A stretch of DNA of 44,100 nt from a virus. The notes under the pieces are model-generated. The model ran no database searches and was not told where the DNA came from. It saw nothing but the letters and a program-made list of their open reading frames with translations. The stretch spans positions 1 to 44,100 of the IMG/VR virus record IMGVR_UViG_3300030101_003761. One strand, given 5' to 3'. Each line of letters opens with the position of its first letter. Within the stretch, counting starts at the first letter, position 1. Positions 1-44,100 of this stretch are shown here, one piece after another. Both the position numbers and the translations under genes were made by a program.

Positions 1-7
1 ACCGTTG

Positions 8-80
8 TAGCAAGCCGAGGATTCGAACCTCGCTGACGCTTCGCATTTGTGCGCCTTGCACCCCCCATCGGGGACTCGCT
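8..80 (-). tRNA. tRNA-like cloverleaf, non-canonical (possible degenerate tRNA)
   Basis: Read on the minus strand, a textbook T arm is present: 5-bp stem cgagg/cctcg closing the loop TTCGAAT (16-32). Seven-base acceptor strands AGCGAGT (80-74) and GCTTGCT (15-9) pair with two G-U wobbles, and the 41 nt between the 5' acceptor and the T stem is exactly the canonical class I spacing. The D and anticodon arms are wrong, however: instead there are hairpins CCCC-GAT-GGGG and CGCA-CAAA-TGCG, with no U33-type anticodon loop. CCA is not encoded (A then CAA). It starts 6 nt after the stop of the 87-446 gene, so it may be a 3'-end processing element or a decayed phage tRNA. A working tRNA is unlikely. 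Confidence 0.4.
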
Positions 81-86
81 ATGTGT

Positions 87-446
87 TTATGATGCCAGTA
101 TCATATCAATGCCATCCGACAAATCTCTGCTTCGTCGCGCATCCATCTCCACAGCACCAGCCATCTTCTTGGCGAACCATTGGTGAAACTGCTTCTCCTC
201 ATCCCCGAAGCATCCATACGTCTGGTTACGTAGGGTGACTCGGTTGCCGTTCGAATCGTAGGCTACGAGGTATGCAATCGTACTGCATACACCTGATGAG
301 TGGCTGATTTGATGACGGTATTCGATAGTAACCGTTGCTCCGTTCGGGGCTACAGTCATCACTGAGTCGTGACGGTCAGGAGTCATGCCAGTGACGATGA
401 ATTTATCCCAAGAAGTCAGGAAGTCAGTAAGTGTGGGTAATGCCAT
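87..446 (-). CDS. hypothetical protein, 119 aa, last gene of the left arm
   Basis: I do not recognise this family. The reading frame is clean and starts with MALPTLTDFL; the protein is mixed alpha/beta with a basic C-terminal third containing FHQWFAKKMAGAVEMDARRS and ends in an acidic/hydrophobic tail. It has no signal peptide, membrane segment or cysteine cluster. It is the last minus-strand cistron: a 61-nt hairpin lies 25 nt upstream of its ATG and a tRNA-like structure follows its stop codon. Its position among small genes on the strand opposite the virion block suggests an early or host-takeover role; that is inference from context only. Confidence 0.75.
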   Translation of the reverse strand: MALPTLTDFLTSWDKFIVTGMTPDRHDSVMTVAPNGATVTIEYRHQISHSSGVCSTIAYLVAYDSNGNRVTLRNQTYGCFGDEEKQFHQWFAKKMAGAVEMDARRSRDLSDGIDMILAS

Positions 447-471
447 GTCGTTGAAATTTTTCAGTTAATTA

Positions 472-532
472 AGAGTGGTTAAGTAATATATATCTCTCAA
501 TTACATTGAGATATATATTACTAAACCTCTCT
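472..532 (-). repeat. 61-nt inverted-repeat hairpin, copy A
   Basis: Arms 472-500 and 506-532 pair over about 25 bp around the loop ttaca, with a 2-nt bulge and two mismatches; the core arm is AGTAATATATATCTC. It is one of three copies (others at 1498 and 2790) with the same length, core and bulge position. It lies in the gap between the 545-742 and 87-446 genes. Copy A differs from B and C at the stem base, but some of the changes are compensated on the other arm, which argues for selection on pairing. No U-tract follows on the minus strand, so it is not a simple rho-independent terminator; an RNase III-type processing site or dimeric operator fits better. Confidence 0.85.
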
Positions 533-544
533 AAACATCCCAGC

Positions 545-742
545 TCAGAACGGCAGTTCCTCTGCTGATTCAAAGTAGTGATGTTTCGCCTTGTCTAAAT
601 ACATAAAGGCATCTATATCCCTACCCTGTGCCCACGCGGCCAGCCCCATCTTCGCGTAGTTGGTGCATTGTACGCACCGAATCGCCTTCCCACGGCGAAT
701 CCAACTCTCAAAAGTGCTACGTATTACTGTATCTCGTTCCAT
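545..742 (-). CDS. small hypothetical protein, 65 aa
   Basis: I chose the ATG at 742 (MERDTVIRSTFESW) because it directly follows the stop codon of the 39-codon gene at 744-863; the upstream in-frame ATGs (766, 841) would overlap that gene. The product is a short alpha-helical protein with two cysteines spaced as CVQC near residue 25 and a run KMGLAAWAQGRDIDAFMYLD that looks like a helical hairpin, similar in feel to a single TPR-like repeat. No family is recognised. It is the third cistron of the GP88 operon and precedes hairpin copy A. Confidence 0.65.
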   Translation of the reverse strand: MERDTVIRSTFESWIRRGKAIRCVQCTNYAKMGLAAWAQGRDIDAFMYLDKAKHHYFESAEELPF

Positions 743-743
743 T

Positions 744-863
744 TCATTTATCGTTTTGGTATTCATATGCTCGGTCTGCTTCCTCCATGATGTCGTACTC
801 GACCACGTCATCGTCATCACTCGGGTAATCGTACCCTTCACGCCAGTTTGTATTCATTGTCAT
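744..863 (-). CDS. very small acidic protein, 39 aa
   Basis: This short frame begins MTMNTNWREGYDY (ATG at 863; an alternative ATG is at 857) and is strongly acidic, with the run PSDDDDVVEYDIMEEAD. It sits 5 nt after the stop of the GP88-family gene and its TGA (746-744) is just upstream of the next gene's ATG at 742, so it fills the gap between two genes exactly. That tight packing, more than its length, is why I call it a gene. Small acidic phage proteins often act as DNA mimics or inhibitors; here that is only a possibility. Confidence 0.55.
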   Translation of the reverse strand: MTMNTNWREGYDYPSDDDDVVEYDIMEEADRAYEYQNDK

Positions 864-868
864 TTGTA

Positions 869-1477
869 TTAGTGCATTACTAGTCCCACCTTGCCTGAAT
901 CGTTGAACCATTTCGTAGCCATCACGTCCGACTTCATCGCATTAACGTATCCAGATTCGTTTAGTGAATCCTCGGTATCGAAGATTCGTGCATGGCGGTG
1001 TTTGTCGTAGTCGATGAGATCGTCACGCCTTCCACCCTCGCTGTATATAATATCGTAGTTGGATGGCATAGCTCTGTTAAGGAACAGCGGAATAGATTTC
1101 GTGTATGAGTAGAATCGAACGTGCGGTAAGGCTTTGGCGATTTCAACCCACTTGTCTATGTACTTATCTGAATAGTAGTCACCTGAATCGTGTACTCTCA
1201 AAATGTCAACTCGTTTCTCTCTGATTTCTGCAATCATATCACTCACGAATGAGTCTGATTTAGTTGCCTTGTAGCGGTATTGAAAAGCTGGGGCTACGTT
1301 ACTCCATACATATGCGCCTTTCTGAGCATAGCAGAACTTTGCACATTCACCCGCAAAGGGGCATGTTCGTTTGCCGTCCGAATCTTGAAAGGCGGGTATA
1401 CCGAAGTTGAAGACACGGAGTCCGATTAGGTCGCTCGTTCTCTTGAGTTTGGTGTTTTGGGTGATGAGATGTGGCAT
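869..1477 (-). CDS. GP88-family phage protein with cysteine cluster
   Basis: The 202-residue protein matches what I know of the Gene product 88 (GP88) family found in many phages. Its hallmark is a cysteine cluster CPFAGECAKFCYA (Cys39, Cys45, Cys49), followed by RVHDSGDYYS near residue 95 and RFYSYTKS near residue 121. The Cys pattern resembles the metal- or Fe-S-binding start of radical-SAM-like proteins, but the family's chemistry is not established to my knowledge. It is the first gene after hairpin copy B, whose base is 20 nt upstream of the ATG, and leads a three-gene unit (869-1477, 744-863, 545-742). Confidence 0.8.
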   Translation of the reverse strand: MPHLITQNTKLKRTSDLIGLRVFNFGIPAFQDSDGKRTCPFAGECAKFCYAQKGAYVWSNVAPAFQYRYKATKSDSFVSDMIAEIREKRVDILRVHDSGDYYSDKYIDKWVEIAKALPHVRFYSYTKSIPLFLNRAMPSNYDIIYSEGGRRDDLIDYDKHRHARIFDTEDSLNESGYVNAMKSDVMATKWFNDSGKVGLVMH

Positions 1478-1497
1478 TGAATTGAATTGAATGATTA

Positions 1498-1558
1498 AGA
1501 GTGTCTAAGTAATATATATCTCTCACTTACAGTGAGATATATATTACTAAGACTCTCT
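1498..1558 (-). repeat. 61-nt inverted-repeat hairpin, copy B
   Basis: Arms starting AGAGTGTCTAAGTAATATAT on the left and ending AAGACTCTCT on the right pair over about 27 bp around a 3-nt loop (tac), with a 2-nt bulge. It is nearly identical to copy C (2790-2850), including the flank aaagggttt on the right side. It separates the five-gene unit ending at 1571 from the GP88 unit beginning at 1477. Confidence 0.9.
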
Positions 1559-1570
1559 AAAGGGTTTCCA

Positions 1571-1906
1571 TCATTGTAGTCGTGTTAGAAAGTGTTGGTC
1601 TACGGGTATATCCTCGATGCTGTCCGCCCAAATCTCGTACTCTTCAAGCAGTTCCTCGGCGGTCTTGTCGAAGTTGTATCCCTCATCTCGCATATCCGCC
1701 CACCGCACCGCAGCACGTAGGGTTTCGATGCCGTGGTCAAACCGTGGCTTTGGGGTTAGGTCAAACCCAGTTCCCTTGAAAGCATCTTCGAGGATTCTTG
1801 TGTTGCCGCCGTCAGCCTTCATGTATGCGTCGATCAACGCGCACTCGAATCCGCCCGCCTTCTTCCGCCGTTCGTACAGCGCATCAATGTGCTTTTGTGT
1901 TTTCAT
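1571..1906 (-). CDS. hypothetical phage protein, 111 aa
   Basis: No family is recognised with certainty. The N-terminal half (KKAGGFECALIDAYMKADGG, then a segment with EDAFKGTGFDL) looks like a soluble helical phage protein; the C-terminal half is acidic (EELLEEYEIWADSIEDIP). Its ATG overlaps the stop of the preceding gene as ATGA (1903-1906), so translation is probably coupled. It is the last gene of the five-gene unit 2753-1571, followed 13 nt later by hairpin copy B. Confidence 0.75.
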   Translation of the reverse strand: MKTQKHIDALYERRKKAGGFECALIDAYMKADGGNTRILEDAFKGTGFDLTPKPRFDHGIETLRAAVRWADMRDEGYNFDKTAEELLEEYEIWADSIEDIPVDQHFLTRLQ

Positions 1907-2214
1907 TTGATTGGGGTTTCGAAGTTTGGTACGCCCAAGGTGTATCCGTCACGTGAATCGTGAAGGATAAGCATTGGATGGATGTCGATTGGATTGTTAT
2001 CGCCCCACAAATCAATGCCTTCTCCAATCACACCTCTCTCTTGTAGGTATGAGTACGCTTGTGTAAGGATGTTTCCTGTTGCATAGTCGTAGGGTATGAA
2101 CTTGGTTACGTTGTTTCGTTCGTCCTTGATTCGCACCCTTGCTCCACGTGTATTCGTGGGGCCATAGAACTGGATGTGTAAGGAACGTAGACGGGGAATG
2201 GAATTGTTGAACAT
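1903..2214 (-). CDS. hypothetical phage protein, 103 aa
   Basis: I start this gene at the ATG at 2214 (MFNNSIPRLRSLHIQF). The in-frame extension up to 2325 would overlap the lipoprotein gene at 2225-2386 completely and has an atypical composition. The protein is a compact alpha/beta polypeptide containing FYGPTNTRGARVRIKD, IPYDYATGNILTQAYSYL and GIDLWGDNNPIDIHPMLILH. I cannot name the family. Its stop overlaps the next start (ATGA), and it follows the lipoprotein gene by 10 nt. Confidence 0.7.
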   Translation of the reverse strand: MFNNSIPRLRSLHIQFYGPTNTRGARVRIKDERNNVTKFIPYDYATGNILTQAYSYLQERGVIGEGIDLWGDNNPIDIHPMLILHDSRDGYTLGVPNFETPIK

Positions 2215-2224
2215 AGGATTGATT

Positions 2225-2386
2225 TTATTGGTATGCTGGGCAAGGTGAAGATTTCGCACGGTGTTGCAAGTACGAAGTGTCTTGCATGCTTGACGTGACC
2301 GTGCATGAGGATAGAAGGATTGCAATCGCTGTCAAGTAGACAATACTCAACACGATAGGCAGTGTGTATGGGTGTGGCTTTTTCAT
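2225..2386 (-). CDS. small predicted lipoprotein, 53 aa
   Basis: The frame starts MKKPHPYTLPIVLSIVYL and has a classic short basic n-region, a hydrophobic core (IVLSIVYLTAIAILL) and a lipobox LSSC, with the acylated Cys at about residue 28; the mature part is only about 26 residues. Its ATG overlaps the stop of the 51-codon gene as ATGA (2383-2386). Being co-transcribed with soluble early genes and far from the holin, it is less likely to be a spanin than a membrane-modifying or superinfection-exclusion lipoprotein, comparable in size and plan to T5 Llp. That role is inference. Confidence 0.6.
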   Translation of the reverse strand: MKKPHPYTLPIVLSIVYLTAIAILLSSCTVTSSMQDTSYLQHRAKSSPCPAYQ

Positions 2387-2538
2387 TTGATTTCTTTTAA
2401 TGGGCCTTGGTTGCCGCGCTTTAGGATGTAACCTTGAATTAGCATCTTATCGATCGCGAGCGCAGACGCACTTGCTACGTCTACGCCCTTGTCAAGGTCT
2501 TTACCAAACTGGCTGAGGATTTTCGTGTACTCGTTCAT
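2383..2538 (-). CDS. small hypothetical protein, 51 aa
   Basis: The frame begins MNEYTKILSQFGKDLDKGVD and ends GPLKEIK. It is coupled at both ends by ATGA overlaps: its ATG overlaps the stop of the coiled-coil gene (2535-2538) and its TGA overlaps the lipoprotein's ATG (2383-2386). The sequence reads as two helices with a short turn (ASALAIDKMLIQGYILKRGN). No function can be given. The double overlap is strong evidence that it is translated. Confidence 0.6.
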   Translation of the reverse strand: MNEYTKILSQFGKDLDKGVDVASASALAIDKMLIQGYILKRGNQGPLKEIK

Positions 2539-2753
2539 TTTACTTTTGATTTGAATTCTACAATAACTTCTTGAATGCTCCGCAAGGCATCATACTGCTT
2601 CGTAAGACGCTCTACGTCCGCATTGGCGTCCGCTATCACCTGTTCGTACTCGGCGATGGACTTCCTCGTGAAGGCTAATAACTCTTTGTATTCAGAACAG
2701 TGATTGTTGAACTGAATTTCTGCACTCGATTGCACACGGTTTTGATTTGACAT
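2535..2753 (-). CDS. small coiled-coil protein, 72 aa
   Basis: After a short polar N-terminus (MSNQNRVQSSAEIQF) the rest is a heptad-like helix (YKELLAFTRKSIAEYEQVI, then ADVERLTKQYDALRSIQEVI), so a coiled-coil dimer is likely. It is the first gene of a five-gene unit preceded by hairpin copy C (36 nt upstream). Small coiled-coil proteins are common in phage early regions; a specific role cannot be read from the sequence. Confidence 0.75.
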   Translation of the reverse strand: MSNQNRVQSSAEIQFNNHCSEYKELLAFTRKSIAEYEQVIADANADVERLTKQYDALRSIQEVIVEFKSKVK

Positions 2754-2789
2754 TGAATTGAATTTTGGGATGGAACTTCGATTTGATTA

Positions 2790-2850
2790 AGAGTGTCTAA
2801 GTAATATATATCTCTCACTTATAGTGAGATATATATTACTAAGACTCTCT
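2790..2850 (-). repeat. 61-nt inverted-repeat hairpin, copy C
   Basis: Nearly identical to copy B: the same arms with core AGTAATATATATCTC, the same 2-nt bulge, and a 3-nt apical loop (tat instead of tac). It lies between the 2863-3090 gene and the five-gene unit beginning at 2753. The right flank aaagggttt(g/t) is shared with copy B. Confidence 0.9.
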
Positions 2851-2862
2851 AAAGGGTTTGGA

Positions 2863-3090
2863 TTATTGATTGGCCTGACGTAGCTCTTCTCGAGTACGTA
2901 AGTACGCTTGCTCTGGTGTCTCACCCTCGTGGATGACCAAAGAATTCGCGAGCCTCGGTTTGGATGATTTCTCGTATGCCTTTACTTCCGATCGGATGTA
3001 CGTGGCGGATACGTGCTGACGGTACTGGCGGATGCACAGACGCTCTGAAGAATTGGCTCGCATACGAGCTTTTTTTGCAAGTAGATTCAT
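2863..3090 (-). CDS. hypothetical basic protein, 75 aa
   Basis: A short, arginine/lysine-rich helical protein (MNLLAKKARMRANSSERLCI, then YRQHVSATYIRSEVKAYEKS) with an acidic C-terminal helix (ETPEQAYLRTREELRQANQ). No family is recognised. Its ATG lies 18 nt downstream of the base of the hammerhead ribozyme at 3109-3160, so self-cleavage would give this cistron its own mRNA with a 24-nt leader beginning AGUAAC and a 5'-hydroxyl. It stands alone between the ribozyme and hairpin copy C. Confidence 0.7.
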   Translation of the reverse strand: MNLLAKKARMRANSSERLCIRQYRQHVSATYIRSEVKAYEKSSKPRLANSLVIHEGETPEQAYLRTREELRQANQ

Positions 3091-3108
3091 GTGGACTGAA
3101 TTGAAATT

Positions 3109-3160
3109 GTTACTGACTCCCCGAAGGGAGTTTCGGCTATTGAAGCCTCATCAGAGTAAC
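3109..3160 (-). ncRNA. type I hammerhead ribozyme (self-cleaving RNA)
   Basis: All catalytic-core elements are present and correctly spaced on the minus strand. Stem I is GTTACT (3160-3155) paired with AGTAAC (3114-3109). The core box is CTGATGA (3154-3148). Stem II is GGCT-TCAAT-AGCC (3147-3135) with the required G10.1-C11.1 pair. The second box is GAAA (3134-3131). Stem III is CTCCC-TTCG-GGGAG (3130-3117), a 5-bp helix capped by a C(UUCG)G tetraloop. U16.1 (3116) and C17 (3115) follow, so cleavage is expected between 3115 and 3114. Both ends lie in stem I, which makes it type I. Stem I is only 6 bp and I see no obvious loop-loop tertiary partner, so the rate could be modest. Confidence 0.9.
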
Positions 3161-3174
3161 TGAAAAACAAGGTC

Positions 3175-3420
3175 TTATGAACCTTGCTGTTGCTTGATGA
3201 CTTCTAACAACTGAGCCTTAGTCATCTTAGACAGACCCTTTGCAGTAGTGGTCTTATTCTTTGATTGAGTCTTGACAACTTCGAGAGCCTCTACTTCAGC
3301 AGTCAACTGAGCCAAGAGTCGAAGGGCAAGAGCCTTTTTCTCTTTTGTAGTGTAGTACTTTGCTTTGTTAACAGCAGATTTAGTAGCAGCGAGAAGAGTG
3401 GTGGTGTTGGACTTAGCCAT
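3175..3420 (-). CDS. small basic protein with SAP/Rho-N-like C-terminus, 81 aa
   Basis: This is the first gene of the left arm. It is rich in Lys, Thr and Ala, with two helices (AATKSAVNKAKYYTTKEKKA and LRLLAQLTAEVEALEVVK) and a C-terminal LSKMTKAQLLEVIKQQ that resembles the helix-extended-loop-helix of SAP or Rho-N-type nucleic-acid-binding domains. A nucleic-acid-binding or nucleoid role is plausible but unproven. A 56-nt hairpin lies 19 nt upstream of the ATG, and the hammerhead ribozyme begins 14 nt after the stop codon, so its mRNA 3' end would be set by ribozyme cleavage. Confidence 0.75.
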   Translation of the reverse strand: MAKSNTTTLLAATKSAVNKAKYYTTKEKKALALRLLAQLTAEVEALEVVKTQSKNKTTTAKGLSKMTKAQLLEVIKQQQGS

Positions 3421-3439
3421 GGTTTTTGGGGTTTAAGAT

Positions 3440-3495
3440 GTTGTAATTAATAAAAGAAGATTCACAAGTGAATCATCTTCTTTTATTAATACAAC
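3440..3495 (-). repeat. 56-nt inverted-repeat hairpin upstream of the first left-arm gene
   Basis: Arms GTTGTA-ATTAATAAAAGAAG and its near-complement CTTCTTTTATTAAT-ACAAC pair over about 25 bp with one single-base and one 3-nt bulge and a tight AA-containing loop. The sequence is unrelated to the 61-nt family but has the same plan and position, with its base 19 nt upstream of an ATG. It probably forms the 5' leader of the left-arm transcript or serves as an operator for it. Confidence 0.8.
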
Positions 3496-4100
3496 TTCTA
3501 ATAGGGTCGGTGGATGGTCAGGGTTGAGTACAACTTGTTGTACTCATATAGGGGGTGGTGATTGTCCCTCGGCGGCCTATAAGAGCCAACTTGGTTGACA
3601 GGAAAGACCACGTATATGCGGACTTCTACCGTGTACACAGCGTACGGCACAAACACAGCAGTTGTTGTAGCTGTACAAAAAAGCTGAAAGTTTGTGCAAA
3701 ATCTTGCATACGTACGGTAGACAGATATCATAAGTGCGTTCGGGGGCATACGCGCTAGCGGCTGTACATATATATAATCCCCCAGATCTGTATTTCTCAC
3801 ATTTTTTTCAGTCCCGCTACCTTTTTCGCCATTTTCCGCCGTTTTTTCTGCGGCTGCGCGATTCTTTCCCAGAAATCTGCCGAAGTGTAATCCTTATGAT
3901 CCACAGGGGGTTACGCTTCCTCATGTAAACTGATAATTCAGGGTTGTTTTTTAGTTTTTTCTTGGTTAACTTTGACAGAGTAAACGGTTTTTTCAAGAAA
4001 ATACAACGATTCTTCTTGGTTTTTTTGTATATTCTGTTATTGATTCGACTTTAACGATTTCTTGGTGAACACGGGTCAACTGTGTTCGTGATTTAGGGGT
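3496..4100. other. divergent intergenic region, about 600 bp, no convincing gene
   Basis: The region separates the minus-strand left arm from the plus-strand virion block. Open frames here are short, overlapping and of odd composition. It holds a perfect 10-bp-arm palindrome (3525-3546), CGTACGG repeated at about 3641 and 3711, TTGACA at 3594, a T-rich tract (3800-3850), a 12-bp stem (3882-3893 with 3908-3919, two wobble pairs) and an inverted repeat GAACAC/GTGTTC (about 4065-4090). It is the natural place for left-arm promoters, a replication origin or a small RNA, but none is proven. Confidence 0.5.
3525..3546. promoter_or_regulatory. operator-like perfect palindrome
   Basis: TGAGTACAAC and GTTGTACTCA form perfect 10-bp arms around a 2-bp centre (TT). 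It sits about 105 bp upstream of the first left-arm ATG in the divergent region, where a dimeric repressor would be expected to bind. A candidate binder encoded in this window is the winged-helix protein at 6875-7312. As RNA it could also form a hairpin with a very tight loop. Confidence 0.5.
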
Positions 4101-4128
4101 ACCCTCGCAGCAATGCGGGGGTATTTTT
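4101..4128 (+). terminator. rho-independent terminator in the divergent region
   Basis: ACCCTCGCA-GCAA-TGCGGGGGT forms a 9-bp stem (one T-G pair) with a GNRA tetraloop, followed on the plus strand by atttttat. There is no T-run on the minus side, so it acts on plus-strand transcription. No plus-strand gene lies upstream in the window, which suggests either a small RNA in 3500-4100 or insulation of the late promoter just downstream. Confidence 0.7.
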
Positions 4129-4134
4129 ATGTCC

Positions 4135-4142
4135 TATATTTG
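4135..4142 (+). promoter_or_regulatory. Bacteroidetes -7 promoter element TATATTTG
   Basis: An exact match to TAnnTTTG, the -7 element of the Bacteroidetes housekeeping sigma factor, 15 nt before the ATG at 4158 and immediately after a terminator. The same motif recurs in front of several late genes. I see no clear -33 TTTG at the usual distance. Confidence 0.6.
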
Positions 4143-4157
4143 TTTTCAAAATATCTC

Positions 4158-4583
4158 ATGGCACTTTCTGTAACAATACAAGAGGAATTCATCCTAAACG
4201 GTAACGATAGGAGCAATACCCACACCAAAACGTACACTGTAACGCAGTTGCACCACCGTACGTATGACATTACAACCGCAGAGTCTAGTGTTTTGCTTTT
4301 TGGCTCTGCAAATGCAGCTGGCACATTAAAAAATGGTGATCTACAGTATTTAAGGATTACAAACCTTGACAATAGCGCTACAGTTACCCTTCGTATTCGT
4401 GATACGGCGCAAGAGTACTTCGTAAAGCTAAACGCAGGTGGATCGTACATACTTACAGAAGATCAACTCGACGCTGACGCTACAGGAGCTGAAGAATCGG
4501 TATCGCTTGCTCAAATAACTAAGATATCTGCCGTGGCTTCAAGCGGCACTGTTGCTTTAGAAGTATACGCAGCGGCTACGTAA
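4158..4583 (+). CDS. probable minor virion protein, beta-rich, 141 aa
   Basis: I place the start at 4158 (MALSVTIQEEF); the frame is open upstream to 4113, but that part overlaps the terminator hairpin and the promoter. The protein is almost entirely beta-strand-like (TYDITTAESSVLLFGS, YLRITNLDNSATVTLRI, ISAVASSGTVALEVYAA), with small residues and no membrane segment. Its plan resembles the two tandem proteins at 19017 and 19415: short N-terminus, a strand ending in I(K/T)N, and a C-terminal strand pair. A capsid-decoration or fibre-associated role is inferred. Confidence 0.7.
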   Translation: MALSVTIQEEFILNGNDRSNTHTKTYTVTQLHHRTYDITTAESSVLLFGSANAAGTLKNGDLQYLRITNLDNSATVTLRIRDTAQEYFVKLNAGGSYILTEDQLDADATGAEESVSLAQITKISAVASSGTVALEVYAAAT

Positions 4584-4593
4584 CCCACGCATT

Positions 4594-5169
4594 ATGCCTG
4601 ATCATAAAAAAAATTACATATCGCTTTACAACCTTCTCAAGAGAACGGCAGAAAGGAGAAAGGAAAAAGAGTCTGCCCGACTTGCTAGAAAGCAAATGGC
4701 AGATCCCGATAGATACGGAAATGTAGATGATGCCCTTCGTATGGATAAAGAAGAGGCTAGCAAGCGAGCCCTAGAGGCTGGTGCTGCGAGGGCTGGTGGT
4801 GCAGGTGGGGACGACTGGATGGATTCGCCAGGTGTGAAGGAAAGTAATGTGGCTGCTGGAGCTGACCCTGATAAGGCATTCAAGGAAAACATGAAGAATG
4901 CGGACATCGATAAAGAGTTGTCTGACCGACTTGAGGCGCTTGCAGCTCTAATTCAAAAACAAAAAGCAAACAAGCGTGAGAGACTAAAGAATAGACAAGA
5001 GTTCCTTAAGAATAACGCCTTTTATTTTGGTGATCCAGAAAGAGAAAGTAAAATCAATCGATTCCTTCAGGAGATGAATAGAGATAAGCAAAGAAAGCTT
5101 ACTGATAAATACGATTTGCGGGGGGTGCGGCCATCTTCTCGCTACAGAACAATAAGGGGTCGCTTCTAG
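4594..5169 (+). CDS. hypothetical charged coiled-coil protein, 191 aa
   Basis: The protein is highly charged and helical throughout (LLKRTAERRKEKESARLARK; DRLEALAALIQKQKANKRER), with a short glycine/alanine-rich segment (AARAGGAGGDDW) near residue 67 and a basic C-terminus (RPSSRYRTIRGRF). This fits a structural or scaffold-like phage protein. It follows the 4158 gene by 10 nt and shares its promoter. No family is recognised. Confidence 0.7.
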   Translation: MPDHKKNYISLYNLLKRTAERRKEKESARLARKQMADPDRYGNVDDALRMDKEEASKRALEAGAARAGGAGGDDWMDSPGVKESNVAAGADPDKAFKENMKNADIDKELSDRLEALAALIQKQKANKRERLKNRQEFLKNNAFYFGDPERESKINRFLQEMNRDKQRKLTDKYDLRGVRPSSRYRTIRGRF

Positions 5170-5188
5170 ATTATATAAAAACTTTCCC

Positions 5189-6427
5189 ATGCGAATAATA
5201 TCAACTATCATATTTATGCTGTTTAGATCGCTTGCCTACGGTCAGCCAGATTTAATTGTAGAAGATATGTATGCAGACACCCTCTGCCTAGGAACTAACC
5301 CTTACTTCTCTATACACTTTACGGTTACAAACATTGGGGACGATACCTGTGATTATTTCTGTTATGAAAAGAATGGCCTTGAGGTGTGTCCAGATACTTC
5401 GTTGTATGATATTTCATTAGACCCTAATGAATCTAGGTACTACTATCTGGGTTGGCTGAATTACGACGGCTTTGGCGATCCGTACACTATTGAGATAGTT
5501 AATGCAGAAAATGAGTTAGAGACATCAAACAACTCTACTACGATCATTGTGCCAGACGCCCATGAGTGTTATGAGATACTAGATGTTGACTTGTCGTTAG
5601 ACACTGTCCTGTATACATCAGGGTGCGATGAGTATGGTCCGTATCTAGACCCGCAAATACACATTACTAATCTTGGGCTTGACGACATAACAGAATTTTG
5701 CATTAAGTTCCAGGTGCTAGGTCAAAGCAATGACACAGTTTGTTTCGAAGCTCAGAGCTATCTCCCCCTTGAGTATGGAGAAAGCGCTATTCAATACTGG
5801 CCTAGGATATACAATAGCGGAGTGTTGAGTTTGCACTTGCTAGATGTCAATGGGCCATCACCTTTTTCTTGGTTAGATTTTGGTATAGACGAGTGGACAT
5901 ACAACAATACATATGTTGAGGTTCTTCCTGTGCTATCAACTTCTTGGTGTACAGCAGGATGCATTGATGATACCGCATGCAACTATGCTCCAGAGGCTTT
6001 CCTAGATGACGGCGGATGTGAATACCCAGAGTTATACTATAATTGTGACGGGGAGTGCGAATATGACACAGATGAGGATGGAATCTGTGATCAGCTTGAG
6101 GTGCCTGGATGCACTGATCCAGAAGCAAATAACTACAACCCTGAAGCAACAGACGATGACGGGACGTGTGAGTACACTCCTAGCTCTGTTTGTGAAGTTT
6201 ACGATGTAAGTAAGTTGAAAGTATATCCCAATCCTTTTAATGATATGATATACGTTTCAACACTTCCTAGATCTATATGCAGGGTAAGAGATTTAAACCA
6301 CCGCATAGTTATCGAAAACACAAGCTCATCGATTATCGACACATCGCCACTACAGAAAGGCATGTACTTCATCGATTGGATTGTGGATGGTGAAGTAGTT
6401 GCATTTAAGAGAATAATAAAAGAATAA
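5189..6427 (+). CDS. secreted protein with T9SS sorting domain
   Basis: Residues 1-18 form a Sec signal peptide (MRIISTIIFMLFRSLAYG, then QPD). Two CARDB/Ig-like beta domains follow (FTVTNIGDDTCDYF near 46; PQIHITNLGLDDITEF near 155). Then come two GCxDxxAxNYxPxA-type cysteine modules (about 258-281 and 307-330) with an acidic DTDEDGICD linker between them. The C-terminus (about 342-412) is a textbook type A T9SS sorting domain: LKVYPNPFNDMIYVS, then a GMYFIDW strand and a final KRIIKE. T9SS is confined to Bacteroidetes, so this protein should be exported by the host machinery and attached to or released from the cell surface. It lies between phage genes, 1 nt before the DUF5675 gene. Its composition, with many cysteines and aspartates, is unlike its neighbours. 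Confidence 0.85.
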   Translation: MRIISTIIFMLFRSLAYGQPDLIVEDMYADTLCLGTNPYFSIHFTVTNIGDDTCDYFCYEKNGLEVCPDTSLYDISLDPNESRYYYLGWLNYDGFGDPYTIEIVNAENELETSNNSTTIIVPDAHECYEILDVDLSLDTVLYTSGCDEYGPYLDPQIHITNLGLDDITEFCIKFQVLGQSNDTVCFEAQSYLPLEYGESAIQYWPRIYNSGVLSLHLLDVNGPSPFSWLDFGIDEWTYNNTYVEVLPVLSTSWCTAGCIDDTACNYAPEAFLDDGGCEYPELYYNCDGECEYDTDEDGICDQLEVPGCTDPEANNYNPEATDDDGTCEYTPSSVCEVYDVSKLKVYPNPFNDMIYVSTLPRSICRVRDLNHRIVIENTSSSIIDTSPLQKGMYFIDWIVDGEVVAFKRIIKE

Positions 6428-6428
6428 T

Positions 6429-6911
6429 ATGGAACTTGAAGTAATTAGATTTAATAGTGGCGTAGACTCTACAAATGGTATTTTGTTTGACATTACCGAC
6501 GGTAGAAAGTTTTTATGCTATACCCTAGAAGATGAGGAGCGCGAGGATAAGGTATTTGCAGAAACATGCATACCGAACGGTACTTATGAAATAAGATTTA
6601 GAAAGGTGGGAGGGTTTCACGCAAAATATTCAAATAGGTTCTCCAGCTTTCATAAAGGCATGCTAGAGGTTTGCGACGTACCCAACTTTAAGTACATACT
6701 GATTCACTGTGGCAACACGGACGAACACACAGCGGGTTGTTTATTGGTGGGTGACACCCAAGAAAACAACAACATCAAAACCAATGGTTTTATTGGTAAA
6801 TCTACCCAAGCGTACAAAAGGATTTACCCACCAATTGCAGACGCTTTGGAGCGAGGAGAAAAGGTGGTGATTAATTACTGCGACTTATTGTGCTGCTCTA
6901 AGTCGTTGTAA
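6429..6911 (+). CDS. DUF5675 family protein, possible cell-wall enzyme
   Basis: The 160-residue protein has the DUF5675 hallmarks as I know them: ETCIPNGTYEIRFR near residue 45 and the conserved HCGNTDEHTAGCLLVGD block, with His93 and Cys104. The H-G...GC arrangement recalls the catalytic His/Cys motif of L,D-transpeptidase-like folds, and the family is common in phage lysis regions, so a peptidoglycan role is reasonable but unproven. It starts 1 nt after the T9SS protein stops. Its 3' end overlaps the convergent winged-helix gene by 37 nt. Confidence 0.75.
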   Translation: MELEVIRFNSGVDSTNGILFDITDGRKFLCYTLEDEEREDKVFAETCIPNGTYEIRFRKVGGFHAKYSNRFSSFHKGMLEVCDVPNFKYILIHCGNTDEHTAGCLLVGDTQENNNIKTNGFIGKSTQAYKRIYPPIADALERGEKVVINYCDLLCCSKSL

Positions 6912-7312
6912 AACCTTTGCACGAATAATCTTGCTTTCTGGGTTAGGGCGTACCTTACCCTATAGTTGTATTTCGTCTCTTCCCTGAAGATGTGGTCTTC
7001 ATATGTGTCTGAGGGTGTAAGCTTGTCGAAATGCTTATATATGTATCCAGCGTTTACGAGGGGGTAGATATATCTCTTCCCAATGTTTGACTCGCTCACA
7101 TCAAAGTCTTTACTAGCGTACTTGATGGTGAAGAACTGTAAGTCATACGCCCACAGCAAGAACTCCACCTTGGAGAAATCCATCCCAATAATTTTGGAGT
7201 ACTTGAGCCTTGACTGCTTCAGGCCCTTCAGGTAATTTTTATTTACATAGACCCGATCTTGTTTCGCAAAATCCCTGAATAAGATTTTTCTTGGTACCTT
7301 ACTTCTAGGCAT
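6875..7312 (-). CDS. winged-helix DNA-binding protein, antisense to its neighbours
   Basis: The 145-residue protein has a basic N-terminus (MPRSKVPRKILFRDFAKQ) and a winged-helix core: a helix around KVEFLLWAYDLQ, a recognition-like segment SKDFDVSESNIGKRYIYPL, a turn AGYIYKHFD, and a C-terminal helix with YALTQKARLFVQRFYNDLEQ. This is the layout of MarR/PadR-like regulators. It is the only minus-strand gene within the plus-strand block, and it converges on the DUF5675 gene with a 37-nt overlap. A phage regulator of late or left-arm transcription is the likely role; no operator is proven, though the palindrome at 3525 is a candidate. Confidence 0.65.
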   Translation of the reverse strand: MPRSKVPRKILFRDFAKQDRVYVNKNYLKGLKQSRLKYSKIIGMDFSKVEFLLWAYDLQFFTIKYASKDFDVSESNIGKRYIYPLVNAGYIYKHFDKLTPSDTYEDHIFREETKYNYRVRYALTQKARLFVQRFYNDLEQHNKSQ

Positions 7313-7318
7313 ATAGAT

Positions 7319-7326
7319 TAAATTTG
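7319..7326 (+). promoter_or_regulatory. Bacteroidetes -7 promoter element TAAATTTG
   Basis: Matches TAnnTTTG and lies in the divergent gap between the winged-helix gene (start 7312) and the ATG at 7342, giving a 15-nt interval. It restarts plus-strand transcription downstream of the antisense gene. Confidence 0.6.
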
Positions 7327-7341
7327 TTTCAACGCAAACCT

Positions 7342-7644
7342 ATGACAAAAGAGTTTCAATTTCTCATGCATATGCAACGGTTGATGTTTGAAGCAGAAGC
7401 ATTGGCCAAGAAATATGATGTAGAAGATAGATTTATATCTATTATGTTTGCTGGTCTTATCACCGAGACAATCGGGGGTGAGGCAAAATTGAATGCCATG
7501 TACAACATGAACATTCAAGACTTTAATGAACTGCAAGAAATATTAGACTTTATAGATAATGCATATCAGAATGAGACAAGGACAAGTCTCAATGATGATG
7601 ATTTAAACGACCTGTTAAGTGGGACAGGCATAGAACTAGAGTAA
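7342..7644 (+). CDS. hypothetical phage protein, 100 aa
   Basis: The start at 7342 (MTKEFQFLMHMQRLMFEAEA) is chosen over an in-frame TTG at 7324, which falls inside the promoter. The protein is all-helical and acidic at the C-terminus (LNDDDLNDLLSGTGIELE). I do not recognise the family. It is the first gene of a run of small, tightly spaced genes (7342-9383) expressed from the TAAATTTG promoter. Confidence 0.75.
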   Translation: MTKEFQFLMHMQRLMFEAEALAKKYDVEDRFISIMFAGLITETIGGEAKLNAMYNMNIQDFNELQEILDFIDNAYQNETRTSLNDDDLNDLLSGTGIELE

Positions 7645-7645
7645 A

Positions 7646-7882
7646 ATGGATGGAGTAATTAGAAAGATTGTCATTGGGAAAGATCCCAAGGACGCAATGG
7701 CCTATTACATAGGCATGAGAGCTGGAAGAGGGGAGGTAAGCGCTATCATTTGTGATGAAAGACACCTTCATAAATATGGTAAAATGAGATATTTGATTTA
7801 CCTTCAGGACAGCGATTCGCAAACCCTTTGGAAAAGCATAGATGACATGCCCTGCATGTTAGAGTTTGACTGCAACTTTTGA
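7646..7882 (+). CDS. hypothetical phage protein, 78 aa
   Basis: A short alpha/beta protein (MDGVIRKIVIGKDPKDAMAY ... HLHKYGKMRYLIYLQ ... MPCMLEFDCNF). It begins 1 nt after the previous stop and ends 1 nt before the next ATG, so it belongs to a closely packed operon. No domain is recognised and there is no membrane segment. Confidence 0.7.
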   Translation: MDGVIRKIVIGKDPKDAMAYYIGMRAGRGEVSAIICDERHLHKYGKMRYLIYLQDSDSQTLWKSIDDMPCMLEFDCNF

Positions 7883-7883
7883 T

Positions 7884-8150
7884 ATGACAAGGAACGAACT
7901 GTATACAACTGGCGGAGAATTTGTTCTTCCAGACGGATCCGACTACATTGGGGGCTATCATGTTCACTTCAGCAGGGGTGCCATGGTAGGATCGTTTCAT
8001 AAAGTAGAGCCGCACAGTAGGTTGACACCAGTCAATGATTCTGTTAGGATGCTTGTTGAATCAATTATGGAGGAGCTCACAGGTAAACGTACCGTCGGCA
8101 CTTCATCTTCTCCTCGGGTATCCTCGGGGGGCGCTTCAGGAGGTTACTAA
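7884..8150 (+). CDS. small conserved phage protein, 88 aa
   Basis: I start at 7884 (MTRNELYTTGGEFVLPDGSD), just after the previous stop; an upstream in-frame ATG at 7866 would overlap it. The core GGEFVLPDGSDYIGGYHVHF followed by AMVGSFHKVEPHSRLTP is a beta-rich module that I associate with short proteins in phage structural regions (pattern: pDGs.YvG.YH.h...MvG..H). The C-terminal tail is Ser/Gly-rich and probably disordered. A minor virion role is possible. Confidence 0.7.
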   Translation: MTRNELYTTGGEFVLPDGSDYIGGYHVHFSRGAMVGSFHKVEPHSRLTPVNDSVRMLVESIMEELTGKRTVGTSSSPRVSSGGASGGY

Positions 8151-8171
8151 AGACCAACTTAATTTAAATAA

Positions 8172-8756
8172 ATGAAAACATTTAACCTGTTCGTTGTCGA
8201 GCTGAATAAGACCGTCAACGACACTATCACAACCAATAGCGGATTAGAACTTTACATAGCTAGTAGATTTAATGAATTTGAAAACAGAGTTACGGAAGGG
8301 CCTGTTGTGGCTGTCCCGTTCAAGTACGAAACTGGCGTCGAACCTGGCGACACGCTGTACTTCCATCATCTCGTGGTTATCAACGAAGGCCAGCCACTCA
8401 CTGGTAATGATAATCACTACCTTGTCAGGTACGATCAAGATCACGCTGTCAATAATCAGGCTATTGCTTTTAAAAGTAGCAGTACTGGCACTATCCACCC
8501 TCTTGGCAGTTGGAGCCTTCTTGAACCCGTCGAAGAAGAGAAAGTTCAAGAATCGGAGATTATCGAAGTTGTCAAACTTAGCAAGAAACCAACAACAAGA
8601 GGTAGAGTCGCATTTACGTCTTCTGGGATTGAAGAAATAGGTCTTAAGGTAGGGGATGTAGTTGGCTTTAAGAAGAATATGGACTACCGCATCAATATAG
8701 ACGGCAAGGAGTACTACCGTACTCGTGTCGAAGACCTAATGTATAAAGAGCTCTGA
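8172..8756 (+). CDS. GroES-like co-chaperonin, two-repeat
   Basis: The 194-residue protein contains two GroES-fold-like repeats. The first (about 1-115) has VTEGPVVAVPFKYETGVEPG, then DTLYFHHLVV, matching the G-x-V-x-A-V...K-x-G-D pattern and FHH strand of phage co-chaperonins, and ends YLVRYDQDHAVNNQAIAF. The second (about 135-194) has GRVAFTSSGIEEIGLKVGD and GKEYYRTRVEDLM. Phage co-chaperonins such as T4 gp31 replace GroES and help GroEL fold the capsid protein, which would suit its place beside the virion genes. Sequence divergence keeps this at moderate confidence. Confidence 0.6.
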   Translation: MKTFNLFVVELNKTVNDTITTNSGLELYIASRFNEFENRVTEGPVVAVPFKYETGVEPGDTLYFHHLVVINEGQPLTGNDNHYLVRYDQDHAVNNQAIAFKSSSTGTIHPLGSWSLLEPVEEEKVQESEIIEVVKLSKKPTTRGRVAFTSSGIEEIGLKVGDVVGFKKNMDYRINIDGKEYYRTRVEDLMYKEL

Positions 8757-8757
8757 T

Positions 8758-9015
8758 ATGTTTAGCAAAGAAGACACTTGGCAGCTCCTGGAGGACGAGG
8801 AGTGCTTAACGGCTGACGGATTCGATGACGCCGTTATAGGAATCATATACGGGCTTGAGCCTAAAGCAGTTTACAGCGTAAGAAAAATAGTTGATATACT
8901 TATGGAAGATATGAGTTACGAAGATGCTGTTGAGTATTTCGAATATAATATAGCTGGGGCTTACGTTGGAGAGAAGACACCCGTGTACGTTTATGACATA
9001 CAGGAAGATGTCTAA
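8758..9015 (+). CDS. small conserved phage protein, 85 aa
   Basis: An acidic alpha/beta protein with CLTADGFDDAVIGIIYGLEP at residues 20-39 and a predicted helix MEDMSYEDAVEYFEYNIAG; this type is widespread in phages and has no known function. It begins 1 nt after the GroES-like gene and overlaps the next gene by 8 nt. Confidence 0.75.
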   Translation: MFSKEDTWQLLEDEECLTADGFDDAVIGIIYGLEPKAVYSVRKIVDILMEDMSYEDAVEYFEYNIAGAYVGEKTPVYVYDIQEDV

Positions 9016-9292
9016 GTTCACTACAATAAGTGCTGCAAAGCGACTTATGTCTAGTATGGAGGTTGCTATCAATAATATGATTGATGAGATCAAAAAACCT
9101 GTTGATCCAGAGATCAACGGTAGTGCGCGTAAAGCTGAACTGCAATCCATAAAGCAGACAGCTACGGATTGTAAAGAACTAATTGTTGAAAGACAGCGAT
9201 TAGAACAAATGATAAAGGACCTAAACGAAAATGGATCTATCGAACAAACCAGAGACTACAGCGGAGGATTCGCTGAAAGATTCTCAAAGTAA
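9008..9292 (+). CDS. small helical phage protein, 94 aa
   Basis: The start at 9008 (MSKFTTISAAKRLMSSMEVA) is preferred to an in-frame start at 8966, which would overlap the preceding gene by 50 nt. The protein is a helical bundle or coiled coil (KAELQSIKQTATDCKELIVE, RQRLEQMIKDLNENG) ending in a polar tail. The function is unknown. Its 3' end overlaps the 50-codon gene at 9231. Confidence 0.7.
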   Translation: MSKFTTISAAKRLMSSMEVAINNMIDEIKKPVDPEINGSARKAELQSIKQTATDCKELIVERQRLEQMIKDLNENGSIEQTRDYSGGFAERFSK

Positions 9293-9383
9293 GCCCAGTG
9301 GGTTGATTTATTGGGACGATTATAATTTTGATAATCAGTCAGTTACTATAGAACACTTAAATGTAAACTTTAAGCTCTCTTAG
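9231..9383 (+). CDS. very small protein, 50 aa, overlapping its neighbour
   Basis: The frame starts MDLSNKPETTAEDSLKDSQS and ends IEHLNVNFKLS. It overlaps the previous gene by 62 nt in another frame, then runs alone through the otherwise empty 9293-9383 interval and stops 6 nt before the HNH gene. An acidic, disordered first half is followed by a short region with IYWDDYNFDNQSV. The fit to the gap supports translation; the function is unknown. Confidence 0.55.
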   Translation: MDLSNKPETTAEDSLKDSQSKPSGLIYWDDYNFDNQSVTIEHLNVNFKLS

Positions 9384-9389
9384 CGCAGC

Positions 9390-9728
9390 ATGCCATACAA
9401 GAGGAGGAAGGATCAAGCGGCAGCGGCAGCCAAGCACTACAGGAAGAATAAGAAAAAAATTATCTCTAGAAGCTCGGCTAGAAACAAAAGGCAGAAAAAG
9501 AAGAACAAAGAATTTGTACACAGAGTAAAAAGAAGATTTAGCTGTGTTGATTGTGGCGAGTCAAATCCTATAGTTCTTGAGTTTGATCATGTGAGGGGAG
9601 AAAAAAGAAAAAATATAGCTGACATGGTGGTAAACTATTACAGCATAAAGACAATAAAAGATGAAATGAGAAAGTGTGACATTAGATGTGCTAATTGTCA
9701 CAGAATAAAACATCAGAAAGAAAAATAA
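9390..9728 (+). CDS. HNH-type nuclease beside the terminase
   Basis: The 112-residue protein has a very basic N-terminus (KHYRKNKKKIISRSSARNKR) followed by a zinc-binding HNH-like core: CVDCGESN (about 52-59), a central EFDHVRGEKRK with the catalytic-type DH (about 66), and CDIRCANCHRIKHQKEK at the C-terminus. HNH proteins encoded next to TerL are known to assist terminase cleavage during packaging in several phage groups. Its position just upstream of TerL fits that role; a homing endonuclease is the alternative. Confidence 0.75.
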   Translation: MPYKRRKDQAAAAAKHYRKNKKKIISRSSARNKRQKKKNKEFVHRVKRRFSCVDCGESNPIVLEFDHVRGEKRKNIADMVVNYYSIKTIKDEMRKCDIRCANCHRIKHQKEK

Positions 9729-9734
9729 ATTAAA

Positions 9735-9863
9735 ATGAAAAGGCTATCTATAAAAATTGAAAAGCACAAGGTTCGAAGAAGGGGAGTTCATTCAAAAACA
9801 AAGCACTCTAAAAACAAAGGCTCGAAGAATTACGTAAAAGCGTATGCTGGTCAAGGTAGATAA
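9735..9863 (+). CDS. very small basic protein ahead of terminase, 42 aa
   Basis: The frame starts MKRLSIKIEKHKVRRRGVHS and ends YVKAYAGQGR. It is highly basic (KTKHSKNKGSKNY) and overlaps the terminase start by 20 nt. Short basic proteins ending in a similar GQGR motif occur near terminase genes in other tailed phages, which supports a packaging-associated or DNA-binding role. Confidence 0.65.
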   Translation: MKRLSIKIEKHKVRRRGVHSKTKHSKNKGSKNYVKAYAGQGR

Positions 9864-11958
9864 TTACAAAGATGAGGCGGTCTGCATTTGTCCCAACGGT
9901 ACGCAAGGTGATGTTGTCGAACTCGGCGGGCTACTCATTGTTCTTCCCGTTGCACCGCCCGAGAAGGAGGTTGCGGGATATGAAAGATCAGAAGCTATGC
10001 AGATGTGGGAGAGAGTTCCTATGCCCAAAGAGCTGTCTCGGATTAGCTCTATGGATGAGTGGAGCGAAATGCCCAGGGAGTTTAGACAAAAGTTTTCTGC
10101 ATATATCGAAGAGGAGTTTCGCCGTCGGCGTGAAGGCTTTTGGTTTTACAATAAGGGTAAGCCTACATATATTACAGGGCGTCACTATATGATGCTTCAG
10201 TGGACTAAGATTGATATTGGTTATCCTTCTTATCTAAGCTTTCAAAAAGATATCTTTATCCATATGGCGGCCTGCGAGATAGACGACAGGTGTCTAGGTC
10301 AGTTATACACGAAGTGTCGTCGTAGTGGATACACTAATATTTGTTCGGCTGTGCTGCTAGACGAAGCTACTCAGGTAAAAGACAAGTTAATGGGTATACA
10401 GTCAAAGACTGGTAAGGACGCTCAAGAAAACATATTCATGAAGAAGGTAGTGCAGATGTTTAGGCACTACCCTTTTTTCTTCAAGCCTATTCAAGACGGC
10501 ACCACAAACCCTCGTATGGAGCTAGCATTTCGCGAGCCGTCCAAGCGTATCACGAAAAACAACAAGACCGCTCAAAAGGGAGAGGCGTTGAACACGGTAA
10601 TCAATTGGAAGAATACTACCAACAACGCCTATGACGGTGAGAAGTTGCATATCTTGTATTTGGATGAGGCGGGCAAATGGGAGAAACCTACTGATATACG
10701 TGATGCCTGGAGGATTCAACGTACGTGCCTAATTGTGGGTAGAAAAATTGTTGGTAAGGCGCTCGTTGGAAGCACGGTAAACCCGATGCCAAAAGGCGGT
10801 AAGGAATATAAAAGCCTTTGGGAGGATTCCAGCCCGCTAGAAAGAAACAAAAACGGAAGAACACGTAGTGGACTATATAGATTATTCATCCCAGCCTATG
10901 AATCTCTTGAAGGGTTTTTTGATGTTTACGGATATCCAGTCGTTGAAGATCCTGATTCGCCTATTGACAGTCTTGACGGTGATAGCATTCGTATCGGAGC
11001 TAAGACGTATCTCAAAAACGAGAGATCATCATTAAAGGACAATGCCTCGGAAATGAACGAGGTCATCCGTCAATTTCCATTTACCTCTGATGAAGCGTTT
11101 AGAGACAGTATCGATGGTAGCGTATTTAACATCGGAAAGATATACGAGCAGATAGAGCATAACGATGACCTATTTCCAAATCCTGTAGTTGTAGGAAACT
11201 TTGTTTGGAAAGGCGGGGTGAAGGATACTGAAGTAGTTTTTAGCCCAGATCCCATAGGTAAGTTTAAAGTTTCGTGGATGCCACCGCCAGACTTCAGAAA
11301 CAAGAAGGCAATGGTGCGCGGGAAACGTGTAGCGCCCAATGTAGAAATAGGCTGTGGTGGAGTTGACTCGTATGATTTAGATGCTACAGTAGATGGGAGA
11401 GGATCTAAAGGGGCGTTACACCTATACAATAAATTTCATATGGAGCATCCATCTAATATGTTTGTTTTAGAGTATGCGTCTAGACCACCTCTAGCAAAAA
11501 TATTCTATGAGGATGTATTAATGGCTGCTGTATTCTATGGGTATCCGATATTAATTGAGAACAACAAATACGGGATTGCCAGATATTTTGAATCTAGAGG
11601 ATACGATGGATACCTTATGGACAGACCACACCATTTAAAAAGCGGAAGTGCTAAAGTAAAAGTAAAAACAAAAGGTATACCGTCTAACTCTCAAGATATT
11701 ATTCAGTCTCATGCTCACGCGATAGAATCATATATACATGATCACGTTGGTATAAACCATGAGACAGGGGAGATAGGAAAGATGTACTTTAATGAAACTC
11801 TAGAAGATTGGATTTCTTATAAGATAGACAACAGAACAAAGTTTGACTTGACAATTAGTTCTGGACTTGCTTTACTCGCTGCACAAAAGGTGAAAAAGAA
11901 AAAGGTAAAAAACTTTGACGAACGTCAATTTTTTAGACGATATAAAGTCCTGGGCTAA
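9844..11958 (+). CDS. terL: terminase large subunit (DNA packaging ATPase-nuclease)
   Basis: The 704-residue protein packages phage DNA into the prohead. An N-terminal region with GFWFYNKGKPTYITGRHYMM near residue 100 is typical of the long terminases of crAss-like and related phages. The ATPase domain has a Walker A-like KCRRSGYT (about 157-164) and a Walker B ILYLDEAG with Asp274-Glu275. The C-terminal nuclease domain has an acidic cluster in GCGGVDSYDLDATVDGRG (Asp508, Asp511, Asp513) followed by an RNase H-like strand. The start overlaps the small basic gene; an ATG at 9844 gives MLVKVDNYKDEAV. The portal gene follows after 33 nt that contain a promoter. Confidence 0.93.
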   Translation: MLVKVDNYKDEAVCICPNGTQGDVVELGGLLIVLPVAPPEKEVAGYERSEAMQMWERVPMPKELSRISSMDEWSEMPREFRQKFSAYIEEEFRRRREGFWFYNKGKPTYITGRHYMMLQWTKIDIGYPSYLSFQKDIFIHMAACEIDDRCLGQLYTKCRRSGYTNICSAVLLDEATQVKDKLMGIQSKTGKDAQENIFMKKVVQMFRHYPFFFKPIQDGTTNPRMELAFREPSKRITKNNKTAQKGEALNTVINWKNTTNNAYDGEKLHILYLDEAGKWEKPTDIRDAWRIQRTCLIVGRKIVGKALVGSTVNPMPKGGKEYKSLWEDSSPLERNKNGRTRSGLYRLFIPAYESLEGFFDVYGYPVVEDPDSPIDSLDGDSIRIGAKTYLKNERSSLKDNASEMNEVIRQFPFTSDEAFRDSIDGSVFNIGKIYEQIEHNDDLFPNPVVVGNFVWKGGVKDTEVVFSPDPIGKFKVSWMPPPDFRNKKAMVRGKRVAPNVEIGCGGVDSYDLDATVDGRGSKGALHLYNKFHMEHPSNMFVLEYASRPPLAKIFYEDVLMAAVFYGYPILIENNKYGIARYFESRGYDGYLMDRPHHLKSGSAKVKVKTKGIPSNSQDIIQSHAHAIESYIHDHVGINHETGEIGKMYFNETLEDWISYKIDNRTKFDLTISSGLALLAAQKVKKKKVKNFDERQFFRRYKVLG

Positions 11959-11963
11959 TTTCC

Positions 11964-11971
11964 TATATTTG
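11964..11971 (+). promoter_or_regulatory. Bacteroidetes -7 promoter element TATATTTG
   Basis: An exact TAnnTTTG match in the terminase-portal gap, 20 nt before the portal ATG at 11992. It would allow the portal to be expressed at a higher level than the terminase. Confidence 0.65.
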
Positions 11972-11991
11972 TGACATATACTCTTTTGTAA

Positions 11992-14410
11992 ATGAAACAA
12001 TATAGCGGCAAAAAAAATTTTCCTGATCCACTCGCTTCGCAGGAACAAAAAGAGAGTAGACACTATGGGTTAAGATACGCCAAAGCTATTGAGTCTCAAT
12101 GGGGCAAGAGGCGAGACAGTAACTCTTTGTTTTCGAAAAGATATCGATTATTTGAAAGAAATCAAGAATATGCGACGGGTGTACAGGATACGAGTATCTA
12201 CAAAAGACTTTTAAATAATTTAGATCCAAACTCTGGTGACGGTAGTTTGATGAATCTAGATTTTACTCCAGTTCCCATACTGCCGAAGTTTGTTCGAATC
12301 GTTGTTAATAAGATTCTAGGGAGAAACCTGTACCCCAATCTTGAAGCCGTTGACCCACTTTCTTCATCTGAAAAAAACAGAGATAAGAAAAGAATCGAAA
12401 TTATGGTTGCCCTCAAGAAGCAACTCATGGCGTTCCAAGAAAAAACAGGGGCGACTATCGGAATGGACCCTGAGATGATTCCAGACAGTGAGGCAGAAGA
12501 AGAGATATTTATCGGGGAGAATGTAAAAAGCGACGCAGAGATCGCTGCACAGGTAGCGACAGACATGACGCTTTCCTGGAATAGTTTTGATGACAATATT
12601 TTTAGGAGATGCGTTAACGATTTAGCGACTAATGGTATGGCCGTAGTAAAAAGATCTAACGATCCAAACTATGGAATCAAAACGCATTACGTTGACCCCA
12701 AAAACTTCATACATAGCGAAACCCACGATCCTAGCTTTGAGGATATTACGTATGCAGGACACGTAAAAACTATGCCGATCCAAGAGCTTAAAAGAATAGC
12801 TAGTGGCGAGCTAGAGGAAGAAGACTTTAAGAAGATCGCGAAAAAAGTTACTGGCAAAACTGGAGGCAACTACAATTACGATGGAGATCTTGGGCGAAAT
12901 GTGTACGAGTACGATGAATACTCTGTAGATGTCTTGGAGTTTGAGTTCTTGTCAACAGACTGTATGTTCTTTGAAGAGAAAGAAAACAGATTTGGTAATC
13001 GCAACTTCTTCTATCAAGGCTTCGAATACAAGGAAAAGGCAGGCAGTGTCTTTGAGCGCAAGCCGCATAAGATGGAGGTTGTTAATGTGTACAGGGGATT
13101 TTATGTTTTGGGTACTGACTACTTGTTTAATTACGGTAGGATGCATAATGTCCCAAAGAATATTTATGACATTAGTAAAGCACGAACTTCTTATTCTGTA
13201 GTTGCCACAAATCTTACTGATATGATGCCTAAATCAATGGTGTCTAGTTGTATCGGATTTGCAGATATGTTGCAACTCACGCACCTCAAGATTCAGCAAG
13301 CTATTGCTAAAGCAAAGCCTGACGGCCTGATCATTGATATTGAGGGACTTGAGAATGTTCAGCTTGGAAAGGGTGGTGAGTTACAACCACTGGACCTACA
13401 CGATATCTACGAACAAACTGGTGTCTTCTATTACAGAAGCAAGAATCCAGAGGGTGGATTCCAGAATCCGCCTATTCGAGAAATAGGTAATAGTATTAGA
13501 AACATTAATGAACTTGTTGGGCTGTACAACCACTATCTAAGAATGATTCGTGATACAACAGGTATCAACGAAGTTGTCGATGCTAGTACGCCAAAGTCTG
13601 AAGCCTTAGTGGGGGTTCGTGAACAAGCGATTGCGGCGTCTAACAATGCTACTTACGACATCACAAATGCCTCTATGATTCTTTATAAAAATGTGTGCAA
13701 TGATATCGTAAAGTGTTTGCAGATCTTACCAGAAGAATCGGTGATCATGGAAGTCTATAAGAATGCTATTGGTCAAACAAACATGAGTATTCTTTCAAGT
13801 TTCTCTCGTTTGCCCATGTACAACTTTGGTGTTCAAGTCCAAAAGGATATGGATGATAAAGACCAAGCATATTTAGAGCAAGCTATTCAGATATCTTTAG
13901 GTCAGAAAGAAATAGACCTTGAAGACGCTATGGCCATTAGAGAGCTAAAAGATGTAAACCAAGCGGAGCGATTGCTTGTGGTTCGCAGAAAGAAAAAAAT
14001 AGAGAAGGCTCAAGCCATGGCGATGCAGCAACAGCAGATGCAGGCTCAAATAGCGCAGCAATCTCAAGCCATGCAGATGCAGATGGAGGGCCAGAAGTTG
14101 CAGGCTGAAGCGCAGTTAGAGGCTCAAAAGATGCAACTTAAAGCGCAGTTAGAATCTCAGATGGTTGCTATGCGACATGAGTTTAATAAAGAGATAGAGC
14201 TTATCAGAGCTAAAGCTACATTGGGATTCAAGGAGACTGACGAGGAGTTTAGAGAGAAAATAGAGGTTTTAAAAGAAGATCGAAAAGACGATAGAGTTAA
14301 GAAACAGGCCGTTGAACAATCTAAACTGATCTCTCAAAGAAAAGGTCAAAGAACAGAGCTAAAAGATCAAGAGGGTAACCCTATGAGAAACGTGTTAATG
14401 AATATGCAAG

Positions 14411-14421
<11 letters not shown>
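11992..14421 (+). CDS. portal protein
   Basis: The 809-residue protein forms the dodecameric ring at the capsid vertex through which DNA passes. The N-terminal region (RHYGLRYAKAIESQWGKRRD; then VPILPKFVRIVVNKILGRNL near 95) and the order directly after TerL are those of the long portals of crAss-like podoviruses. A Met/Gln-rich coiled coil (KAQAMAMQQQQMQAQIAQQS onwards, about 670-770) probably forms the long C-terminal barrel helices. The C-terminal codons overlap the next gene by 11 nt. Confidence 0.88.
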
Positions 14422-16637
<2,216 letters not shown>

Positions 16638-16639
16638 AC

Positions 16640-17869
16640 ATGCCAGACATAGCATCACATAACGGAATAGCCGTGGCAGATATAGCATCAATAAACGGAC
16701 AAGACGTCCCAAGCGGAGGGGGCGGAGTATCAGAGCCAACATCAGGGTTTTTAACTTTGGGTGGATCAATTCCAGGCAATAGCGTTCTTCGTTTTGGCGC
16801 AAACAATAACGATACCTTTGAGTCTGTTACGTTTCACTCTAGCGTTTCAAGCGTACCAGCCACAAGCGCTATTACAAAAGTGTCTTCAGGTAGATACATG
16901 GTAGGGATGTTAGACAGCTCTGGTAATCTATACATGTCAGCCGTAGGAAATCAAGAAACAGGGTCTGCAAGTATTTACGGGGGTCACTACAGGCAGTTTA
17001 GCATAGAGCTAACCAGTGTTGCTGATTTTTCTTTCGGAAAAGATCACGGCCTTGCAGTGAAGACGGATGGAACGCTTTGGGGGATTGGTGGTAATGGCGA
17101 CGGTGAATTAGGAAGGGGTAATACAAGTTCTCAGTATTCTACCTTTGCAGAAGTCGGCGGCGGTGCAACAAACTGGTCCAAAGTTTCTTGCGGAGAAGAC
17201 TTTAGCCTAGCCTTGAAAACTACAGGTGCTTTGTATAGCGCAGGTAAAAACCAAGACGGAAGAACGGGGCAAGGGACAACCAGCGGTGACACCACTTCCT
17301 GGACGCAAATAGGAAGCGATACAAATTGGACTCAAATTTCCACTGGTGAAAAACATTCTGCTGGTATATTATCTGGAAAGCTGATTACTTGGGGCGACGG
17401 TAGCAGTCGAAGATTAGGAAATAACAGCTACAGCGACGAAACGTCTCCGTATACCGCTAATAGCGATACAGATTGGCAAAGTGTGCATTGTGGTACTGCC
17501 TATACCAAGGCTATAAAAACTACTGATGGTCATCACTACCATGCTGGAAGTGGTGGTGCCTTTGGCAGCGGGACTCGTGGCGACGGCTCTACAAGCAGCA
17601 CTACCACTTTTACAAGAATAGGGTCAGACACAGGTTGGACAGAGTTTCTTGAATTTAAATATTCTTCTTTTTCTAATTACGCCGCTGGCAAAAAAAGCGG
17701 GAGCTGGTATGTTTGTGGTAGTTATCAACTTGCCCCATATATCAAAACTGGGGGAACAGCTACGGAAAGCAACACTACTACGTTTGTGCAGTTAGCCTCC
17801 CCTAGTCCGTCTTTCTTTTCGTTAGCTCAATACAGTGGGGCTCAACCTGAAGCACTTTATATCGTTTAA
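16640..17869 (+). CDS. RCC1-like beta-propeller tail protein
   Basis: Residues 1-25 (MPDIASHNGIAVADIASING) resemble the short N-terminal anchor repeats of phage fibre proteins. From about residue 70 the protein consists of RCC1-type repeats: HGLAVKTDGTLWGIGGNGDG, then ELGRGNTSSQ; DFSLALKTTGALYSAGKNQD; HSAGILSGKLITWGDGSSRR; KAIKTTDGHHYHAGSGGAFG; and YAAGKKSGSWYVCGSY. This predicts a bladed propeller of about 340 residues. It directly follows the collagen fibre, so a surface-binding (receptor or glycan) role at the fibre tip or baseplate is likely. Confidence 0.8.
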   Translation: MPDIASHNGIAVADIASINGQDVPSGGGGVSEPTSGFLTLGGSIPGNSVLRFGANNNDTFESVTFHSSVSSVPATSAITKVSSGRYMVGMLDSSGNLYMSAVGNQETGSASIYGGHYRQFSIELTSVADFSFGKDHGLAVKTDGTLWGIGGNGDGELGRGNTSSQYSTFAEVGGGATNWSKVSCGEDFSLALKTTGALYSAGKNQDGRTGQGTTSGDTTSWTQIGSDTNWTQISTGEKHSAGILSGKLITWGDGSSRRLGNNSYSDETSPYTANSDTDWQSVHCGTAYTKAIKTTDGHHYHAGSGGAFGSGTRGDGSTSSTTTFTRIGSDTGWTEFLEFKYSSFSNYAAGKKSGSWYVCGSYQLAPYIKTGGTATESNTTTFVQLASPSPSFFSLAQYSGAQPEALYIV

Positions 17870-17870
17870 T

Positions 17871-18128
17871 ATGGCAGAATACACAGTTGTAATTACAAGC
17901 GAGGATGATCTGAGTCAGTCTTGGACAGATTCTAGAGCCCCCAACTTTTCGTGGAGGTTTAACGAGGAAGAGTTAGATGAGTGCATTCAGGTTGGAGAAG
18001 GCCAGTGGCAGGCCACCTATGAAAGCATGGAGGTGTCCTCTCCGAAAACATACACCTACCTAGATATGGTGAATGGGGGAGAGGTTACTTACACGCTTGC
18101 AGCTGGCGAATACGGAATCAAACCGTAA
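17871..18128 (+). CDS. hypothetical protein after the propeller gene, 85 aa
   Basis: I start at 17871 (MAEYTVVITSEDDLSQSWTD), 1 nt after the propeller gene; an in-frame start at 17835 would overlap it. The protein is small, acidic and beta-rich (FSWRFNEEELDECIQVGEG; YTLAAGEYGIKP). It could be a fibre chaperone or cap by position. No family is recognised. Its stop codon lies inside a terminator-like hairpin. Confidence 0.65.
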   Translation: MAEYTVVITSEDDLSQSWTDSRAPNFSWRFNEEELDECIQVGEGQWQATYESMEVSSPKTYTYLDMVNGGEVTYTLAAGEYGIKP

Positions 18129-18140
18129 TTTTTTATTTTT
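18111..18140 (+). terminator. weak rho-independent terminator
   Basis: TACGG (18111-18115) and CCGTA (18123-18127) form a 5-bp stem with a 7-nt loop, followed by ATTTTTTATTTTT. The stem includes the stop codon of the upstream gene. It closes the fibre operon, and TAnnTTTG promoters follow at once. Confidence 0.5.
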
Positions 18141-18150
18141 GTTACCTTTG
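18134..18150 (+). promoter_or_regulatory. two adjacent -7 elements TATTTTTG and TACCTTTG
   Basis: TATTTTTG (18134-18141) and TACCTTTG (18143-18150) both match TAnnTTTG. The second is 4 nt before an ATG at 18155, the same spacing seen at three other genes. They drive the small basic gene cluster 18226-18982. Confidence 0.55.
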
Positions 18151-18154
18151 CTAA

Positions 18155-18208
18155 ATGTCTAACACTAGAGTCAAAAATCTTCTTAAAAGTTACAAATTTG
18201 TCCAATAG
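18155..18208 (+). CDS. possible 17-codon leader peptide
   Basis: ATG at 18155 gives MSNTRVKNLLKSYKFVQ and a TAG stop. It begins 4 nt after a TACCTTTG element, so a transcript from that promoter would start at or next to this ATG. It may be a leader for the 18226 gene or a chance frame; nothing but position supports translation. Confidence 0.25.
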   Translation: MSNTRVKNLLKSYKFVQ

Positions 18209-18225
18209 ATCAAAATTTTAAAATC

Positions 18226-18486
18226 ATGCCACAAGGAGAAGGTACATACGGAAGTCAAAAAGGAAGACCCCCTAAAAAAGGAATGAAGGGTGTAAGAGTT
18301 ATGAAAAAGGGTGGAAAAGCTCCAAAGCTTACTATTTTAAATAAATCCGTCATGGTAGACCCCCCAAGGGGATTTCACTGGATGGAAGAACAGGGCAGAT
18401 ATTACCTTATGAAAGGTGACTATAAGCCTCATCCAGGTGCAGTAAAACAGGCTAAGTTCAAGCAGGCCAATCACCCAAAAGGATAA
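18226..18486 (+). CDS. small basic phage protein, 86 aa
   Basis: A lysine- and glycine-rich N-terminus (GTYGSQKGRPPKKGMKGVRV, then MKKGGK) is followed by a short folded part with VMVDPPRGFHWMEEQGRYYL and a basic tail. I associate the GTYGS-x-x-GRP-x-K opening with small proteins in the structural blocks of large Bacteroidetes phages, but cannot name a function; a DNA-associated virion protein is plausible. It overlaps the next gene by 1 nt (TAATG). Confidence 0.7.
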   Translation: MPQGEGTYGSQKGRPPKKGMKGVRVMKKGGKAPKLTILNKSVMVDPPRGFHWMEEQGRYYLMKGDYKPHPGAVKQAKFKQANHPKG

Positions 18487-18752
18487 TGGCAAAGACTCTC
18501 GCACAGCAGGCAGCGATAGCTATTTCTAAAAAGGAAAGAGGAGAAGCACCCAAAGCTAAAAAAGGGATGAAGTTTAACCCTAAGTATACAAGGGGCAGTT
18601 CAAATGTGGGGAAGAGAAAGAGGTTAATGCAGCAGATCTCTGACATCTATAAAAAGTACAGAGGCACTAAAGCTAAGAGAAAGAAGAAAGGATTCCCACC
18701 TGCTGTAGAGGCTAGACTAAAAAAACTTATGGCACAAAGAGATAAGATATGA
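18486..18752 (+). CDS. small lysine-rich protein, 88 aa
   Basis: A helical, strongly basic protein (MAKTLAQQAAIAISKKERGE; APKAKKGMKFNPKY; YRGTKAKRKKKGFPPAVEAR). No family is recognised. It is coupled by TAATG to the previous gene and by a 4-nt overlap (ATGA) to the next, so the three basic proteins are probably made together, possibly as DNA-condensing or capsid-interior proteins. Confidence 0.7.
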   Translation: MAKTLAQQAAIAISKKERGEAPKAKKGMKFNPKYTRGSSNVGKRKRLMQQISDIYKKYRGTKAKRKKKGFPPAVEARLKKLMAQRDKI

Positions 18753-18982
18753 TTGTACTTAAAAAAGGCGGTAAGTCAAAGAAAAAAAAAGGCAAGAGCT
18801 TTGCGAACTTAAGTGCAGCTCAAAAGCAAGTGTACAGAAGAGGCCTTGCTGCATACATGAGTTCGGGCAATCGACCCAAGGTATCTCAGCACGCATGGGC
18901 GATGGCTCGTGTGAATAGCGCTTTTGGGAAGCGTGAGGCAGCTAAAATACGAGCTGGTAAAGGCAAGAAAAAGAAGAAGTAA
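18749..18982 (+). CDS. small lysine-rich protein with YRRGLAAYMSSG motif, 77 aa
   Basis: The N- and C-terminal ends are polybasic (KKGGKSKKKKGK; GKGKKKKK) and flank a conserved-looking core, LSAAQKQVYRRGLAAYMSSG followed by NRPKVSQHAWAMARVNSAFG. Similar AQK-x-x-Y-x-RG...SSGSRP...HAWAMARV cores occur in proteins of large dsDNA viruses and phages. The role is unknown; DNA binding inside the virion is a fair guess. Confidence 0.7.
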   Translation: MIVLKKGGKSKKKKGKSFANLSAAQKQVYRRGLAAYMSSGNRPKVSQHAWAMARVNSAFGKREAAKIRAGKGKKKKK

Positions 18983-18990
18983 ATAATAAG

Positions 18991-18998
18991 TATATTTG
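18991..18998 (+). promoter_or_regulatory. Bacteroidetes -7 promoter element TATATTTG
   Basis: An exact TAnnTTTG match 18 nt upstream of the ATG at 19017, in the short gap after the basic gene cluster. It likely drives the capsid gene run 19017-23288, which ends at the strong terminator at 23308. Confidence 0.65.
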
Positions 18999-19016
18999 TG
19001 CAAATAACTATCGATT

Positions 19017-19415
19017 ATGGCAACAACAACTGCAACACTCACATTATCTAGCGCGGACCTTACTGGTGACGCGCTTGCGTTGTCCACTACGGCAACACTC
19101 ACCAAGGCTGGTACAGTAACTGGATTAGATCAGTTTACTGGAGTAGCTAGACAAACCTTTACTCAAAACACTATGCTAACATTGATTGACAAAAGTCTCT
19201 ACGATGCCGATGGTGCTCACAAGGTTTACATTAAAAATACTAGCACTACAGCTACAGAGAATATTATCGTGACTATTGAAGCGCAATCTCTTGGAAGACT
19301 TTATGCTGGTGACTGGGTGCTGTTGCCTTTCAACGGTGAGCAAGACATTAAGATTACTCCAAGCGTAAATACTGCAATGACTATTGAGTATGCAGTTATC
19401 TATCAGCAAGTTTAA
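19017..19415 (+). CDS. beta-rich virion protein, tandem copy 1, 132 aa
   Basis: The protein opens MATTTATLTLSSADLTGDAL and is nearly all beta, with VYIKNTSTTATENIIVTIEA near residue 69 and a C-terminal VNTAMTIEYAVIYQQV. It shares its opening (MAT..ATLTLSSA) and central IKN strand with the next gene, with which it overlaps by 1 nt, so the pair looks like an old tandem duplication. Placement ahead of the scaffold and capsid genes suggests a head-decoration or fibre protein. Confidence 0.7.
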   Translation: MATTTATLTLSSADLTGDALALSTTATLTKAGTVTGLDQFTGVARQTFTQNTMLTLIDKSLYDADGAHKVYIKNTSTTATENIIVTIEAQSLGRLYAGDWVLLPFNGEQDIKITPSVNTAMTIEYAVIYQQV

Positions 19416-19828
19416 TGGCTACGCTTAGAGCAACATTAACATTAAGCAGTGCTTCCGTGTTGGCAAGCCCTGTAAGCGTGTCTGCAGATTTTTCTGGAGC
19501 TGCAGATTCTGGTATCCTTAGTCGAGCCAAAGTTGTAAAAACTTCCACGGATGCAAATGCTTTAGAAGTATATACAGCCAACGACAAAACCGAATCAGCA
19601 TATCTCTTTATTAAGAATCTAGAAACAGAGAAAGAGAAATATGTGTACGTGTACAACGGCACCGATGCTGATGGTCTGGTAGCAAAAATTGGTGGCAATG
19701 AGTTTTGTTTTATTCCAGTTGCAGTGAATAAATCATACAGAGTATATGGCACCAAAGTTGATCAGATGGTTGAGTTCGGCGTGTTTGGATTGGATAGCTC
19801 GGCTGCAGGTCCGTTTAATCAGAACTAA
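19415..19828 (+). CDS. beta-rich virion protein, tandem copy 2, 137 aa
   Basis: It opens MATLRATLTLSSASVLASPV, followed by strands ESAYLFIKNLETEKEKYVYV and FCFIPVAVNKSYRVYGTKVD. The shared opening and central IKN strand with the preceding protein suggest a common ancestor, although most of the sequence has diverged. A capsid-surface or tail decoration role is inferred from context. Confidence 0.7.
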   Translation: MATLRATLTLSSASVLASPVSVSADFSGAADSGILSRAKVVKTSTDANALEVYTANDKTESAYLFIKNLETEKEKYVYVYNGTDADGLVAKIGGNEFCFIPVAVNKSYRVYGTKVDQMVEFGVFGLDSSAAGPFNQN

Positions 19829-19838
19829 TAAATAAGAC

Positions 19839-20222
19839 ATGGCAGATAACACTTCAAATGGCGCAACATTCAATATGTTCTCAACAGGACAGTTTGGATC
19901 TTCACTTCTAAATGGAGACGGTGCCAGTGTTGATTTAGATGGTGGTTCCGCGACTCGATATGTAGGTGCGATTACTATGCTTGTTGACACGACATTTGAA
20001 AAGCTCGAAAACCTCGGGGATGAAATTGGATCAATTAGCACTGTAACTGCCCAAAACGATCACGACTCCACTACTGGTGGCTTTGGCGCCGCTGGCAATG
20101 CGACTAACGTAATCAATACCATGATATTCCCTAAAGGCGTTACCATTTATGGACGATGGGATTTGGTAGAGCTCAATAGCGGAACGTGCATTTGTTATTT
20201 CGCGCCACGCCAAAAAGGATAA
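19839..20222 (+). CDS. probable virion protein, 127 aa
   Basis: A polar N-terminus (MADNTSNGATFNMFSTGQFG) is followed by a helix TFEKLENLGDEIG and a C-terminal beta hairpin FPKGVTIYGRWDLVELNSGT that ends with CICYFAP. Short proteins ending in a similar YGRW...L.SG....Y (aromatic) motif are common beside phage capsid genes. It precedes the scaffold-like gene by 19 nt. Confidence 0.65.
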   Translation: MADNTSNGATFNMFSTGQFGSSLLNGDGASVDLDGGSATRYVGAITMLVDTTFEKLENLGDEIGSISTVTAQNDHDSTTGGFGAAGNATNVINTMIFPKGVTIYGRWDLVELNSGTCICYFAPRQKG

Positions 20223-20241
20223 TGACGATTAATTAAATACA

Positions 20242-21378
20242 ATGGAAGAAAATAAAAACTCTATTGCGGGATTCGAAGTATACGATTCCCCTGACGCACT
20301 TGCTGCGGCTATGACTGCAGAACCACAAACAGAAACAGTAACTGAAGAGGCTCCCCAAGAAGAGCCTCAAGTGGTTTCTGAACCTACTGAACCTACACCT
20401 GTAGAGCCACAGGCAGAATCTGTCCCAGCTCCCGAGGTGCAAGAGCCTGTCAGCGAACAGGTCCCACAGGTCAGTCAAGACGAATTCACTCAGCAGCCCT
20501 CTGCTGATACAGAAGAATATAGTGAGCAGGACATGGAGGAAGCGGTTATCTCATACTTAAGCGAGAAGCTTAATCGAGATATCACTTCTATCAATGATCT
20601 GAACACACAACAAAGCCCACTAGACGAAAGGGTAGAGGCTATAGCCAAGTTCGTTGCGGAGACAGGAAGAGCTCCTCAGGACTGGTTTACTTATCAGTCA
20701 TTAAGCACATCTGAGATGGATGATGCGACTTTGGTAAAAGTAGACATGGCGCTACAGTATCCTAATCTTTCTGCTGATGAGGTGCAAACGCTCGTTCTGA
20801 ACAAGTACAAGTTAGATCCAAACAAGTACTCAGAAGACGAAGTAAAAATTGGAGCCCTTCAGATGAAGGTCGATGCAGCAAATGCTAAAAAGCAAATCGA
20901 AGATCAGCGCATGAGATATGCCGCTCCCGAGGTGCAAGAGCAACCTGCGCAACAGGAAAGCTTCCTCAACGACGAGTGGATCTCAACTATGAGACAAGAA
21001 GTCAACGATTTGACTGGGTTAGAATTTGACTTAGGCAATGACAGGACTTTTACCTTCGGATTGGATGACCGATACAAACAGGACCTTGCAAATAAGAACG
21101 CTCGTCTTGACGAGTATTTTGATGCATATGTCCAAAATGATGGAAACTGGGACTTTGATAAGCTCAATTCGCATCGCGCCATTCTAGACAATATTGATGC
21201 TATCGTAGCGTCTACCTACAGGCAAGGCCTTAGTGATGGTCAAAGGGGTGTAGTGCAAAATGCGGCTAATGTCTCTACTCAGGTTCCTCAACAGAGTTCC
21301 GAGCCTGCTAATCCTCTCGGTGATCAGCTCAAAAATATTTTACAAAGGAACTCTAATAAACTTACTATCAAAATCTAA
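20242..21378 (+). CDS. scaffold-like capsid assembly protein
   Basis: The 378-residue protein lies directly upstream of the major capsid gene, where scaffolds usually are. The first 100 residues are Glu/Pro/Gln/Val-rich and probably disordered (TETVTEEAPQEEPQVVSEPT). A helical middle region follows (EEAVISYLSEKLNRDITSIN; FVAETGRAPQDWFTYQSLST; VKIGALQMKVDAANAKKQIE), then a C-terminal helical segment ending QLKNILQRNSNKLTIKI, the kind of basic tail that binds capsid protein. No protease motif is seen. The function is inferred from position and composition. Confidence 0.7.
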   Translation: MEENKNSIAGFEVYDSPDALAAAMTAEPQTETVTEEAPQEEPQVVSEPTEPTPVEPQAESVPAPEVQEPVSEQVPQVSQDEFTQQPSADTEEYSEQDMEEAVISYLSEKLNRDITSINDLNTQQSPLDERVEAIAKFVAETGRAPQDWFTYQSLSTSEMDDATLVKVDMALQYPNLSADEVQTLVLNKYKLDPNKYSEDEVKIGALQMKVDAANAKKQIEDQRMRYAAPEVQEQPAQQESFLNDEWISTMRQEVNDLTGLEFDLGNDRTFTFGLDDRYKQDLANKNARLDEYFDAYVQNDGNWDFDKLNSHRAILDNIDAIVASTYRQGLSDGQRGVVQNAANVSTQVPQQSSEPANPLGDQLKNILQRNSNKLTIKI

Positions 21379-21391
21379 AAATTAGAGAATT

Positions 21392-22837
21392 ATGGCAACT
21401 ATTACTGCCGCGAGTACAGGCTCAGGTTCAACTTTTGCAGATGCGAAATCGGACTTAAGACTGACTCCCGAAAAATACACTACTCTCAATGAGCTCTTGG
21501 ATCACAACAAGCCAGAGGTCATGGAGGAGCTCGTCCAAACTTTTGGCGAGCAAGGCATCACTGGCTTCTTGAAGCTTACTGGTGCAGTTAACTCTGGCGG
21601 CTCTGCCGACCAGGTTGAATACTTTGAAGAAGGTCGTCGTCACAGAACTATTTCTGTTACGGAGACTAAGTCAAAAGTTGGTGATCAGACCACAATCGTT
21701 TTCTCTGCGGATACTACTAATGGTATTCCCTTTGGCGCAAACGATGTTTTGATGGATTCATCTGACGGTACTCGTTATATCGTAAAGTCAGTCACAACGT
21801 CAACTGTTCCTACGGGAACAGGTACTGAAGCTGTCCTTGGTACTCTGGATGGACAGGACGCGATTGCTAATGCAACATCAACTCGCGACTTTATTGTTTT
21901 GGGTAATATGTATGGACAAGGCACTTCTCAGCCTGCCCACTTCACTGATGTTGACGTAAAGAGACGTAAGAATCCTTACATGATCGTGAAGGATCGTTTC
22001 CAGGTAAACGGTTCACAAGCAACAAACATCGGCTACATCAACGTAGGCGGTGACTACCGTTGGTTCATGTACGGTGAGCAAGAGGCTCGTAAGCGCTTCG
22101 AAGACCGTCGTGAGATGATGTTGTTGTTTGCTCAGACAGGTTCAGCAGAAGATCTTGACGCAGCGGTTGGAACACACGTTACTACCCCAGCGTTTAACGC
22201 TATGCAAGATCAGGGGCGAGGTTCAGAGGGCTACATCTCTGCGATTGAGGATCGAGGTATCAACATCTCAAACGCAAACGCTAATCCTTTGGATTCATTT
22301 GCTGAGTTTGATGATATCATCTTGGAACTCGACAAGAACGGTGCGCCTGCTGAGTACGCTATGTACTTGAACAGAAAGCAAGACCTCGCCATTGACGACA
22401 TGCTCGCTTCTGGTGTTTCTACTGGCGTAACTGCTGGTTTGGCTGGACAGTTCGGTGCGTTTAACAACGACGCAGACATGGCCGTTAAATTGGGCTTTAA
22501 GTCGTTTACTCGTGGTGGTTACACTTTCCACAAGCACGACTTCAAGTTGTTGAATGATCCTACACTGTTGGGTGCTACTAACTTCTTGCAGGGTTGCATG
22601 GTTCCTATGAGCCAAGTAGTTGATCCACGTACAGGCTTTAAGGCTCCTGCTTTGGCTATGTACTACAAAGAAGCAAATGGCTACTCTCGTGAGATGGAGC
22701 ACTGGGTAACTGGTGGTGGCGTCTTGGGACACACAAACAATGGAGACGGAGGTAAGGACGTAGCTACGTTTCACTACCGCTCTGAGATTTGCTTGATTAC
22801 TCGCGCTGCTAACCAGCACGTTATCATCAAGGGTTAA
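21392..22837 (+). CDS. major capsid protein
   Basis: The 481-residue protein has the expected size and place for the HK97-fold capsid protein of this phage type. An N-terminal arm and helix (EELVQTFGEQGITGFLKLTG) precede a loop QVEYFEEGRRHRTISV. The core contains GYINVGGDYRWFMYGEQEAR, and the C-terminal part LGFKSFTRGGYTFHKHDFKL and MVPMSQVVDPRTGFKAPALA. Codon use here is noticeably richer in 'gct/ggt/cgt' and C-ending codons than in the neighbours, consistent with high expression. It is followed by a small accessory gene and the terminator at 23308. Confidence 0.85.
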   Translation: MATITAASTGSGSTFADAKSDLRLTPEKYTTLNELLDHNKPEVMEELVQTFGEQGITGFLKLTGAVNSGGSADQVEYFEEGRRHRTISVTETKSKVGDQTTIVFSADTTNGIPFGANDVLMDSSDGTRYIVKSVTTSTVPTGTGTEAVLGTLDGQDAIANATSTRDFIVLGNMYGQGTSQPAHFTDVDVKRRKNPYMIVKDRFQVNGSQATNIGYINVGGDYRWFMYGEQEARKRFEDRREMMLLFAQTGSAEDLDAAVGTHVTTPAFNAMQDQGRGSEGYISAIEDRGINISNANANPLDSFAEFDDIILELDKNGAPAEYAMYLNRKQDLAIDDMLASGVSTGVTAGLAGQFGAFNNDADMAVKLGFKSFTRGGYTFHKHDFKLLNDPTLLGATNFLQGCMVPMSQVVDPRTGFKAPALAMYYKEANGYSREMEHWVTGGGVLGHTNNGDGGKDVATFHYRSEICLITRAANQHVIIKG

Positions 22838-22865
22838 TTTTTTAACAGATAAATACTTAGAAAAT

Positions 22866-23288
22866 ATGAGTGCTGAAAAATATTTGTACTTTAGAAAGGC
22901 AACAACTGCCGCTACAGATGACGACGAGGTAACTGGATCAACTGTTTACCCTCTTAGTTCGTTTAGAGGAATGTGTTCTGGAACATCTAATCAAAAAGGA
23001 ACTGTCACTGATGACGCTGATGCTTTTTCAATTTTCCTAACTCCTAAAGCCTCTACTGGCTCAGGGGGAGATGCGGATGATGTTCAAGGCGATAATGTTG
23101 ATGTTGTTGTTGTGGCTATTACTACTGACAATAATCAAAAAGTTGTCATGGAGGCCCTTCTTGATGAGTTCCGTTTTGGAAAGCAAACAATGATTACTAT
23201 TTTTGATGGCGGAGCTGGTGGATCTAGCTCGGCTTTGCATGAAGACATCGAGAACATTACTGTTCTTCACGTTGAAAACGCAGACTAA
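22866..23288 (+). CDS. capsid-adjacent protein, 140 aa
   Basis: It begins MSAEKYLYFRKATTAATDDD and is beta-rich with acidic loops (GSGGDADDVQGDNVDVVVVA), a helix QKVVMEALLDEFRFGKQTMI and a C-terminal strand ENITVLHVENAD. It follows the capsid gene by 28 nt and is the last gene before the terminator, so it is probably made in large amounts as a capsid accessory or head-completion protein. No family is recognised. Confidence 0.7.
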   Translation: MSAEKYLYFRKATTAATDDDEVTGSTVYPLSSFRGMCSGTSNQKGTVTDDADAFSIFLTPKASTGSGGDADDVQGDNVDVVVVAITTDNNQKVVMEALLDEFRFGKQTMITIFDGGAGGSSSALHEDIENITVLHVENAD

Positions 23289-23307
23289 TAGTATTAGCGG
23301 AAATGAG

Positions 23308-23338
23308 AAAGGGGGCCTAAGCCCCCTTTTTCTTTTCT
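23308..23338 (+). terminator. strong rho-independent terminator after the capsid genes
   Basis: AAAGGGGGC-CTAA-GCCCCCTTT is a perfect 9-bp hairpin with a 4-nt loop followed by TTCTTTTCTTT. It closes the highly expressed capsid unit; a new TATATTTG promoter begins at 23340. Confidence 0.92.
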
Positions 23339-23339
23339 T

Positions 23340-23347
23340 TATATTTG
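23340..23347 (+). promoter_or_regulatory. -7 element TATATTTG, 4 nt from ATG (leaderless)
   Basis: TATATTTG is followed by CGGT and then the ATG at 23352. Initiation a few bases after the -7 element would begin the mRNA at or next to the start codon. Confidence 0.65.
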
Positions 23348-23351
23348 CGGT

Positions 23352-23642
23352 ATGAGAGCTAAAAAGCGAGATCCAAAGGTTGGAACAGGCAAGAAACCCA
23401 AGGGTTCTGGCAGAAGGCTTTATACAGATGAGAATCCTAAAGACACAGTTAGGATTAAGTTTGCTACTCCTGCTGACGCAAGAGCTACTGTTGCTAAAGT
23501 AAAAAAAATCAATAAGCCTTTTGCAAGAAAGATTCAGATCTTAACTGTTGGCGAACAGAGGGCTAAGGTTATGAAGAAGAATGAGGTGGCCGCTATATTT
23601 AGAAGAGGCAAGGAGGCTTTGCGTAAAGATAGACGATCATGA
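23352..23642 (+). CDS. small basic protein, 96 aa
   Basis: Lysine/arginine-rich throughout (MRAKKRDPKVGTGKKPKGSG; RRLYTDENPKDTVRIKF), with a short alpha/beta core (ATPADARATVAKVKKINKPF; RKIQILTVGEQRAKVMKKNE) and a basic helix at the end. The last part resembles small DNA-associated phage proteins. It is transcribed from a leaderless-type promoter after the capsid terminator. No family is recognised. Confidence 0.7.
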   Translation: MRAKKRDPKVGTGKKPKGSGRRLYTDENPKDTVRIKFATPADARATVAKVKKINKPFARKIQILTVGEQRAKVMKKNEVAAIFRRGKEALRKDRRS

Positions 23643-23658
23643 GTACTGATAAAATTAG

Positions 23659-23666
23659 TATATTTG
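23659..23666 (+). promoter_or_regulatory. Bacteroidetes -7 promoter element TATATTTG
   Basis: An exact match 20 nt upstream of the ATG at 23687, in the short gap after the basic gene. Confidence 0.6.
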
Positions 23667-23686
23667 TGTGCAGTTGAATTTACTTG

Positions 23687-24976
23687 ATGAAATTTTTTCT
23701 CTTTAATATATCTGATGTTTCGTCAGCGAGTACGAGAAACTCTGACGATGGGCTTGGTATCAGCACAATATCTATACCAGCTAACAAGCTATGCAACATC
23801 ACTGCGTCTGAAGGCTTCATCAATCTCACATTCGATGATGCTGGGATCTACGAGGAGTCCTTTATGAACCCAGGCGAGGCCATTGAAAAGGTAAATATTA
23901 CCGTGGCTGCTGTAAAGTCTCGTGAAACGCAGCTCATAGAAGACATACTCAACTTCATATCTCTAAACAACAACGTCTTTGTCATGAAGTTTGATGCCGT
24001 AAACAAGGTGTCAAACTTTAGGTTCTCGGATGTTACAAGCCCGCTCAACTTGTCCGTAAAGGTTTCTAGCATGCCTGTAAACATGGAGACAGGTAGGCTG
24101 TCTGTTGGTTCGGATGCAGAAGAATATCAAGACACTATAGCTGGGATTAACTTTAGAGGAAATCTACCTGCACTTGACTTCAATCACGAAGGGCTAACAA
24201 TCTACTCTGCTGGGGACGAAATAACTTCTTGGGTTAACGCTGGCACAGCGGGATCAACTCACAATATATCCTCCAATAGCGGAGACCCTAGCTGCTCAGA
24301 AGACGCTGCGTTTAGCAATCTGTCAAAGAAATCTGCAAACCTAACTGGAAATGATGAACACTTTATTGTTCCTGGTTTTACTGCGGTTGACGACTACACG
24401 CTCTACATAGTTCTTGGAACAACTATTCCGCCTATGTGTGTTTATGGAGATGCGGCTGGGCAGACAGTTGGTTTTGGAGCCCGATATCCTTCTGGTACAG
24501 ATTTTACTGTAACTAATGTGATTGACAGAAGGTATGCATTCTCTGTGCGTCACAATGGTATCGAGGGGGCCGTAGCTACTACTCAAACAGATAATACTGA
24601 TAACGGGACTGTGTCTTATAAATGGCCAGATTCTCAGATACAGAATTACGTTGTGGCTGAATCAGAGCCAGAGGTATTTATCGTTAGGAGAGATAAGAAC
24701 TTCAATATGTTTCTCCATAATAAAAATGGAGACATCATAGGATTTATCCCATCAAAAACCAAAAAAGAACTCCCCTACCTGACAGCAAATTCTGCATTTA
24801 GAACAGATGGAAGCCTGTTAATCGAAAGACTGGGTACCGTAAAGGATTTGACCTCACTCCCTGGAGGCATTGGGTTTAGAGGATACATTGGCCGCTTTGG
24901 GGTAATACCTCAAGACATCGGCGTCTCTAAGGCCCGCCTGCTTGCGCAGGACTTGTTTAAATTTTACAAACCTTAA
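23687..24976 (+). CDS. structural protein with LamG-like C-terminal half, 429 aa
   Basis: I use the ATG at 23687 (MKFFLFNISDVSSASTRNSD) rather than the TTG one codon earlier. The N-terminal 130 residues read as a beta/alpha adaptor domain. From about residue 155 (GNLPALDFNHEGLTIYSAGD, then EITSWVNAGTAG) the pattern fits a concanavalin/LamG-like beta sandwich, with YTLYIVLGTT, FLHNKNGDIIGFIPS and a closing FRGYIGRFGVIPQD followed by a helix, as in carbohydrate-binding virion proteins. It probably sits on the capsid or tail surface. Confidence 0.65.
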   Translation: MKFFLFNISDVSSASTRNSDDGLGISTISIPANKLCNITASEGFINLTFDDAGIYEESFMNPGEAIEKVNITVAAVKSRETQLIEDILNFISLNNNVFVMKFDAVNKVSNFRFSDVTSPLNLSVKVSSMPVNMETGRLSVGSDAEEYQDTIAGINFRGNLPALDFNHEGLTIYSAGDEITSWVNAGTAGSTHNISSNSGDPSCSEDAAFSNLSKKSANLTGNDEHFIVPGFTAVDDYTLYIVLGTTIPPMCVYGDAAGQTVGFGARYPSGTDFTVTNVIDRRYAFSVRHNGIEGAVATTQTDNTDNGTVSYKWPDSQIQNYVVAESEPEVFIVRRDKNFNMFLHNKNGDIIGFIPSKTKKELPYLTANSAFRTDGSLLIERLGTVKDLTSLPGGIGFRGYIGRFGVIPQDIGVSKARLLAQDLFKFYKP

Positions 24977-24987
24977 TTCATTTTAAT

Positions 24988-25833
24988 ATGACTACTAAAA
25001 CAAAAAGGTCACCTGGGCGACCCAAGTCCCAGCCAGTTGCTGCACCAGTTGCGGTTGCAGAGCCACCAAAAAAGGCGACACCTAAGAAACAAAAGCCTAT
25101 TCGCAAAAAGCAAAACGCAAGTATTGCTACTGAATACGAAATTAAAAAAGGTGGAGGCATTGTCTTTATGTTGCCCCAAAAAGGCGTCACTATTTACGAT
25201 GAGGAAAAAGACACTGTTCGTGAAATTAGATACTGCCCTAACGAGCCATCTATCTTTGTTGACGAGCAATCAGAAAATGCAGTTCGTAAATCTGTTTCGT
25301 TTAGTGAGGGTAGACTTTTTGTGCCAAGAGAACAGCCAAATCTTAAAAAGTTTTTAGATCTCCACCCTGCAAACAAAGCAAACGGAGGCACCGTCTTTAA
25401 TGTCGTTGATAAAACACAGGACGCCGCAAAGGAGCTAGAGAAGGAGTTTGCTGTTTCTGACGCTGTGTCAATCGTAAGAGATAGAGACATCAACGATCTA
25501 TTAGCTATTGCTTTGTATTATGGTATCAATATCAACTCTAATACGTCAGAGATCCGATACAATCTACTAAGGATTGCTAAGTCTAAACCCATTGAATTCA
25601 TGCAGTCCCTGGATTCACCAGAAGTTACTTGCAGGTCTTCTATCAAGCAGGCGGCAGAGTATCAAATCATCTCTCTCAAGCCGAGCGGTGTATACTGGTT
25701 TGATTCAAACGGACTTATCGTTTCTGTGCCTGCGGGTATGGATGCGGTAGACGTTATGGTCAGATTCTGCCTCACGGAGAAGGGCGCTTCTACCCTATCG
25801 ATTATCGAAGAGAAGCTTGAAAGACTGTCATAG
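24988..25833 (+). CDS. virion-associated protein with basic Pro/Ala-rich N-terminus, 281 aa
   Basis: Residues 1-50 are low-complexity and basic (TKTKRSPGRPKSQPVAAPVA ... KKATPKKQKPIRKKQ), with an AT-hook-like GRPK. A folded alpha/beta part follows (IFVDEQSENAVRKSVSF; LFVPREQPNLKKFLDLHPAN), then helices and a C-terminal domain (PSGVYWFDSNGLIVSVPAG). The FVDEQ...F..G.L.VP....L..FL..HP pattern recurs in unnamed structural-block proteins of large phages. The function is unknown; the tail could bind DNA in the head. Confidence 0.65.
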   Translation: MTTKTKRSPGRPKSQPVAAPVAVAEPPKKATPKKQKPIRKKQNASIATEYEIKKGGGIVFMLPQKGVTIYDEEKDTVREIRYCPNEPSIFVDEQSENAVRKSVSFSEGRLFVPREQPNLKKFLDLHPANKANGGTVFNVVDKTQDAAKELEKEFAVSDAVSIVRDRDINDLLAIALYYGININSNTSEIRYNLLRIAKSKPIEFMQSLDSPEVTCRSSIKQAAEYQIISLKPSGVYWFDSNGLIVSVPAGMDAVDVMVRFCLTEKGASTLSIIEEKLERLS

Positions 25834-25842
25834 ATTATTGCG

Positions 25843-25850
25843 TATTTTTG
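25843..25850 (+). promoter_or_regulatory. -7 element TATTTTTG, 4 nt from ATG (leaderless)
   Basis: TATTTTTG-CTTT-ATG at 25855, the same spacing as at 23340 and 26482. Confidence 0.6.
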
Positions 25851-25854
25851 CTTT

Positions 25855-26421
25855 ATGCTAGGACTAAATCAAACTTCATCGTCTTCTGGGGCACTTGCAG
25901 AAGTGTTCCCTTTGGTTGAATACACTAGTGATTTTTCTGCTGGTGTAGATTCATTCAGTAAAGAGTTTGACCCTAGCGGAGTCGCTACTTTGGCTGGGAA
26001 TACAGACGCCCATGGAAAAACTGATGTGTTAAGTATTACCTGGAGGGGAAATGAAGATGATGGTCTTTTTTATGTGACTAGATCTTTTTCAGACCTCTCT
26101 GCACAACAGCAACTTAACTCATACATGACATTTCGAGCTGATATATACTATGAATTCGCAGCTTCTGGTCCCGTGCAGACATATGTTCAGGCTGGTAATG
26201 CAATAAGCAGTACAGTATCTTTAATTACTAAAGACGGAAATTCGTTTCAAAATGTAAATGTTGGCGAATGGACAACAGTTCAGGGTCAGTTGCATATGAA
26301 CACTGCTACATCACTTGACAATCTTTTAAGAATTGGATTTGTAGACAGTGCTGACGCACCTGTAAGTGGAGACAAGATGTACATACACAACGTGGTATTT
26401 ATTTTTGAAGACAGAAGTTAA
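25855..26421 (+). CDS. beta-sandwich virion protein, 188 aa
   Basis: After a Ser-rich start (MLGLNQTSSSSGALAEVFPL) the protein has the alternating pattern of a jelly-roll or carbohydrate-binding-module fold: VLSITWRGNEDDGLFYVTRS, MTFRADIYYEFAASGPVQTY, VNVGEWTTVQGQLHMNTATS and MYIHNVVFIFED. This resembles CBM-like modules that decorate phage heads or tails. It is a single-gene unit, with a leaderless-type promoter in front and a strong terminator behind. Confidence 0.65.
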   Translation: MLGLNQTSSSSGALAEVFPLVEYTSDFSAGVDSFSKEFDPSGVATLAGNTDAHGKTDVLSITWRGNEDDGLFYVTRSFSDLSAQQQLNSYMTFRADIYYEFAASGPVQTYVQAGNAISSTVSLITKDGNSFQNVNVGEWTTVQGQLHMNTATSLDNLLRIGFVDSADAPVSGDKMYIHNVVFIFEDRS

Positions 26422-26450
26422 TAGTATTTTTTCATTATTCATATTGAAAG

Positions 26451-26480
26451 AGCCGCCTGAAAGGGCGGCTTTTTTATTTC
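26451..26480 (+). terminator. strong rho-independent terminator
   Basis: AGCCGCC (26451-26457) and GGCGGCT (26464-26470) form a 7-bp GC-rich stem, followed by TTTTTATTTC. It ends the 25855 unit and is followed at once by a TATATTTG promoter. Confidence 0.9.
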
Positions 26481-26481
26481 T

Positions 26482-26489
26482 TATATTTG
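26482..26489 (+). promoter_or_regulatory. -7 element TATATTTG, 4 nt from ATG (leaderless)
   Basis: TATATTTG-GGGT-ATG at 26494. It drives the connector and tail genes from 26494 onward. Confidence 0.65.
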
Positions 26490-26493
26490 GGGT

Positions 26494-27276
26494 ATGGTAA
26501 ATATTGTTGATGTATATAACGCTGTCAGGGACCTCTGCAATAAAGATCAACGAGGATTCGTCACACCAGAAGTATTTAGCACTTTTGCTGGCATAGCACA
26601 GCAGAACGTCTTTAACGAGATGTTCCAAGAATTAATTACGGCAAACAAAGCTAGAAAGGGCGGGATTGATCCAGCTCGTGATAAGTCTTTGTACAAGATG
26701 GTAGAGGAGGATCTAGCCTATTTCATTACGACTAGGGATTTGAGTGACGCAACCCCAGAGCCAGAAGATTACGATGATGAGGAAGAAGGACCTTATGTAG
26801 ACCCTGCCGATGAGGGGGCTAGTACCTTTAAAAAGCCCAAAGACTTAGCAAGGATCATTAGTATTAAATCTCAACAAACAGATACTAATCTTGATTTGAT
26901 CTACAATTCTGAGACAGCGGAAAGGGTTCTGAGAAGCAACTTGTCTGCTCCGACTGTAGAGTTCCCTGTAGCAATCATCTCAAATGTCATAGAGGTGTTC
27001 CCATTTGAATTGAACAGCGTTTTTCTTAAATACTACAGGCAGCCTAAATCAATCAACCTTATCACTGGTGCTATAGACTTCAACTCTACACCAGTATATG
27101 TGGAGATGGAGGCAGGTGCGAATATTACTGTTCCAGATGTGATAAACTCTAGGCACTTTGAGTTACCTGATCATTACAAGAACGAATTAATTGTTGAAAT
27201 AGCTAAGATGATTGGTATCAGATTGAGAGATAGCTACCTATCTAGCTTTGCTATTGCAGAAGAAAAAGCTGAATAA
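26494..27276 (+). CDS. head-tail connector / ring protein, 260 aa
   Basis: A helical N-terminus (VDVYNAVRDLCNKDQRGFVT; FSTFAGIAQQNVFNEMFQEL) is typical of the collar or ring proteins that stack beneath the portal in crAss-like podoviruses. An acidic linker (PEPEDYDDEEEGPYVDPADE) and a beta-rich part (VIEVFPFELNSVFLKYYRQP) follow, then a helix (DHYKNELIVEIAKMIGIRL). It is coupled to the next gene by a 1-nt overlap. Assignment is by position, size and sequence feel. Confidence 0.65.
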   Translation: MVNIVDVYNAVRDLCNKDQRGFVTPEVFSTFAGIAQQNVFNEMFQELITANKARKGGIDPARDKSLYKMVEEDLAYFITTRDLSDATPEPEDYDDEEEGPYVDPADEGASTFKKPKDLARIISIKSQQTDTNLDLIYNSETAERVLRSNLSAPTVEFPVAIISNVIEVFPFELNSVFLKYYRQPKSINLITGAIDFNSTPVYVEMEAGANITVPDVINSRHFELPDHYKNELIVEIAKMIGIRLRDSYLSSFAIAEEKAE

Positions 27277-28172
27277 TGGCATTTGAAGATGTATCAACCA
27301 AGGGGATGAACTATACCACCCTGCGTCAAGTAATTGATGACTACCTCATCACTATGGATGGTGATGATTATGCGAGTAACGCATCTGATGCGGCAATAAG
27401 AAATATTGCTCTTCGTGGTTTGCGTGAGTTTGGTTTTGATGTTACTGCAAGAGTAAAGTCCATCAAAAGAACTGTCGAATCAAACAACACTGTAACTCTT
27501 CCTGACGATTACGTCGATCTTGTAAAGCTTGGCGTTGTTGATGGAGAGGGTATTTTGAGAGTCTTTAATCAAAACAAAAATGTAAATTACTCTAGAAGGA
27601 TTCTACAAGACACCAGCGCTGATCCAAACGAGCCACAATCTGTTATTGCAGATACTGTCTTGACGACAGATAGCGATGCGGGTCCTCTTGATCTTGCCAA
27701 CAACTTAATTCTAAATAGAGAGGATGACAAGGGCGCCACAAGTTCTTCTACTCCAGACAGCGGCGATCTTGACTTTTACGTATTTGAAAACTATCTCTTC
27801 CAGGGAGGCCTTGGCAGGTTGTATGGCGCTGGGGGAGGTTACGCTCCAGGCGAGTATAGAATCAACCTTGATCAAAACAGAATTGAGATTGCTACAGATT
27901 CAGAAACTGGAGATGTGGTTTTAGAATATATCTCTGACGAAGCGAGATCTACAAATCCAGTTGTGCATGTCTACGCGGAGGAGGCTTTACGTTGCTATAT
28001 CTACTACAAACTTTGTGAGCGCAAGTCTACTATACCTTCTAACGAAAAGCTAAGAGCGAGGGCAGAGTATTACAATGAAAGAAGAAAAGCTAAAGCTAGG
28101 CTTTCAAGCTTCACGAAAGAGGAGGCACTCAAGACTATTCGTAAGAACTTCAGACTAGCACCTAAGTATTAA
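27276..28172 (+). CDS. head-tail connector / ring protein, 298 aa
   Basis: The N-terminal half has MNYTTLRQVIDDYLITMDGD followed by DAAIRNIALRGLREFGFDVT and VTLPDDYVDLVKLGVVDGEG. This is the helical-plus-DYVD pattern of T7 gp11/P22 gp4-type tail adaptors as found in crAss-like phages. The C-terminal half has VVLEYISDEARSTNPVVHVY and EALRCYIYYKLCERKSTIPS. The gene is joined by TAATG overlaps to both neighbours, so these proteins are probably made in a fixed ratio. Confidence 0.7.
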   Translation: MAFEDVSTKGMNYTTLRQVIDDYLITMDGDDYASNASDAAIRNIALRGLREFGFDVTARVKSIKRTVESNNTVTLPDDYVDLVKLGVVDGEGILRVFNQNKNVNYSRRILQDTSADPNEPQSVIADTVLTTDSDAGPLDLANNLILNREDDKGATSSSTPDSGDLDFYVFENYLFQGGLGRLYGAGGGYAPGEYRINLDQNRIEIATDSETGDVVLEYISDEARSTNPVVHVYAEEALRCYIYYKLCERKSTIPSNEKLRARAEYYNERRKAKARLSSFTKEEALKTIRKNFRLAPKY

Positions 28173-31100
28173 TGATTGATAAGGTAATACCACAGAGATT
28201 AAACTCTGATGTAGACTCTAGGTTTCGGCCATCAACAGATATGATTGATGCGCTTAACATCGTATTCAATGAGAGTTACAAGGGGAATGCAGCAGCGGCT
28301 GGGAACACTGCATCTAACGATTTCTCTGGTGACTCTGGTGTTATAAAGCCTACGCCTTCGAACAGAAGCATAGAGGACATTTTTCTTTTTCAAAATGTAA
28401 GTATGCCCACGCCTGCAAACAGCAGTTTTGTAAGGGTGATAGGCTCTGTTTCTGATGAGCTTTTTAATATCATATACTTCTTCGCTTGGTCCAGCAACTC
28501 AAGTGAGATGGGTATCTACGCATGGGATGGAGATGGTATTTTACCTGGCACTCCTGCGCCAGGATCTTACGTAAGGGTTTACACGTCACCAAAGTTTAAC
28601 TTCCCGAGTGATGGATTTGTAAAAGCTGATGTCGTTCACATTGGTCAACGTGAAGACATAAATATTACCTCAAGTAGAATAAGAAATACTATAGTCTACT
28701 TTACGGACAATAGGAATGAGCCCAAGAAGATAAACGTCTATGACGTTATGGAGGCCAACCTAAACTCTTACAACGACCTTGACATACTGGACATGATCAC
28801 AGCGTGTCCTAAAACTCCATTGACGCCAATAGAGTTTGAATTCAACTTTGACCCAGATAGAGACGCATCAAACTTTCAAAGTATCCCAGGCTTACAGTTT
28901 GCCTATCAATATGTATACAAAGGTGATGTAGAAAGTGCTCTTTCCACTTACTCAAAGTTAGCTGTACCCACAGCTTACCTTGCTGTTGGTGTTGTCTCAG
29001 GAACAACGATCTTAGAAAATCGTTGTGTGCTTACCATACCGAGAGGCACAAGAGAAGTTCAATCTATTAACTTGCTCACCAGGTATGGCAATCGTGGATT
29101 ATGGAGATTGGTTGATGAGATTGTTGTTCAGAATCAAGAGTCACCGTTTTACGATGCCCTTGGCGACATAACTTACAACTACTATAACGATAGAATCCTT
29201 ATCCCTATTCCAGATGAGAGGGCTAATATGCCATTTAGCAACCTTCCTAGGGTTGCTCAGGCTCAAAGCGTTATTTCTGACAGGCTTCTTTATGGTAATT
29301 ATGTAGAGGGATATCCCGACGTTCCTGTATCTGGCACAGCGGCCCCCGTATACAATGACACGCCGTCTTCACAAGGTTTGTCTTTAAATATTGAGGTTAC
29401 TCCAATTATGAATCAGCTTTTGGCTAGGCCTACCTCTGGCACTGCTGATGAACAAAACATATACAATAAGCTTGGGACAAATAGAGTCGCTGGATACAAG
29501 ATACATCTTAGCAGCGTACCAACGGACTTCCTTCAGTCACAGTCTATAGTATCTATTAGCTTCACCGTCTCCCCAGATGCAAACTTTCATTTTTACAATC
29601 AGCACAGATCGTATCACGGAAGCAACGAATCTGGTCTTTTTGGGGGATTGTATCACAGTTCTGAGACTTTGGACAACATAAACAATCCTGCACCCTATGA
29701 GGGCTTAAATACAGATCTGTATCAAAATGGAAGAAAATACTTTGGGATCAATGCAGGTGTCAAGTTTCTTGATGGAAATGATAATCAATCATACAATAAG
29801 TGGAGCTATCAGGGGTGGTCGGTATCTGATGACGGAACGGGTCTTGAGGGGCAAGTTGGGGGTGTTATAGATGTCGCGTATGGTACATCTGCAGCCAATC
29901 CATTTATTATAGAGGCAAAGCCTTTAACATTTTCTGTTACAATACAAACCAACTACGATACCACTAACCCCCGAGAAAATATAAGGGATGCCATATATCA
30001 CTTTCTTACGGGGGAGGTAGCGATGCCCAATAATGGCACTGAAGATTTTGCAAGTGAGGTTACATCGACTCAGAACACCTCTTCCTACAGCATTGATTTA
30101 GATATTTCAAATGGCCAAAAAATACTTGCTCAATCTGGTACTGATTATAGAAAACAATTAATAGTTGGCCTTATACCAGTCGCCGAAAACGGAGCGCCTT
30201 CACAGGCTGGCGAACCCGTGGGTTATTTTATTGTCGATAAAGCGGATGTTACGTTTGGTCTAAAGGCATTTAGGTATATGGAAGCGTATCATGATACTCT
30301 ACCCCAAGATGCTAATTGTTACATTGGTTTAGACTTACGTGATCTTTCTAATGTAAGTACTATGACTTGCGTCCCGTATGTTCCCGCCAATAACCATTTT
30401 GCAGCTAGAGTTTCCGCTGACGTTGTAAATATTGAAAATGGCAATCTATTCATTGGGGCTATGCCTCTTAACTTGATTAACGGTAACATCGAGTATTGGA
30501 CGGTCTTTGGTGAAAACTTTATGCAAAATCAAGACCCGTCGCTTTTAAATGTGTTTATTCCAGAAGGCGAGTCTTACAATCCAACATTTCAAGACAATTT
30601 TGGGGATGTAGACTTTAACGACCCTAGAAATATGTATTTCTTTGGTGAGAGTGAGTACGAAAGTGTTGTTAACGAACAGCAGACTAACACTCTTTTCTAC
30701 CCATCGAACGTGAGTCACAGTGATTTTGGGCTATCAATCTGTCCAGCGGGATACAAAGAAGGACGAGGGAATTTTTGCCTAGGGTTTTTAGTTGACGCTT
30801 CTGGCAGCACTGGCGCACCATTAAATCTCATAAACACGAGTGATGATATATATGATTATTACAGTGTTAGCGAAGGGTTAGATTCAGATTTAGCAAGAGC
30901 TAACTCTGTCTTTTCTTTAGTCGATGGGGAGGGTGGCCCTGGCTATAGAGTAAACAAAACTGGAATTGGAGAGAAGGTTTCTTGGGGAAGTATATGTCCA
31001 TACGTATTGTTTTTAGGCGACATCCATGACAGATTAATTATCAACAGAGATGAATTAGGATACCCTGGCTCATTTCTTCTTGAAACAAACCTTAACCCCG

Positions 31101-33442
31101 CTTCAGGCGGGGGAACTGGAATTCCAGCGGAAAACATTTTAGACCTGGGTCAGCCCGATCCGCTAATAAATGGGTGGGTATCGACAGGTGGACTTTTTCA
31201 AACCTTTAGAAACGCAAATATTCCTTCTCCATTCTTTGCGTTGCCCTTTGATGCTCTATCACTTGTGGCTGGATCTGTTTCAACCTTATCATATGATTAC
31301 GCGGTTCCAAACACGGTAAATACTTGGATAGAAACGCGAGCGGTTGATGCATTCTCAAACGGAATCACGGGTAGAAATTACCCCAGGTCGTTCAAGACAA
31401 ACGCAAATCACGATTTTGGAATTGTTTATTACGATCAAAGAGGAAGGTCTGGAAATGTCAATTATCTAGGCAACACCTATGTTAGAGGATACAGCAACCA
31501 AGACAGACCTACTAATCAAAAGGGGAGGGTAGACGTGCAGATTAACATTGATAGCAATCCTCCAGATTGGGCTACGCATTACCAAATAGTGTATAGCCCA
31601 AATAGCACGGTGGGTGACTTTGTTCAATACACTACGGGCCCAGCATTTTTAGACAATATTGCTCAAACTGAAACCAATGATGATCTTCAGGATGAAGCAT
31701 TGATTTATGTGTCCTTGGGTTACCTGCAAGGCGTTAACAATGTGTCATATGCTCATGCGTATGGAGCCGTCAACAAAGATGGCGGGAAAGATTTGTACTC
31801 ATACCAAGAGGGCGACAAGCTTAGAATTTTATTCTATACGGACAATGATGGAGAGACAATTGTCTACCCAAATAATTATGTTTTTGACGTATTGGATGTT
31901 GTAACACTTCCAGAAAATTCTAATGAAAGCATACTTTTTACGGGCAATGTAGAAGACGGCGCGAACGTAGGTGCACTCATGCCGCCATCACAAACTGGGC
32001 AGTTTTTGGTTTTAAGAAACAATGTGAACACCACTGGGTTTTCGTATTCCGACGTGTTGGCCTCGTATCAAACTGGTGTTACTCAACAAACTAATGATGC
32101 TTACACTGGGGAGTCTGGTCAAAACTACTGGAACAACAGAACCGTAGTAGAAATATTCTCTCCCAAAAGAGCTCAAGATTTTGACCAAAGATTTTATTAC
32201 GAAGTAGGCGAAAAATACAACGTCGCCTTGGATTCTAATGGCAACAAAGTTCATTCTCAATCAAGCATCTTATTGAGAGATGGAGACGTGTACTGGAGGA
32301 GAGTTCCTGTAAATTTTTCATCATACAACGAAACCAACAATGCCTTTACTCCAATCTTAAGCACTGACAATCAGAATCCTGGTAATCCAGCGTTTAAGAA
32401 TTTGATTCTAGAGACTTTGGCATTTACAGATGTAATATCTGGTTGCGATAGTTTAGATTGGGGTAAACCAAAAGTTGTTGCGGCTCAAGATCAGGCCTTG
32501 TACAGAAGGTCATCAATCACGTATTCTGATAAAAACAACTACGCATCCAAGATAAACAGCTTCACTACGTTCAACGCTGGTTTGCTAAACTTCAAGGACT
32601 TACCTAACGAGTATGGTAATATTAATTACATCCTCAACGACTATGATAACGCCGTAGTAATTCAAGAGGACAAGGTTAGCTCTATCCCTGTAAATAGAAA
32701 CATTATAGCTACGGCTGGAGGCGATCAATCCTTAGTGGCCTCTCAGGAGGTGTTGGGCACTCAGAAGTTCTATGCTGGCAATTACGGGGCTGACAACAAC
32801 CCAGAGGGCGTCGTAAGGGCTGGCGAATCCATATACTTTGCGAATAAGAGTAGAAGAGAAGTATACAAGATGACCAGGTCAAAGGGCATACAGGTTATCT
32901 CTAAGGCCAACATGAGGGCGTATTTCAATAACATTTTCAATGAGGCATTAAAAGAGCAGCAGTCAAATGGAGGTAAAGTCAGAGTCGTTTCAGGGTATGA
33001 TCCTCTGAGAGATGAGTACATCATCTCTATATACAACATGCAAGACTTTACTGATCAAGAGATAAACTATGACCCGTTTACAGGTGTGTTTGATGACGTA
33101 GAGATAATCGACCCCATAGATGATGATGATGATGGGTTTGATCCTGGTGATCCGCCAGGTCCAGAAGAACCATCAGAAGATGACGGCACCAGACCTATCG
33201 ATGATGATGGAATCGATGATGATGGAAAGCCAGAAGAAGAGCAAGACCCAGAGGCCGATGTCAAAAGAATTGGCGAATCAATTGCTGAATCAGAAGAAGA
33301 AGCTGACCCTCGAACTAATTATTTGGGTCTGAATGCAAGTCAGGCTGGATTTAGCTCTATGGCAAGCTCCACACAAAACCGACGGGTTGTGCAAAATGGT
33401 TCTTCGCCTCGAGCGACTGATAATACACTCTTAATGACTTAG
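28172..33442 (+). CDS. giant tail (stabilisation/muzzle-type) protein, 1756 aa
   Basis: The protein starts MIDKVIPQRLNSDVDSRFRP with the Q-x-LN-x-D...R opening I know from podovirus tail-hub or stabilisation proteins. A region rich in NIVYFTD-type strands follows (INITSSRIRNTIVYFTDNRN near residue 168), consistent with a beta-propeller hub. The middle is long and beta-rich. Near residue 1590 there is a helical hub-like part (IYFANKSRREVYKMTRSKGI), then PLRDEYIISIYNM. Residues about 1640-1700 are an acidic Asp/Pro linker (IDDDDDGFDPGDPPGPEEPS), and the end is Ser/Asn-rich. In crAss-like phages a protein of this type forms the tail barrel or muzzle. It follows the connector genes directly. Confidence 0.7.
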   Translation: MIDKVIPQRLNSDVDSRFRPSTDMIDALNIVFNESYKGNAAAAGNTASNDFSGDSGVIKPTPSNRSIEDIFLFQNVSMPTPANSSFVRVIGSVSDELFNIIYFFAWSSNSSEMGIYAWDGDGILPGTPAPGSYVRVYTSPKFNFPSDGFVKADVVHIGQREDINITSSRIRNTIVYFTDNRNEPKKINVYDVMEANLNSYNDLDILDMITACPKTPLTPIEFEFNFDPDRDASNFQSIPGLQFAYQYVYKGDVESALSTYSKLAVPTAYLAVGVVSGTTILENRCVLTIPRGTREVQSINLLTRYGNRGLWRLVDEIVVQNQESPFYDALGDITYNYYNDRILIPIPDERANMPFSNLPRVAQAQSVISDRLLYGNYVEGYPDVPVSGTAAPVYNDTPSSQGLSLNIEVTPIMNQLLARPTSGTADEQNIYNKLGTNRVAGYKIHLSSVPTDFLQSQSIVSISFTVSPDANFHFYNQHRSYHGSNESGLFGGLYHSSETLDNINNPAPYEGLNTDLYQNGRKYFGINAGVKFLDGNDNQSYNKWSYQGWSVSDDGTGLEGQVGGVIDVAYGTSAANPFIIEAKPLTFSVTIQTNYDTTNPRENIRDAIYHFLTGEVAMPNNGTEDFASEVTSTQNTSSYSIDLDISNGQKILAQSGTDYRKQLIVGLIPVAENGAPSQAGEPVGYFIVDKADVTFGLKAFRYMEAYHDTLPQDANCYIGLDLRDLSNVSTMTCVPYVPANNHFAARVSADVVNIENGNLFIGAMPLNLINGNIEYWTVFGENFMQNQDPSLLNVFIPEGESYNPTFQDNFGDVDFNDPRNMYFFGESEYESVVNEQQTNTLFYPSNVSHSDFGLSICPAGYKEGRGNFCLGFLVDASGSTGAPLNLINTSDDIYDYYSVSEGLDSDLARANSVFSLVDGEGGPGYRVNKTGIGEKVSWGSICPYVLFLGDIHDRLIINRDELGYPGSFLLETNLNPASGGGTGIPAENILDLGQPDPLINGWVSTGGLFQTFRNANIPSPFFALPFDALSLVAGSVSTLSYDYAVPNTVNTWIETRAVDAFSNGITGRNYPRSFKTNANHDFGIVYYDQRGRSGNVNYLGNTYVRGYSNQDRPTNQKGRVDVQINIDSNPPDWATHYQIVYSPNSTVGDFVQYTTGPAFLDNIAQTETNDDLQDEALIYVSLGYLQGVNNVSYAHAYGAVNKDGGKDLYSYQEGDKLRILFYTDNDGETIVYPNNYVFDVLDVVTLPENSNESILFTGNVEDGANVGALMPPSQTGQFLVLRNNVNTTGFSYSDVLASYQTGVTQQTNDAYTGESGQNYWNNRTVVEIFSPKRAQDFDQRFYYEVGEKYNVALDSNGNKVHSQSSILLRDGDVYWRRVPVNFSSYNETNNAFTPILSTDNQNPGNPAFKNLILETLAFTDVISGCDSLDWGKPKVVAAQDQALYRRSSITYSDKNNYASKINSFTTFNAGLLNFKDLPNEYGNINYILNDYDNAVVIQEDKVSSIPVNRNIIATAGGDQSLVASQEVLGTQKFYAGNYGADNNPEGVVRAGESIYFANKSRREVYKMTRSKGIQVISKANMRAYFNNIFNEALKEQQSNGGKVRVVSGYDPLRDEYIISIYNMQDFTDQEINYDPFTGVFDDVEIIDPIDDDDDGFDPGDPPGPEEPSEDDGTRPIDDDGIDDDGKPEEEQDPEADVKRIGESIAESEEEADPRTNYLGLNASQAGFSSMASSTQNRRVVQNGSSPRATDNTLLMT

Positions 33443-33460
33443 CTTTTAACCTGTAGTAGG

Positions 33461-34798
33461 ATGAAACAAACTATCGCATTTCACAATACGTCAAACTACT
33501 GGAAGACCAGGTACTCATACACATCTTCGTGCATGATGCATCTTAATAAACTGTTCTTTACTTCGCCATTCAATAAAGTCCCTAATGACGTTAAAACAAG
33601 CTTTCTGTATAGACATAATGATAGCTCATCAGGATTCAATAGGTTCTATAATGACGATGATCAATCGCTACCTAGCGCTCTGGCTGTAAGTTTCAATGGG
33701 TTTAAAGGAAAGTCTGCTCGATCGGGAGCTTTAAATACTTCTTCGTCTAACAAAATCTTTAAATCCTTTTCTATATCAGGGCTGAACGACGCCTCTACCA
33801 ATACAGATTTAGAGATAGGTGCTAGTTCATTCATAGTGAACAACAATTCCAACCCATCCTCTGGCGGGGAAGGCTTCCATGTTTTGTCCCCACTTAAGCG
33901 TAAGGGTAACTCTGTATATGGTGAGATCGGGAAAGAGCTTGAAATGTCTGGCACTAATATCAAGGCAATAGGCAGGATAAAAGACGTGTATAAGTGGTAT
34001 CAGTTTAACGAAGATGAAGGGGTTAATGTGTGGTACCATCTGACTGGAGATGACGAGATTACTGAGGTAGAGATAGCGGGCCTTCACGTAGATGAGGATG
34101 GTCTTGATGTGGCGCCCAACCTTGGCGCACTCGAACATCTTTATGCTTTTGAGATTGAGTCCTTTATGTCAAACAATCCTCTGCCCTCAGCAAGCACAGG
34201 GGATTCTTTTGCTGAATACGTAAAGTTTTTTAGCGGAAGGGTGAATCCTGAGTTTAGCGGTATGGAATCTGTACCGTACAGAAAGGTTTCAACATCGCCA
34301 CCATATACCCCTGTCATAGCTCGCTATCAAGTAAATTTTGATGATTCAATAAACTTTGAAGCAGGTGATAACTTTGGCAGGTATCTGTCTTATGGGGATC
34401 CGTTTTACAACGAAAACAACACCTTCAAGAAAAACAATGGGCAAGGCAATTTCCTGATGATGGTAGCCAGCGACAATGTGTTTGCCAATCACGTGAAATA
34501 CGAAAGGACTCCAGGGTGTGCTTCTAATAACTCGCTAATATCCCCTCAATACACGTGGTTATCACCAGCGGGGCAAGACAGGCTTGTCAATCAGGGCAGA
34601 GAAATCTTGTTTGCAATGACGCCTGGCTTTATAAATGGTGCAGATCCTCACGGTTCCTATGCAGATGCTTTTGTAATTATCAACGGTGATGCAGCAGGAG
34701 ATTTTGAAGTATCTTCTTTGCAAGTAGAGTACGAATTTACCGAGTACGATCACGGAGGAGTTGTAGGTACAGCAAGCAAAGCAAAGGGTAAAAAATAA
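33461..34798 (+). CDS. tail structural protein, 445 aa
   Basis: The protein opens MKQTIAFHNTSNYWKTRYSY (N-x-x-W-x-TRYS), a beginning I associate with the tail protein that follows the stabilisation protein in crAss-like genomes. It is beta-rich with aromatic and asparagine-rich turns (LFFTSPFNKVPNDVKTSFLY; WYQFNEDEGVNVWYHLTGDD; FAMTPGFINGADPHGSYADA). No enzymatic motif is seen. The C-terminus is basic (GTASKAKGKK). It likely contributes to the tail barrel or muzzle. Confidence 0.65.
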   Translation: MKQTIAFHNTSNYWKTRYSYTSSCMMHLNKLFFTSPFNKVPNDVKTSFLYRHNDSSSGFNRFYNDDDQSLPSALAVSFNGFKGKSARSGALNTSSSNKIFKSFSISGLNDASTNTDLEIGASSFIVNNNSNPSSGGEGFHVLSPLKRKGNSVYGEIGKELEMSGTNIKAIGRIKDVYKWYQFNEDEGVNVWYHLTGDDEITEVEIAGLHVDEDGLDVAPNLGALEHLYAFEIESFMSNNPLPSASTGDSFAEYVKFFSGRVNPEFSGMESVPYRKVSTSPPYTPVIARYQVNFDDSINFEAGDNFGRYLSYGDPFYNENNTFKKNNGQGNFLMMVASDNVFANHVKYERTPGCASNNSLISPQYTWLSPAGQDRLVNQGREILFAMTPGFINGADPHGSYADAFVIINGDAAGDFEVSSLQVEYEFTEYDHGGVVGTASKAKGKK

Positions 34799-34803
34799 TT
34801 TAG

Positions 34804-34811
34804 TATTTTTG
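34804..34811 (+). promoter_or_regulatory. Bacteroidetes -7 promoter element TATTTTTG
   Basis: A TAnnTTTG match 22 nt before the ATG at 34834, in the first gap after the tail genes. It would drive the internal-virion and lysis genes 34834-44100. Confidence 0.55.
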
Positions 34812-34833
34812 TTTCACATCATATTGTAGAATA

Positions 34834-35901
34834 ATGGCATTAGGAACAGCAGCAATAATCGCTCAACTTTTAGGGGCTGGAGCTAATTACCTGATAGGTA
34901 GAGGGCAAGAAAGCGAGGGGGAGGAACTTGCACAGCAGGGTCGAGAAGATTTGCTTGCCACCGCAGGTCCTACCGCAGCTCTACTTGCTGGAGTAGACGA
35001 ACAGAAGAGTCTTATCAAGGATGCGCAGGCAAGAGGACAAAGGCAGTTAGACACCTCTGTGGCTGGATTTTTAGATGCCCTTCAATCTGGAGCTCCTACT
35101 GCTTCTGCTTTGGTACCTTCTTTTGCTGGTAGTGTCGCTGACGCTAGCTCAGACCTTGGAGCTCGTACTGCTCAAGCCATGGCGGCAGCTAATCAGCCAG
35201 CGATTGATGCGGCTGAGAGCGCTATGGATGTGTCTAGGAGTCTGGCTGGGATGGACCTTCAGCAGGGTACAGAAGCTTTCAACCAAGGAAGACAAACACA
35301 ATACAATGCATTCGGTCAGGCATTAGGTATCCCCATGGATCTTGCCACCTTGCAGACTGCTAATCCTGACGCTTTTTCAAATCTCTTTCCCAACCTAGCA
35401 GAGGGGGCTAAGATTGGCCAACAGGGAACGTACACAGGTGGCGGTATCAACATGAAGACTGTCAAGAGTTTGCTTGACGCTATGCCGCAAAAAGAAAAAA
35501 AAGAGGAAGAGGATAAGAAAAAAAATAAGAAGAGGGTAGGCGAAGCTACTGACACCGTAGACAAGGTGAACAACCTGGCTGCCAGGGGCGGGGTCATGAG
35601 ACCTGGTGATACGCTTCGAACTAAGGGCCCAGAAGACCATGACAAGCAAGAGTACGATATTGTAGACGCTGAGACAGGGCAAACTGTAGCTAAGACTACG
35701 GGGCAAGAGGACCACACGGTAAACGAAGACGGCAGCATGACGGTGCTAAACAGCGATCAATCTGGGTCTATTCACGATGCATTCAAAGACGTCGATGTCC
35801 CTATGCTTCTAAAGTTCCTTGAAAAGTATCCTCAGAAATCTCAGGTAAGAGACTTGATGTCCGCTCTTAATGTGTTTACCTTACCACAATTTCAAGATTA
35901 A
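34834..35901 (+). CDS. internal virion / DNA-ejection protein, 355 aa
   Basis: The N-terminal hydrophobic Ala/Gly-rich segment (GTAAIIAQLLGAGANYLIG) is typical of ejection proteins that insert into membranes. A long Ala/Gln/Ser-rich helical region follows (QKSLIKDAQARGQRQLDTSV; NQPAIDAAESAMDVSRSLAG). Residues about 210-235 are a charged run (PQKEKKEEEDKKKNKKR). The last 120 residues form a small beta domain (GGVMRPGDTLRTKGPEDHDK; GQEDHTVNEDGSMTVLN) and a helix. It precedes two larger internal proteins with 1-2-nt spacing, the usual arrangement of podovirus ejection genes. Confidence 0.65.
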   Translation: MALGTAAIIAQLLGAGANYLIGRGQESEGEELAQQGREDLLATAGPTAALLAGVDEQKSLIKDAQARGQRQLDTSVAGFLDALQSGAPTASALVPSFAGSVADASSDLGARTAQAMAAANQPAIDAAESAMDVSRSLAGMDLQQGTEAFNQGRQTQYNAFGQALGIPMDLATLQTANPDAFSNLFPNLAEGAKIGQQGTYTGGGINMKTVKSLLDAMPQKEKKEEEDKKKNKKRVGEATDTVDKVNNLAARGGVMRPGDTLRTKGPEDHDKQEYDIVDAETGQTVAKTTGQEDHTVNEDGSMTVLNSDQSGSIHDAFKDVDVPMLLKFLEKYPQKSQVRDLMSALNVFTLPQFQD

Positions 35902-37943
35902 TGTCTAACGGACCAACTCGTCCTGTATACACTGGGCAAGGCATCCCAATGAAGGGATTTGAGCAGCTTATTGAGGCTGCTTCAAACGCTGCTGCGGTCG
36001 ATGCCCGCCGCGAACAACAACTACAGAATGCACGTCGATCTCAGGTAAACAAGGTCCAAAAAATTCTTGACGGGGTATACCAAAAGAGTGGGGCAGAACT
36101 GGCTCCTGGGCTAAGGCCCTTCTGGAACGAGTATGTAGCAAAGGTAGATCAGCAGATTGAAAGCATGACGCTGCAGGATGGCGTTCCAATTACAAGCGTG
36201 GCTCAAGGCCAGGCTCTTTTGTTTCAAGCTGAGTCGTTTTATGATCATCTGTACGGCTACAATCACTTCGATGGCAAGTATGCTGCTGAAGACGAAATAC
36301 AGCTCATTGAGGGTTTGATTTCTGACCCAACAAAGCGAACTAAATTCTTGGAAAAAGCCCCAGTAGATAAAAACTACCAGCTAGGAGATCCTGTAAAGGC
36401 AAACAGCCAACTGGCTGCGATGCAGGATTACGCTGACATTGGATTCCTTGGCGCTTCTAGACAGGAAATTGAGGATGGTAGTTACTATAATGGGGGATAT
36501 CAGAATTACGCTGAAATCGACTACACTGGACAGGTGCCACGACTAAAGCTTAGGCAACCCAATGGTGTTGCAGATAGTAAAAGTGCTTCTGGTTTCGCAC
36601 AGGCTGGTTCATATTTAGATGGGCTGTCCATATACGGTGCCAATCACCAAGGCCTTTTTAATGTAGAGCGTTTTGCCGTAGACAGAGAAGCCAAGACTTT
36701 GTTTAACCTCGGTCAAGAATACTTGCAGCCGCTTGTTAAAGAAGATATGGTGGGCCTTGGATGGGACAGAGGAACCGCAGATCGCTTGGTTCCAGGCCTT
36801 GTAAACGACAGCACCTCCGACGGTCAGGAGGTTAGATACGCAATGTTGAGCATGGTCAGAAAAGACAATGCAAACATATTCTCTGATGCGGAAGCCAGAG
36901 CTTTTGTTTTCAACAATCCTTTGTTAGCGTTTGATACTGACACTCAAGGGAAAACAACAGCTACAGACGAGCAGATTGCAAGGTTAAGCGCGAGGTTTGA
37001 TCGAATCAAGAGTAATGTAGATTACGTCAAAGAGCTCGTTAACGGAAGTAAATATGACAGGCTGATTAGAGAGGACGCTAGGGAGGAACGTCAAAGCGAT
37101 CAATTTGCAGATATGCTGGCTGGCATGACCACCTTGAATCCTAACGACATCTTCTCAATTGAGTCGATACAGGAGATGATCAACAATGGTCAGCTTTTAC
37201 AAGGGACAGATCCTTCAGGTTTTAACGCTGCAGATGCGTTCAATATTGGATACGCTAAACTTCTTGCAGAATCAAGCGCAGTTTTGGGCCAACAGATTCA
37301 GCCTGGTCAGTCTGTTAGTGATATTATCATATCGACTGCACCTTCATTTTCCTTGGCGGGTCAAGCGTTACAATCACAAGCTGGTGTAACCCGTTCATTC
37401 CTTGAGCAATTTGAGGTTGATGGAAATCATTTGCCACAAACTATTGGTAGGTTCAACGTAAACTCTAGCGGAAGCACTCAGCTTCAGTTCTCACCGCAGA
37501 CAAACGTAGAGGGTAATATTGATACTGTATTCTTTACAGAAGACGACCAAGGCAATCTCAAGATAGGTGTTGCTCTTAATAAGAGTGGGGTAACTGGATT
37601 TGGGGTAGGTAGTCTTGGACTACCAATAACACCATTAGAGGGTCAAATCAGATTTGATCTTGACACTCCGTTGTTTGATGTGGCCACTTCTAGTGATGGC
37701 AGTCAATCACTTAGAGATCTTGGTAGAGTACAAGAGGGAAGCGCCTTGGCGGGGAGAACATACAAGACAGATACACCTGAGCTTGTATTCTATTTTGACC
37801 TTGTGGATGACAAGAGTAGATTAAATATTTTGGGCAGTAAACTTGATGGATTGTACGGTAAGAGCGGCATGAGCTATCCTGACGCTGTCAACCCAGAATT
37901 TGGATATACCTTAAACGCTATGTTTGACAAGATCAACAGATAA
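35901..37943 (+). CDS. internal virion (cargo/ejection) protein, 680 aa
   Basis: Joined to the previous gene by TAATG. Residues 1-130 are helical and Gln/Ala-rich (GFEQLIEAASNAAAVDARRE; VNKVQKILDGVYQKSGAELA). The middle is mixed (NGGYQNYAEIDYTGQVPRLK), and the C-terminal 180 residues look beta-rich (SGSTQLQFSPQTNVEGNIDT; GVTGFGVGSLGLPITPLEGQ). No catalytic motif is recognised. Size and position match the cargo proteins packed in podovirus capsids and ejected with the DNA. Confidence 0.6.
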   Translation: MSNGPTRPVYTGQGIPMKGFEQLIEAASNAAAVDARREQQLQNARRSQVNKVQKILDGVYQKSGAELAPGLRPFWNEYVAKVDQQIESMTLQDGVPITSVAQGQALLFQAESFYDHLYGYNHFDGKYAAEDEIQLIEGLISDPTKRTKFLEKAPVDKNYQLGDPVKANSQLAAMQDYADIGFLGASRQEIEDGSYYNGGYQNYAEIDYTGQVPRLKLRQPNGVADSKSASGFAQAGSYLDGLSIYGANHQGLFNVERFAVDREAKTLFNLGQEYLQPLVKEDMVGLGWDRGTADRLVPGLVNDSTSDGQEVRYAMLSMVRKDNANIFSDAEARAFVFNNPLLAFDTDTQGKTTATDEQIARLSARFDRIKSNVDYVKELVNGSKYDRLIREDAREERQSDQFADMLAGMTTLNPNDIFSIESIQEMINNGQLLQGTDPSGFNAADAFNIGYAKLLAESSAVLGQQIQPGQSVSDIIISTAPSFSLAGQALQSQAGVTRSFLEQFEVDGNHLPQTIGRFNVNSSGSTQLQFSPQTNVEGNIDTVFFTEDDQGNLKIGVALNKSGVTGFGVGSLGLPITPLEGQIRFDLDTPLFDVATSSDGSQSLRDLGRVQEGSALAGRTYKTDTPELVFYFDLVDDKSRLNILGSKLDGLYGKSGMSYPDAVNPEFGYTLNAMFDKINR

Positions 37944-37945
37944 TT

Positions 37946-40900
37946 ATGGAAGAAGAAGAAATCCTACAATTTATAGATGATCAGCGCTCACAGGGTAGAA
38001 ATGACCAGTTTATTGGGCGTAGCCTTCAGATGAAGGGGGTGTCTGGGTATGCTGAATACTTAAAAAAAAAAGACGATACTTCGACCTCAGCCTCCACTTC
38101 GGGAGAGGAAGGTACGGACTCAGCGCAAGCTACAGCTCCTCAACCAGCACAAGAAGCTGGTTCTTCGGATTTACCTGTAGTTCCGCAAAGAGACCCTAGT
38201 TTTAACCCCCTGACAGGGGAGGTAAAGCCTTGGGCGGATACCCCTGCCAACAGGGCAAGGCTTGAAATCGACCCCGTGCATTACGATGCATTTCAGAAGG
38301 CTGGGTTTACAAGGGCTGCGCAAGGCATCGCACCAGAGTTTGTAACTCCAGAGATAGAGGGGATATTCTCTGACTTTGCAAGTCAAGGAAATTGGTGGTG
38401 GAACGCTGTGGATGGGAACGTACAGAAGCTGTCTGAGCAACTCGCAAACAACGATCAGTACTTGAGCAGCAATGGCTTAGAGTACAAGAAGACCAATGTT
38501 GTTGATCCTACTGCTGGCGCCAGTATACCTATTATCGGGGACTCCTATGTGGTTAACCTGCCTGAAGAACAGGTATATCAGAATAAAGTGGAGGCCATAA
38601 ACAAGCACCTCACTAAGCAGATACAGGATAACGTAGTCACATCTATGCTTGATGCAATGCCCAAGGATGTGAAGGGAAGTGATGTAGCTCTTAAGTATAC
38701 GGAGCAGTACATGCTTGAGAACTATGGGTCTATGCTAGACCTTACAGGAGAGGGGCAGGTAGGTAACACCCCGTTTTTAAAGTTTGAGGGTTTTGGCGGT
38801 GGGTTTCGTGCGGCACCAAACTTTTCAGGATATCTCGTAGACAGATTTGATGCTGCGAGTATTGATCTTGTCAATGCTATCTACAACCTGTTTGGCGGTG
38901 AGGCAAAAGACATAACCGCCATGAGAAAAAAGGCTGAAGAAGTTCGGTCTAATACCTTGCAGTTTACAGAAAGCATGAGCGGAAGCTTTACTGATGGTCA
39001 GTTCGCTAATGGATTAATGCAGCTCAGTGGCTTTATCTCTGAATCTACTCCAACTATGGCTGTTCTCATTCCGTCTGCTGCTGTAACTACGGTAGCTACG
39101 GGTGGTGCTGCTGCCCCTTGGTGGGTAACTACAGGTCTGATCGGTCTAGAGGGCGCTACATTGAGCACAGCGGTAGAATCCGCAAGGACTCAAAACCACC
39201 CTATGTTCAAGCGGTACACGAAGGACGGGAACACTATAGGCTACGAAGAGATGATGATGGCTACTGGTGGTGACCCAGAGCTTATGGGCCAATACACCGA
39301 AAGCTTTGACAACACAGCACGTTGGGGTCATTTAAGCACAGTATTCGGGACTGACTTTGTCTCTGCTGGCGCATCCTCATTGTTTTTCTTGCGAGCGCTC
39401 AAAGGCGCTGGAGGATCTGCTAATGTTGGCAACAACATGAATTCTTGGTGGAACGCACACCTAAGCAACCTTGGCTACTCTATCCCCGTAAACAGCGTTA
39501 CAGCTTCTACTGCTGCGATGGCTCAGTATGTAAGTATACTTGAACAGTCTGGTCAGGAGTATGACGCGCAAGATGTGTTTGAGTTAGGGCTCGACGTGGC
39601 GTTGGGGGTTACGCCAATCACAGTGGGCGTGACTGGAGCTGGCTCTAGTGTCAGTTACGTACAAACTAAAGCTCAGATCGCTAATGCCTTGGCAAGAGAT
39701 GCTGTGGGTAGAAATGGTGGCAACATTAAGATCAACCAACAGCGCACTCGGTTCCTCGAAATGCTCCGAAACAGCACCGATAGGAACGAACAGATATACG
39801 CAGAGCGTCAGCTTGTAGCACTTGAAGAACAAAAGCTCAGTAGCATAGCTGCTGACGAACAGTTCTACTTGCGCATGAACCCAGAAGATTACGAGACCGT
39901 TCTTAATCTTCACAGAGATTACAACAGCAAGTTTCGTCAATTAAACGCGCTTGAAGATCCTAATGGCGATGCGGCTAAAGCCATTCGTCAGGATCTAGAC
40001 GACATAAAAGAGAGAAGACAGAATATAGAAAGCCTTTACGAGGTAGATACAGCGGTAAAAGACCCCACTATGCCTAGCCCAGACCTGTACGAACCCACTG
40101 TCACGGGACCAGGTGGTGACCCACTTCCCCTTGGGTTTGAGCCAGGCCTTTCTAAGTGGTGGTACGTAGAGTTCTTAGACAAGTACGCCGATGTGAATAT
40201 GTTACAGCGCTCTATCACGGAGTCCCTGGACATAGAAAATCAAGGCGCTAGGGTTGCCCTCAATCAGGACTTTGAGGTACTGCAGAAGCTTGCTGTATCA
40301 AAAGCTGCGCATCAGGTTGAGGAGATGATTAATCTCAGAAGCCAAGATGGCGGCTTGATCGACCAGCTTAGACAGCTTCAGAAAAGTACAGACGCTTCTC
40401 TCTATGACGCACTTCCCGAAGTTCACGATAAGAATATCATTGGCCTATATGACAGGTGGTCCATCGCCAAGTTTGCTCCAGAGAGAAACCAACAGGTCCT
40501 CAACGAGAACGTACAAGAGCTCAATGCCCTGAAGTCAGAGGTAAATGGGGATATGACCAAGTTGCCTGCTGGCAAACGACAGAGAGCGAAATTCCTGGAG
40601 GAGAAGATTGCAGCAAGGAAGGGTAGTGGTATGGCTGACTCTGATGCAGAGTCGTTCTTGGCGTCACTTCCAGACGATCTGAAGCAAGCATTTGAGAGCG
40701 TAAGAGAAGAGCACAGGGCGATTCAGCAAAACACCAGAGACGCAGCGCTTGAGTACGGCTTCATCGATCAGACTATGTACGATAAGATGCAGGCCACTGC
40801 CGAGAACTATGTTACCCTTACAGGTGACGGCATGAAGTCTAGCGATGGCAACATCGCCCTTATTGACAACTCAGTTGTAGATCAAATCTTCCCATCTAGG

Positions 40901-43144
40901 TCGAGTCAAGGGGGTGTCCCAGACCAGCTTCGCAAAGCGTCTGGACGTAGTGATGAGACGGGTAGCATCTTAGCCAAAACCATAGATCAAAACACACAGA
41001 TACACGTCGCAGGTCAAAAGAACGTAGCCCTCCAAGGCCTCTACGAACTTCTCCGTTCTAATCCCAGCCCTGAGCACTACACTGTTTCTGATGACGGAAA
41101 CTCTTTGGCTAGCAATACCGTAATGGTTTATCTCAACGGCCAAAAGAAGTACATCACATTTGCAAACGAATCATACGCCAAGCCATTCAAAACGACAGGA
41201 CCAAGTGACAATCAGTTCTATGTAAAGGTTGTACAGCCTGCTCAACGTCTGTTTAGCTTGGTTCCAAAGATGTACACTCAATACTCTACTACATTTTTCG
41301 CTGGCAACGCGCCCCGTGATTATCAAGCATCGATTAATAATGCGCTAAGTGCTGCTGAAAAAGAGTTTGGATACGCGCTGTACAACGCTGATGGCAATCC
41401 GTTAAATATTAAACAGCTTGTTTCGGACTCTCATCTTGTCGGACGTGGTGAATACGCAAGGGCGTTTAAGGCTATCGCCGCAGACGAGTTTGGAACAGGC
41501 CCAGATTTACGAGGTCAAGAAAACGTATTGTACCAAGAGTTCAAGGCTCACGGAGGCAAGACTGGTTGGGCATATAGAACTCCTTTAGAGGACTTGTCAA
41601 AAGAGCTCGCCGCAGAAGTTGACGTTGCGGTAAAAGGTCAAAAGGCAACTAAGTGGCTTTATGACAATAGTTTAGGTCTTATAGAGTCCTTCAATAACAC
41701 GTTTGAGAATGTGTTTAGATTTCAGGTTTACAAGGGGCTTCGCAATCAAGGTGTCAAGCCAGATTATGCTGCTGCTGTAGCGAAGGATGTGAGTATTGAT
41801 TTTAACAGGTCTGGTAATACTACCCCGAAGATCAGTGCGATGAAGTTCTTCTTAAACGCAGGGCTTCAGGGTGCTGATATGACAGCGCAAACTACCATTG
41901 CCCTCAGACCAAAGACAACCCCTGAAGGAGAGACGAGAAACCCTATTCAACGATTGACGAATGCGCAAAAGCTTTTGATTGGGAGCGTTGGATTTAGCTA
42001 CATGTTGACTCAGTTTAATCAGGCTACGACCGAAGTAGATACGGACGGTGTCACTTTCTATGATAAGATACCAGACAACGTAAAGAAGAGAAACCACATC
42101 ATTATGATTCCTGGAGGCCCTACGGGAGAGAGGGTACTTATACCTAAGTCGTATGGTTTTGGTGCCTTCAACGACTTGGGTGTCATGGTTGCTGAGGTTC
42201 AGAGCGGGGAGAGAGACGTTACCGACGCTAGCCTTTATTTTGCCTCGTCTGCAGTTGAGAATATGTCACCAGTATACTTTAGAAGTGTGGGCGCAGAAGA
42301 AGATCCAACTAAGTCTGTAGACCCTGTTCAGCAACCTGGCTTGGTGATGGACGCCTTGACAAGTATTGACCCTATAGCCCCCGTCATTGACGTAGCACAG
42401 AATGTGGACGGCTTTGGGAATCCCGTATACAAAGAGGCCCGTTCAGGGGAGTCGAGGGTATCTAAGGCAACGGACTCACCTTCACTCCTGAAGGACGTAG
42501 CCACCGTTCTGAATGAGTCATGGGTCAGTGGCGGTAGCGATCAGATTAGCGGTGACTTGGACTTTAATCCTGACGCACTCAACTATCTCTTTCAGAACTA
42601 CTTAGGTAGCTCGTATGTCATGTTTGGCGATGCTGCTGAAACCATACTTGAAGCATCAGCAGGCGAAGCTACCGTGGACACCTGGCCCATCCTAAAAAAG
42701 TTCTACCAACAAGACTTTGAGTACTCTTCTTACGGAAACTATTACGACGCGAAGTCTGTAGTGGGTTCTTACCTATCGGAATTTGGAAACATAGAAGACC
42801 TGTTGGAAAACAAGGGGAAGCCCCTTCCTGGTCGCGATGAAAAAATTGCAGACTATGCAGCAGTAGAAACTGAACCTGGCAGTGCAAGTAAGAGATATGG
42901 CCAAGCACTGGCGATGCACGAGCTTTTCTCAGATATCGACAGAGAAATTAGACAGTTTAAGGAAGCCAAGGATTTACTGCAGGAGCAGCAAGAGGAGCTT
43001 GGATACGATATGTTTAACCTTCAAGTTGCTGACAAGTGGGCAGACCTAGAAGAAAAGATCTACAGGATAGAGCGAGCAGAGATGCAGCTCATGGAAAAGG
43101 CCTTAAAAGAGTATTATAAGTATTACCCTAAAGTTGAAGAATAA
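37946..43144 (+). CDS. giant internal virion protein with LPD38-type domain, 1732 aa
   Basis: A low-complexity linker (residues about 45-85) follows a short N-terminal helix. A hydrophobic stretch near 370-405 (VLIPSAAVTTVATGGAAAPW) may span the host membrane. Long helical regions with Gln/Arg-rich heptads occupy 550-900. The C-terminal half carries the signature of the large-polyvalent-protein domain LPD38: TTFFAGNAPRDYQASINNAL (about 1113) and SIDFNRSGNTTPKISAMKFF (about 1282) followed by NAGLQGADMTAQTT. Polyvalent proteins of phages are ejected into the cell with the genome and act early. The protein ends in a charged helix. It overlaps the holin gene by 1 nt. Confidence 0.75.
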   Translation: MEEEEILQFIDDQRSQGRNDQFIGRSLQMKGVSGYAEYLKKKDDTSTSASTSGEEGTDSAQATAPQPAQEAGSSDLPVVPQRDPSFNPLTGEVKPWADTPANRARLEIDPVHYDAFQKAGFTRAAQGIAPEFVTPEIEGIFSDFASQGNWWWNAVDGNVQKLSEQLANNDQYLSSNGLEYKKTNVVDPTAGASIPIIGDSYVVNLPEEQVYQNKVEAINKHLTKQIQDNVVTSMLDAMPKDVKGSDVALKYTEQYMLENYGSMLDLTGEGQVGNTPFLKFEGFGGGFRAAPNFSGYLVDRFDAASIDLVNAIYNLFGGEAKDITAMRKKAEEVRSNTLQFTESMSGSFTDGQFANGLMQLSGFISESTPTMAVLIPSAAVTTVATGGAAAPWWVTTGLIGLEGATLSTAVESARTQNHPMFKRYTKDGNTIGYEEMMMATGGDPELMGQYTESFDNTARWGHLSTVFGTDFVSAGASSLFFLRALKGAGGSANVGNNMNSWWNAHLSNLGYSIPVNSVTASTAAMAQYVSILEQSGQEYDAQDVFELGLDVALGVTPITVGVTGAGSSVSYVQTKAQIANALARDAVGRNGGNIKINQQRTRFLEMLRNSTDRNEQIYAERQLVALEEQKLSSIAADEQFYLRMNPEDYETVLNLHRDYNSKFRQLNALEDPNGDAAKAIRQDLDDIKERRQNIESLYEVDTAVKDPTMPSPDLYEPTVTGPGGDPLPLGFEPGLSKWWYVEFLDKYADVNMLQRSITESLDIENQGARVALNQDFEVLQKLAVSKAAHQVEEMINLRSQDGGLIDQLRQLQKSTDASLYDALPEVHDKNIIGLYDRWSIAKFAPERNQQVLNENVQELNALKSEVNGDMTKLPAGKRQRAKFLEEKIAARKGSGMADSDAESFLASLPDDLKQAFESVREEHRAIQQNTRDAALEYGFIDQTMYDKMQATAENYVTLTGDGMKSSDGNIALIDNSVVDQIFPSRSSQGGVPDQLRKASGRSDETGSILAKTIDQNTQIHVAGQKNVALQGLYELLRSNPSPEHYTVSDDGNSLASNTVMVYLNGQKKYITFANESYAKPFKTTGPSDNQFYVKVVQPAQRLFSLVPKMYTQYSTTFFAGNAPRDYQASINNALSAAEKEFGYALYNADGNPLNIKQLVSDSHLVGRGEYARAFKAIAADEFGTGPDLRGQENVLYQEFKAHGGKTGWAYRTPLEDLSKELAAEVDVAVKGQKATKWLYDNSLGLIESFNNTFENVFRFQVYKGLRNQGVKPDYAAAVAKDVSIDFNRSGNTTPKISAMKFFLNAGLQGADMTAQTTIALRPKTTPEGETRNPIQRLTNAQKLLIGSVGFSYMLTQFNQATTEVDTDGVTFYDKIPDNVKKRNHIIMIPGGPTGERVLIPKSYGFGAFNDLGVMVAEVQSGERDVTDASLYFASSAVENMSPVYFRSVGAEEDPTKSVDPVQQPGLVMDALTSIDPIAPVIDVAQNVDGFGNPVYKEARSGESRVSKATDSPSLLKDVATVLNESWVSGGSDQISGDLDFNPDALNYLFQNYLGSSYVMFGDAAETILEASAGEATVDTWPILKKFYQQDFEYSSYGNYYDAKSVVGSYLSEFGNIEDLLENKGKPLPGRDEKIADYAAVETEPGSASKRYGQALAMHELFSDIDREIRQFKEAKDLLQEQQEELGYDMFNLQVADKWADLEEKIYRIERAEMQLMEKALKEYYKYYPKVEE

Positions 43145-43581
43145 TGAGTAAGAAAAAGATAAAGGACACTAAGCTCGGCGCTTGGTTGTCAGAGAAAGCA
43201 CCCCAAGTATTGGGTGTTGTTGGAGACTTGCTCCCAGATAGCGGGGGTTTAGGTGTTGTAAAGAACCTTATCGACAAAGATCCCGAGGTTGATTCTAAAG
43301 AAGCGCAGGCTGTCATTGACGCTGAGATTCGCTTTCAAGAGAATGTGACTGAGCGATGGAAGGCTGATATGGGCAGCGATGTGAAGTTGGCAAAGCTCAT
43401 TCGTCCCGTTACTTTAATCTGCTTGATGGCCATGTTTATGATTACCATGATGATTGATAGCATGGACAACATCGCATTTAATGTAAAGGACTCCTATGTC
43501 TCTTTGCTTGAGCTGTTGATGCTAACTGCATTTGGTGCATACTTTGCTGGCAGAACAATAGAAAAAAAGGGGAAGAAATGA
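43144..43581 (+). CDS. holin of the 3TM/GTA type
   Basis: The 145-residue protein has an amphipathic N-terminal helix (KLGAWLSEKAPQVLGVVGDL), an acidic helix (SKEAQAVIDAEIRFQENVTE) and two clear membrane segments: LICLMAMFMITMMI (about 90-108) and LLELLMLTAFGAYFAG (about 120-137), the second ending in GRTIEKKGKK. The IRP-x-TL...YF-x-GR-x-x-EK pattern is that of GTA-type 3TM holins, which make the hole for endolysin release. Its ATG overlaps the preceding stop (TAATG) and its stop overlaps the next ATG (ATGA). Confidence 0.75.
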   Translation: MSKKKIKDTKLGAWLSEKAPQVLGVVGDLLPDSGGLGVVKNLIDKDPEVDSKEAQAVIDAEIRFQENVTERWKADMGSDVKLAKLIRPVTLICLMAMFMITMMIDSMDNIAFNVKDSYVSLLELLMLTAFGAYFAGRTIEKKGKK

Positions 43582-44100
43582 GGTTGTTGTTGTTTTTACT
43601 GTTTCCCCTGTGTGCCTTTGCTCAACCTAGTTGGGTAAACGTCACCATACTTAGCGATCTATACAGCGGAGAAACTACATGGGAGATATACAATGGCCCA
43701 CAAGCTGTGGCTCAGTCCTCTATCCCCTACCAAAGCAACAATCTATCTAACGAGATGGTGTATCTACCATCTGGCGATTACGAGTTTGTGATCTATGACG
43801 CTTTCGGAGATGGCATTTGCTGTGAGTTTGGAGAGGGCTGGTTCGCCCTTAGCAACACATGCGGGGTTGACACGGCGGTGTTTGATTTCAACAGTGATCA
43901 GTTAACAATTCCCTTTGTCCTTGAGCCCTGTGAGCCGCTGATACCTGGCTGCATGGATGAGTCAGCAAACAACTACAACCCTTGGGCTAGCGTAGACAAC
44001 GGAAGCTGCAATGTAAGTGAGTGTCCAGATGGTGAGGCGTTTGTATCTATGGAGCTTACGCTAGACAACTGGCCCAACGAGACTGGTTTTACACTTGTTG
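43578..44100 (+). CDS. secreted protein, 5' part, cut by the window end
   Basis: The frame starts at 43578, overlapping the holin stop, and stays open to the last base. A Sec signal peptide is clear (MRLLLFLLFPLCAFA, then QPSW). The next region holds YEFVIYDAFGDGICCEFGEG (about residues 67-86), a motif I know from extracellular proteins of marine Bacteroidetes, and then a GCMDESANNYNPWAS module ending in DNGSC (about 124-143), like the two modules of the T9SS cargo at 5189. A sorting domain may lie beyond the window. It is coupled to the holin, so it is expressed late. Confidence 0.75.
   Translation, partial: MRLLLFLLFPLCAFAQPSWVNVTILSDLYSGETTWEIYNGPQAVAQSSIPYQSNNLSNEMVYLPSGDYEFVIYDAFGDGICCEFGEGWFALSNTCGVDTAVFDFNSDQLTIPFVLEPCEPLIPGCMDESANNYNPWASVDNGSCNVSECPDGEAFVSMELTLDNWPNETGFTLV

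Follow-up and report, generated by a model that had tools for sequence, protein, structure and literature searches.

The window analysed here, a 44.1-kb stretch of viral DNA (44,100 nt), carries a compact RNA element in the gap between two small minus-strand genes. According to the original prediction, this element is a complete type I hammerhead ribozyme whose cleavage would split a dicistronic mRNA. The locus raises two questions: whether the element is a genuine ribozyme, and what a self-cleaving RNA would do at this place in a phage operon.

Structure and genomic position of the hammerhead

Read directly, minus-strand positions 3160-3109 comprise GTTACT CTGATGA GGCTtcaatAGCC GAA ACTCCCttcgGGGAGT C AGTAAC, with the letters GGCT-tcaat-AGCC in stem-loop II and ACTCCC-ttcg-GGGAGT in stem-loop III (Table 1). 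The core is complete (C3 U4 G5 A6 N7 G8 A9 and G12 A13 A14). G10.1-C11.1, A15.1-U16.1 and C17 are all present, position H17 thus being occupied by a base other than G, and three helices surround the core, with stem I open-ended. Both the MFE and the centroid structure of the isolated element reproduced the exact hammerhead fold (-17.4 kcal/mol, z -2.9). When a longer piece with flanks was folded, the MFE structure retained stems II and III and lost stem I, which competes there with neighbouring sequence. The prediction of a complete type I hammerhead was thus confirmed. The predicted helix lengths were 6, 4 and 5 bp; those of stems I and II were right, whereas stem III has 6 bp when A15.1-U16.1 is counted.

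A relaxed type I search and a model search identified this element as the sole hammerhead in the window. The same relaxed search, run on both strands, found no type I hammerhead in 400 dinucleotide shuffles of the window, in agreement with the very small chance that had been attributed to such a match. With very high confidence, we regard the element as a real hammerhead ribozyme; judged from its sequence, it is very likely to be active in self-cleavage.

The hammerhead occupies an 84-nt gap between ORFs of 81 and 75 aa, 14 nt past the stop codon of the former and 18 nt before the ATG of the latter. Because the ribozyme ends 18 nt before this ATG, a cut at 3115/3114 would leave a 24-nt leader; the ORF coordinates agree with the predicted spacing on all these points. 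The element lies on the coding strand, and the predicted cut falls between the stop codon of the first cistron and the start region of the second. Its siting is therefore, as proposed, one that could split a two-cistron mRNA. Pfam matches of the 81-aa protein were all below the cut-off. No Shine-Dalgarno sequence is present in the 24-nt leader, and the other block-starting genes of the operon are alike in this respect. Given the terminator-like hairpin just upstream, production of the ribozyme may be confined to read-through RNA. A Bacteroidota promoter (TTTG-N18-22-TANNTTTG) that would transcribe the second gene on its own was considered and rejected, as none lies near the site and the count in the window does not exceed chance; sigma-70-like sites were likewise no more frequent in the window than by chance. 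Packaging and structural genes lie on the plus strand, and early expression of the minus strand is plausible at most.

The terminase of the window is 48% identical to that of an uncultured podovirus from Manatee Spring, 42% identical to those of Flavobacterium elemoviruses and 34-37% identical to those of Cellulophaga phages; Maribacter phages are also among the relatives, after the elemoviruses. These relatives support the earlier assignment of the DNA to a Bacteroidetes phage. Elsewhere in the window, positions 14865-17869 hold a collagen-repeat tail fibre gene followed by a gene for an RCC1-like (regulator of chromosome condensation) protein. Near the record end, a tRNA-like stretch with a GAGGTTCGAATCCTC T-arm (84-10, minus strand) was called by neither ARAGORN nor Rfam; a partial or atypical tRNA is possible, as is the remnant of an attachment site.

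Table 1. Features of the hammerhead locus and its operon in the window.
Feature	Position	Strand	Remarks
Type I hammerhead ribozyme	3109..3160	-	Sequence, fold, pattern and shuffles, model R1, compensatory changes in orthologues
Stem I	3160-3155/3114-3109	-	6 bp
Core CTGATGA	3154-3148	-	
Stem-loop II	3147-3135	-	Stem 4 bp
Core GAA	3134-3132	-	
Stem-loop III	3131-3116	-	Stem 6 bp, counting A15.1-U16.1
C17	3115	-	
Predicted self-cleavage site, C17 (3115) / A1.1 (3114)	3114..3115	-	Position per established hammerhead mechanism
Upstream cistron, 81 aa	3175..3420	-	Family matches not convincing; conserved across further viral contigs
Downstream cistron, 75 aa	2863..3090	-	No family match
Predicted 24-nt post-cleavage leader of downstream mRNA, AGTAACAATTTCAATTCAGTCCAC	3091..3114	-	Sequence; 19-24 nt in orthologues
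9-bp hairpin over upstream stop codon, then T run, terminator-like	3166..3188	-	Strong only in the window and L002
Long hairpin before first cistron of operon	3436..3499	-	Shape kept in relatives, sequence different
Long hairpin, next gene-block gap	2790..2850 (or 2787-2853)	-	Spacing 12 nt from stop and 36 nt to ATG
Long hairpin, gene-block gap, near-identical copy	1498..1558 (or 1495-1561)	-	
Long hairpin, gene-block gap, near-identical copy	472..532 (or 469-535)	-	

Conservation of the locus and layout of the operon

Orthologous loci were gathered by the upstream 81-aa protein alone, blind to the presence of a ribozyme. Ten were informative: the window, L002 (the same contig as L123/L145), L124, L125, L126, L127, L146, L147, L152 and L153; L128 was left out because its contig ends inside the gene. 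A complete type I hammerhead was located right behind the 81-aa-type gene in 10/10 of these loci, the window counted. Among the protein-selected orthologues, seven pair positions were changed on both sides and no pair was broken, stem III varied in both sequence and length (6-9 bp), and the core was invariant apart from the free N7. The compensatory changes were counted on this protein-selected set; the rows of a further alignment (A3) were chosen for pairing, and counts from it are not independent. The orthologues represent a small group of related phages, with identical ribozymes in L146 and L147 and in L124 and L152.

The predicted cut leaves a leader of 19-24 nt in the orthologues. Different downstream genes follow in L124, L125 and L127, where the hammerhead and a leader of this length are retained; L153 has both a different C-terminal half of the upstream gene and a different downstream gene, again with the hammerhead and leader in place. 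L002 carries a second hammerhead copy in the gap behind an extra 59-aa gene. The hammerhead is kept by selection while its flanking genes change.

The minus-strand genes of the window are arranged in blocks of closely spaced or overlapping ORFs, and each gap between blocks is occupied by the hammerhead or by a long hairpin. Three of the hairpins are near-identical (28+11+28 nt), and the fourth (3499-3436) is similar in shape. Where a gene precedes them, the hairpins begin about 12 nt past its stop codon; they end 15-36 nt before an ATG. Relatives retain this hairpin/hammerhead layout. The first hairpin keeps its shape among relatives with quite different sequences, as expected for an RNA element. 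In the early region of T7, hairpins are cut by RNase III, and by analogy the long hairpins of the window are possible RNase III sites. The arrangement suggests that the hammerhead and the long hairpins form a shared layout for mRNA segmentation, in which the two would be equivalent by position alone.

A compact hammerhead subclass in viral genomes

The first scan of IMG/VR, with the pattern CTGATGAGN{6,20}CGAAAC, returned at least 120 stretches, and a large share of the matches listed were full hammerheads of types I-III. Stem I had exactly 6 bp in 57 of the 74 distinct type I copies among the matches listed. A signature subset was formed by the 47 listed copies with a stem I of at least 6 bp and a 4-bp stem II; in these, the sixth pair of stem I was G-C in 41, and the flanking bases were A in 43 and 42 of 47. 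Where loop II was a pentaloop, it followed the form U-N-A-N-U (U in 40/40, A in 38/40 and U in 40/40 among the matches listed). The fixed U1/U5 and A3 of loop II, the G-C pair closing stem I and the A/A flanks suggest a fixed contact.

The second IMG/VR scan used this subclass signature and left stem I pairing, stem III and H17 free. It yielded 86 usable viral matches among those listed. Of these, 82 extended to complete hammerheads, and stem I had 6 bp in every one; H17 was C in 76 and A in 6 of these 82 listed members. In bacterial and archaeal genomes totalling 257 billion bases, the signature pattern occurred in only 16 stretches, versus at least 120 in the viral collection, which marks the subclass as mainly viral. 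The comparison is one of raw counts, since no total in bases was given for the viral collection, and no exact viral/cellular ratio is claimed. One complete subclass hammerhead lies on a short contig (L164) binned with the archaeon Candidatus Thalassarchaeum, which could be viral or misbinned.

The gene context of the subclass was highly regular. For the 82 copies among the matches listed, a same-strand ORF ended within 25 nt of stem I in 91%, an ORF started (ATG) within 60 nt past the ribozyme in 76%, and both occurred in 72%; random positions gave 3.8% for the combination and the opposite strand 0%. The ATG lay a median of 20 nt past the ribozyme end, or about 26 nt from the cut, and an SD-like motif was present in 39 of 64 leaders (both among the matches listed). 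In a set of 136 distinct UNANU copies, stop codons clustered at a few fixed spots, including a TAA just before stem I, a TAG sharing the first base of stem I (23/136), a TAA that ends the stem I strand (16/136) and the UGA of the CUGA core serving as the upstream stop (22/136). With stop and start placed in this way, a cut would separate the stop codon, which stays with the first product, from the start region, which goes with the second.

Multiple copies per stretch were common, up to eight, and successive copies were mostly a few hundred bases apart. Arrays of 4-5 type I hammerheads lie between consecutive small genes in three contigs (L112, 7500-9990; L092, 2400-3850; L004, 20-1340). Eight type II hammerheads were found in a 6.1-kb viral contig (L122), where Rfam Hammerhead_II scored above its cut-off. 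Use as a cistron separator had been considered unusual; this view was not upheld, since this arrangement is frequent among the phage contigs of IMG/VR and the role was already proposed in 2011 (PMC3088659).

Rfam hammerhead models gave no match to the window element at the gathering cut-off. An Rfam search at E<=10 returned the RAGATH-1 hammerhead at 21.3 bits (cut-off 56.3), a partial Hammerhead_3 match at 15.5 bits and nothing else. Rfam also missed the type I copies in 14/14 type I loci tested together, while detecting the type II cluster of L122. The missing match is thus explained by Rfam models that do not cover the compact subclass. A gathering score is a database cut-off and not a chemical criterion, and the covariance-model check put forward with the original prediction, which gave no match at gathering, is in our judgement a poor test here. 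A separate model (R1), built from phage type I hammerhead copies, scored the window element at 75.9 bits with the window in its training set; copies outside the training set reached 52-66 bits. Model R1 had no match in the named relatives MW202828, Panino, phi46:3, phi38:1, Gundel_1 and Calle_1. The window element belongs to a recurrent compact subclass that deserves its own family model.

Proposed function and comparison with known hammerheads

The best explanation of the element, to which we assign a probability of about 0.7, is that it has been selected to divide polycistronic phage mRNA into pieces that are stable and translated independently of each other. It would act in cis as a type I hammerhead, in an operon on the minus strand of a Bacteroidota-type phage. 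After RNA polymerase has cleared 3109, the transcript would fold and make a single self-cut, between 3115 and 3114. Of the two products, the upstream one would retain its stop codon, its 3' end being the folded ribozyme body bearing a 2',3'-cyclic phosphate; the downstream one would begin with a 5'-hydroxyl and carry a short 24-nt leader that includes the whole start region of the next gene. Long hairpins would mark the other block boundaries of the same mRNA. In favour of this reading, taken as a whole, we counted the fold, the uniqueness of the element, its presence in 10/10 protein-chosen loci, the compensatory pair changes around an invariant core, the leader kept beside swapped genes, the stop/ATG layout of the subclass, the arrays and the published cleavage of phage/prophage-type arrays (PMC3088659). 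Counted against it were the Rfam miss, the absence of stem I from the MFE of the longer fold, the terminator-like hairpin, the position-only equivalence of the long hairpins and the small number of related phages.

Part of this evidence would also suit an active ribozyme tuned for mRNA decay, which stabilises or destabilises one product and separates the cistrons as a by-product. The 5'-OH resists 5'-end-dependent decay and the ribozyme body caps the 3' end; a cut that always spares the stop codon and the start region fits protection of both products, and a terminator-like hairpin stands upstream of the hammerhead. This mechanism is hard to tell from segmentation, but it does not alone explain siting between genes instead of at operon ends, and we consider it unlikely. 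The many UNANU copies that supply a stop codon themselves, at the TAG, TAA and UGA spots counted above, could instead point to a translation-gated switch, in which ribosomes terminating at the stop would prevent the ribozyme from folding, so that cutting would signal that the upstream gene is poorly translated. However, with the stop codon 14 nt upstream in the window, gating would be weak here, and the overlap could be a consequence of short intergenic gaps in phages combined with a core that itself contains stop codons. Such a switch is, in our view, distinctly improbable.

Two further alternatives were considered. A decayed or chance hammerhead-like sequence without activity would agree with the lack of an Rfam match at gathering; a chance origin was rejected on the shuffles (0/400) and on the compensatory changes around an invariant core in the orthologues, and an inactive element is accordingly very improbable. 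Type I hammerheads also occur in selfish or circularising retrozyme-like RNA elements of eukaryotes (PMC6155905, PMC4918200). A retrozyme or other repeat element was rejected for the window, where the hammerhead is a single copy with a constant place between coding genes in all orthologues; the subclass as a whole is likewise intergenic and on the coding strand, which leaves this origin hardly credible.

Beyond segmentation at this locus, we tentatively propose, at somewhat less than even odds, a dedicated phage operon-cutting system. It would be built on the compact subclass (6-bp stem I, UNANU), which is mainly found in phages, missed by Rfam, often stop-carrying and followed by a leader of about 26 nt, and in this phage group it would be exchangeable with conserved long hairpins cleaved by a host nuclease.

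The window element shares with RF00163 and related Rfam models the three-way junction, the core CUGAUGA...GAAA, A15.1-U16.1, C17 and an open stem I. It differs in its stem I of only 6 bp without an internal loop and in the UNANU pentaloop of loop II, and it scores below every Rfam hammerhead cut-off. The best Rfam hammerhead match, RAGATH-1 (RF03152), aligns in the core, stem III and the upstream hairpin, but the score is far under the cut-off, the window has a regular 4-bp stem II, and the upstream hairpin is not general to the compact UNANU subclass. The hairpin was rejected as a conserved RAGATH-1-like part of the ribozyme, being strong only in the window and L002 (mean z -0.5 over 71 copies). 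A subclass missed in this way shows that phage ribozymes are undercounted by current RNA annotation.

Perreault et al. (2011) reported that phage and prophage hammerheads flank genes, often with several per operon, and that arrays cleave in vitro and one array in E. coli (PMC3088659). The authors suggested a processing role for the phage hammerheads, in which long transcripts are cut into mRNAs of gene length (PMC3088659). The window element resembles these hammerheads, some of which cleave, in its intergenic siting in a phage genome (PMC3088659). The whole words Bacteroid and Flavobacter do not occur in the text of that paper (PMC3088659). A 2017 review treated the role of prokaryotic hammerheads as an open question and noted their link to phages and small ORFs (PMC6155905). 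Our literature search, with incomplete coverage of the relevant papers, found neither the stop-codon layout nor the compact subclass described.

A cultured counterpart is Flavobacterium phage elemoA (NC_055852), whose type I copy has the UNANU loop II, the 6-bp stem I and a short leader before gp69 (gap at 17350-17287, minus strand), and scores 52.6 bits with model R1 from outside its training set. This hammerhead region is present in 68 elemovirus records at >=95% identity. The elemoA copy differs by one mismatch in stem III. Its first base also belongs to the stop codon that ends a short ORF, so that the stop overlaps stem I. Long hairpins were not found in elemoA. Besides the type I copy, this phage contains a type III hammerhead, whose core reads CTGAAGA, immediately ahead of gp62 (L130, ~19145-19080, minus strand). 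The elemoA type I hammerhead makes a cultured system available, namely elemoviruses on Flavobacterium sp. BAL314. Together with the strict stop, ribozyme and short-leader layout and the conservation across swapped genes, this phage-host pair renders the mRNA-processing idea directly testable.
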